Assembly: GCF_006716095.1 (NCBI RefSeq)
Contig: NZ_VFOK01000001.1
Span: 2,635,375 to 2,699,374, forward strand
Origin: Barrientosiimonas humi
Lineage (GTDB): Bacteria > Actinomycetota > Actinomycetes > Actinomycetales > Dermatophilaceae
Reading direction: 5' to 3'
DNA: 64,000 bases
Part shown: piece by piece, positions 1 to 64,000 of the stretch
Layout of the letters: every line of letters starts with the position of its first letter
Position numbering within the stretch: position 1 is the first letter of the stretch
Made by a program: the position numbers and the translations under genes
The notes under the pieces: model-generated
What the model saw: the letters and a program-made list of their open reading frames with translations, nothing else
Told to the model about the DNA's origin: nothing
Database searches by the model: none

Positions 1-20
1 CACGCGAGAGGAGACCGGCC

Positions 21-1553
21 ATGCCCACGCTCGCCGCGGCCACCTCCGTGGGCATCACCGACCGGCTCACCACGCTGCTGCTCATCGGTTCGGTGGTGCT
101 GCTGCTCGGCGTGGCGGCGGTGCGGCTGGCCAACCGGTCGGGGCTGCCGACGCTGCTGCTCTACCTCGGCATCGGCATGGCGCTCGGCAGCAGCGGCCTG
201 GGCATCTCCTTCGACGACGAGGCGATGGCGCAGGCGCTCGGCTACGCCGCGCTCGTGCTGATCCTCGCCGAGGGCGGGCTCACCACCGACTGGTCGGCGA
301 TCCGCGGGTCGGTGGGGGCCGCGGCGATGCTCTCGACCGTCGGCGTCGTGGTGTCGGTGCTGGTCGTCGGCGTCGCGGCGAACCTGCTGCTCGGGGTGCC
401 GTGGAACGTCGCGCTGCTCGTCGGCGCGGTGCTCAGCTCGACCGACGCCGCCGCGGTGTTCTCGGTGCTGCGCCGGGTGCCGCTGCCGGCCCGGCTGAGC
501 GGCGTGCTCGAGGCCGAGTCGGGCTTCAACGACGCGCCCGTCGTGCTGCTGGTCGTGGCGCTCGCGGCGCAGGCGACCCCCGGGTTCGAGCAGCACAGCT
601 GGGCCTTCGTCGCCGGCGAGGCGATCCTGGAGCTGGCCGGCGGCGCGCTCATCGGGTTCGTGCTCGGCCAGCTCATCGGCCGGCTGCTGCGCTGGGGCGC
701 CCCGGGCTCCTCCGGCCTGTTCTCGATCGCCGTGGTGGGCGTGACCGTGCTGGCGTACGCCGTCGCGGACCTGGTCTCCACCAGCGGCTTCATCGCGACC
801 TACGTCTGTGCGCTGGTGCTCGGCAACCTGCGCCTGCCGCACCGGCAGGCCGTGCGCGGCATCGCCCAGGCGTTCGGCTGGCTGGCCCAGATCGGGCTGT
901 TCGTCATGCTCGGCCTGCTCGCCTTCCCCGAGCGGCTGCTCGCCCAGGTGGTGCCGGCGCTGGTGCTCGGCACGGTGCTGCTGCTGGTCGCGCGGCCGCT
1001 GTCGGTCGTCGCGAGCGTCGCGGCCTTCGGCTACTCCTGGCGCGAGCAGGTGTTCCTGTCCTGGGCCGGCCTGCGCGGCGCCGTGCCCATCGTGCTCGCG
1101 ACCGTCCCGCTGATGCTCGGCACGCCCGGCACCGAGTGGATCTTCGACATGATCTTCGTGCTGGTCATCGTCTTCACGATCGTGCAGGCACCGACGCTGC
1201 CGTGGATCACCCGGCGGCTCGGGCTCGCGCAGGCGGCACCGACGTACGACGTCGAGGTCGAGGCCACCCCGCTGGAAGACCTCGACGCCAACCTGCTGCA
1301 GGTCACGATCGGGCAGGAGTCGCGGCTGCACGGGGTCGAGGTGTTCGAGCTGCGGCTGCCGCCCGGCGCCGACATGACCCTCGTGGTGCGCGACGGCACC
1401 TCGTTCGTGCCGCACCGGCGCACCGTGCTGCGGCACGGCGACCAGGTGCTCGTCGTCGCGACCGCCGAGGCGCGCGGCGCGGTGGTGGAGCGCATCCAGG
1501 CGGTCAGTCGCGCGGGGCGCCTGGCCGGCTGGAACGCCGCCGACGCGGGCTGA
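21..1553 (+). CDS. Potassium/proton antiporter (CPA1/NhaP2 type) with TrkA-C domain
   Basis: A 510-residue integral membrane protein. Residues 1 to about 395 form roughly a dozen hydrophobic helices of the Na+/H+ exchanger fold. They include a Ser-Ser-Thr-Asp-Ala stretch near residue 137 and the conserved Phe-Asn-Asp near residue 170 that carries the transport Asp in this family. The hydrophilic tail (about 410-495) resembles a TrkA-C (RCK_C) regulatory domain, as in NhaP2/CvrA proteins that exchange K+ for H+. The ATG at 21 follows GAGAGGAG at a spacing of 9 nt. The upstream gene lies outside the window. Ion selectivity (K+ versus Na+) is inferred from the domain pairing only. Confidence 0.88.
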   Translation: MPTLAAATSVGITDRLTTLLLIGSVVLLLGVAAVRLANRSGLPTLLLYLGIGMALGSSGLGISFDDEAMAQALGYAALVLILAEGGLTTDWSAIRGSVGAAAMLSTVGVVVSVLVVGVAANLLLGVPWNVALLVGAVLSSTDAAAVFSVLRRVPLPARLSGVLEAESGFNDAPVVLLVVALAAQATPGFEQHSWAFVAGEAILELAGGALIGFVLGQLIGRLLRWGAPGSSGLFSIAVVGVTVLAYAVADLVSTSGFIATYVCALVLGNLRLPHRQAVRGIAQAFGWLAQIGLFVMLGLLAFPERLLAQVVPALVLGTVLLLVARPLSVVASVAAFGYSWREQVFLSWAGLRGAVPIVLATVPLMLGTPGTEWIFDMIFVLVIVFTIVQAPTLPWITRRLGLAQAAPTYDVEVEATPLEDLDANLLQVTIGQESRLHGVEVFELRLPPGADMTLVVRDGTSFVPHRRTVLRHGDQVLVVATAEARGAVVERIQAVSRAGRLAGWNAADAG

Positions 1554-1562
1554 GCCGCGGGG

Positions 1563-1600
1563 TAACCTGGGCCCGCGCCGGTGCCGTCGCCCCGGCACCG
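1563..1600 (+). promoter_or_regulatory. Promoter -10 and leader hairpin of the FmdB gene
   Basis: TAACCT at 1563-1568 looks like an actinobacterial -10 box. The leader that would follow contains a GC-rich inverted repeat (CGGTGCCG and CGGCACCG, about 1578-1600) before the start codon at 1644. Whether the hairpin regulates expression is unknown. Confidence 0.4.
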
Positions 1601-1643
1601 TTGCTCCTCGAGCGCCTCGCGCGCACGTCCCACGAAGGTCGAG

Positions 1644-2015
1644 ATGCCCACCTACCCCTACGCCTGCACCGAGTGCGGCCACCAGTTCGAGAAGTACCAG
1701 TCGTTCCACGACGACCCGCTCACCGAGTGCCCCGAGTGCGGCGGCAAGCTGCGCAAGGTCTGGGGTTCGGTCGGCGTGGTGTTCAAGGGGTCGGGGTTCT
1801 ACCGCAACGACAGCCGGTCGGGGTCGGGATCCTCGGGCTCGTCGTCGGGGTCGGGGTCGTCGTCCGACGGTGGCTCGGGGTCGGGCGAGAAGTCCGGGTC
1901 TGGCGAGAAGTCCGGGTCCGGCGAGAAGTCCGGCGCCAAGAAGACGGAGGGCAAGAGCGACTCCGGGTCGAGCTCGACCACCTCGTCGGGGTCGTCCGGC
2001 TCCGGGGCTGCCTGA
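1644..2015 (+). CDS. FmdB-family zinc ribbon protein with Ser/Gly-rich tail
   Basis: A 123-residue protein starting Met-Pro-Thr-Tyr-Pro-Tyr. It has the CxxC...CxxC zinc ribbon of the FmdB regulatory-protein family (Cys8, Cys11, Cys29, Cys32). From about residue 55 it is a low-complexity Ser/Gly tail that includes three copies of the hexamer GSGEKS, encoded by near-identical DNA, so slippage is possible. An upstream in-frame ATG at 1581 is rejected because the family starts at the zinc ribbon and a GAAGG-like site precedes 1644. In many Micrococcales this gene sits beside a SAF-domain gene and mscL, as it does here. The molecular function is not known. Confidence 0.85.
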   Translation: MPTYPYACTECGHQFEKYQSFHDDPLTECPECGGKLRKVWGSVGVVFKGSGFYRNDSRSGSGSSGSSSGSGSSSDGGSGSGEKSGSGEKSGSGEKSGAKKTEGKSDSGSSSTTSSGSSGSGAA

Positions 2016-2116
2016 GCGGGGCCGTCCTTTCCACAGGGCTGCGCGCGCGGCGCGCGGGATGCACAGGGGCGGGGCGCGGCCTGCTGGGCGCGGTGCCGCC
2101 TCGGTAGTTTCGCCGC

Positions 2117-2965
2117 ATGAGCGCTGCTGCAGCCCCGACGCGTGAGCCGCTCGCCGACATCGGCGTGATCGGCGGCTCCGGTTTCTACTCCTTCCTGTCC
2201 TCCCCCGAGCGGCACCGGGTCGAGACGCCGTTCGGCGACCCCAGCGACGAGATCGCGGTGGGCGAGGTCGACGGGCGGCGGGTGGCCTTCCTCGCGCGGC
2301 ACGGGCAGGGGCACGTGTTCCCGCCGCACCGGGTCAACTACCGGGCGAACCTGTGGGCGCTGCGCAGCCTCGGGGTGCGCCAGGTGCTCGCGCCGTGCGC
2401 GGTGGGGTCGCTGCGGCCCGAGCACGGCCCGGGCACGCTCGTCGTGCCCGACCAGGTCGTCGACCGCACGTGGGGGCGGGCGCACACGGTCTACGACGAG
2501 CCGGGGCCGGTGGTGCACGTCGCGTTCGCCGACCCCTACTGCCCGCGCGGGCGCGCGGCGGTGCTGCGGGCGAGCGCGGGGTCGCGGCTCGACGCGGTCG
2601 ACGGCGGCACCCTGGTCGTGATCAACGGGCCGCGCTTCTCCAGCCGCGCCGAGTCGCAGTGGCACCGGGCCGCCGGCTGGTCGGTCGTCGGCATGACCGC
2701 GATGCCCGAGGCGAGCGTCGCCCGCGAGCTGGCGATGTGCTACTCCAACGCCTGCCTGGTCACCGATCACGACGCCGGCGTCGAGGGGCAGGAGGCGGTC
2801 ACGCACGAGGCGGTGCTGCAGCAGTTCGCGCGCTCGATCGACGACCTGAAGGGCCTGCTGCGCGTGGCGATCGCGCGGCTGCCCGAGCCGGAGCCCGACG
2901 ACACCGCCCGCTGCGCCTGCCGCCGCTCGCTCGACGGCTTGACCCTGCCGTTCGAGCTGCCATGA
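2117..2965 (+). CDS. mtnP: S-methyl-5'-thioadenosine (or thioinosine) phosphorylase
   Basis: A 282-residue purine nucleoside phosphorylase of the MTAP/PNP type II fold, which cleaves 5'-methylthioadenosine or a close relative with phosphate in polyamine/methionine salvage. Evidence is the phosphate-binding GVIGGSGFY at residues 16-24, an ARHG...PPHRVNYRAN block, NGPRFSSRAES, and the MPEA...ARE segment followed by VTDHDAG. That last segment normally sets base specificity, so thioinosine is also possible. The start is preceded by TAGTTT (2105-2110) with only six bases to the ATG, which suggests a leaderless mRNA. The stop overlaps the next start as ATGA. The C-terminal tail has two cysteines of unknown role. 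Confidence 0.87.
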   Translation: MSAAAAPTREPLADIGVIGGSGFYSFLSSPERHRVETPFGDPSDEIAVGEVDGRRVAFLARHGQGHVFPPHRVNYRANLWALRSLGVRQVLAPCAVGSLRPEHGPGTLVVPDQVVDRTWGRAHTVYDEPGPVVHVAFADPYCPRGRAAVLRASAGSRLDAVDGGTLVVINGPRFSSRAESQWHRAAGWSVVGMTAMPEASVARELAMCYSNACLVTDHDAGVEGQEAVTHEAVLQQFARSIDDLKGLLRVAIARLPEPEPDDTARCACRRSLDGLTLPFELP

Positions 2966-3639
2966 GCGCTCGAAGCAGGTCGAGTAGGCCCGCGAGGGAC
3001 GAGCGGGCCGTATCGAGACCCTCCCGCCGCGAGGCCACCCGCCGCCTCCGGCTGCGCCGCGTGCTCACCGCCGCCCTGGCAGCGCTGGCCGTCACGGCGG
3101 GGCTGACGGCGATGCGGCCGGCCCCCGAGCCGACCCGTCCGGTGCCGGTGGCGGCGCGCGACCTCCCGGCCGGTCACCTGCTGCGGGCCGACGACGTCGA
3201 GACGGTGCAGTGGCCGGCGCGGCTGGTCGAGCAGGTGGCGGGCGAGGGGCAGCCGACCGCGGCCTCGCTCGCCGGTCGCCGCGTGGTGGGTCCGGTCCGC
3301 GACGGCGAGCCGGTCACCACCGCCCGGCTGCTGACACCGGCCACCCTGCCCGGGACGTCCGCCGGCGACGTGGTGCTGAGCCTGCCGTCCGACGACGCCG
3401 CCCTCACCGAGATGCTGCGCCCCGGCGACCGGGTCGACGTCTTCGACCAGCAGGGCACCCCGGCCGCGCGCGGCGTGCGGGTGCTGGCCGTGGTGCCCGC
3501 CGGCGACGAGGCCGGACCACGGGCCGCGGCGTCGGTGCTGGTGGCGGTGCCGCGGACGTACGTCGGGGCGGTGGCGAGCGCCCGCAGCGGCGGGCCGGGC
3601 GGCACCGCGCCGGTCGTCCTGGCGCTGGACGCCGGATGA
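2962..3639 (+). CDS. SAF-domain protein (CpaB/RcpC-like), single membrane anchor
   Basis: A 225-residue protein with a basic N-terminus and one membrane segment (about 34-50). It is followed by a SAF domain (about 58-120: PVPVAARDLPAGHLL then ADDVETV) and a C-terminal region like RcpC/CpaB. CpaB proteins help assemble Flp pili, but no pilus genes are nearby, so the role here is open. The ATG at 2962 overlaps the mtnP stop (ATGA). A 43-bp repeat found elsewhere in the window (2978-3020) encodes residues 6-20. An in-frame GTG at 3061 would start just before the membrane segment and is a real alternative start. Confidence 0.72.
   Translation: MSARSRSSRPARDERAVSRPSRREATRRLRLRRVLTAALAALAVTAGLTAMRPAPEPTRPVPVAARDLPAGHLLRADDVETVQWPARLVEQVAGEGQPTAASLAGRRVVGPVRDGEPVTTARLLTPATLPGTSAGDVVLSLPSDDAALTEMLRPGDRVDVFDQQGTPAARGVRVLAVVPAGDEAGPRAAASVLVAVPRTYVGAVASARSGGPGGTAPVVLALDAG
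2978..3020. repeat. 43-bp interspersed element, copy 1
   Basis: Begins GGTCGAGTAG and ends GTATCGAGACC. Copy 2 is at 56767-56809 and has the same length. The inner arms GGCCCG and CGGGCC pair, and copy 2 has different bases that still pair (CGCGC with GCGCG), so the element probably folds as a stem-loop. Here it lies inside the annotated N-terminus of the SAF gene. Confidence 0.75.
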
Positions 3640-3754
3640 TTGGCCCGCCAATAGCACAGACACGCCGCAGATGCGCAGGGTTTGGTCATACCCGGGGGGC
3701 TGAAATATCGCTACAGTCGCGGGCGATCACCCCCTAGACCAAAGGAATCACCCC

Positions 3755-4138
3755 ATGAAGGGCTTCAAGGAGTTCCTCTTCCGCGGCAACGTGGTCGAGC
3801 TCGCCGTCGCGGTCGTCATCGGCTCCGCGTTCGCGAACGTCGTCGACAAGTTCGTCAGCTCCATCATCACCCCGCTGCTGAACTCGTTCGGCGGCGCGAA
3901 CACCCAGGGCTGGGGGTTCGAGATCAAGTCGGGTCAGGCCAACACGCTGGTCAACCTGTCCGCGATCGTCAACGCCCTCATCGTCTTCCTGATGACCGCC
4001 GCGGTCGTCTACTTCCTGCTGATCCTGCCGATGAACAAGCTGCAGGAGCGCCGCAAGGCCGGCGTCGAGGACCCGATCGAGCCGACCGAGCTCGAGCTGC
4101 TCGCCGAGATCCGCGACGAGCTGCGCGCCCGCCGCTGA
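3755..4138 (+). CDS. mscL: Large-conductance mechanosensitive channel MscL
   Basis: A 127-residue channel that opens under membrane tension to release solutes during hypo-osmotic shock. It starts MKGFKEFLFRGNVVELAVAVVIG, the MscL amphipathic N-helix running into TM1 (about 13-42). It continues with a periplasmic loop, TM2 (about 70-96, VIFLMTAAVVYFLLIL region) and a charged C-terminal helix (EIRDELRARR). Length and architecture match the family. It follows the SAF gene after 115 bp of non-coding DNA, so it probably has its own promoter. A terminator follows. Confidence 0.96.
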   Translation: MKGFKEFLFRGNVVELAVAVVIGSAFANVVDKFVSSIITPLLNSFGGANTQGWGFEIKSGQANTLVNLSAIVNALIVFLMTAAVVYFLLILPMNKLQERRKAGVEDPIEPTELELLAEIRDELRARR

Positions 4139-4160
4139 CCGACCTGCTGCACCGCTGACG

Positions 4161-4193
4161 AACGGCGGCTCCCTCACCGAGGGGGCCGCCGTT
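4161..4193 (+). terminator. Rho-independent-type hairpin after mscL
   Basis: AACGGCGGCTCCCTC pairs with GAGGGGGCCGCCGTT around a three-base loop (15-bp stem with one mismatch), followed by a short T-containing tract. It lies between mscL and the convergent gene ending at 4211, so it may serve both. Confidence 0.75.
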
Positions 4194-4210
4194 TCGTGGT
4201 TGCGGAGGGC

Positions 4211-4396
4211 CTACCGCCCCCAGTGCGGCGGACGCTGCTCGCGCAGCCAGCGGGTGCGCTCGTCGTCGCGCTCGCCACCCCGCTCGGGCTCCACGTCGTC
4301 GCTGGTCTGGTCGGGCCGGCCGCCGCGCTGCTCGACGCCGCCGGTGGCCTCGCGGGTCGCGCGGCGGTGGCGACGTGCGGGGCGCTCGCCGCTCAC
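4211..4396 (-). CDS. Small hydrophilic protein coupled to the helicase-nuclease gene
   Basis: A 61-residue ORF starting at a GTG whose last two bases are the first two of the helicase stop codon (GTGA). It is very polar (Arg, Glu, Gly, Asp) and ends ...WLREQRPPHWGR, a well-formed terminus unlike random shadow coding. The coupled start and the distinct C-terminus argue it is a real gene. I do not recognise a family. It could be a small accessory to the helicase, but that is inferred from position only. Confidence 0.55.
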   Translation of the reverse strand: MSGERPARRHRRATREATGGVEQRGGRPDQTSDDVEPERGGERDDERTRWLREQRPPHWGR

Positions 4397-7300
4397 GACG
4401 TACGCCGTCGTCGCCGGGCCTGGGCCCGCTCCAGCGACACCCGCTGCACCGTGTTCTGGATGCGGGCGACGTCGCGGGCCGGGTCGCGGAAGACGTCGAC
4501 GGTCCAGACCCGCTCGTAGGCCCATCCGAAGCGGCGCAGCAGGTCGGGGCGCAGCCGGTCGCGGTCGCGCACGCCGGAGATCGAGGCATAACCGGGCCCG
4601 TCGGTCTCGACGGCCACGATCGGCTCGTCCGGGTGCGCGGGGTCGTGCACGACCAGGTCGATGGGCAGGATCGACCGGCCGTAGCCGGTGCTGACGACGA
4701 GTCCCTTGTCGCGCAGGCGTTTCGCGAGGTCGGAGACGACCGGTGACACCGGCCGCTGCGCGGGTCGCGGCGCCACCTGCTGGTCGACCACGCTGCCGGT
4801 CGAGGCGACCCGGCGGCGGCGACCGCCGATGCGCGCGACGCCGCGCGGCACCTCCTGGTCCTGCGGCTGCTGGTCGCCGCCGACCGAGGCGAGCAGGCTG
4901 CGCAGCAGCTGGGCTCCCTTGGAGCGCAACCGGTTCGGGGCGAGGTCACCGGCCGTCACGGCCGACACGACGGTGAGCCGGCGGCGGGCGCGGGTGGTCG
5001 CCACGGCGAGCAACCGTTCGCCGCCGGGCGCACCCAGCCCGGCGACGTCGTACGTCACGGCGCCGTCGGCGCCCCGGCCGAAGCCGACGGTGAGGATCAC
5101 CGCGTCCCACTCCTCGCCCTGGGCGTCGGTGACGTCGCGCACCGACACCGCGGCGGCGACGGCCGGATCGAGCGCCGCCCGCAGCGCCGCGTCGACCTGC
5201 TCGGCGTGCGGGGCGCTGAGCGAGACGACGCCGACCGACTCCTCGGGGTGCTCGCGCAGCTGGGCGAGCACCAGGTCGACGACGCGCTGCACCTCGGCGG
5301 GGCTGGTCGTGCCGTCGCCGTGCGCGCCGTCGACGCGCTCGAAGGCTACGACCTCTTCGGCCCCGGGCGAGGGCAGCGTGACGAGGGTGCCGCCGTAGAC
5401 CTCGGCGTTCGCGAACGAGACCAGCCGCTCGTCGGCGGAGCGGTAGTGCCAGGTCAGCGGCTGCTGCGGCAGCAGCGGGCCGAGCACGTCGATGACCGAG
5501 TCGCCGGTGCCGACCGCGGCGGGGCGCTGGTCGTCGGCGGTGACCGTGAACGGCTGCGGCCGCAGCTGCTGCGGGTCGCCGCTGAGCACGACCTGCTCGC
5601 CGCGGGCGATGGCCGACACGGCCTGGGCGGGACTCACGAGCGAGGCCTCGTCGATCACGACCACGTCGAACCACAGGCCCGGCGGCACGTGCTCGGCGAC
5701 GGTCAGCGGGCTCATCGCCCAGCACGGCCGGACCGAGGTCATCAGCTCCGGCGCGGCCGCCAGCAGCTCGCGCCACGGCATCGCCTGGTCGCCGCGCGCC
5801 GCCTGCTCGCGCAGCAGCTGCACCTGGTCGGGGAAGTCCTGGGCGACCCGGCGCACCTGGCGGTCGAAGTCGGCGCGCGCCCGCCGCCGCGACCGCTCCA
5901 GCTGGGCCTGGTCGTCGTCGGCGAACTGCTCGGCGGCGCGGCGCAGCTCCTCGCCGTCGTGCCGGGCGTACGCCTCGTCGCGGGTCTTGATCTCGTCCAG
6001 CACCGAGCTCCACCAGACGAAGTCGAGCTCTTCGGGCACCCGCTCGACCGGCAGGTGGCGCGCCGCGAAGTCGTCGACGAGCGGGCCGAGGTGCTCGCGG
6101 CGCAGCTCGTCGACGCGGGTGACGGTCGCGGCCGTGGCGGTCAGCCGGTCGTCGTGGGCGGCCAGGTCGTCGAGCCGGGCCTGCAGGTCGTCCAGGTCGA
6201 GCCGGACCAGGTCGCCGCCGTCGCGCGTCGGCTCCAGCCGGGCGCCGAGCCACTCCAGCTCCTCGCGGAAGGTCTCCTGCTCGCGCTCGACCTCGGGCAC
6301 CTCGACCGGTGCGCTGGGGCGCGAGCCCGGGCCGCTCTGCTCGTTCCACTGCGCCTTCTGCGCGGCGGCGAGCACGAGCACGCCGTGCAGGTCCTTGGGC
6401 GGCGGGCCGGGCCGCAGCAGGTCGCGGGCCTGGGTGCGCAGCCGGCGACGCTCGAGCAGACCGACGTCGTCGCCGCGCTCCTGCTCGGCCCGCTCGCGGC
6501 GGGAGGCGGTGGCGCGCACGAGCTGGTCGAGCGGCGCCTCGAAGATCTCGGGGCGGAAGATCTCCAGCGTCGAGAAGACCCGGCCCATGAGGTCCAGCTG
6601 CTCGTCGGCCTCGAGCACCGTGCGCGGGCGGCGCAGGCCCACCTGGGCGGCGAGATCACCCACGCGAGAGCGATATTCGGCCAGTCCCCCACCCGACAGG
6701 CGCTGCACCAGCTCACGCGTGCGCCGGGTCTGGTCCTCGCCGACGACGCGGGCGGCGTACCACGGGTCGGGGCCGGGCTCGCTGGACCAGGCGCCGGCGC
6801 GGGCCAGCTCGACCAGCCGCTCCGACACCTCGCCGCGACGCTCGTCGGGGATGCGGTGCAACCGGCTGCCCACGAGGCGTACGCGCGAGTGCGGCGGGTG
6901 CTCCAGCGCGGCCAGCTCGGCGATGCGGGTCTGCGCCTCGTCGGCCGACACGCCCCACGGCTCGCGGGCCTCGTGCATGGCGCGGCGGTGCTCGGCCAGG
7001 CGGTCGCGGGCGGCGCTCAGCGTGGAGCCGGAGCTCTCCGCGCCCGAGGCGGCGTCGGACGGGGCGGTGTCCGACTCAGCGTCCGCAGCGTCCGGGGCGG
7101 TCTCCGGCTGGGCGAGCGCCCGGTCGATGGTGGCGACCAGGTCGGCAGGCGTCGCGCGGTCCACGTCGAGCACGAGCTCGGCGAGGCCGTGCTCCCCCAG
7201 GCGGGTCCGGACGTCCTGCAGCGCGATGCGCTTGGGCGAGGTGAGCAGCACGCGGCGGCCGCGCGAGGACAGCGTGGCGATGAGGTCGACGATCGTCTGG

Positions 7301-8205
7301 GTCTTGCCCGTGCCGGGCGGACCGTTCAGCAGCAGGTGCGAGCCGGCCTCGACGGCGTCGATCGCGGCGCGCTGGCTGGCGTCGGCGTCGACGACGATGC
7401 GCTCCTGCTCCAGGTCGGGGTCGGCCTCGGCCGGCGGCGCCGTGGCGCCGACGTGGGCGACGGCCTCGGGGTCGCCGATCATCGCCGCGACGGCCGGGTG
7501 CGCCGCGAGGGTCATGCCGTTGTTCGCCAGGTCGCCGATCATCGGGGCCTTGGCGGTGGAGAAGGTCGACAGCACCAGGCTCGGGCGCACGTCGAACCCG
7601 GGCAGCCCGGCGCACTGCGAGCGCAGCCAGGCGTAGGCGCCCTCGGGCGAACCGTGTCCTCGACCGGCGGCGGCGACCAACCAGTCGGCGGTGATGTCGA
7701 CGCCGCGCTCGCTGCGCAGGTAGTCCAGCAGCACCGGGTTGGCGACCAGGGAGGAGGCGACGTCGAGCAGCACGTCGCCGCCGCGGGTGTCGGTGGGGCG
7801 CAGCGTGACCCGGCGCAGCAGCACGGGGGCGACCGGCCGGCGGGGATAGCTCGGGGGCACGTCCCACGACGCGAGTCCCATGGCGACGTACGTCGTGCGC
7901 AGCCCGTGCTCGCGCTCCAGCCGGTCGGCGTGCCGCCAGATCGCCCGGACCCGGCGCAGCGACTCGGCGAAGGCGTCGGGCGAGCGCACCAGCTCGGAGA
8001 GCCGGACGGGGTTGCCGGCGAGCAGCTTGGCGACGCCGGCGGGGTGGGCGGTGGTCAGGTCGAGCGAGCCCGACGGGGTCGGCTCGAACCACAGCAGCGG
8101 GTTGCGCCCGCCGAGCTCGACCAGCTCGCGGCGCCAACCGTCGAGGACGGCGGCGAACCCGTCCTGGGTCTGCGGGCGCATGCCGTCGCTCGAGGGGCTG
8201 GTCAC
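4393..8205 (-). CDS. DUF4011-type superfamily 1 helicase with C-terminal Vsr-like (MTES_1575) nuclease domain
   Basis: A 1270-residue protein. The N-terminus has a DUF4011-like motif (WRRELVELGGRNPLLWF). The AAA_11/AAA_12 SF1 helicase core has Walker A GPPGTGKTQT near residue 295 and Walker B VVIDEASLVSP near residue 848, separated by a long insertion. The C-terminus (about 1160-1250) looks like a Vsr/MTES_1575 endonuclease: PIDLVV, then VETDGPGY, RDRDRLR and FGWAYERVW. Helicase-Vsr fusions are common in phage-defence islands, but no partner defence genes are seen apart from the small coupled ORF. The start GTG 8205 lies 7 nt after a TAACCT box (8213-8218), fitting a leaderless mRNA. An in-frame ATG at 8181 is the alternative. 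Confidence 0.85.
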   Translation of the reverse strand: MTSPSSDGMRPQTQDGFAAVLDGWRRELVELGGRNPLLWFEPTPSGSLDLTTAHPAGVAKLLAGNPVRLSELVRSPDAFAESLRRVRAIWRHADRLEREHGLRTTYVAMGLASWDVPPSYPRRPVAPVLLRRVTLRPTDTRGGDVLLDVASSLVANPVLLDYLRSERGVDITADWLVAAAGRGHGSPEGAYAWLRSQCAGLPGFDVRPSLVLSTFSTAKAPMIGDLANNGMTLAAHPAVAAMIGDPEAVAHVGATAPPAEADPDLEQERIVVDADASQRAAIDAVEAGSHLLLNGPPGTGKTQTIVDLIATLSSRGRRVLLTSPKRIALQDVRTRLGEHGLAELVLDVDRATPADLVATIDRALAQPETAPDAADAESDTAPSDAASGAESSGSTLSAARDRLAEHRRAMHEAREPWGVSADEAQTRIAELAALEHPPHSRVRLVGSRLHRIPDERRGEVSERLVELARAGAWSSEPGPDPWYAARVVGEDQTRRTRELVQRLSGGGLAEYRSRVGDLAAQVGLRRPRTVLEADEQLDLMGRVFSTLEIFRPEIFEAPLDQLVRATASRRERAEQERGDDVGLLERRRLRTQARDLLRPGPPPKDLHGVLVLAAAQKAQWNEQSGPGSRPSAPVEVPEVEREQETFREELEWLGARLEPTRDGGDLVRLDLDDLQARLDDLAAHDDRLTATAATVTRVDELRREHLGPLVDDFAARHLPVERVPEELDFVWWSSVLDEIKTRDEAYARHDGEELRRAAEQFADDDQAQLERSRRRARADFDRQVRRVAQDFPDQVQLLREQAARGDQAMPWRELLAAAPELMTSVRPCWAMSPLTVAEHVPPGLWFDVVVIDEASLVSPAQAVSAIARGEQVVLSGDPQQLRPQPFTVTADDQRPAAVGTGDSVIDVLGPLLPQQPLTWHYRSADERLVSFANAEVYGGTLVTLPSPGAEEVVAFERVDGAHGDGTTSPAEVQRVVDLVLAQLREHPEESVGVVSLSAPHAEQVDAALRAALDPAVAAAVSVRDVTDAQGEEWDAVILTVGFGRGADGAVTYDVAGLGAPGGERLLAVATTRARRRLTVVSAVTAGDLAPNRLRSKGAQLLRSLLASVGGDQQPQDQEVPRGVARIGGRRRRVASTGSVVDQQVAPRPAQRPVSPVVSDLAKRLRDKGLVVSTGYGRSILPIDLVVHDPAHPDEPIVAVETDGPGYASISGVRDRDRLRPDLLRRFGWAYERVWTVDVFRDPARDVARIQNTVQRVSLERAQARRRRRTS

Positions 8206-8366
8206 GCCGCCGAGGTTAGTCGGCCGGGGTCGGCGGGCGGTGCAGGACCGGTTCCCACCCGATCGCAGGTGTGCCGCGAAGGCGACACGGGGTGAACGAG
8301 CACCTCCTCGAGCGCGCGGAGGGCGTACTCCTGGAAGATGGGCGCAACCTGATCGGGAGGTCCCGC

Positions 8367-9557
8367 ATGCCACGCCGCACCGTCGCGCAGCAGACCGACT
8401 CGCCGCCCACCCGCGCCGCCGTCATCGGCGACGGCGTGAAGTGGACTGCGAGCTGGGCGCTGCGCATCGCCGTCATCCTGCTCTCGCTGTGGGTGCTCAT
8501 GAAGGCGCTCGCCCCGCTGTGGATCGCGATCCTGCCGATCCTGCTCGGACTGGTGATCGCCACCGTGCTGTGGCCGCCGGTGCGCTGGCTACGCAGCAAG
8601 GGGGTGCCCCCGGCGCTCGCCGCGGCGCTGTCGCTGCTGCTGGGCTTCCTCATCATCTTCACGACCGGCGCCATGATCGGCCGCTCGGTCGCCTCGCAGG
8701 CCCCGGAGCTGGCGAGCCAGGCGAGCGCCGGTGTGACGCGCGTGCAGGACTGGCTTGAGGGCCCCCCGCTGAACATCCGCCCGCAGGACATCGACTCCGG
8801 CGTGCAGGCCGTCACCGGCAAGCTGACCGAGAGCGGCAGCCAGATCGCGAGCGGCGTGCTCGGCGGGGTCTCCTCGACCGTGTCGGTGCTGGTGAGCCTG
8901 GTGCTGGCGCTGATCCTGGCGTTCTTCATGGTCAAGGACGGCCCGAAGTTCCTGCCGTGGACCCGCCGGGTGTGCGGCGAGCGCGCCGGCGGCCACCTCA
9001 CCGAGCTGCTGTCGCGCATGTGGAAGACCCTCGGTGGCTTCATCCGCGCGCAGGCGCTGGTGTCTCTGGTCGACGCGGTCTTCATCGGCCTGGGGCTGTT
9101 CTTCCTCGGCATCCCGCTGTGGCTGCCGCTGGCCGTGATCACCTTCTTCGGCGGGTTCATCCCGATCGTCGGTGCCACGGTCGCCGGCGCCCTGGCCGTG
9201 CTGGTGGCACTGGTCTCGACCTCGCTGACCAAGGCGCTGCTGGTGCTGCTGCTGGTGCTCGCGGTGCAGCAGATCGAGGGCAACGTGCTGCAGCCGATCC
9301 TGCAGTCGCGCACCATGTCGCTGCACCCCGGCCTGGTGATCCTCAGCGTGACCGTCGGCTCGAGCATGCGCGGCGTCATCGGCGCCTTCCTCGCGGTGCC
9401 GGCCGCGGCGCTGCTGGTCGTGCTGCTGCGCTACCTGCAGGAGCAGATCGACCTGCGCAGCGGCGAGAAACGCGCCGACGAGCTGGACTACCTGACCGAG
9501 GAGGGCCAACAGGTCGCCCAGGTGCAGCAGTCGAACGCGGTGGCGTCGCAGGGTTGA
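8367..9557 (+). CDS. AI-2E family transporter (PerM/UPF0118)
   Basis: A 396-residue polytopic membrane protein with about eight helices: two near residues 30-75, one about 85-110, then a soluble stretch (115-165) and a block of helices from 170 to 370. The GGFIPIVGATVAG and QQIEGNVLQPILQSR motifs are diagnostic of the family. Members export small molecules or act in Na+/H+ exchange, and autoinducer export is shown only for a few. The start ATG follows GGGAGG at a spacing of 6 nt. It is transcribed divergently from the helicase gene across 160 bp. Confidence 0.9.
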   Translation: MPRRTVAQQTDSPPTRAAVIGDGVKWTASWALRIAVILLSLWVLMKALAPLWIAILPILLGLVIATVLWPPVRWLRSKGVPPALAAALSLLLGFLIIFTTGAMIGRSVASQAPELASQASAGVTRVQDWLEGPPLNIRPQDIDSGVQAVTGKLTESGSQIASGVLGGVSSTVSVLVSLVLALILAFFMVKDGPKFLPWTRRVCGERAGGHLTELLSRMWKTLGGFIRAQALVSLVDAVFIGLGLFFLGIPLWLPLAVITFFGGFIPIVGATVAGALAVLVALVSTSLTKALLVLLLVLAVQQIEGNVLQPILQSRTMSLHPGLVILSVTVGSSMRGVIGAFLAVPAAALLVVLLRYLQEQIDLRSGEKRADELDYLTEEGQQVAQVQQSNAVASQG

Positions 9558-9574
9558 GGCCACGGCGCCCGCGC

Positions 9575-9604
9575 GGGCGGTCGAGCGCACGGGCGGTCGA
9601 GCGC
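9575..9604. repeat. Tandem 14-bp direct repeat
   Basis: GGGCGGTCGAGCGC occurs at 9575-9588 and again at 9591-9604, just after the AI-2E transporter stop. No function is evident. Confidence 0.5.
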
Positions 9605-9678
9605 GCTGCCGGTCCTCGGCGGCGGCTTTACTCTGGGGCGCCTGGTGCGCCACCGCCCGCCCGGCCAGGCGACGGGCT

Positions 9679-9753
9679 GCATCGGTGACTCGGATCGGTG
9701 ACGAACCGTGCGCTCTGCCGCACGTTTCCTCACCGATGCAGGTCACCGATCCG
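9679..9753. repeat. Four copies of the ATCGGTGA core arranged as an imperfect hairpin
   Basis: Two direct copies (9679-9688 and 9691-9702) are followed by two inverted copies (9730-9739 and 9742-9753). Between them lies a small CGTGCG/CGCACG stem (about 9706-9724). Outer copy pairs with outer, inner with inner. It lies between the AI-2E gene and tRNA-Arg. It could be a terminator or a multi-site operator. Confidence 0.6.
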
Positions 9754-9815
9754 GCCGGCGAGGGCGTACGTCGGCGCAGCCACTCCCCCGCCCTCACCTA
9801 GACTCGTGCCGCCCC

Positions 9816-9891
9816 GCCCTCGTAGCTCAGGGGATAGAGCACCGCTCTCCTAAAGCGGGTGTCGCGCGTTCGAATCGCGCCGAGGGCACCA
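9816..9891 (+). tRNA. tRNA-Arg (anticodon CCT)
   Basis: A 76-nt cloverleaf with acceptor stem GCCCTCG/CGAGGGC, D-arm GCTC...GAGC, anticodon arm CCGCT-CTCCTAA-AGCGG with anticodon CCT (reads AGG), TΨC arm GCGCG-TTCGAAT-CGCGC, discriminator A, and an encoded CCA. A TAGACT -10 box lies at 9799-9804. The 3' end reappears in degraded form at 10520-10553. Confidence 0.96.
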
Positions 9892-9917
9892 CCAGGACTC
9901 CCCCGGCCCACGGACCC

Positions 9918-10457
9918 TCAACCAGCCTCGGACGGCGCCCCGTTCCTGCGCTGCCACCAGTGACGAACGGCGTCGGGGACGAACCAGAACATCAGCGCCG
10001 CGGCGGCCGTGATCGCCCCCACCATGACGGCGAAGGGGAGGAGGTCACCGCCGCTCGGAGGGTCCACCGCCACGTCTGTCCCGCCATCTCCCTGCCGCGC
10101 CAGGAGCACCGACTCCCCGCGGACGTAGTTGTCAGGACAGCTGCGGACCTCCACGGTCGATGGCAGACCGGGGCGAGGAGATTCCACCCGCAGCGTGGCG
10201 ACCTCCTCGTCAGTGCTGTCGAACAGATCGCGCCCGCATGACGTTTGCCTACCGCTGAGCTCCACCGCGACGACCTCGGCGCGTTCCCGCGGGACGTCCC
10301 GCGCGGCGGCGTAGTCGATCCCGATGAGGACCAGACCGAGCAACGCCCCGAAGACGAAGAAACCGGCGCTCTTGAGCAGGCCACTGAACCACCAGGGTTC
10401 TTCGTCGTCCGAGTTCGGCTCCGCGTCGCGCGGGACCCAGCGTTGCGCCTCCTCCAC
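9918..10457 (-). CDS. Hypothetical protein with two membrane segments and an extracytoplasmic domain
   Basis: A 179-residue protein with an acidic, Trp-containing N-terminus (EEPWWFSGLL), TM1 at about 28-47, an extracytoplasmic region with cysteines around residues 72 and 103 that could pair, and TM2 at about 147-166. I do not recognise a family. The longer reading frame upstream runs through the tRNA-like fragment and is rejected. The GTG at 10457 is chosen because TACAGT lies six bases upstream (10464-10469). It is the only gene between tRNA-Arg and the tRNA 3' fragment, so it may be the remnant cargo of an integrated element. Confidence 0.6.
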   Translation of the reverse strand: MEEAQRWVPRDAEPNSDDEEPWWFSGLLKSAGFFVFGALLGLVLIGIDYAAARDVPRERAEVVAVELSGRQTSCGRDLFDSTDEEVATLRVESPRPGLPSTVEVRSCPDNYVRGESVLLARQGDGGTDVAVDPPSGGDLLPFAVMVGAITAAAALMFWFVPDAVRHWWQRRNGAPSEAG

Positions 10458-10519
10458 GCGCTGACTGTATGCGTGTGTCGACGGGAGAGCGCTGAGCAGA
10501 CCTCGGAACTGCTGCACTA

Positions 10520-10553
10520 GGTGTCGACAGTTCGAATCTGCCCGAGGGCACCA
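10520..10553 (+). other. Degenerate tRNA 3'-half fragment (possible att remnant)
   Basis: GGTGTCG, then a mostly pairing TΨC arm (GACAG-TTCGAAT-CTGCC), then CGAGGGCACCA, the same acceptor 3' strand and CCA as tRNA-Arg(CCT). No intact 5' half can be folded upstream. It looks like a partial duplicate of the tRNA end, as integrative elements leave, or a decayed tRNA. Confidence 0.65.
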
Positions 10554-10683
10554 CTTCCCCATCGCCCCATCACGCACGCGGTGTGACGCACGCCTCACGA
10601 GCCGGCGAGGGGCCACCACGGACCACGAACCCGCAGGTCAGAGGCCCTTCTCACCGCCCGCCCACACCGCCTGTGAGCACCCC

Positions 10684-10737
10684 GTCACCTCGGTGAAACA
10701 CGAGGCGGCGGCGGGCGAAACACGGCGTTCCTAACGT
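10684..10737 (+). promoter_or_regulatory. GlnR box and promoter of the nitrate operon (narK)
   Basis: GTCAC-N6-GAAAC-N6-CGGCG-N6-GAAAC (10684-10721) matches the four-half-site GlnR box of actinomycetes. A TAACGT -10 box at 10732-10737 follows the last GAAAC by 10 bp, so the distal box sits where -35 would be, as expected for an activator site. The nirB promoter has the same spacing. About 50 bp of leader precede narK. The rest of 10556-10683 shows nothing recognisable. Confidence 0.8.
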
Positions 10738-10787
10738 CCCCGCATCCGCTCACCGCACGGGTGGGCCGAAGCGGAAGGCGCCACGCC

Positions 10788-12164
10788 ATGACCTCTGAGC
10801 TGGCAGCGCGCAGCGCGATCACGCTCGACCACCCCGTCGAGACCCCGACCGGCATCGCCGAACGACCGGGCCGCTGGATCGACGGGTGGAACCCCGAGGA
10901 CCGCGAGCAGTGGACGACGTACGGCTCGCGGGTCGCCCGGCGCAACCTCGTCGTCTCCGTCTTCGCCGAGTTCCTCGGCTTCGGCGTCTTCGCGCTGTGG
11001 AGCATCGTGGTGCCGCAGCTCAATGCGGCCGGGTTCTCCCTCACCCTGAACCAGCAGTTCTGGCTCGTCTCGATCCCGGTGCTGGTGGGCGCGACGCTGC
11101 GCGTGCCGTACAGCCTGGCCGTGCCGCGCTTCGGCGGGCGCAACTTCACCATCGCCTCGGCCCTGCTCCTCCTGCTCCCCGCGCTCGGTCTCGCATGGGC
11201 GGTCTCCGACCCGCAGACACCCTTCGGCGTGCTGCTGCTGGTCGCCTCGCTCGCCGGGCTCGGCGGGGGCAACTTCGCCTCGTCGATGACCAACATCTCC
11301 TTCTTCTACCCCAACGCGGAGAAGGGAAAAGCGTTGGGGCTCAACGCTGCTGGCGGCAACCTCGGCACCGCCGCCGTGCAGCTCGCCGTGCCGCTGGTCA
11401 TCACCGCAGGTGCCGGCCTCGCCCTCGACCGCGCCGGTCTGATGTTCGTCCCGCTCGTCGTCCTCGCCGCCGTGCTGGCCTGGCGGCTGATGGACAACCT
11501 GTCGGCCGCAACCAGCAACCGCGAGAGCTTCACCGCCGCTCTGCGGATGCGCCACACGTGGGTGCTCTCGTTCGTCTACCTCGGCACGTTCGGCTCGTTC
11601 ATCGGATTCAGCGGCGCCTTCCCGACCCTGCTGAAGTCGCAGTTTCCCGACGTCTCGCTGTCCCTGGCCTTCCTCGGCGCCCTGGTCGGCTCGCTCAGTC
11701 GTCCCGCCGGCGGCTGGTTCGCCGACCGCGTCGGCGGCGCCCGCGTCACGGTCGTGGCGCTCGGCGCGATGGCGGCCGGCGCGCTCGGGGCGATCGCCGG
11801 GCTGCAGCAGGGCAGCCTGCCGATCTTCTTCGGCTCGTTCCTGCTGCTGTTCGTGTTCACCGGCGTCGGCAACGGCTCGGTCTATCGGATGATCCCCGTC
11901 GTCTTCCACCTCACGGCCGCTGACCGCAGCCCCGCCGGCATCGCAGCGGCGCGTGCCGTCGCGGGTGGCGCCATCGGCATCGTCGGCGCGATCGGGGCGT
12001 ACGGCGGCTTCCTCATCCCCCGCGGTTTTGCCGTCTCGCAGAGCGCGACCGGCGGGCTGGCCGCCGCCCTGCTCGTCATCGTGGGTGCGTACGTCGTCAT
12101 GGCCGGCGTCACCTGGCTCGCCTACGGCCGCAGCAGCACCGAGCTCGGACGGGCCCGGGTCTGA
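10788..12164 (+). CDS. narK: Nitrate/nitrite MFS transporter NarK
   Basis: A 458-residue MFS permease of the nitrate/nitrite porter family, importing nitrate for assimilation. It has about 12 helices after a 60-residue cytoplasmic N-terminus. The family signature is GLGGGNFASSMTNISFFYP followed by KGKALGLNAAGGNLG, with a second half-signature around GTFGSFIGFSGAFP. It is the first gene of the nitrate island, driven by the GlnR-type promoter upstream. Its stop overlaps the nasA start as TGATG. Confidence 0.93.
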   Translation: MTSELAARSAITLDHPVETPTGIAERPGRWIDGWNPEDREQWTTYGSRVARRNLVVSVFAEFLGFGVFALWSIVVPQLNAAGFSLTLNQQFWLVSIPVLVGATLRVPYSLAVPRFGGRNFTIASALLLLLPALGLAWAVSDPQTPFGVLLLVASLAGLGGGNFASSMTNISFFYPNAEKGKALGLNAAGGNLGTAAVQLAVPLVITAGAGLALDRAGLMFVPLVVLAAVLAWRLMDNLSAATSNRESFTAALRMRHTWVLSFVYLGTFGSFIGFSGAFPTLLKSQFPDVSLSLAFLGALVGSLSRPAGGWFADRVGGARVTVVALGAMAAGALGAIAGLQQGSLPIFFGSFLLLFVFTGVGNGSVYRMIPVVFHLTAADRSPAGIAAARAVAGGAIGIVGAIGAYGGFLIPRGFAVSQSATGGLAAALLVIVGAYVVMAGVTWLAYGRSSTELGRARV

Positions 12165-14287
12165 TGAGCGAGCGCACCGAGACGCACTGCCCCTACTGCG
12201 CGCTGCAGTGCGGCATGCAGCTCACCCCTGCCGACGGCACCGTCTCGGCGGAGCCCCGCGACTTCCCGACCAACCGGGGCGGCCTCTGCCAGAAGGGATG
12301 GACCTCCCCCGCGCTGCTGCGCGCGACCGACCGGATCACCACCCCGTTGGTGCGCGACGCGTCCGGTGAGCTGCGCCCCACGAGCTGGGAGCAGGCGTAC
12401 GGCCGGATCGTCGACGGGGTCCGGGCCGCCCAGGCCCGGCGTGGTCCGGACGCTGTTGCGGTGTTCGGAGGCGGCGGCCTGACCAACGAAAAGGCTTACA
12501 GCTTGGGCAAGTTCGCTCGCATCGCGCTCGGCACCCGGCTCATCGACTACAACGGCAGATTCTGTATGTCGTCGGCGGCTGCAGCCGGCAACCGCGCCTT
12601 CGGGCTCGACCGCGGTCTGCCGTTCCCGCTCACCGACCTCGACGGGGCCGACGCCGTGCTGCTCGTCGGGAGCAACCTCGCCGAGACGATGCCGCCGTCC
12701 GTGCAGCACCTGTCCGGGCCGCGCTCCCGCGGCGGTCTCGTCGTCATCGACCCGCGGCACACACCCACCGCCGCGCTGACCGACGACGGCGCCGGGCTGC
12801 ACCTGCAGGCCCTCCCCGGCACCGACCTGGTCGTGCTCCTGGGCCTGCTGCACCTGGCGATCCAGCGCGAGGCCGTCGACGCCCGCTATCTCCGGGATCG
12901 CGTCACCGGCTGGGACGGGGTCGCCCGGGCCGCCGTGCAGTGGTGGCCCGAGCGCGTCGAGCGGGCCACCGGCGTGCCGGTCGAGCGGCTTCGGCGGGCC
13001 GCCGAGATCCTTTGCGCCGCAACGCCGTCAGCCGGAGGACGCGGTGCCTACGTGCTGACGGGACGCGGCGCCGAGCAGCACGCCCACGGGACCGACACGG
13101 TCACCGCTGCCATCAACCTCTCGCTGGCGCTCGGCCTCTGCGGACGCGAGGGCAGCGGATACGGCTGCATCACCGGGCAGGGCAACGGCCAGGGCGGTCG
13201 CGAGCACGGGCAGAAGGCCGACCAGCTTCCGGGGTACCGCCGCATCGACGACCCCGCCGCGCGGGAGCACGTCGCGCAGGTGTGGGGCGTCGACGCCGGC
13301 TCGATCCCCGGCCCCGGCGTCCCCGCCGTCGAGCTGCTGCGCAGCCTCGGCACCACGAGCGGGCCCAGCGTCCTGCTCGTCCACGGCGCCAACCCCGCCG
13401 TGAGCGCACCCGACCTCACCGCGGTGCAGGAGCGGCTGCGGTCGCTCGACCTGCTCGTCGTCTGCGACTTCGTCCCGTCGGAGACCGCACAGCTCGCGGA
13501 CGTGGTGCTCCCCACCACCCAGTGGGCCGAGGAGAGCGGCACGATGACCAACCTCGAGGGCCGGATCCTGATGCGGCGCAAAGCAGTTCGACCACCTGAC
13601 GGTGCCCGCGACGAGCTGCGCATCTGGCACGACCTGGCGGCCCTGCTCGGCTGCGCGGCCACCTTCGCGACCGACCCGGCTCAGGTGCTCGACGAGCTCG
13701 CCCGCGCCAGCGCCGGCGGCATCGCGGACTACGGCGGCGTCAGCTGGGAGCGGCTGCAGTCCGGCGAGGCGATCCACTGGCCCTGCCCCCGCCCGGACCA
13801 CCCCGGCACCCCGCGCCTGTTCCTCGACTCCTTCGCCACGGCGGACGGCCGCGCCCGGATGGTCCCGGTCGACGCCGCGCCCGTCGATGACGACCTGCGC
13901 CCCGGGGCCCCGCTCTACCTGATCACCGGCCGGCTGCTGCAGCACTACCAGTCCGGCGCCCAGACTCGCAGGATCGGCGGGCTCACCCGTGGCGCGCCCC
14001 AGGCGTTCGTCCAGCTCCACCCGATCACCGCCCAACGGCTCGGTGTCGAGGAAGGCACCGACGTCACCGTGACGTCCGCCCGCGGCTCGGCCACCGCGCC
14101 GGCGCGGCTGTCGCGGACCCTGCGACCCGAGGTGGTGTTCATGCCGTTCCACTTCGCCGGGACCCAGGCGGCCAACAACCTGACCAACCCGGCCACCGAC
14201 CCGATCAGCGGCATGCCCGAGTTCAAGGTGTGCGCCGTGGATGTCGTTGCCGCTCGGTCGATCCCGCTGACGGAGGAGGCGTCGTGA
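12164..14287 (+). CDS. nasA: Assimilatory nitrate reductase catalytic subunit (molybdopterin, 4Fe-4S)
   Basis: A 707-residue cytoplasmic enzyme reducing nitrate to nitrite. An N-terminal [4Fe-4S] site is built by Cys9, Cys12, Cys16 and Cys42. A Mo-bis-MGD oxidoreductase domain follows, with the likely Mo-ligand Cys near residue 134 (NGRFCMSSAAAAG). Next come TGQGNGQGGREHG and LVHGANPAVS cofactor segments, and a C-terminal molydopterin dinucleotide-binding domain (about 580-700, ITGRLLQHYQSG). Length matches NasA/NarB. The first base of its ATG is the last base of the narK stop. It needs an electron donor, and the following gene, which would supply it, is frameshifted. Confidence 0.93.
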   Translation: MSERTETHCPYCALQCGMQLTPADGTVSAEPRDFPTNRGGLCQKGWTSPALLRATDRITTPLVRDASGELRPTSWEQAYGRIVDGVRAAQARRGPDAVAVFGGGGLTNEKAYSLGKFARIALGTRLIDYNGRFCMSSAAAAGNRAFGLDRGLPFPLTDLDGADAVLLVGSNLAETMPPSVQHLSGPRSRGGLVVIDPRHTPTAALTDDGAGLHLQALPGTDLVVLLGLLHLAIQREAVDARYLRDRVTGWDGVARAAVQWWPERVERATGVPVERLRRAAEILCAATPSAGGRGAYVLTGRGAEQHAHGTDTVTAAINLSLALGLCGREGSGYGCITGQGNGQGGREHGQKADQLPGYRRIDDPAAREHVAQVWGVDAGSIPGPGVPAVELLRSLGTTSGPSVLLVHGANPAVSAPDLTAVQERLRSLDLLVVCDFVPSETAQLADVVLPTTQWAEESGTMTNLEGRILMRRKAVRPPDGARDELRIWHDLAALLGCAATFATDPAQVLDELARASAGGIADYGGVSWERLQSGEAIHWPCPRPDHPGTPRLFLDSFATADGRARMVPVDAAPVDDDLRPGAPLYLITGRLLQHYQSGAQTRRIGGLTRGAPQAFVQLHPITAQRLGVEEGTDVTVTSARGSATAPARLSRTLRPEVVFMPFHFAGTQAANNLTNPATDPISGMPEFKVCAVDVVAARSIPLTEEAS

Positions 14288-15847
14288 CCGCCGCGCACCG
14301 CGTCGTCGTCGTCGGCCACGGGATGGTCGCCGCGCGGTTCGTCGACCTGCTCCTGACGTACGCCGACCGCACCGGCACTGCCGTCTGCGCCACCGTGCTC
14401 GGGGACGAACCGCACGAGCCCTACAACCGCCTGATGCTGTCCGAGGTGATCGCCGGGCGGGCCTCGCTCGGCGGGCTCGCCCTCCCCCGTCACGACGAGC
14501 GGGTCACCGTGCTCACCGGTGTGACAGGCACCGTGCTGCACCGCGCCCGGCGTCGCCTCACGACCGACCAGGGTCACGAGATCCCTTACGACACAGTGGT
14601 GCTCGCCACGGGCGCCGAGCCGGCCTTCCCCGGTCCGGCACTGACTCCCGGTGGTGGTGTCCGCTCGCTGCGCACGCTCGACGACTGCCGCGACCTGCTG
14701 GCCGTCGTCAGCCGACGGGCGCACGTGACGGTGGTCGGCGGGGGGGCTGCTGGGCCTGGAGCTCGCGTGCGGCCTGCGCACGCGAAGGGCCGAGGTGGCG
14801 CTGGTGCACCTGGCCCCCACCGTCCTCGAGCGCCAGCTCGACACGAACGCCGGCCACACCGCCGGGCAGGTCGTGCGTGACCTCGGCATCGCGCTGCACA
14901 CCGGCACCCAGGTCGAGCAGGTGCACCACCGCGACGGGCACGTCGCCGGCCTCACGCTCGCCGACGGCACGACGCTGGCGACCGACCTGGTCGTCGTCTG
15001 CGCGGGCGTACGCCCTCGTGCCGGGATCGCCGCCGCCGCAGGCCTTCTCGTCGACAGAGGGGTCGTGGTGGGCGACGACCTGCGCAGCCCGTCCGACGCG
15101 ACCGTGGCCGCGATCGGCGACTGCGCGCAGCCCCCCGAGGGCTGGACCGGCCTGCTCGCCCCCGGTTGGGCGCAGGCGGACCGCCTCGCCCGCGACCTCG
15201 CCGGCCTGCCGGCCGCCGAAGCACCGACGGCCGGCGAGGTCGTCAAGCTCAAGGCCGTCGGGCTCGAGGTCACCACCATGGGTCAGGCAGCGCCGGCGGA
15301 TCCCTACGCCGACCCGGCGCTGCGTGTGCTGACCCTCCACGATCCCGCCCGGCGTCGACACGTCCAGGCAGTGCTCCGCGAGGGTCGGGTCGTCGGGGCC
15401 TCCTGCGTCGGCGCCGGGCGGACCGCCGCAGACCTGACCCAGGCCTTCGAGCGCGAGACCCCGGTGCCGGCCGACCCGGCGGCACTGCTCCTGCCCTATC
15501 CCGACCACACCCCCGCGGCCGGCGCCGACGACCCGACCAGGCTGCCCGACGCGACCACGGTCTGCCGCTGCAACGGGGTGACGAAACGCGACGTCGTGCA
15601 GGCCCATCTGGACGGCGACCGCACGGTCGAGCAGGTCGCCGCTCGCACCCGCGCGACCACCGGCTGCGGCGGCTGCCGCGGCCAGGTCCTGGGGCTCCTG
15701 GAGTGGATGTCGCGGTCCGAGCCTGCCGCCGACGACACCGCCCCCGCAGAGCGCAGAAGTTTTCACGCCCGAAACACGGCGGCGCAGCCGGAGAAACACG
15801 CGCTGCCTAGCGTCACGTCCACCGAAGCCCGAGGAGCAGTGTCATGA
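14284..15847 (+). pseudogene. nasB: Nitrate reductase electron-transfer subunit (FAD/NAD(P) oxidoreductase plus BFD [2Fe-2S] domain), frameshifted
   Basis: Two adjacent frames together make a 520-residue NasB-like protein. Frame one runs from GTG 14284 (GTGA overlap with nasA): FAD-binding VVVVGHGMVAARFV and EPHEPYNRLMLSE. Frame two resumes at the NAD-binding GGG-LLGLEL. The break is a run of seven G at 14740-14746. With six G the frame reads straight through, ending in a BFD-like domain (CRCNG...TTGCGGC) and a TGA that overlaps the nirB start as ATGA. The last ~35 codons double as the nirB promoter. Read as given, translation stops at 14880 after 198 residues. A sequencing error, a real mutation or phase variation would all explain this. 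Confidence 0.85.
15771..15813 (+). promoter_or_regulatory. GlnR box and promoter of nirB
   Basis: GAAAC at 15771-15775 and 15793-15797 (22 bp start to start) and TAGCGT at 15808-15813, 10 bp after the second GAAAC. Both spacings are identical to the narK promoter. The partner half-sites (a-sites) are poor here. The box lies within the 3' end of the frameshifted nasB reading frame. Confidence 0.75.
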
Positions 15848-18462
15848 GCGAGCCCCAGCACGTCGTCGTCGTGGGAGGCGGCATGGTCGCGCACCGCTTC
15901 GTGGAGGCCCTGCGCGAGCGCGACACCGACGGCCGGTGGCGGGTCACCGTGCTCGCCGAGGAGCCGCGCCCGCCGTACGACCGGGTCGCCCTGACGACGT
16001 ACTTCACCGGCCGCGACCCCGAGGACCTCAACCTCGGCGAGGCCCACCTGTGGGCCGACCCGCTGGTGCGGCTGCGCAAGGGCGTGGCCGCGACGTCGAT
16101 CAACAAGGACAGCAAGCAGATTCGGCTGTCCACCGGCGAGACGCTCGACTACGACCACCTGGTGCTCGCAACCGGTTCGTTCGCCGCCGTGCCGCCCGTG
16201 CGCGGCACCGACCACCGCGGCTGCTTCGTCTATCGCACCATCGACGACGTCGCCGACCTGCGCGGCTACGTCGAGCAGCTGCGCGCGGACCGGCCCGACC
16301 GCGTCGTCCGCGGCCTCGTCGTCGGGGGCGGACTGCTCGGGCTCGAGGCCGCTGGCGCCCTTCAGGCGCTCGGTGCCGAGTCGACCGTCGTGGAGTTCGC
16401 GCCGCGCCTCATGCCGCTGCAGGTCGACCCGGCCGGCGGCGAGGCGCTCGCCCGGCTCATCGGACGGCTCGGGGTGGACGTGCGCGTCGGCGCCGCCACC
16501 GAGGCCGTGCTGGCCAAGCAGGGGGCCGTCAGCGGCGTACGGCTGGCCGGCGGGGAGCGGATCGCGACCGACGTGGTCGTCTTCGCCACCGGCGTACGCC
16601 CTCGCGACGAGCTCGCGAGGGAGGCCGGTCTGCCGGTGGGCGAGCGCGGCGGTGTCGTCGTCGACGGCGCCTGTGCCACAGACGATCCCGCGATCTCGGC
16701 CATCGGTGAGGTCGCCTGCGTCGAGGGTGCGGTCTGGGGGCTCGTCGCACCCGGTTATGCCATGGCCGAGGTCACCGTCGACCGGCTGCTGGGCGGGTCG
16801 GGCACCTTCCCCGGCGCCGACGCCTCGACCAAGCTCAAGCTGCTCGGGGTCGACGTCGCGAGCTTCGGCGACGCCTTCGCCACGGCTCCGGGGGCGCTGG
16901 AGGTCGTGTGGTCCGACTCTGTCGCCGGCGTCTACAAGAAGCTCGTCGTGTCCGACGACGCCCAGACCCTGCTCGGCGGCATCCTCGTCGGCGACGCGGC
17001 GGCGTATGCGGCCCTGCGCCCGAGGGTGGGGCGCCTCCTGCCGGGCGACCCGTCGTCGTACATCGCTCCGGAAAGCACCGGCGCACAGGTCGATTCGGCC
17101 GACCTGCCCGACGACGTCGGCGTGTGCTCGTGCAACAACGTCACCGCCGGTGCCGTGCGCGCCGCGGTCGCCGAGCAGGGCTGCTGCAGCCTCACGGAGG
17201 TCAAGGCGTGCACGAAGGCCGGCACCAGCTGCGGCTCGTGCCTGCCCCTGGTCAAGAAGCTCGTCGAGACCGAGCAGCGCAGGGCCGGCATCGAGGTCAG
17301 CACCGCGCTCTGCGAGCACTTCGCGCTGAGCCGCGCCGAGCTGTTCGACGCCGTACGGGTGACCGGCCTGACCTCGTTCACCGACATCGTGGATCGGCAC
17401 GGCGTCGGCGGAAACGGTTGCGACATCTGCAAACCCGTCGTCGCCTCGATCCTCGCGAGCCTCGGCTCGGGGCACATCCTCGCCGGCGAGCAGGCTGCGC
17501 TGCAGGACACCAACGACCACCTGCTCGCCAACCTGCAGAAGGACGGCACCTACTCCGTCGTGCCACGGGTGCCCGGCGGGGAAATCACCCCCGACGGGCT
17601 CATCGTCATCGGCGAGGTCGCGCGCGACTTCGGCCTCTACACCAAGATCACCGGCGGCCAGCGCATCGACATGTTCGGTGCCCGCGTCGACCAGCTCCCG
17701 CTGATCTGGCGCCGCCTCGTCGACGCCGGCTTCGAGTCCGGCCACGCCTACGGCAAGTCGCTGCGCACCGTGAAGTCGTGCGTCGGCCAGACCTGGTGCC
17801 GTTACGGCGTGCAGGACTCGGTCGCCATGGCGGTGCTGCTGGAGCTGCGCTATCGCGGTCTGCGCTCGCCGCACAAGCTCAAGCTCGGCGTCTCCGGCTG
17901 TGCCCGCGAGTGCGCCGAGGCGCGCGGCAAGGACGTCGGGGTGATCGCGACCGAGAACGGCTGGAACCTGTACGTCGGTGGCAACGGCGGATTCACCCCT
18001 CGTCACGCCGACCTGCTGGCCGAGGACCTCGACGACGAGACCTTGGTGCGCACGATCGACCGGTTCTTCATGTACTACGTGCGCACCGCCGACCGCCTGC
18101 AGCGCACCGCGGCCTGGCTGGCCGACCTCGACGGCGGTGTCGAGCAGCTGCGCCGGGTGGTGCTCGACGACGCGCTCGGCATCGCGGCCGACCTCGACGC
18201 GGCGATGGAGGCCCACGTGTCCACCTATTCCGACGAGTGGCGCGACGTGCTCGAGGACCCCGAGAAGCTCGCTCGCTTCAGCTCGTTCGTCAACGCGCAG
18301 GAGACGAGCGACCCCTCGTTGCAGTACGTCCTCGAGCGCGGTCAGGCGCGCCCGGCCACGGCCGACGAGCGGGTCGCGGCTGCCCGCGGCGAGGTCGAGC
18401 TGGTCGACTCCGAGCGACGGCCCGTGGTCATCGCCGGCGACCGGATCCCGGTGCGGTCATGA
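15844..18462 (+). CDS. nirB: Assimilatory nitrite reductase [NAD(P)H] large subunit
   Basis: An 872-residue cytoplasmic siroheme enzyme reducing nitrite to ammonium with NAD(P)H. Order: FAD-binding VVVGGGMVAHRFVEAL; NAD-binding VVGGGLLGLEAAGAL near residue 162; a BFD [2Fe-2S] domain at about 427-475 (CSCNN...CCS...CTKAGTSCGSC); then ferredoxin-like and siroheme domains. The siroheme-[4Fe-4S] cysteines appear as CVGQTWC near residue 648 and GCARECAE near residue 688. Length and order are complete. It has its own GlnR-like promoter and overlaps nasB (ATGA) and nirD (ATGA). The siroheme it needs is supplied by the cobA and chelatase genes downstream. Confidence 0.96.
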   Translation: MSEPQHVVVVGGGMVAHRFVEALRERDTDGRWRVTVLAEEPRPPYDRVALTTYFTGRDPEDLNLGEAHLWADPLVRLRKGVAATSINKDSKQIRLSTGETLDYDHLVLATGSFAAVPPVRGTDHRGCFVYRTIDDVADLRGYVEQLRADRPDRVVRGLVVGGGLLGLEAAGALQALGAESTVVEFAPRLMPLQVDPAGGEALARLIGRLGVDVRVGAATEAVLAKQGAVSGVRLAGGERIATDVVVFATGVRPRDELAREAGLPVGERGGVVVDGACATDDPAISAIGEVACVEGAVWGLVAPGYAMAEVTVDRLLGGSGTFPGADASTKLKLLGVDVASFGDAFATAPGALEVVWSDSVAGVYKKLVVSDDAQTLLGGILVGDAAAYAALRPRVGRLLPGDPSSYIAPESTGAQVDSADLPDDVGVCSCNNVTAGAVRAAVAEQGCCSLTEVKACTKAGTSCGSCLPLVKKLVETEQRRAGIEVSTALCEHFALSRAELFDAVRVTGLTSFTDIVDRHGVGGNGCDICKPVVASILASLGSGHILAGEQAALQDTNDHLLANLQKDGTYSVVPRVPGGEITPDGLIVIGEVARDFGLYTKITGGQRIDMFGARVDQLPLIWRRLVDAGFESGHAYGKSLRTVKSCVGQTWCRYGVQDSVAMAVLLELRYRGLRSPHKLKLGVSGCARECAEARGKDVGVIATENGWNLYVGGNGGFTPRHADLLAEDLDDETLVRTIDRFFMYYVRTADRLQRTAAWLADLDGGVEQLRRVVLDDALGIAADLDAAMEAHVSTYSDEWRDVLEDPEKLARFSSFVNAQETSDPSLQYVLERGQARPATADERVAAARGEVELVDSERRPVVIAGDRIPVRS

Positions 18463-18830
18463 GCTTCTCGCGCGTCTGCGCGCTGACGCAGCTGACCCCC
18501 GGCCGGGCCGTCGCAGCGCTCGTGCACGGCGCCCAGGTGGCGGTCGTGCGGGTGGCGGCCGACGAGGTCTACGCCGTCGGCCACCACGACCCGTTCAGCG
18601 GCGCCAACGTGATGGCCCGCGGGATCGTCGGCAGCACCACCGTCGACGGCGAGCCCGTGCCGACCATCACCTCCCCGATGTTCAAGCAGGCCTTCGACCT
18701 GCGCACCGGGGTCTGCCTCAGCGACCCCACGGTCTCGCTCGGCTCCTGGCCGGTGCGCGTCGTCGACGGGCAGGTCGAGATCGGGCCGGCGCACGAGGTC
18801 CCCAGGACCACCGACGAGGAGGCATCGTGA
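18459..18830 (+). CDS. nirD: Nitrite reductase small subunit
   Basis: A 123-residue Rieske-fold partner of NirB. The sequence fits NirD (VCALTQLTPGRAVAALVHG, then VYAVGHHDPFSGANVMARGIVG and FKQAFDLRTGVCLSDP). In the NirD family the cluster-binding Cys/His pairs of true Rieske proteins are absent, and here too the two CxH/CxxH motifs are missing, so no [2Fe-2S] cluster is expected. The start overlaps the nirB stop (ATGA), and its own stop overlaps the cobA start (GTGA). Confidence 0.93.
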   Translation: MSFSRVCALTQLTPGRAVAALVHGAQVAVVRVAADEVYAVGHHDPFSGANVMARGIVGSTTVDGEPVPTITSPMFKQAFDLRTGVCLSDPTVSLGSWPVRVVDGQVEIGPAHEVPRTTDEEAS

Positions 18831-19624
18831 GCCACCCGACGTCCACCACCCCACCGCGCCCCCGCGGCGAAGGCGCCTCCACCGGCCGGGTCGTCCTGGT
18901 CGGCGGCGGCCCCGGGGCCGAGGACCTGCTCACCGTCCGCGCCCACCGCCACCTCGCGCGGGCCACCGTCGTCGTCACCGACCGGCTGGCCCCGCGCGGC
19001 GTGCTGCGCGACCTCGGCCCCCACGTCGAGATCGTCGACGTGGGCAAGACGCCCTATCACCACCCCGTCCCGCAGCACGAGATCAACCGGCTCCTGGTGG
19101 AGCGGGCACGGGCAGGTGACTACGTCGTACGTCTGAAGGGCGGTGACCCCTACGTCTTCGGCCGCGGCGGGGAGGAGCTGGCCCACTGCCGCGCAGCGGG
19201 CATCGAGTGCGAGGTGGTGCCCGGGGTCACCAGCGCGTTCGCGGCTCCCGCAGCCGCCGACATCCCGGTGACCCACCGCGGGGTCTCCACGGGCGTGCTG
19301 CTGGTCAGCGGGCACGACGAGCTGTCGCCGCAGGTGCTCGCGGACTGGCCGCACACCGTCGTGGTACTCATGGGCATGGGCAGGTTGCGAGAGCTGTGCG
19401 CCGCGCTGGTCGCCGCGGGACGCCCCGCCAGCACGCGGGTCGCCGTGGTGCAGCAGGCCTGGACACCCGACGAGCGCACCGTGCGCGGAGACCTCGCGAG
19501 CATCGCCGATCTCGTTCTCGCAGAACGGATCACGAATCCCGCGACGATCGTCGTCGGCCCCGTGGTCGACGCCCTCCCGCTGGGCGACGCGCACGCCGCC
19601 CACGCCGTCCCGGTGAGCGTCTGA
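18827..19624 (+). CDS. cobA: Uroporphyrinogen-III C-methyltransferase
   Basis: A 265-residue SAM-dependent enzyme making precorrin-2 from uroporphyrinogen III, the first siroheme/cobalamin branch step. It has the tetrapyrrole methylase fold: GGGPGAEDLLTVRAHRHL (about 24-41), the DVGK segment, the SAM-binding KGGDPYVFGRGGEE (about 104-117), PGVTSAFAAPAAADIPVTHR, and MGMGRL. It is single-domain, without the CysG dehydrogenase/chelatase part, so ferrochelation falls to the CbiX-like gene two genes on. GTG start within GTGA overlap with nirD. Confidence 0.93.
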   Translation: MSHPTSTTPPRPRGEGASTGRVVLVGGGPGAEDLLTVRAHRHLARATVVVTDRLAPRGVLRDLGPHVEIVDVGKTPYHHPVPQHEINRLLVERARAGDYVVRLKGGDPYVFGRGGEELAHCRAAGIECEVVPGVTSAFAAPAAADIPVTHRGVSTGVLLVSGHDELSPQVLADWPHTVVVLMGMGRLRELCAALVAAGRPASTRVAVVQQAWTPDERTVRGDLASIADLVLAERITNPATIVVGPVVDALPLGDAHAAHAVPVSV

Positions 19625-19630
19625 GCCCCC

Positions 19631-20752
19631 ATGGCTGGTTCGCAGGAGCTCTCCGGTTGCCACATCGTCCTGACCGCTCAGCGCCGCGCGGCGGAGCTCG
19701 GTGCGGCCCTGGAGCGGCGCGGCGCCGAGGTGACCCACGCCCCGACCCTGTCGATCGTCCCGCACGTCGACGACCCCGAGCTCGTCGCGCGCACCGAGCT
19801 GCTGATCGCCGACCCGCCCGACACCGTCGTGGTCACGACCGGTGTCGGGCTCACCGGCTGGCTCGAGGCCGCCGACGCCGCGGGGCTCGCGGTCGACCTG
19901 CTCGACCTGCTCCGCGACGCGCGCGTGGTCGCCCGCGGCCCCAAGGCGCGCGGGGCGCTGCAGGCGGCCGGGCTCACCGCCGACTGGGTCGCCGAGTCCG
20001 AGACCAACGCCGAGATCCGCGACCTGCTGCTGCGCGAGGGCGTGGCGGGCCGTCGGATCGCGGTGCAGCACCACGGCGCCGGGTCGGACGGGCTGGACGA
20101 GGCGTTCCGCGCCGCCGGGGCTCAGGTGGACTCCCTGGTCGTCTACCGCTGGGGCCCGGCACCCGACCCCGAGGCCGTCGCCGCGAGCGTGCGCGCGGTC
20201 GCCGACCGGGCCTGCGACGCGGTGGTGTTCACCTCGGCACCCGGCGCGGCCGCCTTCCTCGACGCCTGCCGCTCGGCCGACCTGCTGACCAAGGTCGTCG
20301 ACGCCTGCTCCGACACCGACCACGGGGTGCTGGCGGCCGCGGTCGGCGACACCACCGCCGCTCCCCTGCGCGACCTGGGCATCGAACCGCTGGTGCCCGA
20401 CCGGTTCCGCCTCGGGGCCCTCGTGCGCGCGCTGGTGCGCGAGCTGGCCGAGCGGCGCGGTCTGCGGGTCGAGCTGGCCGACGGCGAGCTGCGCGTGCTG
20501 CGCTCGGCCGCGGTGCTCGACGGAAGGATCCTCGCGCTGTCCCCCGCCAGCCTCGCGGTGCTGCGGCGCCTCGCGGTGGCCGCCGGCGACGTCGTCTCGC
20601 GCGAGGAGATCCTGCAGGTGCTGCCCGGTGCGTCCACCGACCTGCACGCTGCGGAGGTCGCGGTCGCACGGCTGCGCGAGGGCATCGGTCGACCGGGCGT
20701 GGTGGTCACCGTCGTCAAGCGCGGATATCGCCTCGCGGTCACCTCAGCCTGA
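19631..20752 (+). CDS. nnaR: NnaR-like regulator: uroporphyrinogen-III synthase domain fused to OmpR-type winged helix
   Basis: A 373-residue two-domain protein. Residues 1-260 have the HemD fold (LTAQRRAAELGAALERRGAEV; TTGVGLTGWLEA; VVFTSAPGAAAFLDA). Residues about 285-372 form an OmpR/PhoB-type winged helix (LSPASLAVLRRLAVAAGDVVSREEILQVLPG, with VVVTVVKRGYRLAV at the end). This matches NnaR of Streptomyces and mycobacteria, which works with GlnR to activate nitrate/nitrite genes. Regulation here is inferred from that homology and the location. Whether the HemD half is catalytic is open. It begins 6 bp after cobA. Confidence 0.88.
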   Translation: MAGSQELSGCHIVLTAQRRAAELGAALERRGAEVTHAPTLSIVPHVDDPELVARTELLIADPPDTVVVTTGVGLTGWLEAADAAGLAVDLLDLLRDARVVARGPKARGALQAAGLTADWVAESETNAEIRDLLLREGVAGRRIAVQHHGAGSDGLDEAFRAAGAQVDSLVVYRWGPAPDPEAVAASVRAVADRACDAVVFTSAPGAAAFLDACRSADLLTKVVDACSDTDHGVLAAAVGDTTAAPLRDLGIEPLVPDRFRLGALVRALVRELAERRGLRVELADGELRVLRSAAVLDGRILALSPASLAVLRRLAVAAGDVVSREEILQVLPGASTDLHAAEVAVARLREGIGRPGVVVTVVKRGYRLAVTSA

Positions 20753-20780
20753 TCCCAGCCGCCCCCGGCAGGATCGCCCC

Positions 20781-21473
20781 ATGGAAGACACCACCGCCCT
20801 CGTGCTGTGCGCGCACGGGACCGCCGACCCCCGGGGCCAGCAGACGGTGCTCGACCTCGCCGACGCCGTACGCCAGCAGCGGCCCACCACGACCGTCGCC
20901 GTGGCCTACGTCGACGTGCAGGAACCCTCCGTCGACGAGGTCGTGGAATCCCTTGTCACGCAAGGCTGTTCGGTCACCGTCGTCCCCCTGCTGCTGTCCG
21001 GCGGCTACCACGTGCAGGTCGACATCGCCCGCGCGGTCGCGCCGCACCCAGGCCGCGCGTCGGCGACCGCGGCGCTCGGCCCGCACCCCGACCTCGGCGA
21101 GCTGCTGCTCACCCGCCTGCGCGAGGCGGGGGCCGCGCCCGACGCGGGGGTGGTGGTGGCCGCCGCCGGCTCCAGCCGTCCCGACGCGTCGCGCGACGTC
21201 GAGGAGGTGACCGATGTCGTACGCCAGGGCTGGGCCGGTCCGGTCGTCACCGGCTACGGCTCGGCCGCTGCCCCGGACGTCCCGACCGCGGTCGCTCAGC
21301 TGCGCGAGCAGGGCGCGCGCGAGGTCGCGATCGCGGCCTACCTGCTCGGCCAGGGTCACTTCCACACCCGGCTCGAGGCCGCCGGCGCCGACCTGGTGAC
21401 CGCGCCGCTCGGCGCCGACCCGGTCGTGGTGCGCCGCATCCTCGACCGCGCCGAGACCCCCCACCCCGCCTGA
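20781..21473 (+). CDS. Sirohydrochlorin chelatase (CbiX-type)
   Basis: A 230-residue protein with two CbiX half-domains. The first begins ALVLCAHGTADPRGQ, whose His is the family metal-binding residue, and contains VTVVPLLLSGGYHVQVDI. The second begins VVVAAAGSSRPDA. It would insert iron into sirohydrochlorin, giving the siroheme of NirB. It is the last gene of the nitrate island, 28 bp after nnaR and followed by a long palindrome. Cobalt chelation for B12 is the alternative, but the neighbours favour siroheme. Confidence 0.88.
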   Translation: MEDTTALVLCAHGTADPRGQQTVLDLADAVRQQRPTTTVAVAYVDVQEPSVDEVVESLVTQGCSVTVVPLLLSGGYHVQVDIARAVAPHPGRASATAALGPHPDLGELLLTRLREAGAAPDAGVVVAAAGSSRPDASRDVEEVTDVVRQGWAGPVVTGYGSAAAPDVPTAVAQLREQGAREVAIAAYLLGQGHFHTRLEAAGADLVTAPLGADPVVVRRILDRAETPHPA

Positions 21474-21495
21474 GCACGCCGAGCCCCCACCCCGG

Positions 21496-21565
21496 GCATG
21501 AAACCGGGTTACGTTCGTCTGACCTCAATGCATCAGGGTCAAACGCACGTAACCCGGTTTCATGC
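21496..21565. repeat. 70-bp palindromic element, copy 1
   Basis: Nineteen-base perfect arms beginning GCATGAAACCGGGTTACG, inner arms CGTCTGACC/GGTCAAACG, and a short central loop. It follows the nitrate island. Copy 2 at 42249-42318 has the same length and design with compensating base changes. It could act as a terminator, and the repetition suggests a mobile palindromic unit. Confidence 0.85.
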
Positions 21566-21641
21566 GTGGGAGCGGGGCCGGGACCGACCAATGTGACGAA
21601 CCTCTCGCGCATCCGCTTACGACACAGTAAGTTGGCTCGGC

Positions 21642-22148
21642 ATGAAGATCGAGCTGAGCTGGTCCCTGAAGTCCACCCCCGAGCAGGTCTACGAGGACGC
21701 GATCGACACCGACTACCAGGACGACAAGTGCCGGGCGGCCGGTGCGTTGGAGTTCTCCAGCCGCGTCGAGCCCACGGCTGAGGGTCACAAGGTCGTCGTC
21801 CAGCGGCTCATGCCGTCAGGGTCGGTGCCCGAGCTGGTCAAGAAGGTCGTCGGCGACAAGGTCGACGTCACCGAGACGATCGACTGGGGTCCCGCGCAGG
21901 CCGACGGCTCGCGCACCGGGCAGCTCGACGTCGCGATGAAGGGTCAGCCCATCACGATGAAGGGCATCACCTACATCCGGCCCGAGGGCGGCGGCACCCG
22001 CGTCGGCGTCGAGGCCGACCTCAAGGCCAAGATCCCGGTCGTCGGCGGCAAGATCGAGAAGCTCGGCTCGCCCGAGATCATCAAGGCCATCGAGGCCGAG
22101 GAGCGCACCGCCCACGAGTGGGACGACCGCCGCCAGGCCGGCGGCTGA
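21642..22148 (+). CDS. DUF2505 domain protein (START/SRPBCC-like)
   Basis: A 168-residue single-domain protein starting MKIELSWSLKSTPEQVYEDAIDTDYQDDKC, characteristic of DUF2505. This is an actinobacterial family related to SRPBCC ligand-binding folds, with no known ligand. TAAGTT (21628-21633) is 8 nt before the ATG, so the transcript is probably leaderless. It is convergent with the alkylation repair gene, the two stop codons separated by 2 bp. Confidence 0.88.
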   Translation: MKIELSWSLKSTPEQVYEDAIDTDYQDDKCRAAGALEFSSRVEPTAEGHKVVVQRLMPSGSVPELVKKVVGDKVDVTETIDWGPAQADGSRTGQLDVAMKGQPITMKGITYIRPEGGGTRVGVEADLKAKIPVVGGKIEKLGSPEIIKAIEAEERTAHEWDDRRQAGG

Positions 22149-22150
22149 CC

Positions 22151-22927
22151 TCACCGCCTCCGCGGCGACGAGCCAGCAGCTGCCGGAGGAGGAGCCGCGG
22201 CAGAAGGACCGATCCGCTTCAACGCCTCCCGTCGCGACAGGGATGACAACCGCCCCTCGCGCTCGGCCACGAACGCCCGCACCCAGTCCGGTGCGGTGGT
22301 CGACAGGTCGCGCAGCGCCCACCCGATCGCCTTGCGCACGAAGAAGTCCGGGTCGTCCAGGTTGGCGTCGACGACGTCGCGCAGCAGGTCGGTGTCGGTG
22401 CGGTCCTTGGCCCGCAGCTGACCGATGATCGCCGCCCGGCGCAGCCACCGGTCGGGGTCGCGCGCCCACTCCCGCAGCCGGGCCGCCTCCCCGACCGGGT
22501 CGCGCAGCCGCACCTCGGCGACCACGTGCGCGGCGTCGTCGACCAGGTCCCACCAGGCGCCCGTCACCACCAGGTGGCGCACCAGCGGCATCACGCCGGG
22601 GTCGCGCCAGGCGCGGTACGCCCGGTGCCGCAGCAGACCCAGCGCGGCGTAACGCTCCTCGCGGAACCGGGCACCGTCGTACAGCAGCCGCACCGCGCGC
22701 TCCCACTCCGCCCGGTCCCCGACCGGCACCGCGAGCGCCGGCCGCAGCAGGGTGCGCAGCTGCGGGGAGGTGATCCCCCGGAACGGCATCGACGAGCGCA
22801 TGTACGCCTGCTGCGCCGCCGCGCGCTCGGCGTCGCCGGCGGCGCGCACGAGCCCGCGCACCTGCGCCACGACCTGCGGATCGCCCACCACCCCACGGTA
22901 GGTGCGCGCGACCTCGCGCAGCATCAC
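22151..22927 (-). CDS. DNA alkylation repair protein (AlkC/AlkD-like HEAT repeats)
   Basis: A 258-residue all-helical protein of the AlkD family, DNA glycosylases excising bulky cationic alkylpurines through a HEAT-repeat fold. Typical stretches are MRSSMPFRGITSPQLRTLLRP, the W-rich VTGAWWDLVDDAAHVV, RWLRRAAIIGQL and DPDFFVRKAIGWALRDL. The start is GTG 22927 or the adjacent ATG 22924. It is divergent from the SDR gene at 22966, with only 38 bp for both promoters. The C-terminal Pro/Ala/Ser/Arg tail is low complexity. Confidence 0.88.
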   Translation of the reverse strand: MMLREVARTYRGVVGDPQVVAQVRGLVRAAGDAERAAAQQAYMRSSMPFRGITSPQLRTLLRPALAVPVGDRAEWERAVRLLYDGARFREERYAALGLLRHRAYRAWRDPGVMPLVRHLVVTGAWWDLVDDAAHVVAEVRLRDPVGEAARLREWARDPDRWLRRAAIIGQLRAKDRTDTDLLRDVVDANLDDPDFFVRKAIGWALRDLSTTAPDWVRAFVAEREGRLSSLSRREALKRIGPSAAAPPPAAAGSSPRRR

Positions 22928-22965
22928 GACTAGCGTGACGACCGAGGCCGAGCGGAAGGAATCGT

Positions 22966-23712
22966 ATGGACCTGCAGCACCAGGTGGTCTGGGTCGTCGG
23001 CGCCTCCACCGGCATCGGCGCGGCGCTCGCCCGCGAACTGCAGGCGCGCGGCGCGAAGGTCGCCATCACCGCCCGCTCCGAGCAGCGGCTGCAGGAGGTG
23101 TCCGGCGGCGCGATGCTCAGCCTCGCGGCCGACGTCACCGATCCGGCCGCCCTCGACCGAGTGGCCGAGCGGATCACCGCCGAGCTCGGTCCGGTCGACA
23201 TCCTGCTGATGACCGCCGCCGACCCGCGCCCGATGGACGTCACCCGCTGGGACCGCGACGCGTTCGCCGAGGTGGTGAACGTGTCGCTGGTCGGCGCGAG
23301 CAACGCGATCGGGGCGGTGCTGCCCGACATGCTGCGCCGCCGCGCGGGCACGATCGTGGGGTTCATCGCGCCGGTGGCCTATCGCGGCTTCCCGGCGCAG
23401 GAGGCCTACGGCGCGGCCAAGGCCGGGCTGCGCAACCTGCTCGAGGCGCTGGACGTCGACGCCCGCCCGCACGGCATCCGGGTCACGACCGTCTCGCCGG
23501 TGGGGGTGCGCTCGTTCGCCGGGCGCAGCCTGCCCGGCATCCCGCAGACCATCGACCCCGACACCGCGGCCCGTGCGGTCTGCGACGGGCTCGAGCGCGA
23601 GCGCGGCGAGATCGCCTTCCCCGGCCGCCTCGCGACCCCGGTCAAGCTCACCCGGCTGGCGCCGCGGGCGTTGTGGCCGGTGCTGGCGCAGCGGATCAGC
23701 CGCCGCCCCTGA
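22966..23712 (+). CDS. SDR-family protein with atypical active site
   Basis: A 248-residue Rossmann protein with a GASTGIG cofactor motif near the N-terminus and YxxxK at Tyr147/Lys151. The usual catalytic Ser segment (ISS) is replaced by Ile-Ala-Pro and the NNAG segment by MTAA, so two conserved catalytic features are missing. It may bind cofactor or work with altered chemistry. The C-terminal extension (RLATPVKLTRLAPRALWPVLAQRIS) is like membrane-associated SDRs. Substrate unknown. A TAG-containing -10 at about 22931 precedes it. A strong bidirectional hairpin follows. Confidence 0.8.
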   Translation: MDLQHQVVWVVGASTGIGAALARELQARGAKVAITARSEQRLQEVSGGAMLSLAADVTDPAALDRVAERITAELGPVDILLMTAADPRPMDVTRWDRDAFAEVVNVSLVGASNAIGAVLPDMLRRRAGTIVGFIAPVAYRGFPAQEAYGAAKAGLRNLLEALDVDARPHGIRVTTVSPVGVRSFAGRSLPGIPQTIDPDTAARAVCDGLERERGEIAFPGRLATPVKLTRLAPRALWPVLAQRISRRP

Positions 23713-23781
23713 CCCCGGGGCCCGCCCCCGCGCCCGACGTACGCCCACCCCACCCGACCCACGACACCTCACCCGACGCAC

Positions 23782-23817
23782 GAGGGCCACCGACCCAGCG
23801 GTGGGTCGGTGGCCCTC
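23782..23817. terminator. Bidirectional terminator between SDR and NlpC/P60 genes
   Basis: Perfect 15-bp stem GAGGGCCACCGACCC/GGGTCGGTGGCCCTC with a six-base loop, between two convergent genes. Confidence 0.8.
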
Positions 23818-23834
23818 GGTGGCCTACGGCTGGA

Positions 23835-24740
23835 TCACATGACCCGGCCGTAGCTGATGTTCGAACCCCACATCTTGTGCACCTGGACCGTCTTGCCGGG
23901 GCTCGGCGAGTCGATCACGAGGCCGTTGCCCACGTAGATCATCACGTGGGTCGCGGGGTAGTTGTAGAACACCAGGTCGCCCGGACGGGGGCTCGAGGTG
24001 CGGGTCGCGAACGCCTGCTGGGCGCGCGCGGTGCGGGGCAGCTCGATGCCGATCTGGCGGTAGACGTAGCTGGTGAAGCCCGAGCAGTCGAAGCCGCTCG
24101 GGGTCGAGCCGCCGTAGACGTACGGCGTGCCGATGTAGCGCTTGGCGATCTCGACGACCTGCGCGCCCTTGGACGAGGCCGGAGCGGTCGGCGCGGGCGC
24201 CGGCTCGGTCTTCGGCGCCTCCGGACGCTCGGTGGAGCGGCTCGTCGTGCGGGTCGGAGCCTCGTCGCGGTCGGTCGTGGTGCGCCGCTCGGGGGTGCTG
24301 GTCGCGTGCGAGTGCTCGGTGCGCTCGCGCTTCTTGCGCTCGGTGCGCTGCGGCTGGGCCGAGCGCTCGGAGCGGAACTCGCGCTTGGGCTCGCTCTTGG
24401 TCTCGCTCTTGCGCGCCTTCTTGACGATGATCAGGTCGTCAGCGAACTCGATGCGGGGCAGCGTGACGCGGCCGTGAGCGATCGCGCCGGACGCGGCGAC
24501 GGAGCCGACGGGCGGGGCGGCGACGGGAGCAACCGGGGCAGCCGGAGCGGCGACGGGAGCGGCCGGGGCGGCGCCCGGGACGACGGTGCCGACCGCGGTG
24601 GCGGCGTCGGCAGGTGCGGCGACCGCAGCCACCAGACCGCCGGAGACGGCCACGGCCGCCGAGACGCGCGCGGTCGAGGAGACGGCGGATGACAGACGGC
24701 TGGGAGCGCGGTGACGACCGCGCGGGGTGTGCTGAGACAC
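23835..24740 (-). CDS. Secreted NlpC/P60 peptidoglycan endopeptidase
   Basis: A 301-residue exported cell-wall hydrolase. The N-terminus is basic, followed by a hydrophobic segment ending in ADA (signal peptide, about 25-47). A long Pro/Ala then Lys/Arg/Glu-rich linker runs to about 190, followed by an NlpC/P60 domain with catalytic Cys near 219 (GFDCSGF), His near 266 (THVMIYVG) and the third polar residue in the following VIDSPSPG stretch. It would cleave within stem peptides during wall turnover. The GTG start is preceded by GAGAGG at 7 nt. A c-di-AMP riboswitch lies in the leader, a regulation common for actinobacterial wall hydrolases. Confidence 0.92.
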   Translation of the reverse strand: MSQHTPRGRHRAPSRLSSAVSSTARVSAAVAVSGGLVAAVAAPADAATAVGTVVPGAAPAAPVAAPAAPVAPVAAPPVGSVAASGAIAHGRVTLPRIEFADDLIIVKKARKSETKSEPKREFRSERSAQPQRTERKKRERTEHSHATSTPERRTTTDRDEAPTRTTSRSTERPEAPKTEPAPAPTAPASSKGAQVVEIAKRYIGTPYVYGGSTPSGFDCSGFTSYVYRQIGIELPRTARAQQAFATRTSSPRPGDLVFYNYPATHVMIYVGNGLVIDSPSPGKTVQVHKMWGSNISYGRVM

Positions 24741-24753
24741 GGGTGAACCTCTC

Positions 24754-24950
24754 GGGCGCCTACGAGGTGAGCTGTCGGGTTCGGGTGGGAGGAAATCACC
24801 CGGCCAGCGCTGCTGGCTTCACCCCGAGGACGACCGTGGTCGACCAGAAGTGGGTCCCCCGCTCCTGCCTTGCGGATCTCTCACTCCCGGGCGGCTGGCA
24901 GGACTCGGCGATGCCACCCAGGGGCCCTCCCTTTGAGAGCCGTGACCACG
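24754..24950 (-). promoter_or_regulatory. Cyclic di-AMP riboswitch (ydaO/yuaA class) upstream of the NlpC/P60 gene
   Basis: Read on the minus strand, the leader contains conserved blocks of this class: ATCGCCGAGTCCTGCC, GGCAGGAGCGGGGGACCCA, GGGGTGAAGCC, ATTTCCTCCCACCCGAACC and GACAGCTCACCTCGTAGGCG. They come in the usual order and end 14 bp before the start codon. In this class c-di-AMP binding turns expression off. A plausible promoter (TGTGAC, 18 bp, TACCGT) lies near 24947-24978. The rest of the gap up to 25121 shows nothing I can name. Confidence 0.9.
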
Positions 24951-25121
24951 GTACACACCGGGTTGGGGTATGTCACACGAAGGTCACAAATGCCCGTGAC
25001 CGGGAACTTCCGCGCGCTGCCGGGCCTCGCGCCAGCCGCGGAAACGGCGTGCGCGGAACGGCATGGGCGCACTCGCGTACGCCCGCACCGGCCGTCCCCG
25101 CTCGACCCGGCCCGGTCCGGC

Positions 25122-25826
25122 TCAGCCCTGGGCCACGAACACGTGCGCCGCCATGTCCTTGGGCAGCGACGCGCCGTCGGCCTCGGGCCGGTCCTTGGCG
25201 ACCACGAGCACCCGCTCGCCGTCGGTGCGCAGCAGCACGGTGACCCCCGGGCGCACCCCGGCGCCGGTGAGCACCGCGAGCGCGTCGGAGTCGGCCTGGG
25301 CCGGCTCGCCGATGCGACGCACCAGCGCCTCGCGCGGCTCGGCGGTGGCGATCTCGGTGAGCGCCACGACCCCGGCGCGGAAGTCCTCGGGCTCCTCGTC
25401 GTCACCCAGCTCGTCGAGGCCGGGGATCGGGTTGCCGTACGGCGAGAGCTTGTGCTCCTCCAGCAGGCCCAGGATCTTGCGCTCGACCCGCTCGCTCATG
25501 ACGTGCTCCCAGCGGCACGCCTCGTCGTGGACGAACTGCAGCTCCAGCCCGATGACGTCGACCAGCAGCCGCTCGGCCAGGCGGTGCTTGCGCATCACCC
25601 GGGTCGCGAGCGAGCGCCCCTTCTCGCTGAGCTCGATGTGCCGGTCGCCGGCGAGGGTGAGCAGGCCGTCGCGCTCCATGCGGGCGACCGTCTGGCTGAC
25701 CGTGGGCCCGGAGTGCCCCAGACGCTCCGCGATGCGCGCGCGCAGCGGCACGATGCCCTCTTCCTCGAGGTCGTAGATCGTGCGGAGGTACATCTCGGTG
25801 GTGTCGATCAGGTCGCTCACAGGCAC
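25122..25826 (-). CDS. ideR: DtxR/IdeR-family iron-dependent repressor
   Basis: A 234-residue metalloregulator. The N-terminal winged helix (DTTEMYLRTIYDLEEEG; ERLGHSGPTVSQTVARMERDGLL) is nearly the IdeR/DtxR consensus. The metal-binding/dimer helices include ACRWEHVMSERVE with the Cys, Glu and His ligands, and the C-terminal SH3-like domain (about 155-230) is present. It would repress iron uptake genes when Fe2+ is high. The start is GTG 25826 or GTG 25820, and the family start favours the latter. No target operator was found in its own upstream region. Confidence 0.92.
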   Translation of the reverse strand: MPVSDLIDTTEMYLRTIYDLEEEGIVPLRARIAERLGHSGPTVSQTVARMERDGLLTLAGDRHIELSEKGRSLATRVMRKHRLAERLLVDVIGLELQFVHDEACRWEHVMSERVERKILGLLEEHKLSPYGNPIPGLDELGDDEEPEDFRAGVVALTEIATAEPREALVRRIGEPAQADSDALAVLTGAGVRPGVTVLLRTDGERVLVVAKDRPEADGASLPKDMAAHVFVAQG

Positions 25827-25943
25827 CAGCCTGCCACCTCACCCCGACACCGCGCCGACCAGTGCCAGGTAACCCTCACCCCGCTTGCCAGGTCGGCGCG
25901 TCATAATGCGGCTGCCCGACAGCCTCAGCGATCAGGGACCTTC

Positions 25944-26645
25944 ATGACTGACGACGACAGCACCACCACGCGCGACCACGAGCGCGACGACGAGGTGGTC
26001 TCCTCCCGGGCGAGCGCCCAGGACCGGCTCGCCAAGGTGCAGCGCCAGCAGCGCCGCAGCTCCCACAAGGGCACGGTCATCGGCGTGGTGGCGGCACTGT
26101 TCGTGGTGGCCGCGCTCGGCGGTGGGGCGTTCTGGCTGATCAAGCGTGAGCGCGACGCCCAGCAGGCCGCCGCCGGCAACGTGACGGTCGGTGAGGTGAA
26201 GACGTACAACAACCTCTCGCGCGAGCACATCACCAGCGGCTACAACTACCCGCAGACCCCGCCCGTCGGCGGCAACCACAACGCGGTGTGGGCCAACTGC
26301 GGGGTGTACGACCGCGAGGTCCCCCCGCAGTACGCCGTCCACTCCCTCGAGCACGGCGCCGTCTGGATCACCTACAAGGACTCGCTGCCCGAGGGCCAGG
26401 TCAACCTGCTGCGCGGCAAGGCCGGCCAGCAGCAGGGCTACATGCTCGTGTCGCAGCAGAACGACCAGGCCACGCCGATCGTGCTCACCGCCTGGGGCAA
26501 GCAGCTGCACCTCAACAGCGCGAGCGACCCCAAGATCGACACCTTCATCCGCGACTTCCTGCAGGGTCCGCAGACGCCTGAGAAGGGCGCGTCGTGCTCG
26601 GGCGGCTACGACCCGAACACCGGCCAGATCGCGGGCGGCATGTGA
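25944..26645 (+). CDS. DUF3105 membrane-anchored protein
   Basis: A 233-residue protein with an acidic cytoplasmic N-terminus (1-40), one membrane segment (about 44-66) and an extracytoplasmic DUF3105 domain with PPVGGNHNAVWANCGVYDREVP, AVHSLEHGAVWITY and GASCSGGYDP. The His and Cys residues are conserved in the family and could bind metal, but the function is unknown. Overlaps the DUF305 gene (GTGA), and the pair recurs in actinobacteria. The ATG at 25944 is preceded by a weak AGGGA site. Confidence 0.9.
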   Translation: MTDDDSTTTRDHERDDEVVSSRASAQDRLAKVQRQQRRSSHKGTVIGVVAALFVVAALGGGAFWLIKRERDAQQAAAGNVTVGEVKTYNNLSREHITSGYNYPQTPPVGGNHNAVWANCGVYDREVPPQYAVHSLEHGAVWITYKDSLPEGQVNLLRGKAGQQQGYMLVSQQNDQATPIVLTAWGKQLHLNSASDPKIDTFIRDFLQGPQTPEKGASCSGGYDPNTGQIAGGM

Positions 26646-27385
26646 GTCGGGACGACCTGACCCACGAACCGACCGACCCGACCGTCGACGACCGCAGCGC
26701 CGACGCGGACGAGCCCGCCGACGACACCGTCCGGGCCGAGCGCAGCAGCGGACCCGGCCTGCGCCGGGTGCTCCTCGGGGTCGGCGCGCTGCTCGCCGCC
26801 GCGCTGCTGTTCGTCGCCGGCTGGTTCGTCGGCCGCCCGTCGTGGCCCGACGACACCAGCGCCGACGCCGGGTTCGCCCGCGACATGCAGGTGCACCACG
26901 CGCAGGCGGTCAACATGTCCCTGACCGTGCGCTCGGCCGGCGTGGGCTCCGACGTCCAGACGCTGGCGTACGACATCGCCACCACCCAGGAGAACCAGCG
27001 CGGCCAGATGCGTGGCTGGCTGGAGACCTGGGGGCTGCCCGTGGCGCGCAGCGAGGCCCCGATGGCCTGGATGGAGCGCGCGGGTCACGGGCACAGCAAC
27101 GACGAGCCGATGCTGATGCCCGACGGGCGGATGCCCGGCATGGCCAGCAAGGCCCAGCTGGACCGGCTGAGCTCGCTGCGCGGCGACCCCGCCGAGGTGC
27201 TGTTCCTGCAGCTGATGATCACCCACCACCGCTCCGGCGTCACGATGGCGCAGGCCTGCGTGAGCTCCTGCCAGCAGCCCGACGTGGTCGCGCTCGCGCG
27301 CACCATGGTCGAGGGGCAGCAGTCGGAGATCCGGCTGATGACCGGCATGCTCCGCGAGCGCGACGCGCCGGTGCCGTCGGCCTGA
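26642..27385 (+). CDS. DUF305 membrane-anchored protein (ferritin-like His-rich helices)
   Basis: A 247-residue protein with an acidic N-terminus, one membrane segment (about 40-62) and an extracytoplasmic DUF305 domain containing DMQVHHAQAVNMS and MITHHRSGVTMAQ. These paired HH motifs may bind copper or another metal in the family. Between them lies a Met/His-rich stretch (ERAGHGHSNDEPMLMPDGRMPGM). It is translationally coupled to the DUF3105 gene. A metal-handling role for the pair is inferred from residues, not shown. Confidence 0.88.
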   Translation: MSRDDLTHEPTDPTVDDRSADADEPADDTVRAERSSGPGLRRVLLGVGALLAAALLFVAGWFVGRPSWPDDTSADAGFARDMQVHHAQAVNMSLTVRSAGVGSDVQTLAYDIATTQENQRGQMRGWLETWGLPVARSEAPMAWMERAGHGHSNDEPMLMPDGRMPGMASKAQLDRLSSLRGDPAEVLFLQLMITHHRSGVTMAQACVSSCQQPDVVALARTMVEGQQSEIRLMTGMLRERDAPVPSA

Positions 27386-27399
27386 TTCCGGGCATGAGA

Positions 27400-27465
27400 C
27401 AACCCGTGGGTTCCGCTGGCGGGGCCAACGGGCGCACGATGGACGAGTCGTGCTCCCACGGGTTG
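27400..27465. terminator. Long palindrome after the DUF305 gene
   Basis: Outer arms CAACCCGTGGG/CCCACGGGTTG (11 bp) enclose an inner hairpin GCACGA/TCGTGC (27434-27453). It lies 14 bp after the stop codon and is probably a transcription end, for this gene or for the small minus-strand ORF facing it. Confidence 0.6.
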
Positions 27466-27533
27466 CGGTGACCGGCTGGGATTGCCGGCGCCGTCCTAGG
27501 TCGGGCACCGGAGGTGCCGACGGATGGTCAGCG

Positions 27534-27572
27534 CTAGCGCGCGGCCACCTCACGCGTCCTTGAAGAATTCAC
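27534..27572 (-). CDS. 12-codon ORF with extreme Shine-Dalgarno sequence
   Basis: Encodes MNSSRTREVAAR (GTG start at 27572, TAG stop). Upstream on the same strand is AGAGAGGAGGTGGTCC, almost the full complement of the 16S rRNA 3' end, 7 nt before the start. Downstream, GTCGGCACC and GGTGCCCGAC form a compact hairpin. From memory, near-identical ORFs occur in other actinobacteria. It may be a leader or attenuator peptide or part of an RNA. No larger coding frame follows it on this strand, so its target is unclear. Confidence 0.5.
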   Translation of the reverse strand: MNSSRTREVAAR

Positions 27573-27721
27573 TCCTGGACCACCTCCTCTCTCGTGTGCC
27601 TGCACGGTAAGTCGCGCGCCCCCGCCGACTCAAGAGGTTTAGCCGCCCCACACCGACGACCACCCGCGACACGAACTTTTTTCCACCCCTGAAGCGGTCG
27701 AAGGAACACCCCGGGTGGCGC

Positions 27722-27851
27722 TAGCGTTGTGCAGGTAGCGGCGGTTTCCTCCCCCCTGAGATCCGCCGCCCGCCCCAAACCCCCTGTTGGGGCGCAGCGC
27801 CTTCGGGCGCAGGCCGGTTGGCGCGTTCCCCCCTGTCCGCGCCAACCGGCC
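27722..27851 (+). ncRNA. 6C RNA
   Basis: Two GC-rich hairpins, each with six consecutive C in the loop. Hairpin 1 has arms GCGGCGG (27738-27744) and CCGCCGC (27763-27769) with CCCCCC at 27751-27756. Hairpin 2 has arms GGCCGGTTGGCGCG (27812-27825) and its exact complement (27838-27851) with CCCCCC at 27828-27833. This is the defining shape of the actinobacterial 6C small RNA. A TAGCGT -10 box lies at 27722-27727, and GGAAC at 27703-27707 could be part of the -35. The second hairpin may double as terminator. Confidence 0.85.
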
Positions 27852-27973
27852 GTCTCATGTCCTCTTGTTCGGCTCCTCGCCGGTTCCACCTCGCGAGCTC
27901 GGTGGTCCCGGGTCGTCGCCGAACTTCCGTCCACGTTCCGGTGCTCCACCGTCGAGACGGGACCACCGCCGCG

Positions 27974-28654
27974 CTATGGCTGGAGGCGGGAGAGCTCCCA
28001 GCTGGTGGGGTCGGCGAGGTCGCCGTCGCCGACGCGGACGTAGCGGAAGCGGTCGTGCAGGCGGCTGCGGCGCCCGCCCCACAGCTCCACCTCGTCGCAG
28101 TGGATGAGGTAGCCGCCCCAGAAGTCCGGCACCGGCACGTCGTCGGGGCTGCCGTGGTCGGACCACTTCTCGGCGTACGCCGCGTAGGCCTGCTCCAGCG
28201 CCGCCCGGTCCTCGACCGGCTGGGACTGCGCCGAGGTCCACGCGCTGATCCGCGACCCCCACGGCCGGCTGCGGAAGTACGCCTCGACCGTCTCGCGCGG
28301 CAGCTGCTCGGCGCGCCCGAACACCCGGATCGCCCGGAACATCGCGGGCCAGGTGAGCGAGGCGGCCACCGCGGCGTTCTCCGCGAGGTCGCGCCCCTTG
28401 CGCGAGCTGAGGTTGGTGAAGAAACCGAACCCGTCGGGCCCCAGGTGGCGCAGCAGCACGGTGCGCACCCGCGGCCGCCCCGACGCATCGGCCGTCGCCA
28501 CCGAGAGCGCGTCCGGCTCGGGCACGTCCGCGCGCTCGCGCGCGGCGTCGCGCGCCTCGGTGACCCACTCCTCGACGAACGGCCAGGGCGCGGGCGGCAT
28601 CACCCCGTCCTCGAGCCCGTGTCCGTCGTAGTCGGTGCGCAGGACCTCGTTCAC
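27974..28654 (-). CDS. pdxH: Pyridoxamine 5'-phosphate oxidase
   Basis: A 226-residue FMN flavoenzyme oxidising PNP/PMP to pyridoxal 5'-phosphate. It has the split-barrel core (DALSVATADASGRPRVRTVLLRHLG; FGFFTNLSSRKGRDL; WPAMFRAIRVFGRAE), the SRPWGSRISAWTSAQSQ segment, and the C-terminal dimerisation motif with FWGGYLIHCDEVELWGGRRSRLHDRFRY. Length is standard. The nearest gene upstream is divergent (28741). The region downstream to 27572 holds only the 6C RNA on the other strand. Confidence 0.96.
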   Translation of the reverse strand: MNEVLRTDYDGHGLEDGVMPPAPWPFVEEWVTEARDAARERADVPEPDALSVATADASGRPRVRTVLLRHLGPDGFGFFTNLSSRKGRDLAENAAVAASLTWPAMFRAIRVFGRAEQLPRETVEAYFRSRPWGSRISAWTSAQSQPVEDRAALEQAYAAYAEKWSDHGSPDDVPVPDFWGGYLIHCDEVELWGGRRSRLHDRFRYVRVGDGDLADPTSWELSRLQP

Positions 28655-28720
28655 GAGCGCCAGCGTACGTCGGCCCCGGCCCCGCCGGGCCGGTCACCGG
28701 ACCTCTTGCCCGGCTCGATC

Positions 28721-28734
28721 TATATTGCTAGCAT
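28721..28734 (+). promoter_or_regulatory. Palindrome TGCTAGCA overlapping the -10 box of the RHH gene
   Basis: TATATTGCTAGCAT contains a perfect 8-bp palindrome (28726-28733), and the TAGCAT -10 (28729-28734) is 6 nt before the ATG. It is a natural candidate for autoregulation by the ribbon-helix-helix protein. The AT-rich patch stands out from the surrounding GC-rich DNA. Confidence 0.45.
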
Positions 28735-28740
28735 TCCGGC

Positions 28741-28901
28741 ATGGTCGAACCCGCGAGCAGCACCAAGGCGCAGTTCAACGTCTATCTGCCGAAGCCGCTG
28801 ATCACCCGCATCAAGCACCTCGCGATCGACGAGGAGCACAGCCTCAGCGCGCTGGTCGAGAAGGCGCTGACCGAGTACGCCGACCGACAGGAGCAGAAGA
28901 A

Positions 28902-28905
<4 letters not shown>
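28741..28905 (+). CDS. Small ribbon-helix-helix (CopG/Arc-like) DNA-binding protein
   Basis: A 54-residue protein. The β-strand [12 protein letters not shown] is followed by helix [12 protein letters not shown] and helix [16 protein letters not shown], the RHH fold, which binds DNA as a dimer through the strand. The TAGCAT box 6 nt upstream suggests a leaderless mRNA. The stop overlaps the GTG of the VOC gene (GTGA). The arrangement resembles an antitoxin followed by its partner, but the partner is a VOC protein rather than a known toxin, so a simple autoregulated operon is the safer reading. Confidence 0.82.
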
Positions 28906-30777
<1,872 letters not shown>

Positions 30778-30823
30778 CGATCCGCGCGCGAGGCACCCGG
30801 GCCGGGTGGTTGACTGGCTCACC

Positions 30824-33445
30824 GTGACCTCCACCGCGAACCTGACCCGTGAGGAGTGCGCCCAGCGCGCCGCCGCCGTCGAGCCCGAGGCCTACCGGCT
30901 GCACCTCAACCTGAGCACCGCGCCCGACGCCACCGCCGAGACGTTCACCAGCACGAGCACCATCGTGTTCGCCGCCACCGGGGACCAGACCTGGGTCGAC
31001 GTGATCGCCGACGAGATCGAGCGCGCCACGCTCAACGGCGAGGACCTCGACGTCAGCACCTACGACGGCGCCCGGCTCCCCGTGCCCGGCCTCCAGGAGC
31101 GCAACGAGCTCGAGGTCGTCGCGCGCTGCCGCTTCAGCCGCACCGGCGAGGGACTGCACCGGTTCACCGACGCCGAAGACGAAAACACCTATCTCTACAC
31201 GCATTTCGAGCCCACCGACGCGCGGCGCATGTTCGCCTGCTTCGAGCAGCCCGACCTCAAGGCCCGCTTCACCGTCCGGGTCACCGCGCCGGCCGAGTGG
31301 GTCGTGCGCTCCGGCCAGGCCGAGGTCGAGCGCGACGAGACCTACCTCGCCTCCGGCTCGACCGCGACGGTCACCTTCGGCCCCACCCCGCCCCAGTCGA
31401 CCTACCTCGTCGCGCTGGCCGCCGGGCCGTACCACGTCGCCGAGGACGAGTGGAGCGTCAGCCGTGACGACGGCACCGAGCAGATCGTGCCGCTCACCCT
31501 GCTGTGCCGGCAGGCGATGGCCAAGCACCTCGACGCCGACGACATCTTCGAGGTCACCAAGCAGGGGCTGACGTTCTTCGACGAGACGTTCGGGTTCCCC
31601 TACCCGTGGGGCAAGTACGACCAGGTCTTCGTCCCGGAGTACAACCTCGGCGCGATGGAGAACCCGGGGCTGGTCACCTTCACCGAGGACTTCCTGCACC
31701 GCGGTCGCTCGACGGCGCAGCAGCGCGAGGCGCGGGCCGAGGTGATCATGCACGAGATGTCGCACATGTGGTTCGGCGACCTCGCGACGATGCGCTGGTG
31801 GGACGGGCTGTGGCTCAAGGAGTCCTTCGCCGACCTGATGGGCTACCACGTCGCGTCCGCCGCCACCCGCTACACCGACGCCTGGACCGCGTTCGTCGCG
31901 CGCAAGTCGTGGGCCTACCGCGCCGACCAGCTCCCGAGCACGCACCCGATCGTCGCCACCATCGACGACCTCGAGGCGGCGCGGCAGAACTTCGACGGGA
32001 TCACCTATGCCAAGGGGGCGTCGGTGATCAAGCAGCTGATGGCGTATGCCGGTGCGGACGCGTTCTTCGCCGGCGCCCGGGAGTACTTCGCCCGGCACGC
32101 GTTCGGCAGCACCGAGCTGGACGACCTGCTGGTCTGCCTCGAGGAGGCCTCCGGCCGCGACCTGCAGACGTGGTCGCGGCTGTGGCTGCAGACCGCGGGC
32201 ATCTCGACGCTGCGACCCGACGTGACCCGCGACGGGTCCGGGGCGATCACCCGGCTGGTCGTGCGCCAGGACTCGACCGACCCCACCACGGGCGAGCAGG
32301 TGCTGCGCCCGCACCGCATCCGCATCGGGCTCTACTCCCCCGCCGGCGACGGCCTGGAGCGCACCGGCCTGCTCGAGGTCGACGTCGACGGCGCCGAGAC
32401 CGCGGTGCCCGAGGCGGTCGGGTCGACCGCCCCGCTCCTCGTGCTCAACGACGACGACCTGACCTTCGCCAAGGTGCAGCTCGACGAGGGGTCGCTGGCG
32501 GTGCTGCGCGAGCGGCTGTCGGCGCTGCCGGAGACGCTCACCCGCGCGCTGGTCTGGTCGGACGTCTGGAACGCCACGCGCGACGCCGCCCTGCCCGCCG
32601 CCGACTTCCTCGACCTGGTGATCGCCCAGGCGCCGCGCGAGCCCGAGGGTGCGCTGCTGCGCACGGTGCTCGAGCGGGCGCTGGTGGCGCTGCGCGACTA
32701 CCTCCCGGCCGACCGTCGCCCGGCCGCCGCCGAGCGGCTGGTCACCGCGCTCGACGCCGGGATGCGCGCGGCCGAGCCGGGCTCGGACCTGCAGCTGATC
32801 TGGGCGCGGGCCCTCGCCGGCGCCGCCGGCGACACCCCGGCGGGGTCCCCGCTCGCGCGGGCGCTGCTCGACGGGGGCGCCCCGGAGGGGCTGGAGATCG
32901 ACGACGACCTGCGCTGGGCGCTGTGGACCGCGCTGACCGCGCAGGACGCGGCGACCACGGACGAGCTCGAGGAGCAGCTGCGGCGCGACCGCTCGATGAG
33001 CGGGCGGACGGCGTACGTCCGGGCCACGGCCAGCCGCCCGACCGCCGAGGCCAAGCAGTGGGCCTGGCAACGGATCACCACCGACGAGAAGCTGACCAAC
33101 GACGAGCTGCGCTCGCTGATCCTGGGGTTCATCGCCCCGTCCGGCGCCGCCGAGACCACCCGGTTCGCAGGCGACTACTACGCCTCGCTGGTCGACTGGT
33201 GGCGAGCGCGCACCCAGACGATGGCGCTGATCCTGGCCGTCGGGCTGTTCCCGAAGCAGCCGCTGCAGGCCGGCCAGGCGCCGGAGGACAACCCGGCCGC
33301 CGCGGCCGCGAGCGCCTGGCTGGAGGCCAACGCCGACGCGCCGGCCGGCCTGCGGCGCAGCGTGCTGGAGAGCCGCGACGACCTGCTGCGGGCGCTGCGC
33401 GCCCAGGAAGCAGGGGCGGCGACCACCGGCACCCCCCGGCGCTGA
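30824..33445 (+). CDS. pepN: Aminopeptidase N (M1 family zinc metallopeptidase)
   Basis: An 873-residue cytoplasmic aminopeptidase. The substrate-recognition GAMEN lies near residue 276. The zinc motif HEMSHMW begins near residue 310, with the third ligand Glu in LKESFADL about 20 residues later. The N-terminal β-domain and C-terminal helical ERAP1-like domain are complete. The GTG at 30824 fits the usual start (TSTANLTREECAQRA). An in-frame GTG at 30806 is possible. Confidence 0.95.
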   Translation: MTSTANLTREECAQRAAAVEPEAYRLHLNLSTAPDATAETFTSTSTIVFAATGDQTWVDVIADEIERATLNGEDLDVSTYDGARLPVPGLQERNELEVVARCRFSRTGEGLHRFTDAEDENTYLYTHFEPTDARRMFACFEQPDLKARFTVRVTAPAEWVVRSGQAEVERDETYLASGSTATVTFGPTPPQSTYLVALAAGPYHVAEDEWSVSRDDGTEQIVPLTLLCRQAMAKHLDADDIFEVTKQGLTFFDETFGFPYPWGKYDQVFVPEYNLGAMENPGLVTFTEDFLHRGRSTAQQREARAEVIMHEMSHMWFGDLATMRWWDGLWLKESFADLMGYHVASAATRYTDAWTAFVARKSWAYRADQLPSTHPIVATIDDLEAARQNFDGITYAKGASVIKQLMAYAGADAFFAGAREYFARHAFGSTELDDLLVCLEEASGRDLQTWSRLWLQTAGISTLRPDVTRDGSGAITRLVVRQDSTDPTTGEQVLRPHRIRIGLYSPAGDGLERTGLLEVDVDGAETAVPEAVGSTAPLLVLNDDDLTFAKVQLDEGSLAVLRERLSALPETLTRALVWSDVWNATRDAALPAADFLDLVIAQAPREPEGALLRTVLERALVALRDYLPADRRPAAAERLVTALDAGMRAAEPGSDLQLIWARALAGAAGDTPAGSPLARALLDGGAPEGLEIDDDLRWALWTALTAQDAATTDELEEQLRRDRSMSGRTAYVRATASRPTAEAKQWAWQRITTDEKLTNDELRSLILGFIAPSGAAETTRFAGDYYASLVDWWRARTQTMALILAVGLFPKQPLQAGQAPEDNPAAAAASAWLEANADAPAGLRRSVLESRDDLLRALRAQEAGAATTGTPRR

Positions 33446-33461
33446 GGCGACCCTGCGCGGA

Positions 33462-33557
33462 TCAGGGCAGGATCGAGGTCAGCGCACCCAGGACGCTCAC
33501 GCCGACCAGGGCCACCAGGGCGACGATGACGATCCACCGCCGGAAGCGCGGCGACAT
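33462..33557 (-). CDS. Small single-span membrane protein coupled to the MFS gene
   Basis: A 31-residue peptide: a basic start (MSPRFRRW) followed by one hydrophobic helix to the end. Its ATG overlaps the MFS stop as TGATG, which is the main support for it being translated. It may be an accessory subunit of the transporter. No family was recognised. Confidence 0.6.
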   Translation of the reverse strand: MSPRFRRWIVIVALVALVGVSVLGALTSILP

Positions 33558-34849
33558 CACGCGACCTGCTCCGGGGTGACGGCCTCGGCGGCCTCGCCGC
33601 GGCGCATCACCTGCAGGTGCGGCCGCTCGTGCAGGCGGTAGCGGACTCGAAGGTCGTCGGTGCGCATGACGTACATCGTCGCAGCCACCACCGCGACGGC
33701 CGTCGCCACACTGCCGATGCCGATGGTCCAGCGGGCGCCGTACTCCGCGCCGATCCAGCCGATCAGCGGCGCACCGATCGGGGTGCCGCCGAGGAAGATC
33801 GCCATGTAGAGCGCCATGACGCGCCCGCGCAGGTGCGGCGCGACGCTCAGCTGCACCATCGTGTTGGCGGTCGGCAGCACGGTGAGCGCGGTCAGCCCGA
33901 CCGGGATGAGCCACAGCGCGAACAGCTCGTACGTCGGCGCGGTCGCCGCGCCCGCGCTCGCCACGACGAACCCGGCCAGCGCCCCGAGCAGCACCCGCAG
34001 CCGGGGCTGGCTGCGCCGGGCCGACAGCAGCGCCGCGCTCAGCGACCCGATCGCCATGATCGAGCCGAGCAGGCCGAACTCCGTCGCGCCCTTGTGGAAC
34101 ACGGTCGTGGCCATCAGCGCGGTGGTGATCTGGAAGTTCATCCCGAACGTGCCGAGCATGAAGACGATGGCCATGATCAGCATCAGGTCGGGCCGGTGCC
34201 GGACGTAGGCGAGGCCCTCGCGCAGGCCGCCGCGCCCCTTGCCGCGTGGCGCCGGGTGCAGCTCGTTGCCGCGCATCATCTGCAGCGCCACGAGCACGGC
34301 GACGAACGAGAACGTGTTGACCACCAGCGTCCACCCGGTGCCGACCCAGGCGATGAGCAGGCCGGCGACGGCGGGGCCGATCAGCCGCGCCGCGTTGAAG
34401 CTGGCGCTGTTCAGGCCGACGGCGTTGCCGAGCCGCTCGGGCGGCACCATCTCCGACACGAACGCCTGCCGCGCCGGGTTGTCGGCGGCGGTGAAGAAGC
34501 CCTGCAGCGCCGCGAGCAGGTAGACCTGCCACAGCTGCACGACACCGGTCAGCGTGAGCAGCGCGAGCAGGGCCGCCGTCACCGCGAGACCGGTCTGGGT
34601 GATCGCGAGCACGCGCCGCTTGCGGAAGCGGTCGGCCAGGGTGCCGGCGACCGGGGCGAGCAGCACGACGGGCGCGAACTGCAGCGCGGTGACGATGCCG
34701 AGCGCGGTGGAGTCGTGGTCGGTGAGCTCGACCAGCACCAGCCAGTCCTGGGCGACCCGGCCCATCCAGGTGCCGACGTTGGACAGCAGCGCCCCGGTGA
34801 AGTAGATGCGGTAGTTGCGGATCGACAGCGACGCGAAGGTGGGGCTCAC
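33557..34849 (-). CDS. MFS transporter (multidrug-type)
   Basis: A 430-residue major facilitator protein with about 12 helices. It starts SPTFASLSIRNYRIYFTGALLSNVGTWMGR, typical of the DUF894/TsgA-like MFS group. It has the loop 2-3 motif GTLADRFRKRR and PAVAGLLIAWVGTG in the middle. GTG start overlaps the MarR gene stop (GTGA), so regulator and pump form one operon. The substrate is unknown, and drug or metabolite efflux is inferred from the family and from the MarR partner. Confidence 0.88.
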   Translation of the reverse strand: MSPTFASLSIRNYRIYFTGALLSNVGTWMGRVAQDWLVLVELTDHDSTALGIVTALQFAPVVLLAPVAGTLADRFRKRRVLAITQTGLAVTAALLALLTLTGVVQLWQVYLLAALQGFFTAADNPARQAFVSEMVPPERLGNAVGLNSASFNAARLIGPAVAGLLIAWVGTGWTLVVNTFSFVAVLVALQMMRGNELHPAPRGKGRGGLREGLAYVRHRPDLMLIMAIVFMLGTFGMNFQITTALMATTVFHKGATEFGLLGSIMAIGSLSAALLSARRSQPRLRVLLGALAGFVVASAGAATAPTYELFALWLIPVGLTALTVLPTANTMVQLSVAPHLRGRVMALYMAIFLGGTPIGAPLIGWIGAEYGARWTIGIGSVATAVAVVAATMYVMRTDDLRVRYRLHERPHLQVMRRGEAAEAVTPEQVA

Positions 34850-35289
34850 CGGGCCGCCACCCGGGTGAGGATCTCGCGCGCCTCGTCGAGCACGCGCAGC
34901 TCCTCGTCGGTGAGGTCCTCGATGCGGCTGATCATCCACGCGTCGCGCGAGCGGCGGACCGTGCGCAGCACCTCGCGGCCGGCGTCGGTCAGGCTGAGGA
35001 TCGCGGCGCGCCCGTCCTCGGGGTCGGGCGCGCGGTCGACGTAGCCCCCGTCGACCAGCGAGCTCACCGTGCGGGTCATCGACGGGGCGCTCACGCACTC
35101 GGCCCGCGCGAGGGCGCCCGGCCGGTCGATCCCCTTCTCCAGCTGGTTGAGCACGGAGAACTGGTGCGGCGCCAGCTCCTGGGTGTTCTCGAACCGGGCG
35201 CGACGGCTGATCCGCATGCACACGTGGCGCAGATCGGTCGCGAGCCGGCGACGGGCGGCCGGGCTCATCCGGCGGGGCGGGGCGGTCAT
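34846..35289 (-). CDS. MarR-family transcriptional regulator
   Basis: A 147-residue winged-helix repressor. It has HQFSVLNQLEKGIDRPGALARAECVSAPSMTRTVSSLVDGGYVDR with the DPEDGRAAILSLT wing. It probably controls its own operon with the MFS gene in response to a small ligand. AGGAGACC directly precedes the ATG. The AT-rich patch at 35318-35342, with TTAGCCAGAGTAA, is the likely promoter/operator. Confidence 0.9.
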   Translation of the reverse strand: MTAPPRRMSPAARRRLATDLRHVCMRISRRARFENTQELAPHQFSVLNQLEKGIDRPGALARAECVSAPSMTRTVSSLVDGGYVDRAPDPEDGRAAILSLTDAGREVLRTVRRSRDAWMISRIEDLTDEELRVLDEAREILTRVAAR

Positions 35290-35317
35290 GGTCTCCTGCG
35301 AGGACGTACGATCACGA

Positions 35318-35342
35318 ATAGTTAGCCAGAGTAATAAGCATA
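35318..35342 (-). promoter_or_regulatory. AT-rich putative MarR operator/promoter
   Basis: TTAGCCAGAGTAATAAGCAT is markedly AT-rich in a GC-rich context and sits just upstream of the MarR start. Its outer TTA/TAA arms give weak dyad symmetry. The site is only a candidate. Confidence 0.35.
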
Positions 35343-35442
35343 CCTCAGGATCGGGCCGGCGCCGCTCGCTCGCGGGCGCGGCGGACGTACGAGATCAGCC
35401 AGTTCCCAGGAAACGTCCAGCGATCCGTCGCACAGTGGTTCC

Positions 35443-36147
35443 ATGACCACCACCAGTCCCGAGGCTCGCCTGCTCGTCGTCGAGGACGAGACCAACATCC
35501 GCGAGCTGCTGGCCACGAGCCTGAAGTTCGCCGGGTTCGAGGTGCACGCGGCGGCCGACGGGCAGCAGGCGCTCAGCCTCGCCGAGCAGAACCCCCTCGA
35601 CCTCGCGGTCATGGACGTGATGCTCCCCGACATGGACGGCTTCACCGTGACCCGGCGGCTGCGCGGCAACGGCCACGACATGCCCATCGTCTTCCTCACC
35701 GCGCGCGACTCGGTCGACGACAAGGTCAAGGGGCTGACGGTCGGCGGCGACGACTACGTCACGAAGCCGTTCAGCCTCGAGGAGGTCGTGGCCCGCATCC
35801 GCGCGGTGCTGCGCCGCACCCAGTCGCTGCAGGACGAGGTGGGCGCGGCCCTGGTCGTCGCCGACCTCGAGCTCGACGAGGACTCCCACGAGGTGCGCCG
35901 CGGCGGCAAGGTCATCGACGTCTCGCCGACCGAGTTCAAGCTGCTGCGCTACCTCATGCTCAACTCCGGCCGCGTGCTGTCCAAGGCGCAGATCCTCGAC
36001 CACGTCTGGGACTACGACTTCCGCGGCGAGGCCGGCATCGTCGAGTCCTACATCTCCTACCTGCGGCGCAAGATCGACACCCAGGGCGAGCCGCTGATCC
36101 ACACCAAGCGCGGGGTCGGCTACGTCCTGCGCGAGCCGAGGGAGTGA
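35443..36147 (+). CDS. OmpR-family response regulator
   Basis: A 234-residue regulator. The receiver domain (6-120) has the acidic pair at Glu14/Asp15, the phosphoacceptor Asp58 (VMDVMLPDMDG), a Thr in FLTARDS and Lys in VTKPF. The winged helix (about 135-230) has EFKLLRYLMLNSGRVLSKAQIL and HTKRGVGYVL. The TrcR/PrrA-like type is likely. It overlaps the kinase gene by GTGA. The HtrA-type protease gene 45 bp beyond the kinase is a plausible envelope-stress target. Confidence 0.93.
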   Translation: MTTTSPEARLLVVEDETNIRELLATSLKFAGFEVHAAADGQQALSLAEQNPLDLAVMDVMLPDMDGFTVTRRLRGNGHDMPIVFLTARDSVDDKVKGLTVGGDDYVTKPFSLEEVVARIRAVLRRTQSLQDEVGAALVVADLELDEDSHEVRRGGKVIDVSPTEFKLLRYLMLNSGRVLSKAQILDHVWDYDFRGEAGIVESYISYLRRKIDTQGEPLIHTKRGVGYVLREPRE

Positions 36148-37640
36148 GCGCGGCCCATCCGTTGCGCGGCCCCGTCAGCGACGCGCTGCACGAGGTCCCG
36201 CTGCGGCTGCGACTCGTCGCGGTCACCGTCGGTCTGCTGATCACCGCCCTGTCGGTGGCCGGCCTCGCCGCGTCCTACCGGCTCGACTCGTTCGTCGTCA
36301 GCCAGAAGTCCGACGAGCTGCACGCCGCCGCCCCGCAGGTGCTCGACGAGGTCTACTCCAGCCTGCTGCAGATGCCGACCGAGCCCGCGACGGTGCCCTA
36401 CAACGTCTACGTCGTGACGATCATGCCGGGCGGCAGCGCGCCCGAGGCCGGCAGCCCGAGCCAGCCGGCGATCCCCTCGATCGCCCGCGACCATCCGTAC
36501 GTCGCCACGCACCAGTCGTTCATCGTCAACTCCTACGACGGCAGGTCGCGCTGGATCGCCGCCGCCTATCCGGGGCCGACCTCGAGCTCGACGGTGACCG
36601 TGGCGATCTCGCTGTCGGCCGCCGACGAGACGGTCGAGCGGATGCGCTGGTCGACCGTCGTGATCAGCATCATCGCCGCGGTCGTGTCGGCGGTGCTCGG
36701 CTGGTTCCTGATCCGGCGCGCGTTCCGGCCGCTGACCCAGATCGAGGACACCGCGCAGGCCATCGCCGAGGGCGACCTGACCCGGCGCGTGCCCGACACC
36801 ACCACCCGCGACGAGATCTCCAGCCTGGCCACCTCGCTCAACGTCATGCTCAGCCGCATCGAGCAGAGCTTCGCGGTGCGCACCGCCTCGGAGGACCGGA
36901 TGCGCCGGTTCGTCGCCGACGCCTCGCACGAGCTGCGCACCCCGCTCGCGACGGTGCGCGGCTATGCCGAGCTGTATCGCCAGGGCGCGGTCACCGACCC
37001 CGACGACATCGGCGCCGCGATGCGCCGCATCGAGGGCGAGGCGGTGCGCATGAGCGCCCTGGTCGACAACCTGCTGCTGCTCACCCGGCTCGACCGCAGC
37101 GACCGCGAGCCCGACGACAAGCCCGCCGTGCGCGAGCCGGTCGACCTCACCGTGCTGGCCGCCGACGCGGTGCAGGACGCCCAGGCCCGCGACCGGACCC
37201 GCCCGATGCGGCTGCAGGGCTGGGACGACCAGGCGGTCGAGCCCACGACCGTCGTCGGCGACGAGGCCCAGCTGCGCCAGGTGCTCACCAACCTGCTCGC
37301 GAACGCGCTGCGCTACACCCCCGAGGGATCGCCGGTCGAGGTGCTCGTCGGCTCCGGCCCGCAGGGGGCGCTGCTGGCCGTGCGCGACCACGGGCCGGGC
37401 ATCCCGGCCGAGCAGCGGCACAAGGTGTTCGAGCGCTTCTACCGCGGCGAGTCCTCGCGCAACACCGCGCTCGGCGGCAGCGGTCTCGGGCTCGCGATCG
37501 TGCAGGCGATCGTGGGGGCCATGGGCGGCGACGTCTCGGTCGAGGAGACTGCTGGTGGAGGTGCGACGTTCGTCGTCCGGCTCCCACAGACACCGCACAG
37601 GTCCGCGCCAGAGGATCGCCAGTCCGACCCGGTCAACTGA
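36144..37640 (+). CDS. Membrane sensor histidine kinase
   Basis: A 498-residue kinase. TM1 is at about 24-46, followed by an extracytoplasmic sensor (47-170), TM2 (about 171-194), a HAMP linker (195-250), HisKA with the phospho-His near residue 261 (ASHELRTPL), and an HATPase with NLLANALRYTPEG, the DHGPGIP G1 box and GGSGLGLAIV. It pairs with the upstream regulator. The extracytoplasmic domain shows no recognised ligand fold. GTG start within the GTGA overlap. Confidence 0.93.
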   Translation: MSAAHPLRGPVSDALHEVPLRLRLVAVTVGLLITALSVAGLAASYRLDSFVVSQKSDELHAAAPQVLDEVYSSLLQMPTEPATVPYNVYVVTIMPGGSAPEAGSPSQPAIPSIARDHPYVATHQSFIVNSYDGRSRWIAAAYPGPTSSSTVTVAISLSAADETVERMRWSTVVISIIAAVVSAVLGWFLIRRAFRPLTQIEDTAQAIAEGDLTRRVPDTTTRDEISSLATSLNVMLSRIEQSFAVRTASEDRMRRFVADASHELRTPLATVRGYAELYRQGAVTDPDDIGAAMRRIEGEAVRMSALVDNLLLLTRLDRSDREPDDKPAVREPVDLTVLAADAVQDAQARDRTRPMRLQGWDDQAVEPTTVVGDEAQLRQVLTNLLANALRYTPEGSPVEVLVGSGPQGALLAVRDHGPGIPAEQRHKVFERFYRGESSRNTALGGSGLGLAIVQAIVGAMGGDVSVEETAGGGATFVVRLPQTPHRSAPEDRQSDPVN

Positions 37641-37684
37641 TCATCAACGGCGCGACACCGCACCGTCACGACCAAGGAGCACCG

Positions 37685-39316
37685 ATGAGCGACCACGACG
37701 ACACACCGGACCAGACCTCCCCGGTGCCTCGCGTCGACGAGACGCGTCCCATCACCCCGGCGCGCCCCGAGTCGTCGCAGGACCAGGGCTCCCCCTGGCA
37801 GCAGCCGGGTTCGGCGCAGGCGCAGGCGGGTCCGGCGCAGCCGGGCCAGGCGCCCCACCCGCAACCGGGTGCCGCTCAGCCGCAGCCGGGCCAGGCACAG
37901 CCCGGCCAGGGCGTCCCGCAGACGTACGGCCAGAGCGGACCGGGCGCGCAGGCGCAGCCGGCGTACGGGCAGAGCGGGCAGCCGGCGTACGGCCAGCCGG
38001 GCCAGGGCGGCCAGGGGCAGCCGACGTACGCGCAGCAGGGGCAGCCGGGCGCCCAGCACCGGCTCCCGCAGGCGCCGACGTGGACCACCGCGGGTGCGGC
38101 GGGCGCGCACGGCGCGACCCCGGTCGCGGCCGGTCCCCGCCCGGCGCGGGCCAACCGGTTCGCCGTGCCGCTGGCCGCGCTGCTGGCGGCGGTGCTCGCG
38201 AGCACGGGCACGTACGCCCTCACCCGAGACGACACGCAGAACGCCGCGGCGGGCGGCGCGACCACCGTGGTGCAGGCCAACCCGGCGGACTTCGCCGAGG
38301 CCGGCTCGATCAACTGGTCGGCCACCGCCTCGAAGGTCACGCCGAGCGTCGTCGCGATCACCGCCCGGTCGGGCGCCAGCGGCGGCGGCGCCGGGTCGGG
38401 TGTCGTGCTCGACAAGCAGGGCAACATCGCGACCAACAACCACGTGGTGGCCGGCTCGGACCAGCTGCAGGTCACGCTCGCGAACAACCGGACGTACACC
38501 GCCAAGGTCGTCGGCACCGACCCCTCGACCGACCTCGCGGTGATCAGGCTGGAGAACCCGCCCGCGGACCTCAAGCCCGCGACGCTCGGCGACGACAGCA
38601 AGCTCGTCGTGGGGCAGCCGGTCATGGCCATCGGCAACCCGCTCGGGCTCGCCGGCACCGTGACCACCGGCATCGTGAGCGCCCTCAACCGGCCGGTCAG
38701 CACCCAGAGCCAGGAGCAGCCGAGCCCCGACCAGGGTCAGCCCGGTCAGCCGGGGCAGCCGGGTCAGCCGGGTCAGCCGGGCGCCCAGGAGTCCACCGAG
38801 GTCGTCACCAACGCCATCCAGACCAGCGCCGCGATCAACCCCGGAAACAGCGGTGGCGCACTGGTCAACGGCAGCGGACAGCTCATCGGGATCAACAGCT
38901 CGATCGCCACCCTCAGCGGATCTTCAGGTTCTTCGCAGAGCGGAAACATCGGAATCGGTTTCGCTATCCCTGTGACCGTCGTCAAGAACATCACCGGGCA
39001 GCTCATCGCCAAGGGCAGCGCGCAGCACGCGCGCCTCGGCGTGACCGCCCGCACGGGCAACGTCGAGATCGACGGCGCCCAGGTCAGTGGTGCTCAGGTG
39101 GCCAGCGTCGAGCAGGGCAGCAGCGCTGCCTCGGCCGGCCTCCGGGAGGGCGACGTGATCATCTCGATCGACGGCGACGCCGTCGATTCCTCGACCTCGC
39201 TGGTCGGTCAGGTGCGTGAGCGCAAGGTCGGTCAGCGAGTCGCGCTCGTCGTCGTGCGGGACGGCAAGCGCGTGAACGTCACGGTGACGCTGGGAGCTGC
39301 TCCCTCGACGTCGTGA
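37685..39316 (+). CDS. HtrA/DegP-like trypsin-fold serine protease with PDZ domain
   Basis: A 543-residue membrane-anchored envelope protease. Residues 1-155 are a Pro/Gln/Gly-rich cytoplasmic region with YGQ repeats. One membrane segment lies at about 160-180. The trypsin domain has His near 254 (NNHVV), Asp near 283 (STDLAV) and Ser near 389 (GNSGG), and the PDZ domain is at about 440-535. A surface loop before the catalytic Ser contains a five-fold QPG repeat encoded by near-identical DNA, prone to length change. It would degrade or refold damaged exported proteins. Confidence 0.92.
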   Translation: MSDHDDTPDQTSPVPRVDETRPITPARPESSQDQGSPWQQPGSAQAQAGPAQPGQAPHPQPGAAQPQPGQAQPGQGVPQTYGQSGPGAQAQPAYGQSGQPAYGQPGQGGQGQPTYAQQGQPGAQHRLPQAPTWTTAGAAGAHGATPVAAGPRPARANRFAVPLAALLAAVLASTGTYALTRDDTQNAAAGGATTVVQANPADFAEAGSINWSATASKVTPSVVAITARSGASGGGAGSGVVLDKQGNIATNNHVVAGSDQLQVTLANNRTYTAKVVGTDPSTDLAVIRLENPPADLKPATLGDDSKLVVGQPVMAIGNPLGLAGTVTTGIVSALNRPVSTQSQEQPSPDQGQPGQPGQPGQPGQPGAQESTEVVTNAIQTSAAINPGNSGGALVNGSGQLIGINSSIATLSGSSGSSQSGNIGIGFAIPVTVVKNITGQLIAKGSAQHARLGVTARTGNVEIDGAQVSGAQVASVEQGSSAASAGLREGDVIISIDGDAVDSSTSLVGQVRERKVGQRVALVVVRDGKRVNVTVTLGAAPSTS

Positions 39317-39320
39317 CACA

Positions 39321-39500
39321 TCCGGCGGTGCTGAACCCTCCCTTCCTCCAAAACAGCACCGCCCGGACGGGGAAAGGGAACCGGGGCTTGTGACGGGGCC
39401 CCGGGTCCAACGGGGGCTGCGCTGTGCGGGCGCAGCCCCCGTTCCGTTCCTGGTTCGTCTCCTCCTCCGGGAGGGGCTTGCTGCGCTGCGCCCCTCCCGG
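39321..39500 (+). terminator. Three successive strong hairpins after the HtrA gene
   Basis: Hairpin A: CGGTGCTG (39326-39333) and CAGCACCG (39354-39361), extended by TCCGG/CCGGA, with a pyrimidine loop. Hairpin B: a perfect 14-bp stem (39409-39422 with 39430-39443). Hairpin C: CCGGGAGGGGC/GCCCCTCCCGG (39467-39500). Three stems in a row exceed what a single terminator needs. They lead directly into the tandem repeat array. Confidence 0.65.
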
Positions 39501-39547
39501 CATCGTCGACGAACCCGTGTTCGCTGCGGCGACCGGGGTCGCACGCC

Positions 39548-40085
39548 CCGATACCGGGGGACGTGACGGGCCCCTGCCACCCCGCGACGACGTACCGGCC
39601 GATGTCGGGGGACGTGACGTGCCCCCTGCCAGCCCGCGATGACGTACCGGCCGATACCGGGGGAAATAACACCCTCAGGCCCCGCGCACGACGTCACAAG
39701 CCCCGACACCGGGGGACGTGACATGCCCCTTGCCAGCCCGCGACGACGTACCGGCCGATACCGGGGGAAATAACACCTCAAGCCCCAGCCGCGACGTCAC
39801 AAGCCCCGACACCGGGGGACGTGACATGCCCCTTGCCAGCCCGCGACGACGTACCGGCCGATACCGGGGGAAATAACACGTCAAGCCCCAGCCGCGACGT
39901 CACAAGCCCCGACACCGGGGGACGTGACACCTCAGGCCCCAGCCGCGACGTCACAAGCCCCGATACCGGGGGACGTGACACCTCAGGCCCCGGGCACGAC
40001 GTCACAAGCCCCGACACCGGGGGACGTGACGTGCCCTCGCCAGCCCGCGACGACGTACCGGCCGATGTCGGGGGGCGTTCTGGGC
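39548..40085. repeat. Tandem array, 11 units of 51-52 bp
   Basis: The core CCGAYACCGGGGGA (variants CCGATGTCGGGGG) begins at 39548, 39599, 39651, 39703, 39755, 39806, 39858, 39909, 39960, 40011 and 40062. Two linker types alternate: one with GCCAGCCCGCGACGACGTACCGG, the other with CCCCAGCCGCGACGTCACAAG. The core ends either ACGTGAC or AATAAC. Many units read GTCAC...CCCC...GGGG...GTGAC and can fold back. The linkers recur, so this is not a CRISPR. Mixed 51/52 spacing breaks any reading frame, so coding is unlikely. Confidence 0.85.
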
Positions 40086-40114
40086 GAAGCGCGGGTCGTG
40101 GGGGCGGGGATGGC

Positions 40115-40120
40115 GTAGCG
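40115..40120 (+). promoter_or_regulatory. Probable -10 of the HelD-like gene
   Basis: TAGCGT about 44 bp before the ATG at 40164, with a GAGAGG-like site between. I saw no rifamycin-associated element in this leader. Confidence 0.35.
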
Positions 40121-40163
40121 TGGCTCCTCCCCCACCACGCCGCCCGAGAGGCACTCATCGGTC

Positions 40164-42221
40164 ATGCCTGCGCCCGCACACCCACCGGATACCGACTCGA
40201 CCGCGACCCTTGACTCCGAGCTCGGCCGGGAGCAGGGCTACCTCGACCACGCCCGCGCCGAGCTCGCGCGGATGCGCGCCTCGGTCGAGCGGCTCGACGC
40301 CGCCAAGGCCAGCGACGCCGACTCTGCTGCCGCCCTCGGCGAGGCGCTGGCCCGCCGCCTCGCCGCGCTCCAGGACGACCCGCGCAGCACGCTGTTCTTC
40401 GGCCGCATCGACCTGCGCACCGACGCCGAGCGGTGGTACGTCGGTCGTCGCCACGTCGCCGACGCCGAGGGCGAGCCCGTGGTCGTCGACTGGCGGGCGC
40501 CGGTGTCGACCGCGTTCTACCGCGCGTCGCACGCCGAGCCGATGGACGTGCTGCTGCGCCGCCGCTTCGGCGTCGACCGCGGCGTGCTCACCGCCATCGA
40601 GGACGAGCACCTCAGCGACCCCGGCGAGGCCGACGCCGGCTCGCAGATCCTCGCCGCCGAGATCGAGCGCCCGCGCACCGGGCCCATGCGCGACATCGTC
40701 TCCACCATCCAGCCCGAGCAGGACGTCATCGTCCGCTCCGACGTCGAGACCACCATCTGCGTGCAGGGGGCGCCGGGCACCGGCAAGACCGCGGTCGGGC
40801 TGCACCGCGCCGCGTGGCTGCTCTACTCCTTCCGCGAGCGGCTCGACCGCACCGGCGTGCTCGTCGTCGGACCCAACGCCGCGTTCCTCGACCACATCGG
40901 CGCGGTGCTCCCCGCCCTCGGCGAGGTGCGTGTGGGCCACGCGAGCGTCGAGACGCTGCTCGACCACGGCCGCGTCCGCACCGTCGACCCCGCGAAAGTC
41001 GCTGTGCTCAAAGGGGATCCGCGCATGGCCGAGGTGCTGCGCAGGGCGGTCTGGAGCCACGTGCGGCCCGCGACCGAGGCGTGCGTCATCCCGCGCGGCG
41101 TACGCCGGTGGCGGGTGCCGGCGTACGACGTCCAGGAGATCCTCGACGAGCTCGCCGCCCGCGGCGTGCGCTACGAGGCGGCCCGCGCGATGCTCCCGCA
41201 GCGGCTGGCGCACGCGGTGCTGCTGCAGATGGAGCGCGCCGGCGAGTCGCCCGACGACCGGGTGCAGGAGGCGGTGGCGCGCTCGGCGCCGATGAAGGCC
41301 TTCGCCGCGAGCCTGTGGCCCAAGATCGATCCGGCGCAGGTGCTCTTCGAGCTGTGGTCCTCCCCCGACGCGCTCGGCCGCGCCGCCGCCGGGCTGCTCG
41401 ACAACGAGGAGCAGGCGATGCTGCTGTGGGACACCGTGCCGCGCAGCAAGGGCTCGGCCCGGTGGTCGGCCGCCGACATGCCGCTGCTCGACGAGCTGAC
41501 CGACCTGCTCGCCCGCACCCCCAGCCTCGGCCACGTCGTGCTCGACGAGGCGCAGGACCTCTCGCCCATGCAGCTGCGCGCGGTCGGCCGGCGCTGCTCG
41601 ACCGGGTCGGCCACCGTGCTCGGCGACATCGCGCAGGGCACTACCCCGTGGGCCACCCACTCGTGGGAGGAGTCGATGGCCCACCTGGGCAAACACGCTC
41701 ACCACCTCGAGGTGCTCGACCGCGGCTTCCGGGTGCCCGCGAAGGTCATCGACTTCGCCGCGCGGCTGCTGCCCGCGATGGCCCCCGGACTCGGCGCGCC
41801 CGTCTCGGTGCGCGACAACCCGGGAGAGCTGGAGCTGGTGGAGGTGACGGCCAAGGAGGTGCCAGGCGAGGTCGTACGGCGGGTGGCGGGGTTGTCCGAG
41901 CGTCCCGGCTCGCTCGGGGTGATCGCCCCCGACGCTTCCGTCGAGCGGTTCTCGAAAGCGTTGCAGGACAACGGGATCGAGCACGGCCGCCTGGATCGTG
42001 AGCATGGTGACGAGGAGGACCACCAGGTCCAGCTGGTGCCCGCGACCGTCGCCAAGGGCCTGGAGTTCGACACCGTCCTGGTCGTCGAGCCCGCCGAGAT
42101 CGCAGCCGCCGAGCCGGACGAGCGCACCGGCCTGCGTCGGCTGTACGTCGTCCTCACCCGAGCGGTCTCGTCGCTGACCGTGCTGCACAGCGCCCCCCTC
42201 CCCGCCCCCCTCTCGCCCTGA
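40164..42221 (+). CDS. UvrD/Rep-like helicase of the HelD/HelR (RNA polymerase-recycling) type
   Basis: A 685-residue SF1 ATPase. The N-terminal coiled coil (about 15-65) is followed by YVGRRHVAD...VVVDWRAPVSTAFYRA, the HelD hallmark. Walker A is VQGAPGTGKTAVGLHRAAWLLY near residue 200, Walker B HVVLDEAQDLSPMQLR near residue 455, then DRGFRVPAKVIDFA and LVPATVAKGLEFD. HelD proteins pull stalled RNA polymerase off DNA, and some actinobacterial versions (HelR) displace rifamycins. Whether this one protects against rifamycin cannot be told. It is isolated, flanked by the tandem array and the 70-bp palindrome. Confidence 0.9.
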   Translation: MPAPAHPPDTDSTATLDSELGREQGYLDHARAELARMRASVERLDAAKASDADSAAALGEALARRLAALQDDPRSTLFFGRIDLRTDAERWYVGRRHVADAEGEPVVVDWRAPVSTAFYRASHAEPMDVLLRRRFGVDRGVLTAIEDEHLSDPGEADAGSQILAAEIERPRTGPMRDIVSTIQPEQDVIVRSDVETTICVQGAPGTGKTAVGLHRAAWLLYSFRERLDRTGVLVVGPNAAFLDHIGAVLPALGEVRVGHASVETLLDHGRVRTVDPAKVAVLKGDPRMAEVLRRAVWSHVRPATEACVIPRGVRRWRVPAYDVQEILDELAARGVRYEAARAMLPQRLAHAVLLQMERAGESPDDRVQEAVARSAPMKAFAASLWPKIDPAQVLFELWSSPDALGRAAAGLLDNEEQAMLLWDTVPRSKGSARWSAADMPLLDELTDLLARTPSLGHVVLDEAQDLSPMQLRAVGRRCSTGSATVLGDIAQGTTPWATHSWEESMAHLGKHAHHLEVLDRGFRVPAKVIDFAARLLPAMAPGLGAPVSVRDNPGELELVEVTAKEVPGEVVRRVAGLSERPGSLGVIAPDASVERFSKALQDNGIEHGRLDREHGDEEDHQVQLVPATVAKGLEFDTVLVVEPAEIAAAEPDERTGLRRLYVVLTRAVSSLTVLHSAPLPAPLSP

Positions 42222-42248
42222 TCCCCGCCCGGCACGCCCCCGCCCTCC

Positions 42249-42318
42249 GCATGAAACCGGGTTACGGTCGTTTGACCCTGATCAATTGGGGTCAAACGGC
42301 CGTAACCCGGTTTCATGC
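42249..42318. repeat. 70-bp palindromic element, copy 2
   Basis: Same design as the copy at 21496-21565. Perfect 19-bp arms start GCATGAAACCGGGTTACG, inner arms CGTTTGACCC/GGGTCAAACG are perfect here, and the loop is TGATCAATTG. Located between two convergent genes. Confidence 0.85.
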
Positions 42319-42353
42319 CCGGTAGGGGCCGGGCGGGGCGGGGCGTCGAGCCG

Positions 42354-44900
42354 TCACTCGGTCGCGATGGCCTTCAGCACGTCGAGGCGGGCGGCGCGGC
42401 GGGCCGGGAACCACGCAGCCAGCACCCCGACCACCGCGGCAAGCACCACGAACAGCCCCAGCCGGCCCCACGGGATCGCCAGCTGCGCGATCCCCTGGGA
42501 CTCCTGCGAGCGCTGCAGCACCACCCCGAACCCGATGCCGAGCGCCACCCCGAGCAGCGCGCCGACGACCGCGATGGTCACCGACTCCAGGCGCACCATC
42601 CGCCGCAGCTGGCGCCGGCTCAGCCCCACCGCGCGCAGCAGCCCGATCTCGCGGGTGCGCTCGATGACCGACAGCGCCAGCGTGTTGACGATGCCGAGGA
42701 TCGCGATGATCACCGCCAGCCCGAGCAGCGCGTAGATCAGCATGAGCAGCTGGTCGATGGGCTCGCGCTGCTCGGCCTTGAACTCGTCCTGGTCCTTCAG
42801 CGTGACGGTGGGCAGCGCCTCGACCTGCCGCTCGAGCCCGGCGCGCACGGCCGCGGGGTCGGACCCGGCGGCGCGGTCGACGAACACGTAGTTGTCCTGG
42901 TCGGGGCCGCCCGCCCGCTGGAAGCCGGCGAGCGTCGTGACCACCGGCGCCACCGCCGGGTTGTCCTTGACGACCGCCGCGACCCGCAGCGTGGTGGTGC
43001 GGCCGGCGAGCGCGACGCGTATGTCGTCGCCGGGCTGCACGCCCAGCTCCTCGGCCTTGCTCTCGTTGACGACGGCCGATGCGGCGTCCAGTCCGTCGAG
43101 CGAGCCCGACACCGGTTCGATCATCGTGATCCGTTGCAGCGCAACGAGATCCGTGCCACCGAGCGCCTGCCGCGCCTTGCCGTCGATCTGCGCGGGGGCG
43201 AACCTGACCCGCGCGACGGCGTCGACCCCGGGCACCCGCTCGAGCCCGTCGGCGACGGTGCTGGAGAACGGCATCCCGAAGTTGCCGGACACGGTGTAGT
43301 CGCCCTGGAAGTTCTCCTCGATCAGGGTGTCCACGCTCTTGGTCGCCGAGGCCCCGAAGACCGACATCATCGACACCAGGGCCAGGCCGATCATCAGCGC
43401 GGAGGCCGTGGCGGCCGTACGGCGGGGTTGGCGCAGCGCGTTCTGCTCGGCGAGGTTGCCGACCGTGCCGAACACCCGGCGGAAGGCCGAGCCGAGGCCG
43501 CGGATGATCGGTCGCCCGACCACCGGCGACGCCAGCACCGCGCCCGCCACCACCAAGAACAGCCCGGCGCCGAGAAGCGTTGTCTCCTGGGCGCGTTCGC
43601 CGGTCAGGACCCAGAGCTCGAGGCCGACCCCGAGCAGCACGAGAAGCCCTCCGAGCAGCGCCCGGCGCAGCACGATCCCCTCGGGCATCGCCACCTCGTC
43701 GCGCAGCGCCGCGACCGGCGCCACCTGTGCGGCGCGTCGCGCGGGCAGATAGGCCGCGAGCCCGGTGACGACCATGCCGACGGCGTACGCCGCGACCACC
43801 GCGGTCGGCGTGAGCTGCAACGGGGTGCCGCTCAGGTCGAGCCCGAACTGGGCGAACAGCACCTTGATGCCGGCCGCGAGCAGCAGCCCCAGCGCGAGCC
43901 CCAGGGTCGACCCGACGAGCCCCACCACCACCGCCTCGAACAGCACCGACCAGGTCACCTGCCGGCGCGAGGCGCCCAGCGCCCGCAGCAGGGCCAGCTC
44001 GCGGGCGCGCTGCGCCACGAGGATCGAGAAGGTGTTGATGATCAGGAACGACCCGACGACCAGCGCCACCCCGGCGAAGATCAGCAGGAACGTCGTGATG
44101 AACGACAGCGCCTCCTTGATATCGCTGCTCGCCTCGTCCGCGGCCCGGTCGCCGGTCTGCGCCTCGACGCCGGCGGGCAGCACCTTGGCGACGGCGTCGC
44201 GCACCTCCTGCTGCGTGCGGTCCTGGTCGATGACGACCCACAGGTCGGAGTACGTCCCCGGCTGGGTCTGGTAGAGCGACTGCCCGGTGCGCAGGTCCCA
44301 CGCCACGAGGCTCGCGCCCGCGAGACCGCTGCCGTCGGCGAACGACACCAGGCCGACCAGGGTGGCCCGCACCCGCGGCTGCTTGCCGGCGGTGACTAGG
44401 TCGACCTTGTCGCCGACGCGATAGCCTGCACGCTCCGCGGTGCGCGGATCGATAGCAACCTCAGTGGAATTCGTCGGCGCCCGCCCCTCGCTCATCCGCA
44501 GCCCGGGGATGCCGTGCGCCGCCGGCGCGTCGTGATATGTCGTCGCGATGCCGGGCGCCCCCTGGCCGCCGACGAGCTTGCCGTCGCTGCCGACGACGTA
44601 CGTCGAGAACGAGGTGACCTCGGGCTCGACCCGCTCGACGCCAGGGACCGCCCGCACCCGCTCGAGGGTGCTGGCCGGGATGCCGCGGCCGGGCGCCGCC
44701 CCGTCGTCACCGCTGCTGCCGACCGGCCGCACCACGACGTCGCTGACGGAACCGGTCATGATGCTCTGGAAGGCGCGATCGAGCGTCGCGGTGAAGACCA
44801 GCGAGCCCGCCACGAAGGCCACTCCGAGCACGATGGCGAAGGTGCTCAGGAGAAGCCGAATCTTGCGTGACCACAACGACTTCCACGTCGCGCGCAGCAC
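42354..44900 (-). CDS. ABC transporter permease, FtsX/MacB type (duplicated)
   Basis: An 848-residue permease. TM1 (about 15-37) is followed by a MacB-like periplasmic domain (40-255), three helices with an FtsX domain (about 265-395), a linker with two further helices (about 415-465), a second periplasmic domain (495-715) and a second FtsX domain (about 720-840, ending AWFPARRAARLDVLKAIATE). Such permeases pair with a MacB-like ATPase to export peptides, lipids or toxins. The ATPase gene lies upstream on the same strand, 3 bp away, so the two form an operon. Substrate unknown. Confidence 0.92.
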   Translation of the reverse strand: MLRATWKSLWSRKIRLLLSTFAIVLGVAFVAGSLVFTATLDRAFQSIMTGSVSDVVVRPVGSSGDDGAAPGRGIPASTLERVRAVPGVERVEPEVTSFSTYVVGSDGKLVGGQGAPGIATTYHDAPAAHGIPGLRMSEGRAPTNSTEVAIDPRTAERAGYRVGDKVDLVTAGKQPRVRATLVGLVSFADGSGLAGASLVAWDLRTGQSLYQTQPGTYSDLWVVIDQDRTQQEVRDAVAKVLPAGVEAQTGDRAADEASSDIKEALSFITTFLLIFAGVALVVGSFLIINTFSILVAQRARELALLRALGASRRQVTWSVLFEAVVVGLVGSTLGLALGLLLAAGIKVLFAQFGLDLSGTPLQLTPTAVVAAYAVGMVVTGLAAYLPARRAAQVAPVAALRDEVAMPEGIVLRRALLGGLLVLLGVGLELWVLTGERAQETTLLGAGLFLVVAGAVLASPVVGRPIIRGLGSAFRRVFGTVGNLAEQNALRQPRRTAATASALMIGLALVSMMSVFGASATKSVDTLIEENFQGDYTVSGNFGMPFSSTVADGLERVPGVDAVARVRFAPAQIDGKARQALGGTDLVALQRITMIEPVSGSLDGLDAASAVVNESKAEELGVQPGDDIRVALAGRTTTLRVAAVVKDNPAVAPVVTTLAGFQRAGGPDQDNYVFVDRAAGSDPAAVRAGLERQVEALPTVTLKDQDEFKAEQREPIDQLLMLIYALLGLAVIIAILGIVNTLALSVIERTREIGLLRAVGLSRRQLRRMVRLESVTIAVVGALLGVALGIGFGVVLQRSQESQGIAQLAIPWGRLGLFVVLAAVVGVLAAWFPARRAARLDVLKAIATE

Positions 44901-44903
44901 GGC

Positions 44904-45656
44904 TCAGACCTCGCCCCGCGCGGCGTGGCGCGCGTCGAACTGCTTCATCCGGTCGAGGATCCGGTCGGCGCTGGGCTCGCGCATCTCGTCGACCACCCGC
45001 CCGTCGGCGAGGAAGACGATCCGGTCGGTGCCGCCGGCCGCGGCCGGGTCGTGGGTGACCATGACGATGGTCTGGCCGAGCTCGTCGACGCTGTAGCGCA
45101 GGAAGCGCAGCACCTCCTCGCCGGAGGCGGAGTCGAGGTTGCCGGTGGGCTCGTCGGCGAAGACCACGTCGGGCCGGCTGACCAGGGCGCGGGCGCACGC
45201 GACCCGCTGCTGCTGCCCGCCCGACAGCTCGCTCGGCCGGTGCGAGAGGCGGTCGCGCAGGCCGACGGTCTCGATCACCTGGTCGAACCAGTCGGGGTCG
45301 GGCCGCCGCCCGGCGATCGCGAGCGGCAGCAGGATGTTCTCCTGCGCGGTCAGGGTCGGCACCAGGTTGAACGACTGGAAGACGAAGCCGATCCGGTCGC
45401 GGCGCAGCTCGGTGAGCTTCTTGTCGTTCAGCCGCGACAGCGCCTGGTCACCGAGGAAGACCTCCCCCGAGGTCGGCGTGTCCAGTGCCGCGAGGCAGTG
45501 CATCAGGGTGCTCTTGCCGGAGCCGGACGGACCCATGATCGCGGTGAACTCACCGCGTCCGAGGTCGACGTCGACGCCGTCGAGCGCGGTGACCGCCGCG
45601 GCCCCGCTGCCGTAGGACTTGGTGAGGTTCGCCGCCCGGGCGGCCGTCTCGATCAT
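44904..45656 (-). CDS. ABC transporter ATP-binding protein (MacB/LolD type)
   Basis: A 250-residue ATPase with Walker [11 protein letters not shown]-loop VFQSFNLVP, signature LSGGQQQR, Walker B VVFADEP and H-loop VTHDP. The [11 protein letters not shown] segment is typical of exporters of the FtsX/MacB class. Start choice: ATG 45656, which lies 7 nt after TAGCGT (45664-45669) like other leaderless genes here. ATG 45662 and GTG 45665 are also in frame but sit against the -10 box. Confidence 0.92.
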
Positions 45657-45775
45657 GACCATCACGCTATGCGGGCGCCGGGCCCCTCGCCCTCGGGACC
45701 AACCCTGAGGCCACCCCGAACGGCCCCTGAGCGTCGGAGCCGCGGCGCGGCCGGCGTACGCCCCGGGCCAGCCCC

Positions 45776-45784
45776 TGTGGATAA
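45776..45784 (-). other. Isolated DnaA-box-like 9-mer
   Basis: TGTGGATAA, the reverse of the consensus DnaA box TTATCCACA, in the leader region of the WXG100 gene. It is single and far from any dnaA or dnaN gene, so it is not an origin. Confidence 0.3.
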
Positions 45785-45869
45785 CTTTCGGGGCGGTCCC
45801 CCGATCCTGCGTAGCGTGCGGGAGCAACACCTCCCGACCGTCGGGAGGGTGGCACGAGAGGGGACGGAC

Positions 45870-46193
45870 ATGGCGAATCCGCAGGGCGGTGGCGGGGGCG
45901 GCAGCTTCACCGTCGACGCCGACGCGATCGGCACGCACGGCGGCACCGTCGGCGACGTCGCGCGCGACATCCAGGAGAAGATGGGGCTGATGCAGCGCAA
46001 GCTGCAGGCGCTGCAGGGTCAGTGGAAGGGGTCGGGGGCCAACCAGTTCTCGATCCTCTACGGCGACTGGGAGCGCCAGCAGCGCAACGTCAAGGACTCG
46101 CTGCGCAACATCAGCCTGGCGCTCGGCCAGTCGGCGACCGACTACCGCACGACCGAGCAGGCGGTGACCCGGCGCTTCACGACGCCGGGCTGA
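45870..46193 (+). CDS. WXG100-family (EsxA-like) secreted protein
   Basis: A 107-residue helical-hairpin protein: a Gly-rich start, helix 1, a turn containing Trp-Lys-Gly (GQWKGSG, the WXG motif), then helix 2 ending in DYRTTEQA, which supplies the YxxxE type VII secretion motif. It would be exported by an ESX/type VII system, but no EccC, EccB or partner gene lies nearby, so it is an orphan. The TAGCGT at about 45811 is a candidate -10 box. The start ATG is preceded by GAGAGGGGAC. Confidence 0.87.
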   Translation: MANPQGGGGGGSFTVDADAIGTHGGTVGDVARDIQEKMGLMQRKLQALQGQWKGSGANQFSILYGDWERQQRNVKDSLRNISLALGQSATDYRTTEQAVTRRFTTPG

Positions 46194-46239
46194 ACCGACG
46201 CCGGGCTGAACCGGCACCGGGCCGGCCGCGGCGGAGTCG

Positions 46240-48246
46240 TCACAGCGCCGCGGCCAGCTCGGTCGCCTGCTTGATCGCGCGCTTCGCGTCGAGCTCGGCG
46301 GCCACGTCGGCGCCACCGATCACGGCCCTCCCGTCGGCCACCAGGTCGCGCACCGACTCCTGCCCGGCGCAGACCACGATCGTGTCGACCTCGAGCAGCC
46401 GCGGCTGCGGCTCACCGTCGCCTGCGCGCACCGTCAGGTGCAGCCCGGCGTCGTCGATGCGCTCGTAGGTGACGCCCCCGATCAGCTCGACGCGCGCGTC
46501 CTTGAGCGTCTGCCGGTGCACCCAGCCGGTGGTGCGGCCGAGGTCCTTGCCGAGCCGGGAGGTCTTGCGCTGCAGCAGGAAGACCTCGCGGCGCGGCTCC
46601 TCGGTGACCTTGTCGGTGAGCCCGCCGGGCACGTCGACGGCGTCGGTGACGCCCCAGCGCGCCTGCCAGTGCTCGAGCTTCTCGTGCGGGTCGTGCAGCA
46701 GGAACTCCGAGACGTCGAAGCCGATGCCGCCGGCGCCGATCACCGCGACGCGCCGCCCGGCCTCGACCTCGCCGCGCAGCAGCGCGTCGTAGGTGACGAC
46801 GCTCGAGTGGTCGATGCCGGGGATCTGCGGGACGCGCGGCTGCACGCCCGTGGCCACGACCACCTCGTCGTACGCCGTCAGCGCCTCGGCCTCGGCGCGC
46901 TCGCCCAGGCGCACGTCGACCCCGAGCACCTCCAGCCGCCGGGTGTAGTAGCGCAACGTCTCGGCGAACTCCTCCTTGCCGGGGATCGCCATGGCGAGCC
47001 GGAACTGGCCGCCGAGGTCGCGCCGCGCCTCGAACAGGGTGACCGCGTGCCCGCGCTCGGCGAGCGACACCGCCGCCGCGAGCCCGGCCGGCCCGGCACC
47101 GACGACCGCGACCTGCTTGCGCCGCGCGGTCGGCACCGGCAGCAGCACCAGCGAGGTCTCGCGGCCGGCCCGCGGGTTGACCAGGCAGGTGGCGCGCTTG
47201 TTCGCGAACGTGTGGTCCAGGCACGCCTGGTTGCAGGCGATGCAGGTGTTGATCTCGTCGGTACGGCCGGCCGCGACCTTGGCGCCGAAGTCGGGGTCGG
47301 CGAGCAGCGGCCGCGCCATCGAGACCAGGTCGGCCGTGCCGTCGGCGATCAGGCCCTCGGCGACCTCGGGGGTGTTGATCCGGTTGGACGCCATGACGGG
47401 CACGCCGACGCTCTCGCGCAGCCGCCGGGTCCAGTCGGCGAACGCCGCGCGCGGCACGGAGGTGACGATCGTCGGCACCCGCGCCTCGTGCCAGCCGATG
47501 CCGGTGTTGAACATCGAGGCCCCGACCTGCTCGAGCCGCTGCGCGAGCTCGACGACCTCCTCCCACGTCTGCCCGTGCTCGACGAGGTCGACCAGGGAGA
47601 TGCGGTAGTCGATGACGAAGTCGCCGCCGACCGCCTCGCGCACCCGGCGCACGATCTCCACCGGGAAGCGCATCCGCTTCGCGGCGGTGCCGCCCCAGGC
47701 GTCGGTGCGGTCGTTGGTGCGCGCGGCGAGGAACTGGTTGATGAGGTAGCCCTCGGACCCCATGATCTCGACGCCGTCGTACCCCGCGCGCTGCGCGAGC
47801 CGGGCCGTGCGGACGTACGCCTCCACCGTGCGCTCGACCCCGCGGGCCGACATCGCGCGCGGCCGGAACGGCGTGATCGGCGACTTGCGACCGCTCGCCG
47901 AGCGGATCATCGGGTGATAGCCGTAACGCCCGGAATGCAGGATCTGCAACAGGATTCGGCTGTCGTGCTCGTGCACGGCGTCGGTGACCAGACGGTGCTT
48001 GTCGGCCCCGCGGGCGGTGCGCAGCATAGACCCGCCCGGCAGCAGCCACCCCTCGACGTTGGGGGCATAGCCGCCGGTGATCAGCATCCCGGTGCCGCCC
48101 CGCGCGCGCTCGGCGAAGTAGGCCGCGAGCTCGGGCAGGTGCTTGCTGCGGTCCTCGAGGCCGGTGTGCATCGAGCCCATCACCAGGCGGTTGCGCAGCC
48201 TCACCCCGCCGATCGTGATGGGGGACAGCAGGTGGTCGTACGTCAT
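46240..48246 (-). CDS. NADPH-dependent 2,4-dienoyl-CoA reductase-like enoate reductase
   Basis: A 668-residue three-part flavoenzyme. An FMN TIM barrel (about 1-345, with the OYE-type GYDGVEIMGSEGYLINQFL) comes first. A [4Fe-4S] site follows with CIACNQACLDHTF and later Cys residues. The C-terminal NADPH/FAD domain (about 370-668) has VAVVGAGPAGLAAAVSL and VIGAGGIGFDVSEFLL. The architecture is FadH/trimethylamine-dehydrogenase-like, usually 2,4-dienoyl-CoA reduction in unsaturated fatty acid oxidation. Its substrate may differ. It overlaps the PadR gene (ATGA), so PadR probably controls it. Confidence 0.88.
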   Translation of the reverse strand: MTYDHLLSPITIGGVRLRNRLVMGSMHTGLEDRSKHLPELAAYFAERARGGTGMLITGGYAPNVEGWLLPGGSMLRTARGADKHRLVTDAVHEHDSRILLQILHSGRYGYHPMIRSASGRKSPITPFRPRAMSARGVERTVEAYVRTARLAQRAGYDGVEIMGSEGYLINQFLAARTNDRTDAWGGTAAKRMRFPVEIVRRVREAVGGDFVIDYRISLVDLVEHGQTWEEVVELAQRLEQVGASMFNTGIGWHEARVPTIVTSVPRAAFADWTRRLRESVGVPVMASNRINTPEVAEGLIADGTADLVSMARPLLADPDFGAKVAAGRTDEINTCIACNQACLDHTFANKRATCLVNPRAGRETSLVLLPVPTARRKQVAVVGAGPAGLAAAVSLAERGHAVTLFEARRDLGGQFRLAMAIPGKEEFAETLRYYTRRLEVLGVDVRLGERAEAEALTAYDEVVVATGVQPRVPQIPGIDHSSVVTYDALLRGEVEAGRRVAVIGAGGIGFDVSEFLLHDPHEKLEHWQARWGVTDAVDVPGGLTDKVTEEPRREVFLLQRKTSRLGKDLGRTTGWVHRQTLKDARVELIGGVTYERIDDAGLHLTVRAGDGEPQPRLLEVDTIVVCAGQESVRDLVADGRAVIGGADVAAELDAKRAIKQATELAAAL

Positions 48247-48788
48247 CGGTCGCCTTCCGGGTCGAGCGCGGCGAGCATCTCGTCGCACCAGTCGATGAGC
48301 GCCTGCTCGGCGCGGATCCCGCCGCGCAGGACGAGGTAGACCGGGAGCTCCTCGTCGGACAGGCGCTGCGGGTCGGGGTAGTTCTTGGCGGCGTTGCGCT
48401 CGTAGTAGGCCAGCTGGGTGACGTGCTGGTCGCGCTGTCGCCGGATGTCGGCGAGCACCGCCGCGGCGTCACCGTGGGCCATGCCCCGCACCTTCACGGC
48501 GAAGGCGCTGCGCGGCCGCTCCGGCGGCGACGGCTCGCGGGTCCAGGCGGTGAGCTCGGCGCGCCCGGCGGCCGTGAGCCCGTAGACCTTGCGGTCGGGC
48601 GCTCCCTCCCCCGGCTCGACCGTGGCCGACACCAGCTCGAGCTCCTCCATGCGCGCGAGCGTGCGATAGATCTGCTGGTGGCTGGCCGACCAGAAGAACC
48701 CCAGCGACCGGTCGAACCGCCGGGTCAGCTCGTAGCCCGACGCCGACTGCTCGGCGAGGGACACACAGATCGCGTGCTGCAACGACAC
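48243..48788 (-). CDS. PadR-family transcriptional regulator
   Basis: A 181-residue winged-helix regulator. The DNA-binding half has QHAICVSLAEQSASGYELTRRFDRSLGFFWSASHQQIYRTLARMEELELV, and the C-terminal Vir_act_alpha_C dimerisation region is about 95-175. A palindromic operator lies 12 bp upstream, and the enoate reductase gene downstream is co-transcribed and the probable target. The inducer is unknown. Confidence 0.92.
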   Translation of the reverse strand: MSLQHAICVSLAEQSASGYELTRRFDRSLGFFWSASHQQIYRTLARMEELELVSATVEPGEGAPDRKVYGLTAAGRAELTAWTREPSPPERPRSAFAVKVRGMAHGDAAAVLADIRRQRDQHVTQLAYYERNAAKNYPDPQRLSDEELPVYLVLRGGIRAEQALIDWCDEMLAALDPEGDR

Positions 48789-48800
48789 GCCCGTCAGTCT

Positions 48801-48820
48801 CTATGCACCTTGTTGCATAG
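48801..48820. promoter_or_regulatory. PadR operator palindrome
   Basis: CTATGCA-N6-TGCATAG, perfect 7-bp arms with a 6-bp spacer, just upstream of padR. It matches the ATGCA/TGCAT-type operators of this family and overlaps the TATGCA -10 region. Confidence 0.8.
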
Positions 48821-48888
48821 TCAACCGCGCGCAGAGTGCGCGTCGCGCGCGCGGCCCGGCGAGGGCGTACCGACCGGGCGGCAGCCGC

Positions 48889-48976
48889 ATTTCGTTCACC
48901 GGTGCACGAAATCCCGGAGGCCCCCCCGGAGATTCCAGGGGTGCCCCACCTCAGATCGTTCACCGGTGCACGAAAT
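48889..48976. repeat. Two copies of a 20-bp near-palindrome spaced 64 bp apart
   Basis: CGTTCACCGGTGCACGAAAT occurs at 48893-48912 and 48957-48976. In copy 1 the flanks extend it to a 24-bp near-palindrome with ATTTCGT/ACGAAAT arms around ACCGGT. It lies in the gap between padR and groEL. Otherwise 48821-49110 holds only a short hydrophobic frame (49030-49089) with no clear ribosome site. Confidence 0.7.
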
Positions 48977-49110
48977 GCCAGAAGGCAACGGGCGCCGCCG
49001 GCAGCGCCGTCGCCAAGGCGGTGCAGGCGATGAACGCGGCGATCATGACCGCCGTCATCATTCCCGTCGTCGTCAGCGGCTCGAGCTGACCCGGCCCCGG
49101 ACGCAGCACA

Positions 49111-49140
49111 GCGGCCCCTCCCGAGATCGGGAGGGGCCGC
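49111..49140 (-). terminator. groEL terminator hairpin
   Basis: Perfect 13-bp stem GCGGCCCCTCCCG/CGGGAGGGGCCGC with a four-base loop, about 30 bp after the groEL stop. Confidence 0.8.
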
Positions 49141-49168
49141 TGCTTCGTGCGGTGGCGCTACGTGCTGA

Positions 49169-50948
<1,780 letters not shown>

Positions 50949-50953
50949 AGCCA

Positions 50954-50983
50954 TGATTAGCACTCGGAGGGGCCGAGTGCAAA
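50954..50983 (-). promoter_or_regulatory. groEL promoter with CIRCE element 2
   Basis: TTAGCACTC-N9-GAGTGCAAA (50957-50983) is a near-perfect CIRCE. On the minus strand TTGCAC (50982-50977) and TAATCA (50959-50954), 17 bp apart, form the -35 and -10, so HrcA bound here would block RNA polymerase directly. Confidence 0.85.
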
Positions 50984-51029
50984 TGGAGGGCGGCGGACGC
51001 ACGGCCCGGAACGCGCCGTGCGGCAGCCC

Positions 51030-52070
51030 CTACGGCAGCAGCGAGCGCAGCGCCTCGATCTGGGCGTTCCGGCCGGAGGCGTCGCCCGCGAGCGGGTGCA
51101 CCGCGAGCGTGGTCACGCCCGCGTCGGCGTACGCCTTCACCCGGCCGCGCACGAAGTCCTCGGTCCCGATGAGCGAGGTCTGGCGTACGAGCTCGTCGGG
51201 CACGGCCTTGGCGGCCTCGTCCTTGCGCCCGGCCAGGTAGTGCTCCTGGATGCGGGCGGCGTCGTCGGCGAAGCCGTAGCGCTCGGCGAGGGAGTAGTAG
51301 AAGTTCTTGCCGCGGGCGCCCATGCCGCCGATGTAGAGCGCGAGCTGCAGGCGCGGCAGCTCGAGCAGCTCGTCGGTGTCGTCGCCGATCGCGAGCGGCG
51401 GCCCGACGCACACGTCGAGGTCGCCGAGCGCGGGGTCGCGCTTGGCACGGCCCTTGGCCAGCGGCTCGCCCCAGACCGACTCGGCCTTCTCGGGGTAGAA
51501 GAAGATCGGCTGCCAGCCCTCGGCGATCTCGGCGGTCATCTCGACGTTCTTCGGGCCGAGCGCGGCGATGAGGATCGGGATGCGGTCGCGCACCGGGTGG
51601 TTGATGAGCTTCAGCGGCTTGCCGAGGCCGGTGCCCTCCTCGGCCGGCAGCGGGATGCGGTAGTGGCGCCCGTCGTGCTCGACCTTCTCGCGCCGCCACA
51701 CCTGGTGGCAGATGTCGACGATCTCGCGGGTGCGGCCGAGCGGCGCGTCGTAGGGGACGCCGTGGAAACCCTCGATGACCTGCGGCCCCGAGGCGCCGAT
51801 GCCGAGCACGAACCGGCCGCCGGAGACGTAGTCGAGACCCGCCGCGGTCATCGCGGTGAGGGTGGGCGTGCGGGTGAAGATCTGCAGGATGCCCGAGGCG
51901 AGCTGGATGCGCTCGGTGCGCGCGGCGAGGAAGCCGAGCTGGCTCACCGCGTCGAAGCTGTACGCCTCGGGCACGAAGACGATGTCGACGCCGACCCGCT
52001 CGAGCTCCCCGACCTCGTCGGCGACCTCGGAGAAGCCACCTGCATATCCCAACGGCATTCCGATGCGCAT
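51030..52070 (-). CDS. LLM-class F420-dependent oxidoreductase
   Basis: A 346-residue luciferase-like TIM barrel. It starts MRIGMPLGYAGGFSEVADEV. IQLASGILQIFTRTPTLTAMTAAGLDYVSGGRFVLGIGASGPQ-type segments mark the F420-dependent LLM group (the motif spans about 80-122), and the PILIAALGPKNVEMTAEIAEGW segment follows. It would transfer hydride between reduced F420 and an unknown substrate. No operon partner is evident. Confidence 0.9.
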   Translation of the reverse strand: MRIGMPLGYAGGFSEVADEVGELERVGVDIVFVPEAYSFDAVSQLGFLAARTERIQLASGILQIFTRTPTLTAMTAAGLDYVSGGRFVLGIGASGPQVIEGFHGVPYDAPLGRTREIVDICHQVWRREKVEHDGRHYRIPLPAEEGTGLGKPLKLINHPVRDRIPILIAALGPKNVEMTAEIAEGWQPIFFYPEKAESVWGEPLAKGRAKRDPALGDLDVCVGPPLAIGDDTDELLELPRLQLALYIGGMGARGKNFYYSLAERYGFADDAARIQEHYLAGRKDEAAKAVPDELVRQTSLIGTEDFVRGRVKAYADAGVTTLAVHPLAGDASGRNAQIEALRSLLP

Positions 52071-52140
52071 GGGCTCACCCTGGCAGACCGGCGTGCGGCG
52101 GTGGCCGGCTCGGTCGGGCCGTTCCGGATCGTGGAGCGGC

Positions 52141-52431
52141 TCAGGTGTCGAAGCCGAGGCGGCGCGCCGAGCGCTGCTTCATGCGCGAGGCGCGCAGCCG
52201 GCGCAGCCGCTTGACCAGCATCGGGTCGTGCTCGAGCGCGGCCGGGGTGTCGATCAGCGCGTTGAGCACCTGGTAGTAGCGGGTGGAGCCCATGTCGAAC
52301 CGCTCGCGGATCATCTGCTCCTTGGAGCCGGGGAACTTCCACCACTGCCGCTCGAAGGCGAGGATGTCGCGGTCGCGGTCGCTCAGGGAGCCGGTCTGCG
52401 GCTGCTGCTGGGACTGCTCGGCGGCGCTCAT
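52141..52431 (-). CDS. DUF3263 helix-turn-helix protein
   Basis: A 96-residue protein. After a Gln-rich start, LSDRDRDILAFERQWWKFPGSKEQMIRERFDMGSTRYYQVLNALIDTPAAL is the DUF3263 domain, an actinobacterial helical family likely to bind DNA, with a basic C-terminus (RLRRLRASRMKQRSARR). The biological role is unknown. Confidence 0.9.
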   Translation of the reverse strand: MSAAEQSQQQPQTGSLSDRDRDILAFERQWWKFPGSKEQMIRERFDMGSTRYYQVLNALIDTPAALEHDPMLVKRLRRLRASRMKQRSARRLGFDT

Positions 52432-52581
52432 CGGTGGTGATCTCCAAGCGTGCGGTCGGGACTGCTTGGCCCCGATCGTACGGCGGAACTACAGCGCTGT
52501 CATTCCCACCACGACCAGCCGGTACGCCTGTGGCGGCTGTGACGAGTGAGTCGCCAGGAGCAGCGCCCGGGGCCCGCGCGC

Positions 52582-53931
52582 TCAGGCCATCGAGTCCAGC
52601 AGCACCCGGATGTCGTCCTCGGTCGTCTTGGGGTTGACGATCGCGAACCGCGCGAGCGTCTCCCCCTCGTGCGAGGTCGGCACCACGAAGCCGACCTGGT
52701 CGGCGAGCAGCTTGTCGGACCAGGCGTAGTAGTCCTCGGTGCTCCAGCCCAGCCGGCGGAACACCAGGACGGTGAGGTCGGCGTCGCGCACGACCTCGAC
52801 GTACGGCCGGCGCTCGACCTCGCGCTGGGCGAACCGCGCGACGGCCAGGGTGTGCTCGATCGCGGCGGTGTAGGCGTCGGTGCCGTTGGCGACGAGGGAG
52901 AACCAGAACGGCAGGCCGCGGGCGCGCCGCGTGAGGCCGACGGAGTAGTCGGTCGGGTTCCACTCGGGGGCGTCGTTGAGCACGTCGAGGTAGGTGGCGT
53001 GCTGGGTGTGCGCGACCCGCGCGAGCGCCGGCTCGCGATAGATCAGCGCGCAGCAGTCGAACGGCGCGAACAGCCACTTGTGCGGGTCGACGATGAAGCT
53101 GTCGGCGCGCTCGATCCCGGCGTACTTCGCCCGGATCGACGGTGCGGCCAGGCCGGCACCGCCGTACGCGCCGTCGACGTGGAACCAGATCCCGAACTCC
53201 GCGCAGACCTCGGCGACCGACGCCAGGTCGTCGACGATGCCGAAGTTGGTGCTGCCGGCGGTCGCGACGACCGCGAAGAACGTCTCGGGCCCGTGCTCGA
53301 GCAGCACCTCGCGCAGCCGCTCGCCGGTGAGCTGCATGCGGTCGTTGACCGGCACCTGCACCTGCTCGGCGTCCATCACGCGGCAGGCGGTGGCGATCGA
53401 GGAGTGCGAGCCGACGGTGGCCGCGATGCGATACGGCCGTACGCCCTCGGCGGCCTGCTCCCGCGCGGTCGCGCGGGCGGTCACGAGCGCGGAGAGGTTG
53501 CCGATCGTGCCGCCCTGCACGAACGAGCCGCCCGCCTGCTCGGGGAAGCCCGCGAGGTCGGCGATCCAGCGCAGCGCCTGGTTCTCGGCGTAGACGGCGC
53601 CGGCGCCCTCGAGCCAGGAGCCGGCGTAGATCGAGGACGCGCCGACGACCAGGTCGAACATCGCTGCCTCGCGCGTGGGCGCGCACGGGATGAAGGACAG
53701 GTATCGCGGGTGGTCGATCGACAGGCACGCGGGCGCGAGCTTCTCGGCGAACAGGTCCAGGGCCGCCACCCCGCCACGGCCCCGCGGCGTGATCGCTCCC
53801 CCGGCGATCTCGTCGAGCTGGTCCTTGGTGAGCGGCGCGTCGAGCGGCACGGGGTCCATCCGAAGCCGCTCCTCGGCGTAACGCAGGATGTCGGCGGCCA
53901 GCGCCCGGGTCTGGTCGGTGTACTCGTGCAC
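52582..53931 (-). CDS. PLP-dependent amino acid decarboxylase (group II)
   Basis: A 449-residue enzyme of the aromatic-L-amino-acid/glutamate decarboxylase fold. It has [19 protein letters not shown], the PLP-stacking His in [19 protein letters not shown], and the PLP lysine near residue 285 in IVDPHKWLF. The substrate cannot be told from the sequence. GTG 53931 lies 8 nt after TAGACT (53940-53945), which supports this start over longer frames. It is divergent from ung across 46 bp. Confidence 0.9.
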
Positions 53932-53977
53932 GGATGTCGAGTCTAGGGGCGAACGGCCGCTCGTTAGATTGGCCGCC

Positions 53978-54655
53978 ATGGTCGCTCGCCCGCTCGAGGA
54001 ACTCGTCCACGAAAGCTGGGTGCCCGCGCTGTCGCCGGCGCGCGAGCACCTCACGGAGGCAGGCGAGTTCCTGCGGGCCGAGCTGCAGGAGGGCCGCGGC
54101 TACCTCCCGGCCGCCGAGAACGTCCTGCGCGCCTTCCAGCGCCCGTTCGAGGAGGTGCGGGTGCTCATCGTCGGGCAGGACCCCTACCCGACCCCGGGGC
54201 ACGCGGTCGGGCTGTGCTTCTCGGTGGCCCCGGACGTACGCCCGGTGCCGCGCAGCCTGCAGAACATCTACACCGAGCTGGAGAGCGACCTCGGCCTTCC
54301 CCGTCCCGCCAACGGTGACCTCACGCCGTGGACCGAGCACGGCGTGCTGCTGCTCAACCGGGTGCTGACCGTGCGCCCGGGCACCCCCGGCAGCCACCGC
54401 GGCCGGGGCTGGGAGCACGTCACCGCGGCGGCGATCAACGCGCTCGTCGCCCGCGACGAGCCGCTCGTCGCGATCCTGTGGGGCCGCGACGCGCGCAACC
54501 TGGCCCCGCACCTGGGCTCGGTCCCCTACGTCGAGAGCGCCCACCCCTCGCCGCTCTCCGCGCGGTCCGGCTTCTTCGGGTCGCGTCCGTTCAGCCGCGC
54601 GAACGCCCTGCTCGAGCAGCAGGGCGCCGCCCCGATCGATTGGCAGCTGGCATGA
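53978..54655 (+). CDS. ung: Uracil-DNA glycosylase
   Basis: A 225-residue family 1 UDG removing uracil from DNA. The catalytic water-activating Asp is in [15 protein letters not shown] (near residue 68), and the DNA-intercalating loop is [18 protein letters not shown] (His near 188). Length is standard. TAGATT (53965-53970) is 7 nt before the ATG, so the transcript is probably leaderless. The stop overlaps the next gene (ATGA). Confidence 0.96.
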
Positions 54656-55476
54656 ACCCCACCGCCTCGCCCACCGGACGCCGGTGGGAGCGATACGTCG
54701 CCATCGGCGACTCCTTCACCGAGGGCATGAGCGACCGGTCACCCGACGACCCGGAGGTGTACGTCGGTTGGGCCGACCGCCTCGCGGCATACCTCGGTGC
54801 GCGAAACACCAGCGAGGACAAGCCTTTCGGCTATGCGAACCTCGCGATCCGCGGTCGCCTCGTCGGTGACGTCACCGGCCCGCAGACCGACGCCGCGCTG
54901 GAGCTGTCGCCCGACCTGGTGAGCGTCGTCGGCGGCGCGAACGACGCCCTGCGGCCCAAGGTCGACCTCGACGCGGTCGCCGCGCGGCTCGAGGGTGCCG
55001 TCCAGCGGCTGCGGGCGTCCGGCGCCGACGTGCTGCTCGCCACGACGGCCGACCCGGGCTGGGCGCCGGTGCTCAAGCACGTGCGTCCGCGGCTGGCGGT
55101 GCACAGCGCGAACGTCTGGGGCATCGCGCAGCGCAACGGCTGCTCCGTGCTCGACGTGTGGTCGATGCGCGTGCTGCGCCACCCCGACATGTGGTCCGAG
55201 GACCGCATCCACCTGTCGACCGTCGGGCACGAGCGGGTCGCCGCGCAGGCCGCGTGGACGCTCGGTCTGGAGCCGGGGCTGGACTGGACCTCGCCGCTGA
55301 GTCCCGCTGAGCCGCTCGGTCGCTGGGCCACCGCGCAGAGCCACGCGGCGTGGGTGCGCACGCACCTGTCGCCGTGGGTGCAGCGTCGGGTGCAGGGCCG
55401 CAGCTCCGGCGACACCGTGCAGCCCAAGCGACCCACCGTCGCCCCGCTCGACCCCGCCCTCGAGGAGACGTCATGA
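54652..55476 (+). CDS. SGNH/GDSL-family hydrolase
   Basis: A 274-residue esterase-like protein without a signal peptide. Block I is [14 protein letters not shown] with the nucleophile Ser. Block III is [11 protein letters not shown] (the GxND motif). Block V near the end is [14 protein letters not shown], giving Asp and His. It probably hydrolyses an ester, substrate unknown. It is coupled to ung (ATGA) and to the iron alcohol dehydrogenase gene (ATGA), so the three are likely co-transcribed. Confidence 0.9.
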
Positions 55477-56759
55477 CCCACCCCACGCCCGCGCGCCCGG
55501 AGCAGGTCTTCACCTACGGCGCGCCGCAGCTGAAGTTCGGCCCGGGGTCCAGCGACGAGATCGGTTACGACCTCAGCACGACCGGCGCCACGCGGGCGCT
55601 GGTCGTCACGGATTCGGGCATCGCGGCGTCCGGCGGGCCGCGCAAGGTCGCCGACCAGATGTCCGAGTTCGGTGTGGACTCAGTGATTTTCGACGGCAGC
55701 CACGTCGAGCCGACCGACCGGAGCATGGCCGAGGCCGTGGCGTTCGCCCGCGAGAACGGGCCGTTCGACGCGATCGTCGCGGTGGGCGGCGGCTCCAGCA
55801 TCGACACCGCCAAGGCGGTCAACCTGATGCTCACCAACGACGGCGACCTGCTCGACTACGTCAACGCCCCGGTCGGTGGCGGCAAGGCCCCGACGTCGCC
55901 GCTGCTGCCGCTCATCGCCGTGCCGACCACGACCGGCACCGGCGCCGAGAGCACCACGGTGTGCGTGCTCGACGTGCTCGACCAGCACGTCAAGAGCGGC
56001 ATCAGCCACGCCCGGCTGCGCCCGATGATGGCGGTGATCGACCCCGAGCTCACCGTGTCGCAGCCGCCGATGGTGACCGCCAGCGCGGGCATGGACATCC
56101 TGTGCCACGCGCTGGAGAGCTACACGGCCCGGCCCTACACGACGTACGAGCACAAGGCGCCCGAGCAGCGCGTGCCGTACTGCGGGTCCAACCCGATCGC
56201 CGACATGTGGTGCGAGAAGGCGCTGGACCTGATGTCGGGCAGCTTCCGCACCGCCGTCGCCGACGGCGCGAACACCGACGCGCGGGGCGCCATGGCGATG
56301 GCGGCGACGTTCGCCGGGATGGGCTTCGGCAACGCCGGCGTGCATCTCCCCCACGCCAACGCCTACCCGATCGCGGGTCAGGTCAAGGGTTTTCGCCCGG
56401 ACGGCTACCCGGGCGACGAGGCGATGGTGCCGCACGGCATGGCGGTCGCCCTCACCGCGCCGGCCGCGTTCCGTTTCACGTTCGACGCGGCGCCCGAGCG
56501 GCACCTGGCCGCGGCCCGCCGCCTGGCCCCCGACGCCACCCACGCCGACGACCGCGAGCTGCTCCCCTCGGTGCTGGTCGCGCTCTATCAGGACATCGGG
56601 ATCCCGAACGGCCTTGCCGCCGTAGGGTTCTCCGAGTCCGACCTCGACGCGCTGGTCGAGGGGACGATGAAGCAGCAGCGCCTGCTGACCACGGCTCCCC
56701 GCCCGGTCGGGGCCGCCGACGCCCGCGAGGTACTGGCCCAGGCGATGCACCTCTGGTGA
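55473..56759 (+). CDS. Iron-containing alcohol dehydrogenase, hydroxyacid-oxoacid transhydrogenase-like
   Basis: A 428-residue Fe-ADH. NAD-binding AIVAVGGGSSIDTAKAVNL, VPTTTGTGAESTTV, and metal ligands in DILCHALESY and the later GVHLPHANAYP / VPHGMAVAL region. The insert KAPEQRVPYCGSNPIADMW matches hydroxyacid-oxoacid transhydrogenases (ADHFE1-like), which shuttle reducing power between gamma-hydroxybutyrate and 2-oxoglutarate. A plain alcohol dehydrogenase remains possible. ATG overlaps the SGNH gene stop. Confidence 0.87.
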   Translation: MTHPTPARPEQVFTYGAPQLKFGPGSSDEIGYDLSTTGATRALVVTDSGIAASGGPRKVADQMSEFGVDSVIFDGSHVEPTDRSMAEAVAFARENGPFDAIVAVGGGSSIDTAKAVNLMLTNDGDLLDYVNAPVGGGKAPTSPLLPLIAVPTTTGTGAESTTVCVLDVLDQHVKSGISHARLRPMMAVIDPELTVSQPPMVTASAGMDILCHALESYTARPYTTYEHKAPEQRVPYCGSNPIADMWCEKALDLMSGSFRTAVADGANTDARGAMAMAATFAGMGFGNAGVHLPHANAYPIAGQVKGFRPDGYPGDEAMVPHGMAVALTAPAAFRFTFDAAPERHLAAARRLAPDATHADDRELLPSVLVALYQDIGIPNGLAAVGFSESDLDALVEGTMKQQRLLTTAPRPVGAADAREVLAQAMHLW

Positions 56760-56766
56760 GCACGCC

Positions 56767-56809
56767 GGTCGAGTAGTCGCGCGAGGGACGAGCGCGGCGT
56801 ATCGAGACC
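56767..56809. repeat. 43-bp interspersed element, copy 2
   Basis: Same GGTCGAGTAG...GTATCGAGACC frame as copy 1 at 2978-3020, differing by a few bases that keep the inner stem paired. It lies in the intergenic space after the iron alcohol dehydrogenase gene. Confidence 0.75.
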
Positions 56810-56819
56810 CCCACGCGCG

Positions 56820-56901
56820 CATCTGGACAGGAAGAACGCGCGCGACCGCCCGAGATCCTGCGGAACCGCGTAGGCCCGGGCGCGTTCGTCCTGTCCAGAT
56901 G
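56820..56901. terminator. 82-bp palindrome between convergent genes
   Basis: Arms of 22 bp (CATCTGGACAGGA-A-GAACGCGC on the left, its complement on the right with one mismatch) and a 38-nt loop. It separates the alcohol dehydrogenase and threonine aldolase genes and may end transcription in both directions. Confidence 0.65.
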
Positions 56902-56939
56902 TACGTCTCAGGGCACCCACCAGCCGGGGCGCGGCGGAG

Positions 56940-57998
56940 CTAGCCGAGCTCCTCGCGCACCGCGGCGACGAAGGCGTCGACGTCAGCCTCGGTGGTGTCG
57001 AAGGCGCACATCCACCGCACCTCGCCGGTCACCTCGTCCCAGAAGTAGAACGGGAACCGCTGCATGAGCCGTCGGCTCACCTCGTGCGGCAGCACCGGGA
57101 AGACCGCATTGGCCTGCACCGGGCGGGTGAGGGTGAGGCCCGGCAGGTCGCACACGCCGTCGGCGAGGCGGGTCGCCATGGCGTTGGCGTGGGCGGCGTT
57201 GCGGATCGCGAGGTCGTCGGTGAGCAGCGCCTCGAGCTGCACCGAGACGAACCGCATCTTCGAGGCGAGCTGCATCGACTGCTTGCGCAGGAACTTCGTC
57301 CCGCGCACCGCGTCGGGGTTGAGCACGACCACGGCCTCCCCGACCATCGCCCCGCTCTTGGTGCCGCCCAGCGACAGGATGTCGACGCCGGTGTCGTGCA
57401 CCATCTCCCGGAAGCCGACGCCGAGGTGCGCCGCGGCGTTGGCCAGCCGTGACCCGTCGACGTGCAGCACGAGCCCGTCGCGGTGCGCGCGGTCGGCCAG
57501 CGCCCGGATCTCCTCGACGGTGTAACAGGTGCCGAGCTCGGTCGACTGGGTGATCGAGACGACCTTGGCCTGGGCCGCGTGCTCGTCGTCGTGGCGGAGC
57601 ACGACCGCGTCGATCTGGTCGGGCGTGAGCTTGCCGTCGGGGGTGTCGAGGGCGAGCAGCTTCAGCCCGCCCATCCGCTCGGGCGCGGCGCACTCGTCGA
57701 CGTGGATGTGCGCCGTGCTGGTGCACACGACGGCCTCCCAGCGGTCGGTAACCGCTTGCAGCGCAACGACGTTCGCGCCCGTCCCGTTGAACACGGGGAA
57801 CGTCTGCGCGCGCTCGCCGAAGTGCTCGCGGCAGCGCTCCTGCAGCCGCTCGGTGTAGACGTCGGCGCCGTACGCCACCTGGTGCCCCCCGTTGGCCCGC
57901 ACCAGGGCGGCCAGCACCTCGGGGTGGATCCCGGCGTAGTTGTCGCTGGCGAATCCTCGGGCGGTGGGGTCGTGCAACGGGTTCAGGCTGTCGGTCAC
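56940..57998 (-). CDS. Low-specificity L-threonine aldolase
   Basis: A 352-residue PLP enzyme cleaving threonine/allo-threonine to glycine and acetaldehyde. It has GFASDNYAGIHPEVL, NGTGANVVALQ, HIHVDECAAPE, LVLHVDGSRLANAAAHLGV and the PLP lysine near residue 214 in LSLGGTKSGAMVGEAVV. The length fits. It is preceded on its strand by a 58-bp palindrome (58033-58090). The -10 candidate TAGAAC-like patch near 58030 is weak. Confidence 0.92.
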   Translation of the reverse strand: MTDSLNPLHDPTARGFASDNYAGIHPEVLAALVRANGGHQVAYGADVYTERLQERCREHFGERAQTFPVFNGTGANVVALQAVTDRWEAVVCTSTAHIHVDECAAPERMGGLKLLALDTPDGKLTPDQIDAVVLRHDDEHAAQAKVVSITQSTELGTCYTVEEIRALADRAHRDGLVLHVDGSRLANAAAHLGVGFREMVHDTGVDILSLGGTKSGAMVGEAVVVLNPDAVRGTKFLRKQSMQLASKMRFVSVQLEALLTDDLAIRNAAHANAMATRLADGVCDLPGLTLTRPVQANAVFPVLPHEVSRRLMQRFPFYFWDEVTGEVRWMCAFDTTEADVDAFVAAVREELG

Positions 57999-58032
57999 CG
58001 GACCATGCTCACAGACGTTCTCCTTCGGCTAG

Positions 58033-58090
58033 AACGCGGTTGTAGCGCTACGACTTCGCTGCAGCACGGTCGTAGCGCTTTAACCGCGTT
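58033..58090. terminator. 58-bp palindrome between the SDR and threonine aldolase genes
   Basis: AACGCGGTT-GT-AGCGCTACGAC pairs with GTCGTAGCGCT-TT-AACCGCGTT, 20 bp in two perfect blocks around a 14-nt loop. It sits just after the SDR stop (minus strand), a likely terminator, or an operator for the aldolase gene. Confidence 0.65.
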
Positions 58091-58106
58091 TCAGCGACGG
58101 GGGAGG

Positions 58107-58799
58107 TCAGCCGGGCAGGGCCGAGAAGGTGCCGCCGTTGATCTGCGCTGCCGGCTCCTCGAACTGGTCGACCACGACGTCGGCGAGCAGCGCGACAGGC
58201 GTGTAGCCGGTGAACTTCGCCTCCGGCTTGTCCTCGCGCATCTGCGGCGTCAGCAGCGCCTTGATGCGCAGCACCACCGCGGCCGCCTCGGTCTCGCGGA
58301 AGGAGTGCGCCAGCGCCTGCATCCAGGCCTCGGCACCCGCCTTGGCCGTGAGGTAGAACGCGTTCCCGGCGGTCGGGCGGTCGAGCGCCGTGGTCGACAC
58401 GATGACCACCCGCCCGATCGGCGACGCCGCGATCGGGTCGTGCAGCGCGCGCGTGGCGTGCTGCAGCGTGACGACGAGGTTGTCGTGCAGCCATCGGTAG
58501 TCGGCGAGGTCGGCCTCGACGATGCCCTTGCCGCCCCGCCAGCCGCCGACCAGGTGCACCAGCCCGTCGACCCGTCCGTGCTCGGCCAGCAGCTGCCGAC
58601 CGAACGCCTCGGTCGCCTCGGCGTCGAGCAGGTCGACCACAGCCGGTACGACCCGCTCACCGGCGAGGGCGTCGAGGCTCGCGCGGTCGCGCCCGACCGC
58701 GACGACCGTGGCGCCGGCGTCGACCAGCCGCTCGATCACCGGCGGACCGGCCGCGCCGGTCGCGCCGGTGACCACGACGACGGCGTCGCGCAGGCTCAC
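58107..58799 (-). CDS. SDR-family oxidoreductase
   Basis: A 230-residue Rossmann protein with TGATGAAG at the N-terminus, a catalytic Ser in VSTTALD and Tyr/Lys in AFYLTAKAG. All active-site residues are present, unlike the SDR at 22966. The GTG start overlaps the stop of the DUF6421 gene (GTGA). The pair is probably one transcript, and the SDR may act on a product of, or partner with, the DUF6421 protein. Substrate unknown. Confidence 0.87.
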   Translation of the reverse strand: MSLRDAVVVVTGATGAAGPPVIERLVDAGATVVAVGRDRASLDALAGERVVPAVVDLLDAEATEAFGRQLLAEHGRVDGLVHLVGGWRGGKGIVEADLADYRWLHDNLVVTLQHATRALHDPIAASPIGRVVIVSTTALDRPTAGNAFYLTAKAGAEAWMQALAHSFRETEAAAVVLRIKALLTPQMREDKPEAKFTGYTPVALLADVVVDQFEEPAAQINGGTFSALPG

Positions 58800-60922
58800 G
58801 CGGCCACCCGGGTGTCCGCGCTGGTGGCGGTGATGCCCGAGGTCGAGGCGATGGTGTCGCCGAGCTTCTTGCGCAGCGCCTCGTAGAAGACGTTGAGCGG
58901 GAACTCGTCGGGCTGCACCAGGTCGGTCAGGCCCTTGGGCGGGCCGTCCAGCGGCAGCGCGGCAGCACCCTTGGCCCAGGTCGAGGCCGGGTGCGGCGCG
59001 ACGTAGGTGGTGACGAACTCGTACGACGCCAGCCAGTGCCCGACGCGCGACCGGTCGATGCCGGAGCGGTATAGCTTCTCGACGTCGTCGCACAGCGCGA
59101 CCACGACCTCGGGCACCCGTCGCCAGTCGAACGACAGCTGGTTGTCGGTCCAGCGCAGCGCGTCCTGGCTGTGCAGGTAGGCGAACAGCAGCTGCCCGCC
59201 GAGGCCGTCGTAGTTGCGCACCCGCTCACCGGTGATCGGGAAGCGGAACAGCCGGTCGAAGAGGATGGCGTACTGCACGAGCTTGGCGTACGGCTGCCCC
59301 TGCTTCTCCAGCTCGACGGCCTGCCGGAAGGTGTTCAGGTCGCAGCGCAGCTCCTCGAGGGCGTACATCCAGAACGGCATCCGCTGCTTGATCATGAACG
59401 GGTCGAACGGCAGGTCGCCGTGGCTGTGCGTGCGGTCGTGGATCAGGTCCCACATCGCGAAGGTCGACTGCGCGAGGTCCTGCGAGCGCACGAGCCGCTC
59501 GGCGTCGGGCGGCAGCTGCAGCCCGAGCAGCGACGAGGCCTCGGAGACGACGCGGCGGAAGCGGGCGCCCTCCCGGTCGCAGAAGATCGCGCCCCAGCTG
59601 AACTTCGGAACCTCCCGCACCGCAACGGTTTCGGGGAACAGCACGGCCGAGTTGGTGTCGTAGCCGGGGGTGAAGTCGATGAAGTTCACCGCGAGGAACA
59701 TCTTGTTGTCGTACGTCTGCTCCACCTCGGCGAGCCAGTCCGGCCACTGCACGGACACCAGCAGTGCCTCGAAGACCCGGTCGGGGTTGCCGTTCTGGGT
59801 GTACATCGGGAAGACCACCAGGTGCTCGATGCCGTCCTCGCGCGAGAGGTCGGGGCGGAACGCCATGAGCGAGTCGAGGAAGTCGGGCTTGGCGAAGCCG
59901 GACCCGACCCAGCGGTCGAGGTCGCCGGGGAGGGCCGCGAGGTAGTCGGCGTCGTGCGGGAATCGCGGTGCCAGCGCAGCGATCTCGCGCTTCATGGTGT
60001 CGACGAGCTCGCGGGCACGGTCGAGGTCGTGCTGCTCGCCGTCGATCGAGCCGTCCTTGCTCTGCGTGGCGCGCAGCTCGACGACCGCGGCCTTGAGGCG
60101 CTGCCACTCGGGCAGGTCGACGGTGCCGGAACCGCTCACCGCGGTGAGGGTCGCGGCGCGGTTGCCGCCGCTCGCCCAGGTGACCACGTTGCTGACGAAG
60201 CGCGCGTTGTCGAGCTCGTCGATCGAGTCGTCGCCCGCGAGGTCGGAGTCGGCGAGCACGACCACGCGGCCGGCGTCGACCGGGAGCGCGACGGCGACCG
60301 GCTGTCGCGCGGGGTCGGCGGTGGCGCTGGTGCGCTGCAGCACGAGAGCCTGCGGAGCCTCGCTGGTGTCGATGGTGCCGGCGCGGTAGAACGCGACCTC
60401 GTCGACGCCGGCCAGCAGACCCTGACCGGCCCCCTCGCCGGCCTCGGCCAGCACCCAGGTCGCGTTGCCCTGGTGCCGGCGGCCGCCCTCGGCCGACTCG
60501 TGCACGAGGGTGCTGCGCAGCCCCAGGCCGAACCGCGCGAGGAGCTCGTTGACGTTGTTGCCGTAGGTGTCCTGGTCGCACTCGCCGAGCACCACCAGGC
60601 CGCCGCCGGACCGGACGAACTGCTCGACCGCGTCGAGCTCGGCGCCGGTCAGCACCGGAGGCAGGTCGCCGACGACGCGCTCCGAGCGCGCCTCGGCCGG
60701 GTGCGCGACGACCAGCACGTCGGCGCCCTCGAGCGCGTCGGCGGTGAGCTCCCCCTGCTCGTGGCCCACGACCTGCAGACCGGTGCCCTGCAGCACCTCG
60801 GCGGCGCGGGCCAGGCTCGCGTCGGCCGGGTTGGCGGGGTTCATCCGCGCCGCCACCTCACGGCTCAGCGACCACGCACTGCTGTGGGCCTGGTCGACCA
60901 GGATCTTCGGGAAGACGCTCAT
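58796..60922 (-). CDS. DUF6421 family protein, large, of unknown function
   Basis: A 708-residue cytoplasmic protein. The N-terminal third resembles a DUF4350/GATase-like flavodoxin fold (KILVDQAHSSAWSLS at the start, EQFVRSGGGLVVLGECDQDTYGNNVNEL around 110). The C-terminal half (about 290-690) is the DUF6421 region, rich in aromatic and acidic residues, with FAMWDLIHDRTHSHGDLPFDPFMIKQRMPFW. The His-Asp-Arg-x-His-x-His cluster could bind metal. The RBS AGAGGGG precedes ATG 60922. Coupled to an SDR gene downstream. Function unknown. Confidence 0.82.
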   Translation of the reverse strand: MSVFPKILVDQAHSSAWSLSREVAARMNPANPADASLARAAEVLQGTGLQVVGHEQGELTADALEGADVLVVAHPAEARSERVVGDLPPVLTGAELDAVEQFVRSGGGLVVLGECDQDTYGNNVNELLARFGLGLRSTLVHESAEGGRRHQGNATWVLAEAGEGAGQGLLAGVDEVAFYRAGTIDTSEAPQALVLQRTSATADPARQPVAVALPVDAGRVVVLADSDLAGDDSIDELDNARFVSNVVTWASGGNRAATLTAVSGSGTVDLPEWQRLKAAVVELRATQSKDGSIDGEQHDLDRARELVDTMKREIAALAPRFPHDADYLAALPGDLDRWVGSGFAKPDFLDSLMAFRPDLSREDGIEHLVVFPMYTQNGNPDRVFEALLVSVQWPDWLAEVEQTYDNKMFLAVNFIDFTPGYDTNSAVLFPETVAVREVPKFSWGAIFCDREGARFRRVVSEASSLLGLQLPPDAERLVRSQDLAQSTFAMWDLIHDRTHSHGDLPFDPFMIKQRMPFWMYALEELRCDLNTFRQAVELEKQGQPYAKLVQYAILFDRLFRFPITGERVRNYDGLGGQLLFAYLHSQDALRWTDNQLSFDWRRVPEVVVALCDDVEKLYRSGIDRSRVGHWLASYEFVTTYVAPHPASTWAKGAAALPLDGPPKGLTDLVQPDEFPLNVFYEALRKKLGDTIASTSGITATSADTRVAA

Positions 60923-61067
60923 GACAACCCCTCTCACGGTGAAGAATCTTTCGCGCTGACCACGGTAGGCGACAGATTCTCCATCCGTCCACCGGGGTGG
61001 GGGCGGGTGCGTCCGGCGCTCACCCCCGGCGTGATCCAGGTCACCGTCGCCCGGTTAACCTGCGCCC

Positions 61068-62198
61068 ATGCCCGTGCAGCGACTGTTGCCGACAACGGAG
61101 TCGGCAGACCTCATCGAGCTGACGCGTGACGTCTGTCGCCGCAGCCTGGCCCCCGTGGTCGACGAGACCGAGCGCAAGGGCGAGATGCCGCGCGAGACCT
61201 ATCGCACGCTGGGGCAGGCCGGCCTGCTGTCGCTCCCCTACCCCGAGGACCTCGGCGGGGGCGGCCAGCCGCAGGAGGTCTATCTGCAGGTGATCGAGGA
61301 GATCGCCTCGACCTGGATGTCCGTCGCCGTCGGCGCGTCGGTGCACAGCCTCAGCTGCTACCCCATCGCCACCATGGGCAGCCGCGAGCAGCAGGAGACC
61401 TTCCTGCCCGACATGCTGAGCGGCGAAAAGCTCGGCGCCTACTGCCTTTCCGAGCCCCAGGCCGGGTCCGACGTCTCCGCGATCTCGACCCGCGCCCGGC
61501 GCGACGACGACGGCGGCTGGGTGCTGCGCGGGCGCAAGGCGTGGATCTCCAACGCCGGCCACGCCGACTTCTACACGGTGTTCGCGCGCACCGGCGACGA
61601 CCCGACGAAGGGCCTGTCCTGCTTCCTCGTCCCGCCGGACGACCTCACGTTCGCCGAGCCCGAGAAGAAGATGGGGCTCGCGAGCGACCCGGTGCGCGAG
61701 GTGATCCTCGACAACGTGCGGGTCGGCCCCGACCGCCTCGTCGGCGAGGAGGGCATGGGCATGAAGCTGGCGCTCACCGCCCTCGACTCCGGACGCCTCG
61801 GAATCGCCGCCGCCGCAACGGGACTCGGCCAGGCAGCACTCGACCTGGCGATCGCGTACGCCCGCGAGCGCAAGCAGTTCGGTCGCAACCAGGGGCTCGC
61901 GTTCCTGCTCGCCGACATGGAGACCGCCGTCAGCTCGGGGCGCACCGCCTACCTGCACGCCGCGCGGCTGCGCGACGCCGGCATGCCGTTCACCAAGGAG
62001 GCCGCGGTCGCCAAGCTGACCGCCACCGACGCGGCGATGCGGGTCACGACCGACGCGGTGCAGGTGCTGGGCGGCGCGGGCTACACCCAGGACTTCCCGG
62101 CCGAGCGGTTCTTCCGCGACGCCAAGGTCACCCAGATCTTCGAAGGCACCAACCAGATCCAGCGGCTGGTCATCTCGCGCCAGCTGCTCACTGCCTGA
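61068..62198 (+). CDS. Acyl-CoA dehydrogenase
   Basis: A 376-residue FAD enzyme of fatty acid or branched-chain β-oxidation. It has the [13 protein letters not shown] flavin motif, [33 protein letters not shown], and the catalytic Glu near residue 359 in [19 protein letters not shown]. The short- to medium-chain type is likely from length, the exact acyl chain is not. TAACCT (61056-61061) is 6 nt before the ATG, a leaderless start. The SDR gene follows after 11 bp. Confidence 0.93.
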
Positions 62199-62209
62199 AA
62201 GGGATTCAC

Positions 62210-62974
62210 GTGCAGATCGACGACAAGACCGTTGCCCTCGTCACCGGCGGAGGCTCCGGCCTCGGCGAGGCGACCGCCCGCCGGCTCCACGCCGACGGCG
62301 CGGCCGTGGTGCTGGCCGACCTCGAGGGTTCGCGCGGCGCCGACCTGGCCGCCGAGCTCGGCGAGCGGGCCACGTTCGTCGCCACCGACGTGCGCGACGA
62401 GCAGCAGGTGCAGGCCGCGATCGACGCGGCGAAGGAGCTCGGCGAGCTGCGCGTGGTCGTCAACTGCGCGGGCGTCGGCACCCCCGGGCGGATCATCAGC
62501 AAGCGCGGGGTGCACAGCCTCGAGGACTACCGCACGGTCATCGAGATCAACCTGATCGGCACGTTCAACGTGCTGCGCCTGTCGGCCGAGGCGATGCTCG
62601 GCAACGAGCCGGTCGACGGCGACCGGGGCGTCGTCGTGATGACCGCGTCGGTCGCCGCGTTCGACGGACAGATCGGCCAGGCGGCGTACGCCTCGTCCAA
62701 GGGCGGCATCGTCGGACTCACCCTCACCAGCGCACGAGACCTGGCGGACAAGGGGATTCGCGTCATGACGATCGCGCCCGGCACGTTCGAGACGCCGATG
62801 CTCGCGGGGCTGCCGAACGACGTGAAGTCGGTGCTCGAGGCGCAGGTGCCGCACCCGTCGCGGCTGGGCCGGCCGGCGGAGTACGCCGCGCTCGTCGCCC
62901 ACATCGTCGACAACCCGATGCTCAACGGCGAGGTGATCCGGCTCGACGGCGCGCTGCGCATGCCGCCGCGCTGA
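62210..62974 (+). CDS. SDR-family 3-hydroxyacyl-CoA dehydrogenase (HSD17B10-like)
   Basis: A 254-residue SDR with [35 protein letters not shown] (Ser and Tyr-x3-Lys) and the PGTFETPML segment that marks the type 2 3-hydroxyacyl-CoA dehydrogenase group. It would oxidise the 3-hydroxyacyl-CoA arising after the step of the acyl-CoA dehydrogenase upstream, with which it forms an operon. GTG 62210 is chosen because of the AAAGGGA site ahead. Confidence 0.88.
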
Positions 62975-63047
62975 TCGGATCCGGGCGGAACGAACCCCGG
63001 GCCGGGTGACGTCGTAGCCGCGAGACCTCGAAGGAGCGTTCGCGACC

Positions 63048-63737
63048 ATGACGATGACTCAGCTTTCACCCCGGACCGACCTGGATCTGCAACGGCGCGG
63101 CAGCGCGCTGCGCGAGGAGATGCTCGCCGTGGCGCTCGCCCCGAGCGACCCGCGGTTGCGCCTGGTCGCGGTCGGGCGCCACGCGATCGACGAGCAGGTC
63201 GATCGGATCGAGTCGATGGCCCGCGCCAGCGTGACGCGGATGCAGACCGGCTGGCGGCTGCCCGGCCCGTGCCCCGAGACGGTGCGGCCCGTGCGGCTCA
63301 GCGTGATGGTCCCCGAGCAGGCCGTGGCCCGCTGCCCGCTGCTCGCCTGCCCCGGCACCGGCGTGCGCGTCGCGCCCGTGGCGATGGACCTCACCCTAGT
63401 CGACGACCACGTCGCGATGATCGCCGGACCGGTCACGCGGCGGCACGAACCGACGCTGTACGCCTCGACCAACCACGAGCTGCTGCTGCCGCTGCGCGAG
63501 CTGCGCGACGACCTGCTCGAGGTCAGCGAGCCCGCCGAGGACGCGCCCGACGTTCCGACCTCGCGCCAGCTCGAGGTCGCCCGGTCGCTCGCCCGCGGCG
63601 ACAAGGACGTCACGACCGCGCGCCGGCTGGGGACGTCAGTGCGCACCGTCGAGCGGGAGGTCTCGGCGATCCTCGCGCTCGTCGGCGCGGGCAACCGCCG
63701 CGAGGCGACAATGATCCTCAACGGGGCCGCGAGGTAG
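63048..63737 (+). CDS. LuxR-type HTH protein with unidentified N-terminal domain
   Basis: A 229-residue protein. The N-terminal 165 residues are α/β and not recognised. The C-terminal part (about 168-228) is a LuxR/FixJ-type helix-turn-helix: [39 protein letters not shown]. It lacks the phosphoacceptor Asp of a receiver. AAGGAGC lies about 10 nt before the ATG. The stop codon TAG is part of the TAGCCT -10 of the following tRNA gene. Confidence 0.72.
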
Positions 63738-63764
63738 CCTTGACCGGCCCGTCCCCCGGGCCGC

Positions 63765-63840
63765 GCCGGTGTAGCTCAGTTGGTAGAGCGCCTCTCTTGT
63801 AAAGAGGATGTCGCGGGTTCGACTCCTGTCACCGGCTCCA
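63765..63840 (+). tRNA. tRNA-Thr (anticodon TGT)
   Basis: A 76-nt cloverleaf: acceptor GCCGGTG/CACCGGC, D-arm GCTC...GAGC, anticodon arm CCTCT-CTTGTAA-AGAGG with anticodon TGT, TΨC loop GTTCGAC, discriminator T and an encoded CCA. The -10 TAGCCT (63734-63739) overlaps the upstream stop codon. Confidence 0.96.
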
Positions 63841-63991
63841 TTGCAGGAACCGCGGAATCGCGAGCCTCGCGGCACTCAGCCCCGGAATACCGCGAGAGTA
63901 CCCCGTCCAATGAGTGGTCACAAGCGGACATGCATAGACTCTCGTATTGCACGCAGCGCGCACGTCAGATCGCACGACTACGGGAGGACTC

Positions 63992-64000
63992 ATGGCGGGG
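63992..64000 (+). CDS. Start of a gene running off the window
   Basis: ATG GCG GGG preceded by GGGAGGA at 5 nt, a good ribosome site. A TAGACT box lies at 63938. Only three codons are present, so the product cannot be named. Immediately downstream of a tRNA, it could belong to an integrated element. Confidence 0.45.

Follow-up and report, generated by a model that had tools for sequence, protein, structure and literature searches.

A homologue of Ms_IGR-5 with a conserved 12-codon reading frame woven into its core helices

Background

SgrS and RNAIII are structured RNAs that carry a short open reading frame (ORF), and tmRNA is a structured RNA with both a short ORF and a pseudoknot. In the frameshift signal of prfB, an internal Shine-Dalgarno (SD) sequence lies about three bases before the codon that occupies the P site at the stop. 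A short ORF behind a strong SD sequence is typical of leader peptides and attenuators.

The family to which the element described here could be assigned, Ms_IGR-5, was reportedly named in a paper by Li and others in 2013. The parts of the published texts that were accessible describe Ms_IGR-5 as an RNA-seq-validated sRNA in S. lividans (PMC8079986), match it to a transcription unit in S. avermitilis (PMC8780764) and place it in overlap with ncMSMEG15794c in M. smegmatis (PMC10454040). For the homologues of M. abscessus and M. smegmatis, the available text of PMC4974804 reports ribosomal reads, together with that paper's own warning that sedimentation can co-pellet ribonucleoproteins, so that such reads need not represent translating ribosomes. 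The accessible portions of the openly licensed literature yielded no description of the function of Ms_IGR-5, of its ORF or of its 16S rRNA complement. Here, the element is analysed in a 64-kb stretch of Barrientosiimonas humi DNA (referred to as the window) and compared with its relatives.

Results

Identity and surroundings of the element

The site that the initial annotation had singled out is the 5' end of a free-standing structured RNA (Table 1). The Rfam covariance model RF02471 (Ms_IGR-5, filed under the Rfam type sRNA gene) matched the element end to end (model positions 1-184 of 184; window 27394-27597, minus strand) with 69.3 bits, against a gathering cut-off of 45, and this was the single match in the whole genome. 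A full-length model, R1, gave 128.5 bits (E 5e-30) on the element, which is itself among the 99 rows from which R1 was built.

Table 1 Positions of the RNA element and its parts in the window
Feature	Position	Strand	Remark
Whole RNA element, Ms_IGR-5 (RF02471) homologue	27394..27598	minus	about 205 nt
-35-like element CTTGAG	27629-27634	minus	weak
-10-like element TACCGT	27604..27609	minus	upstream of the RNA
SD1, 16-base complement of the 16S rRNA 3' end	27577..27592	minus	sequence AGAGAGGAGGTGGTCC
P1 5' strand GUCC, end of SD1	27577..27580	minus	encloses the start codon by pairing with GGAC of codons 5-6
12-codon ORF plus stop, GTG...TAG, MNSSRTREVAAR	27534..27572	minus	
GGAC of codons 5-6	27556..27559	minus	pairs either in P1 or, as a pseudoknot, with the 3' loop
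SD2, GAGGUG of codons 8-9	27546..27551	minus	lies six bases upstream of the last sense codon
P2 5' strand, from base 3 of codon 8 through codon 11	27540..27549	minus	
P2 3' strand GCCGGUCACC	27467..27476	minus	
P4, long closing stem of the 3' domain	27400..27465	minus	arms 27455-27465 and 27400-27410
Hairpin P4a	27434..27453	minus	GUCC in loop
CGUCC in the P4a loop	27441..27445	minus	pseudoknot partner of GGACG in the ORF

Among 153 upstream sequences of relatives, a TANNNT motif starting 21-25 bases before GGAGG gave 152 position counts. A strict-consensus promoter scan of the 64-kb window found no promoter. Upstream of the RNA, on the same strand, lies what we take from its translation to be a pdxH-like gene, and a presumably DUF305-like gene, likewise named from its translation, converges on the 3' end. 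In some loci outside the class of the host (among L323-L342), P4 is followed by a further GC-rich hairpin and a T run, and in loci of the Spirochaetia group (L201, L359-L363, L365) a T-rich run follows P4 directly (both read by eye). Since this arrangement differs between loci, P4 need not be the terminator everywhere. Elsewhere in the window, a c-di-AMP riboswitch (RF00379, 24744-24920, minus strand, 69 bits) directly precedes an ORF (23835-24740, minus strand) that is presumably NlpC/P60-like, and two tRNA genes lie on the plus strand (9816-9888 and 63765-63837).

Complementarity to the 16S rRNA tail

The 3' region of the genome's own 16S rRNA, present in two copies, reads GGATCACCTCCTTTCT; the position at which the mature 16S ends was assumed. 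SD1 pairs with this tail at 16 of 16 positions (14 Watson-Crick and two G-U), with a predicted duplex energy of -30.0 kcal/mol. The near-complete anti-SD complement of the initial annotation was therefore present, and it was also the strongest site on the scanned grid: among 31,990 20-base windows, taken from both strands of the 64-kb window on a 4-base grid, the two lowest duplex energies (-29.6 and -28.3 kcal/mol) both belonged to the SD1 site. The next-best complement elsewhere on the grid, at 22761-22780 on the plus strand, reached -24.0 kcal/mol. The bare motif AGGAGGTGRTC is not unique, with 12 copies in the genome (two of them antisense to 16S) versus 5 for a reversed control pattern.

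In 187 loci found by the Rfam model, and with one and the same 16S tail assumed for every locus, SD1 was paired at 16 positions in 161, at 15 in 25 and at 14 in one. The distance from the GGAGG core to the start codon was mostly 10-12 bases (range 10 to 13; 7 in L201), which is long for an efficient SD site.

A reading frame conserved in geometry

The twelve-codon ORF at 27572-27534, from a GTG start to TAG, was present as described. Its conservation was scored in 307 loci, in which start, frame and stop position were kept. In all 307 the stop lay exactly five codons after an internal GAG, and 306 had an NTG start (ATG, GTG or TTG; ATT in L140). The ORF was 12 codons long in 305 of the 307 (14 in L201), and the start stayed in frame although its distance to GGAGG varied.

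Substitutions were counted in 153 distinct ORFs, all from loci found by the Rfam model; distinct here means a distinct sequence, not an independent origin, and the counts ignore kinship. Starts were ATG (59), GTG (58), TTG (35) and ATT (1), the first base never being C, and stops were TAG (125), TGA (26) and TAA (2). No ORF contained an in-frame stop in codons 2-12, versus 48/153 and 142/153 in the other two frames. Codons 2-4 varied freely among mixed amino acids. Codon 6 encoded Thr in 151 ORFs, with all four Thr codons in use, and codon 7 encoded Arg, Cys, Ser, Leu, His or Gly. GAG and GTG were found in 153/153 ORFs each, without a synonymous variant at either codon. The near-constant part of the peptide is only the motif T-x-E-V.

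The way in which the loci were collected affects how these counts can be read. The scored set holds 187 of the 189 non-pattern loci (L001-L149, L270-L309); L087 and L308 were left out, the latter being a two-base dummy, and L087 conforms to the ORF pattern when read by eye. The pattern-set loci L150-L269 were chosen by a motif that holds parts of SD1, GGAC and GTGAGGTG, so that the conserved letters of these three prove nothing there. The locus sets overlap, and some named loci share contigs with unnamed ones. The Rfam model, R1 and the 5' model R2 include ORF columns, so that their matches are biased towards likeness. Such a bias does not account for the exchange of start and stop codons among the matches.

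Outside the class of the host, 20 loci were examined. An NTG start was found by script in 15 of them, with ORFs of 13-15 codons. The script found none in L324, L325, L328, L336 and L337, which by eye have a near-cognate CTG, ATT, ATC or ACG near the place of the start. In L323, L324 and L326, Pro replaces the Thr of T-x-E-V.

Because the start-stop geometry is constant while codons 2-4 are mixed, start, frame, length and stop are, on comparative evidence, under selection, and the peptide is for the most part not conserved. These findings suggest that the RNA requires the act of translation and not its product.

Within the ORF, the spacing from GAGGTG over three codons to the stop, with six bases to the P-site codon, was found in every ORF scored. 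With the stop codon in the A site, GAGGUG would lie approximately where an SD sequence sits relative to a start codon. It was named SD2 because of this SD-like distance and because it is invariant though only GGUG is paired in P2; its action on the ribosome is putative. The predicted energy of its duplex with the 16S tail is -14.1 kcal/mol. GAGGTG is kept in loci L359-L362, at 30-38% GC, where codons ending in A or T would be expected. Re-initiation at a second ORF behind SD2 was considered and rejected, as the alignment, read by eye, has no conserved ATG, GTG or TTG at a usable distance.

The ORF forms one side of the RNA fold

The initial annotation had missed both the membership in a named Rfam family and the fact that a large part of the ORF doubles as the 5' strand of conserved RNA helices. 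Partners for codons 5-6 and 8-13 lie in the 3' half of the RNA, with which they can form a pseudoknot, P2 and, less firmly, P3. The "compact hairpin" that had been noted after the stop codon is indeed structured, but it belongs to this larger RNA.

The structure was scored on alignment A1, which holds 99 RNAs thinned for redundancy. Of its cells 87.0% were paired, versus 76.8% after shuffling and 35-42% when slid. In 21 further loci, which were not in the model but were aligned by it, 86.8% of the cells were paired, versus 66.9% after shuffling and 35-47% when slid; this is the better test, because the structure was read from the A1 alignment itself.

The helices differ in their evidence. P1 was paired in 97.0% of cells, without a pair that had changed on both sides. 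When codons 2-4 were swapped between species, the mean energy of the start hairpin rose from -6.77 to -5.87 kcal/mol, and none of 100 shuffles was as low as the former; these codons add stability to the P1 start hairpin. P2, formed by codons 8-11 and GGCAGUCACC, was paired in 96.0% of cells, and 6 of its 10 pairs had changes on both sides. P3, between codon 12, the stop and a few further bases on one side and the strand before the P2 3' strand on the other, was weaker (78.4% and 60.0% paired), and the middle base of the stop codon was unpaired in 62 of 97 rows. P4 was paired in 97.4% of cells, with both-sided changes in 9/10 pairs, and P4a in 72.9%, with such changes in 7/7. Before the P2 3' strand lies a conserved, unpaired, AAUNCCN-like stretch. 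In constrained folding, from which the pseudoknot was excluded, P2 survived a ribosome footprint on the start codon and was lost with a footprint on the stop codon.

In the pseudoknot helix, GGACN of codons 5-6 can pair with NGUCC of the P4a loop. The variable pair was Watson-Crick in 29 of 45 class rows versus 14.5 expected (0 of 20,000 shuffles), while eight control columns gave p values of 0.1 or more. In the order rows it was Watson-Crick in 36/51 versus 34.0 expected, which is not significant. In loci from outside the class, covariation is seen at the far end of the helix (13 of 21 versus 6.5 expected; 6 of 10,000), with C:G in place of the usual G:C in L327 and L340. The near, variable base pairs there in 9/21 rows, without covariation, and at least three of these rows (L323, L324, L326) are out of register by one base. 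Additional pairs beside the pseudoknot, at columns 49:270 and 43:278, were rejected for lack of covariation within the class; 43:278 does covary outside it.

In the structure filed for RF02471, SD1 is paired with codons 10-11, the P2 3' strand is single-stranded and a pseudoknot is lacking. This SD1 pairing showed no both-sided changes and was paired in 92.8% of cells, versus 92.9% for shuffles. Of the two, the structure proposed here has the better support.

Distribution

RF02471 matched 120 of 297 genomes of the host's order and 249 of 394 genomes sampled from its class; the 5' model R2 matched 76 of 246 genomes in the phylum (59 of these from other classes), 6 of 48 in the class of a Spirochaetia metagenome-assembled genome (MAG) and 5 of 198 in the phylum of that MAG. 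These searches, each over more than 40 genomes, were run with stricter filters, by which weak matches are lost. All 20 genomes examined among the 59 outside the class matched the full-length model R1, and in all 20 the stop lay five codons after GAG. A pattern scan of named genomes gave at least 120 loci, and among the matches listed were Mycobacterium, Streptomyces, Nocardioides, Micromonospora, Frankia, Amycolatopsis, Cellulomonas and the Spirochaetia MAG. Seven genomes of the group of this MAG (MAG included) matched R1 over its full length with 48-64 bits and had the same ORF ending, and T-x-E-V was present in all seven (translated by eye). The statement in the initial annotation that near-identical sequences recur in other actinobacteria was borne out by the RF02471 and pattern matches across order and class, and selection on the whole cassette, which it had suggested, was confirmed.

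When 24 genomes without an earlier match, eleven of them from the host's own family, were searched again with R2 at E 0.1, 23 gave nothing, and a weak match in the remaining one was not sustained. Many genomes lack the RNA, which is therefore dispensable. From comparison of its relatives we conclude that the RNA is real, deeply conserved and translated-looking.

A phage origin was rejected after two exact-pattern scans of viral_contigs and a blastn search of phages without a match. A plasmid origin was also rejected: the plasmid collection gave one partial match, on a 2.66 Mb record of Nocardia farcinica (NZ_LN868939.1, 133587-133654), which covers the 5' part of the RNA with 79% identity. The Caulobacter family CC2171 (RF01867) overlapped the full length of the RNA at L337/L357 below threshold (28.5 bits versus a cut-off of 75). 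A link to this family was not retained, since the match in L358 proved to be a GC-rich hairpin and CC2171 also gave weak signals in 6 of 14 control genomes; the overlap may be due to chance or to distant kinship.

Discussion

The reading that explains most of these features, which we hold with slightly less than even confidence, is that of a free-standing structured RNA whose folding would be gated by its own translation. SD1 would capture a 30S subunit, and the 70S ribosome that translates the short ORF would melt P2, P3 and the pseudoknot on its way. Once the ribosome is at the stop codon, its anti-SD sequence could pair with SD2, six bases upstream of the P-site codon, and this pairing might hold the terminating ribosome, or the post-termination 30S subunit, and so keep the body of the RNA open. 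With few initiation-competent ribosomes available, or with initiation blocked, the RNA would refold to its compact, pseudoknotted form. Folding and translation would be mutually exclusive, and the two forms of the RNA would differ in stability or in binding partners. The RNA could in this way report, or buffer, free ribosome or initiation capacity, with target pairing, protein binding or ribosome retention as candidate outputs. The ribosome-sensing or ribosome-trapping element proposed initially fits this anatomy and is the best reading, with an output that is putative.

The same features can be read in other ways. SD1 and SD2 might simply hold 30S subunits or terminating ribosomes, so that less free 30S is left or leaderless mRNAs, which are common in actinobacteria, are favoured. 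The duplex energy of SD1 (-30.0 kcal/mol), its full pairing over 16 positions in 161 of 187 loci and an invariant SD2 at a fixed place before the stop would suit such a trap, but the covarying pseudoknot, P2 and P4 helices are then left unexplained, the copy number would have to be near that of ribosomes, and a plain 30S sponge needs no ORF; we consider it somewhat unlikely. It is unlikely, too, that the RNA is a dual-function base-pairing sRNA, in which translation would free the P2 3' strand and the AAUNCCN-like stretch for target mRNAs. That stretch is conserved and unpaired, the P2 3' strand leaves P2 in the predicted folding when a ribosome footprint is placed on the stop codon, and RF02471 is filed as an sRNA, with its own transcript in S. 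lividans and S. avermitilis according to the accessible text of PMC8079986 and PMC8780764. However, its covariation with the ORF restricts how far the P2 3' strand could serve as a fixed seed.

The peptide as the product, be it a functional microprotein or a stalling nascent chain with the motif T-x-E-V, is disfavoured and seems quite improbable: codons 2-4 are unconserved, the ORF has 13-15 codons in 15 of the 20 loci outside the class and Pro for Thr in 3 of the 20, the E and V codons never show a synonymous change, and changes in codons 6 and 10-11 are matched by changes in the strands they pair with. A role for the nascent chain is kept in play because T-x-E-V is also largely conserved at the amino-acid level (T in 151 of 153 distinct ORFs, E and V in all 153) and recurs in the seven genomes from the group of the Spirochaetia MAG. 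Both SD1 and SD2 are G-rich and might bind the C-rich loops of sRNAs such as 6C, which is widespread in actinobacteria. As a sponge of this kind leaves the conservation of start and stop codons unexplained, we regard it as very unlikely. The least probable of the alternatives is a leader peptide or attenuator of a neighbouring gene, another suggestion of the initial annotation. The short ORF with its strong SD sequence has the look of one, but the idea fails because no fixed gene follows: of 259 loci, the next gene downstream as called by a heuristic gene finder is on the same strand in 132, on the opposite strand in 125 and missing in 2, pdxH-, serC- and DtxR-like neighbours occur on both sides of the RNA where they are found at all, and the next gene in the window converges. 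The RNA also has a -10-like element of its own, and the peptide is mostly unconserved.

If gating by translation is extended to the family, this would be a deeply conserved type of RNA that takes its own translation as input and spans two phyla, one of them represented by several classes; the presence of a ribosome would decide its fold, the cell would measure free initiation capacity and the peptide would be a by-product. We put this forward as a tentative possibility. RF02471 is widespread, its range is here extended beyond its phylum, and, with a conserved ORF woven into its core helices, what was an anonymous sRNA can now be tested as a ribosome-coupled device.

Like tmRNA, the element combines a short ORF with an RNA fold that includes a pseudoknot; tmRNA is not among the four gathering-level Rfam matches in the window. 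It shares with the prfB frameshift signal an SD-like motif inside the ORF shortly before the stop. The spacing to the P-site codon is six bases here, versus about three in prfB, so that the prfB-type arrangement is not present, and the RNA is a natural setting in which to examine how an SD motif acts ahead of a stop codon. With the translated, dual-function sRNAs SgrS and RNAIII it has in common that a structured RNA carries a short ORF. It differs from both in that the ORF is itself the 5' strand of the core helices, and in that the peptide is mostly unconserved while start, length and stop are fixed.
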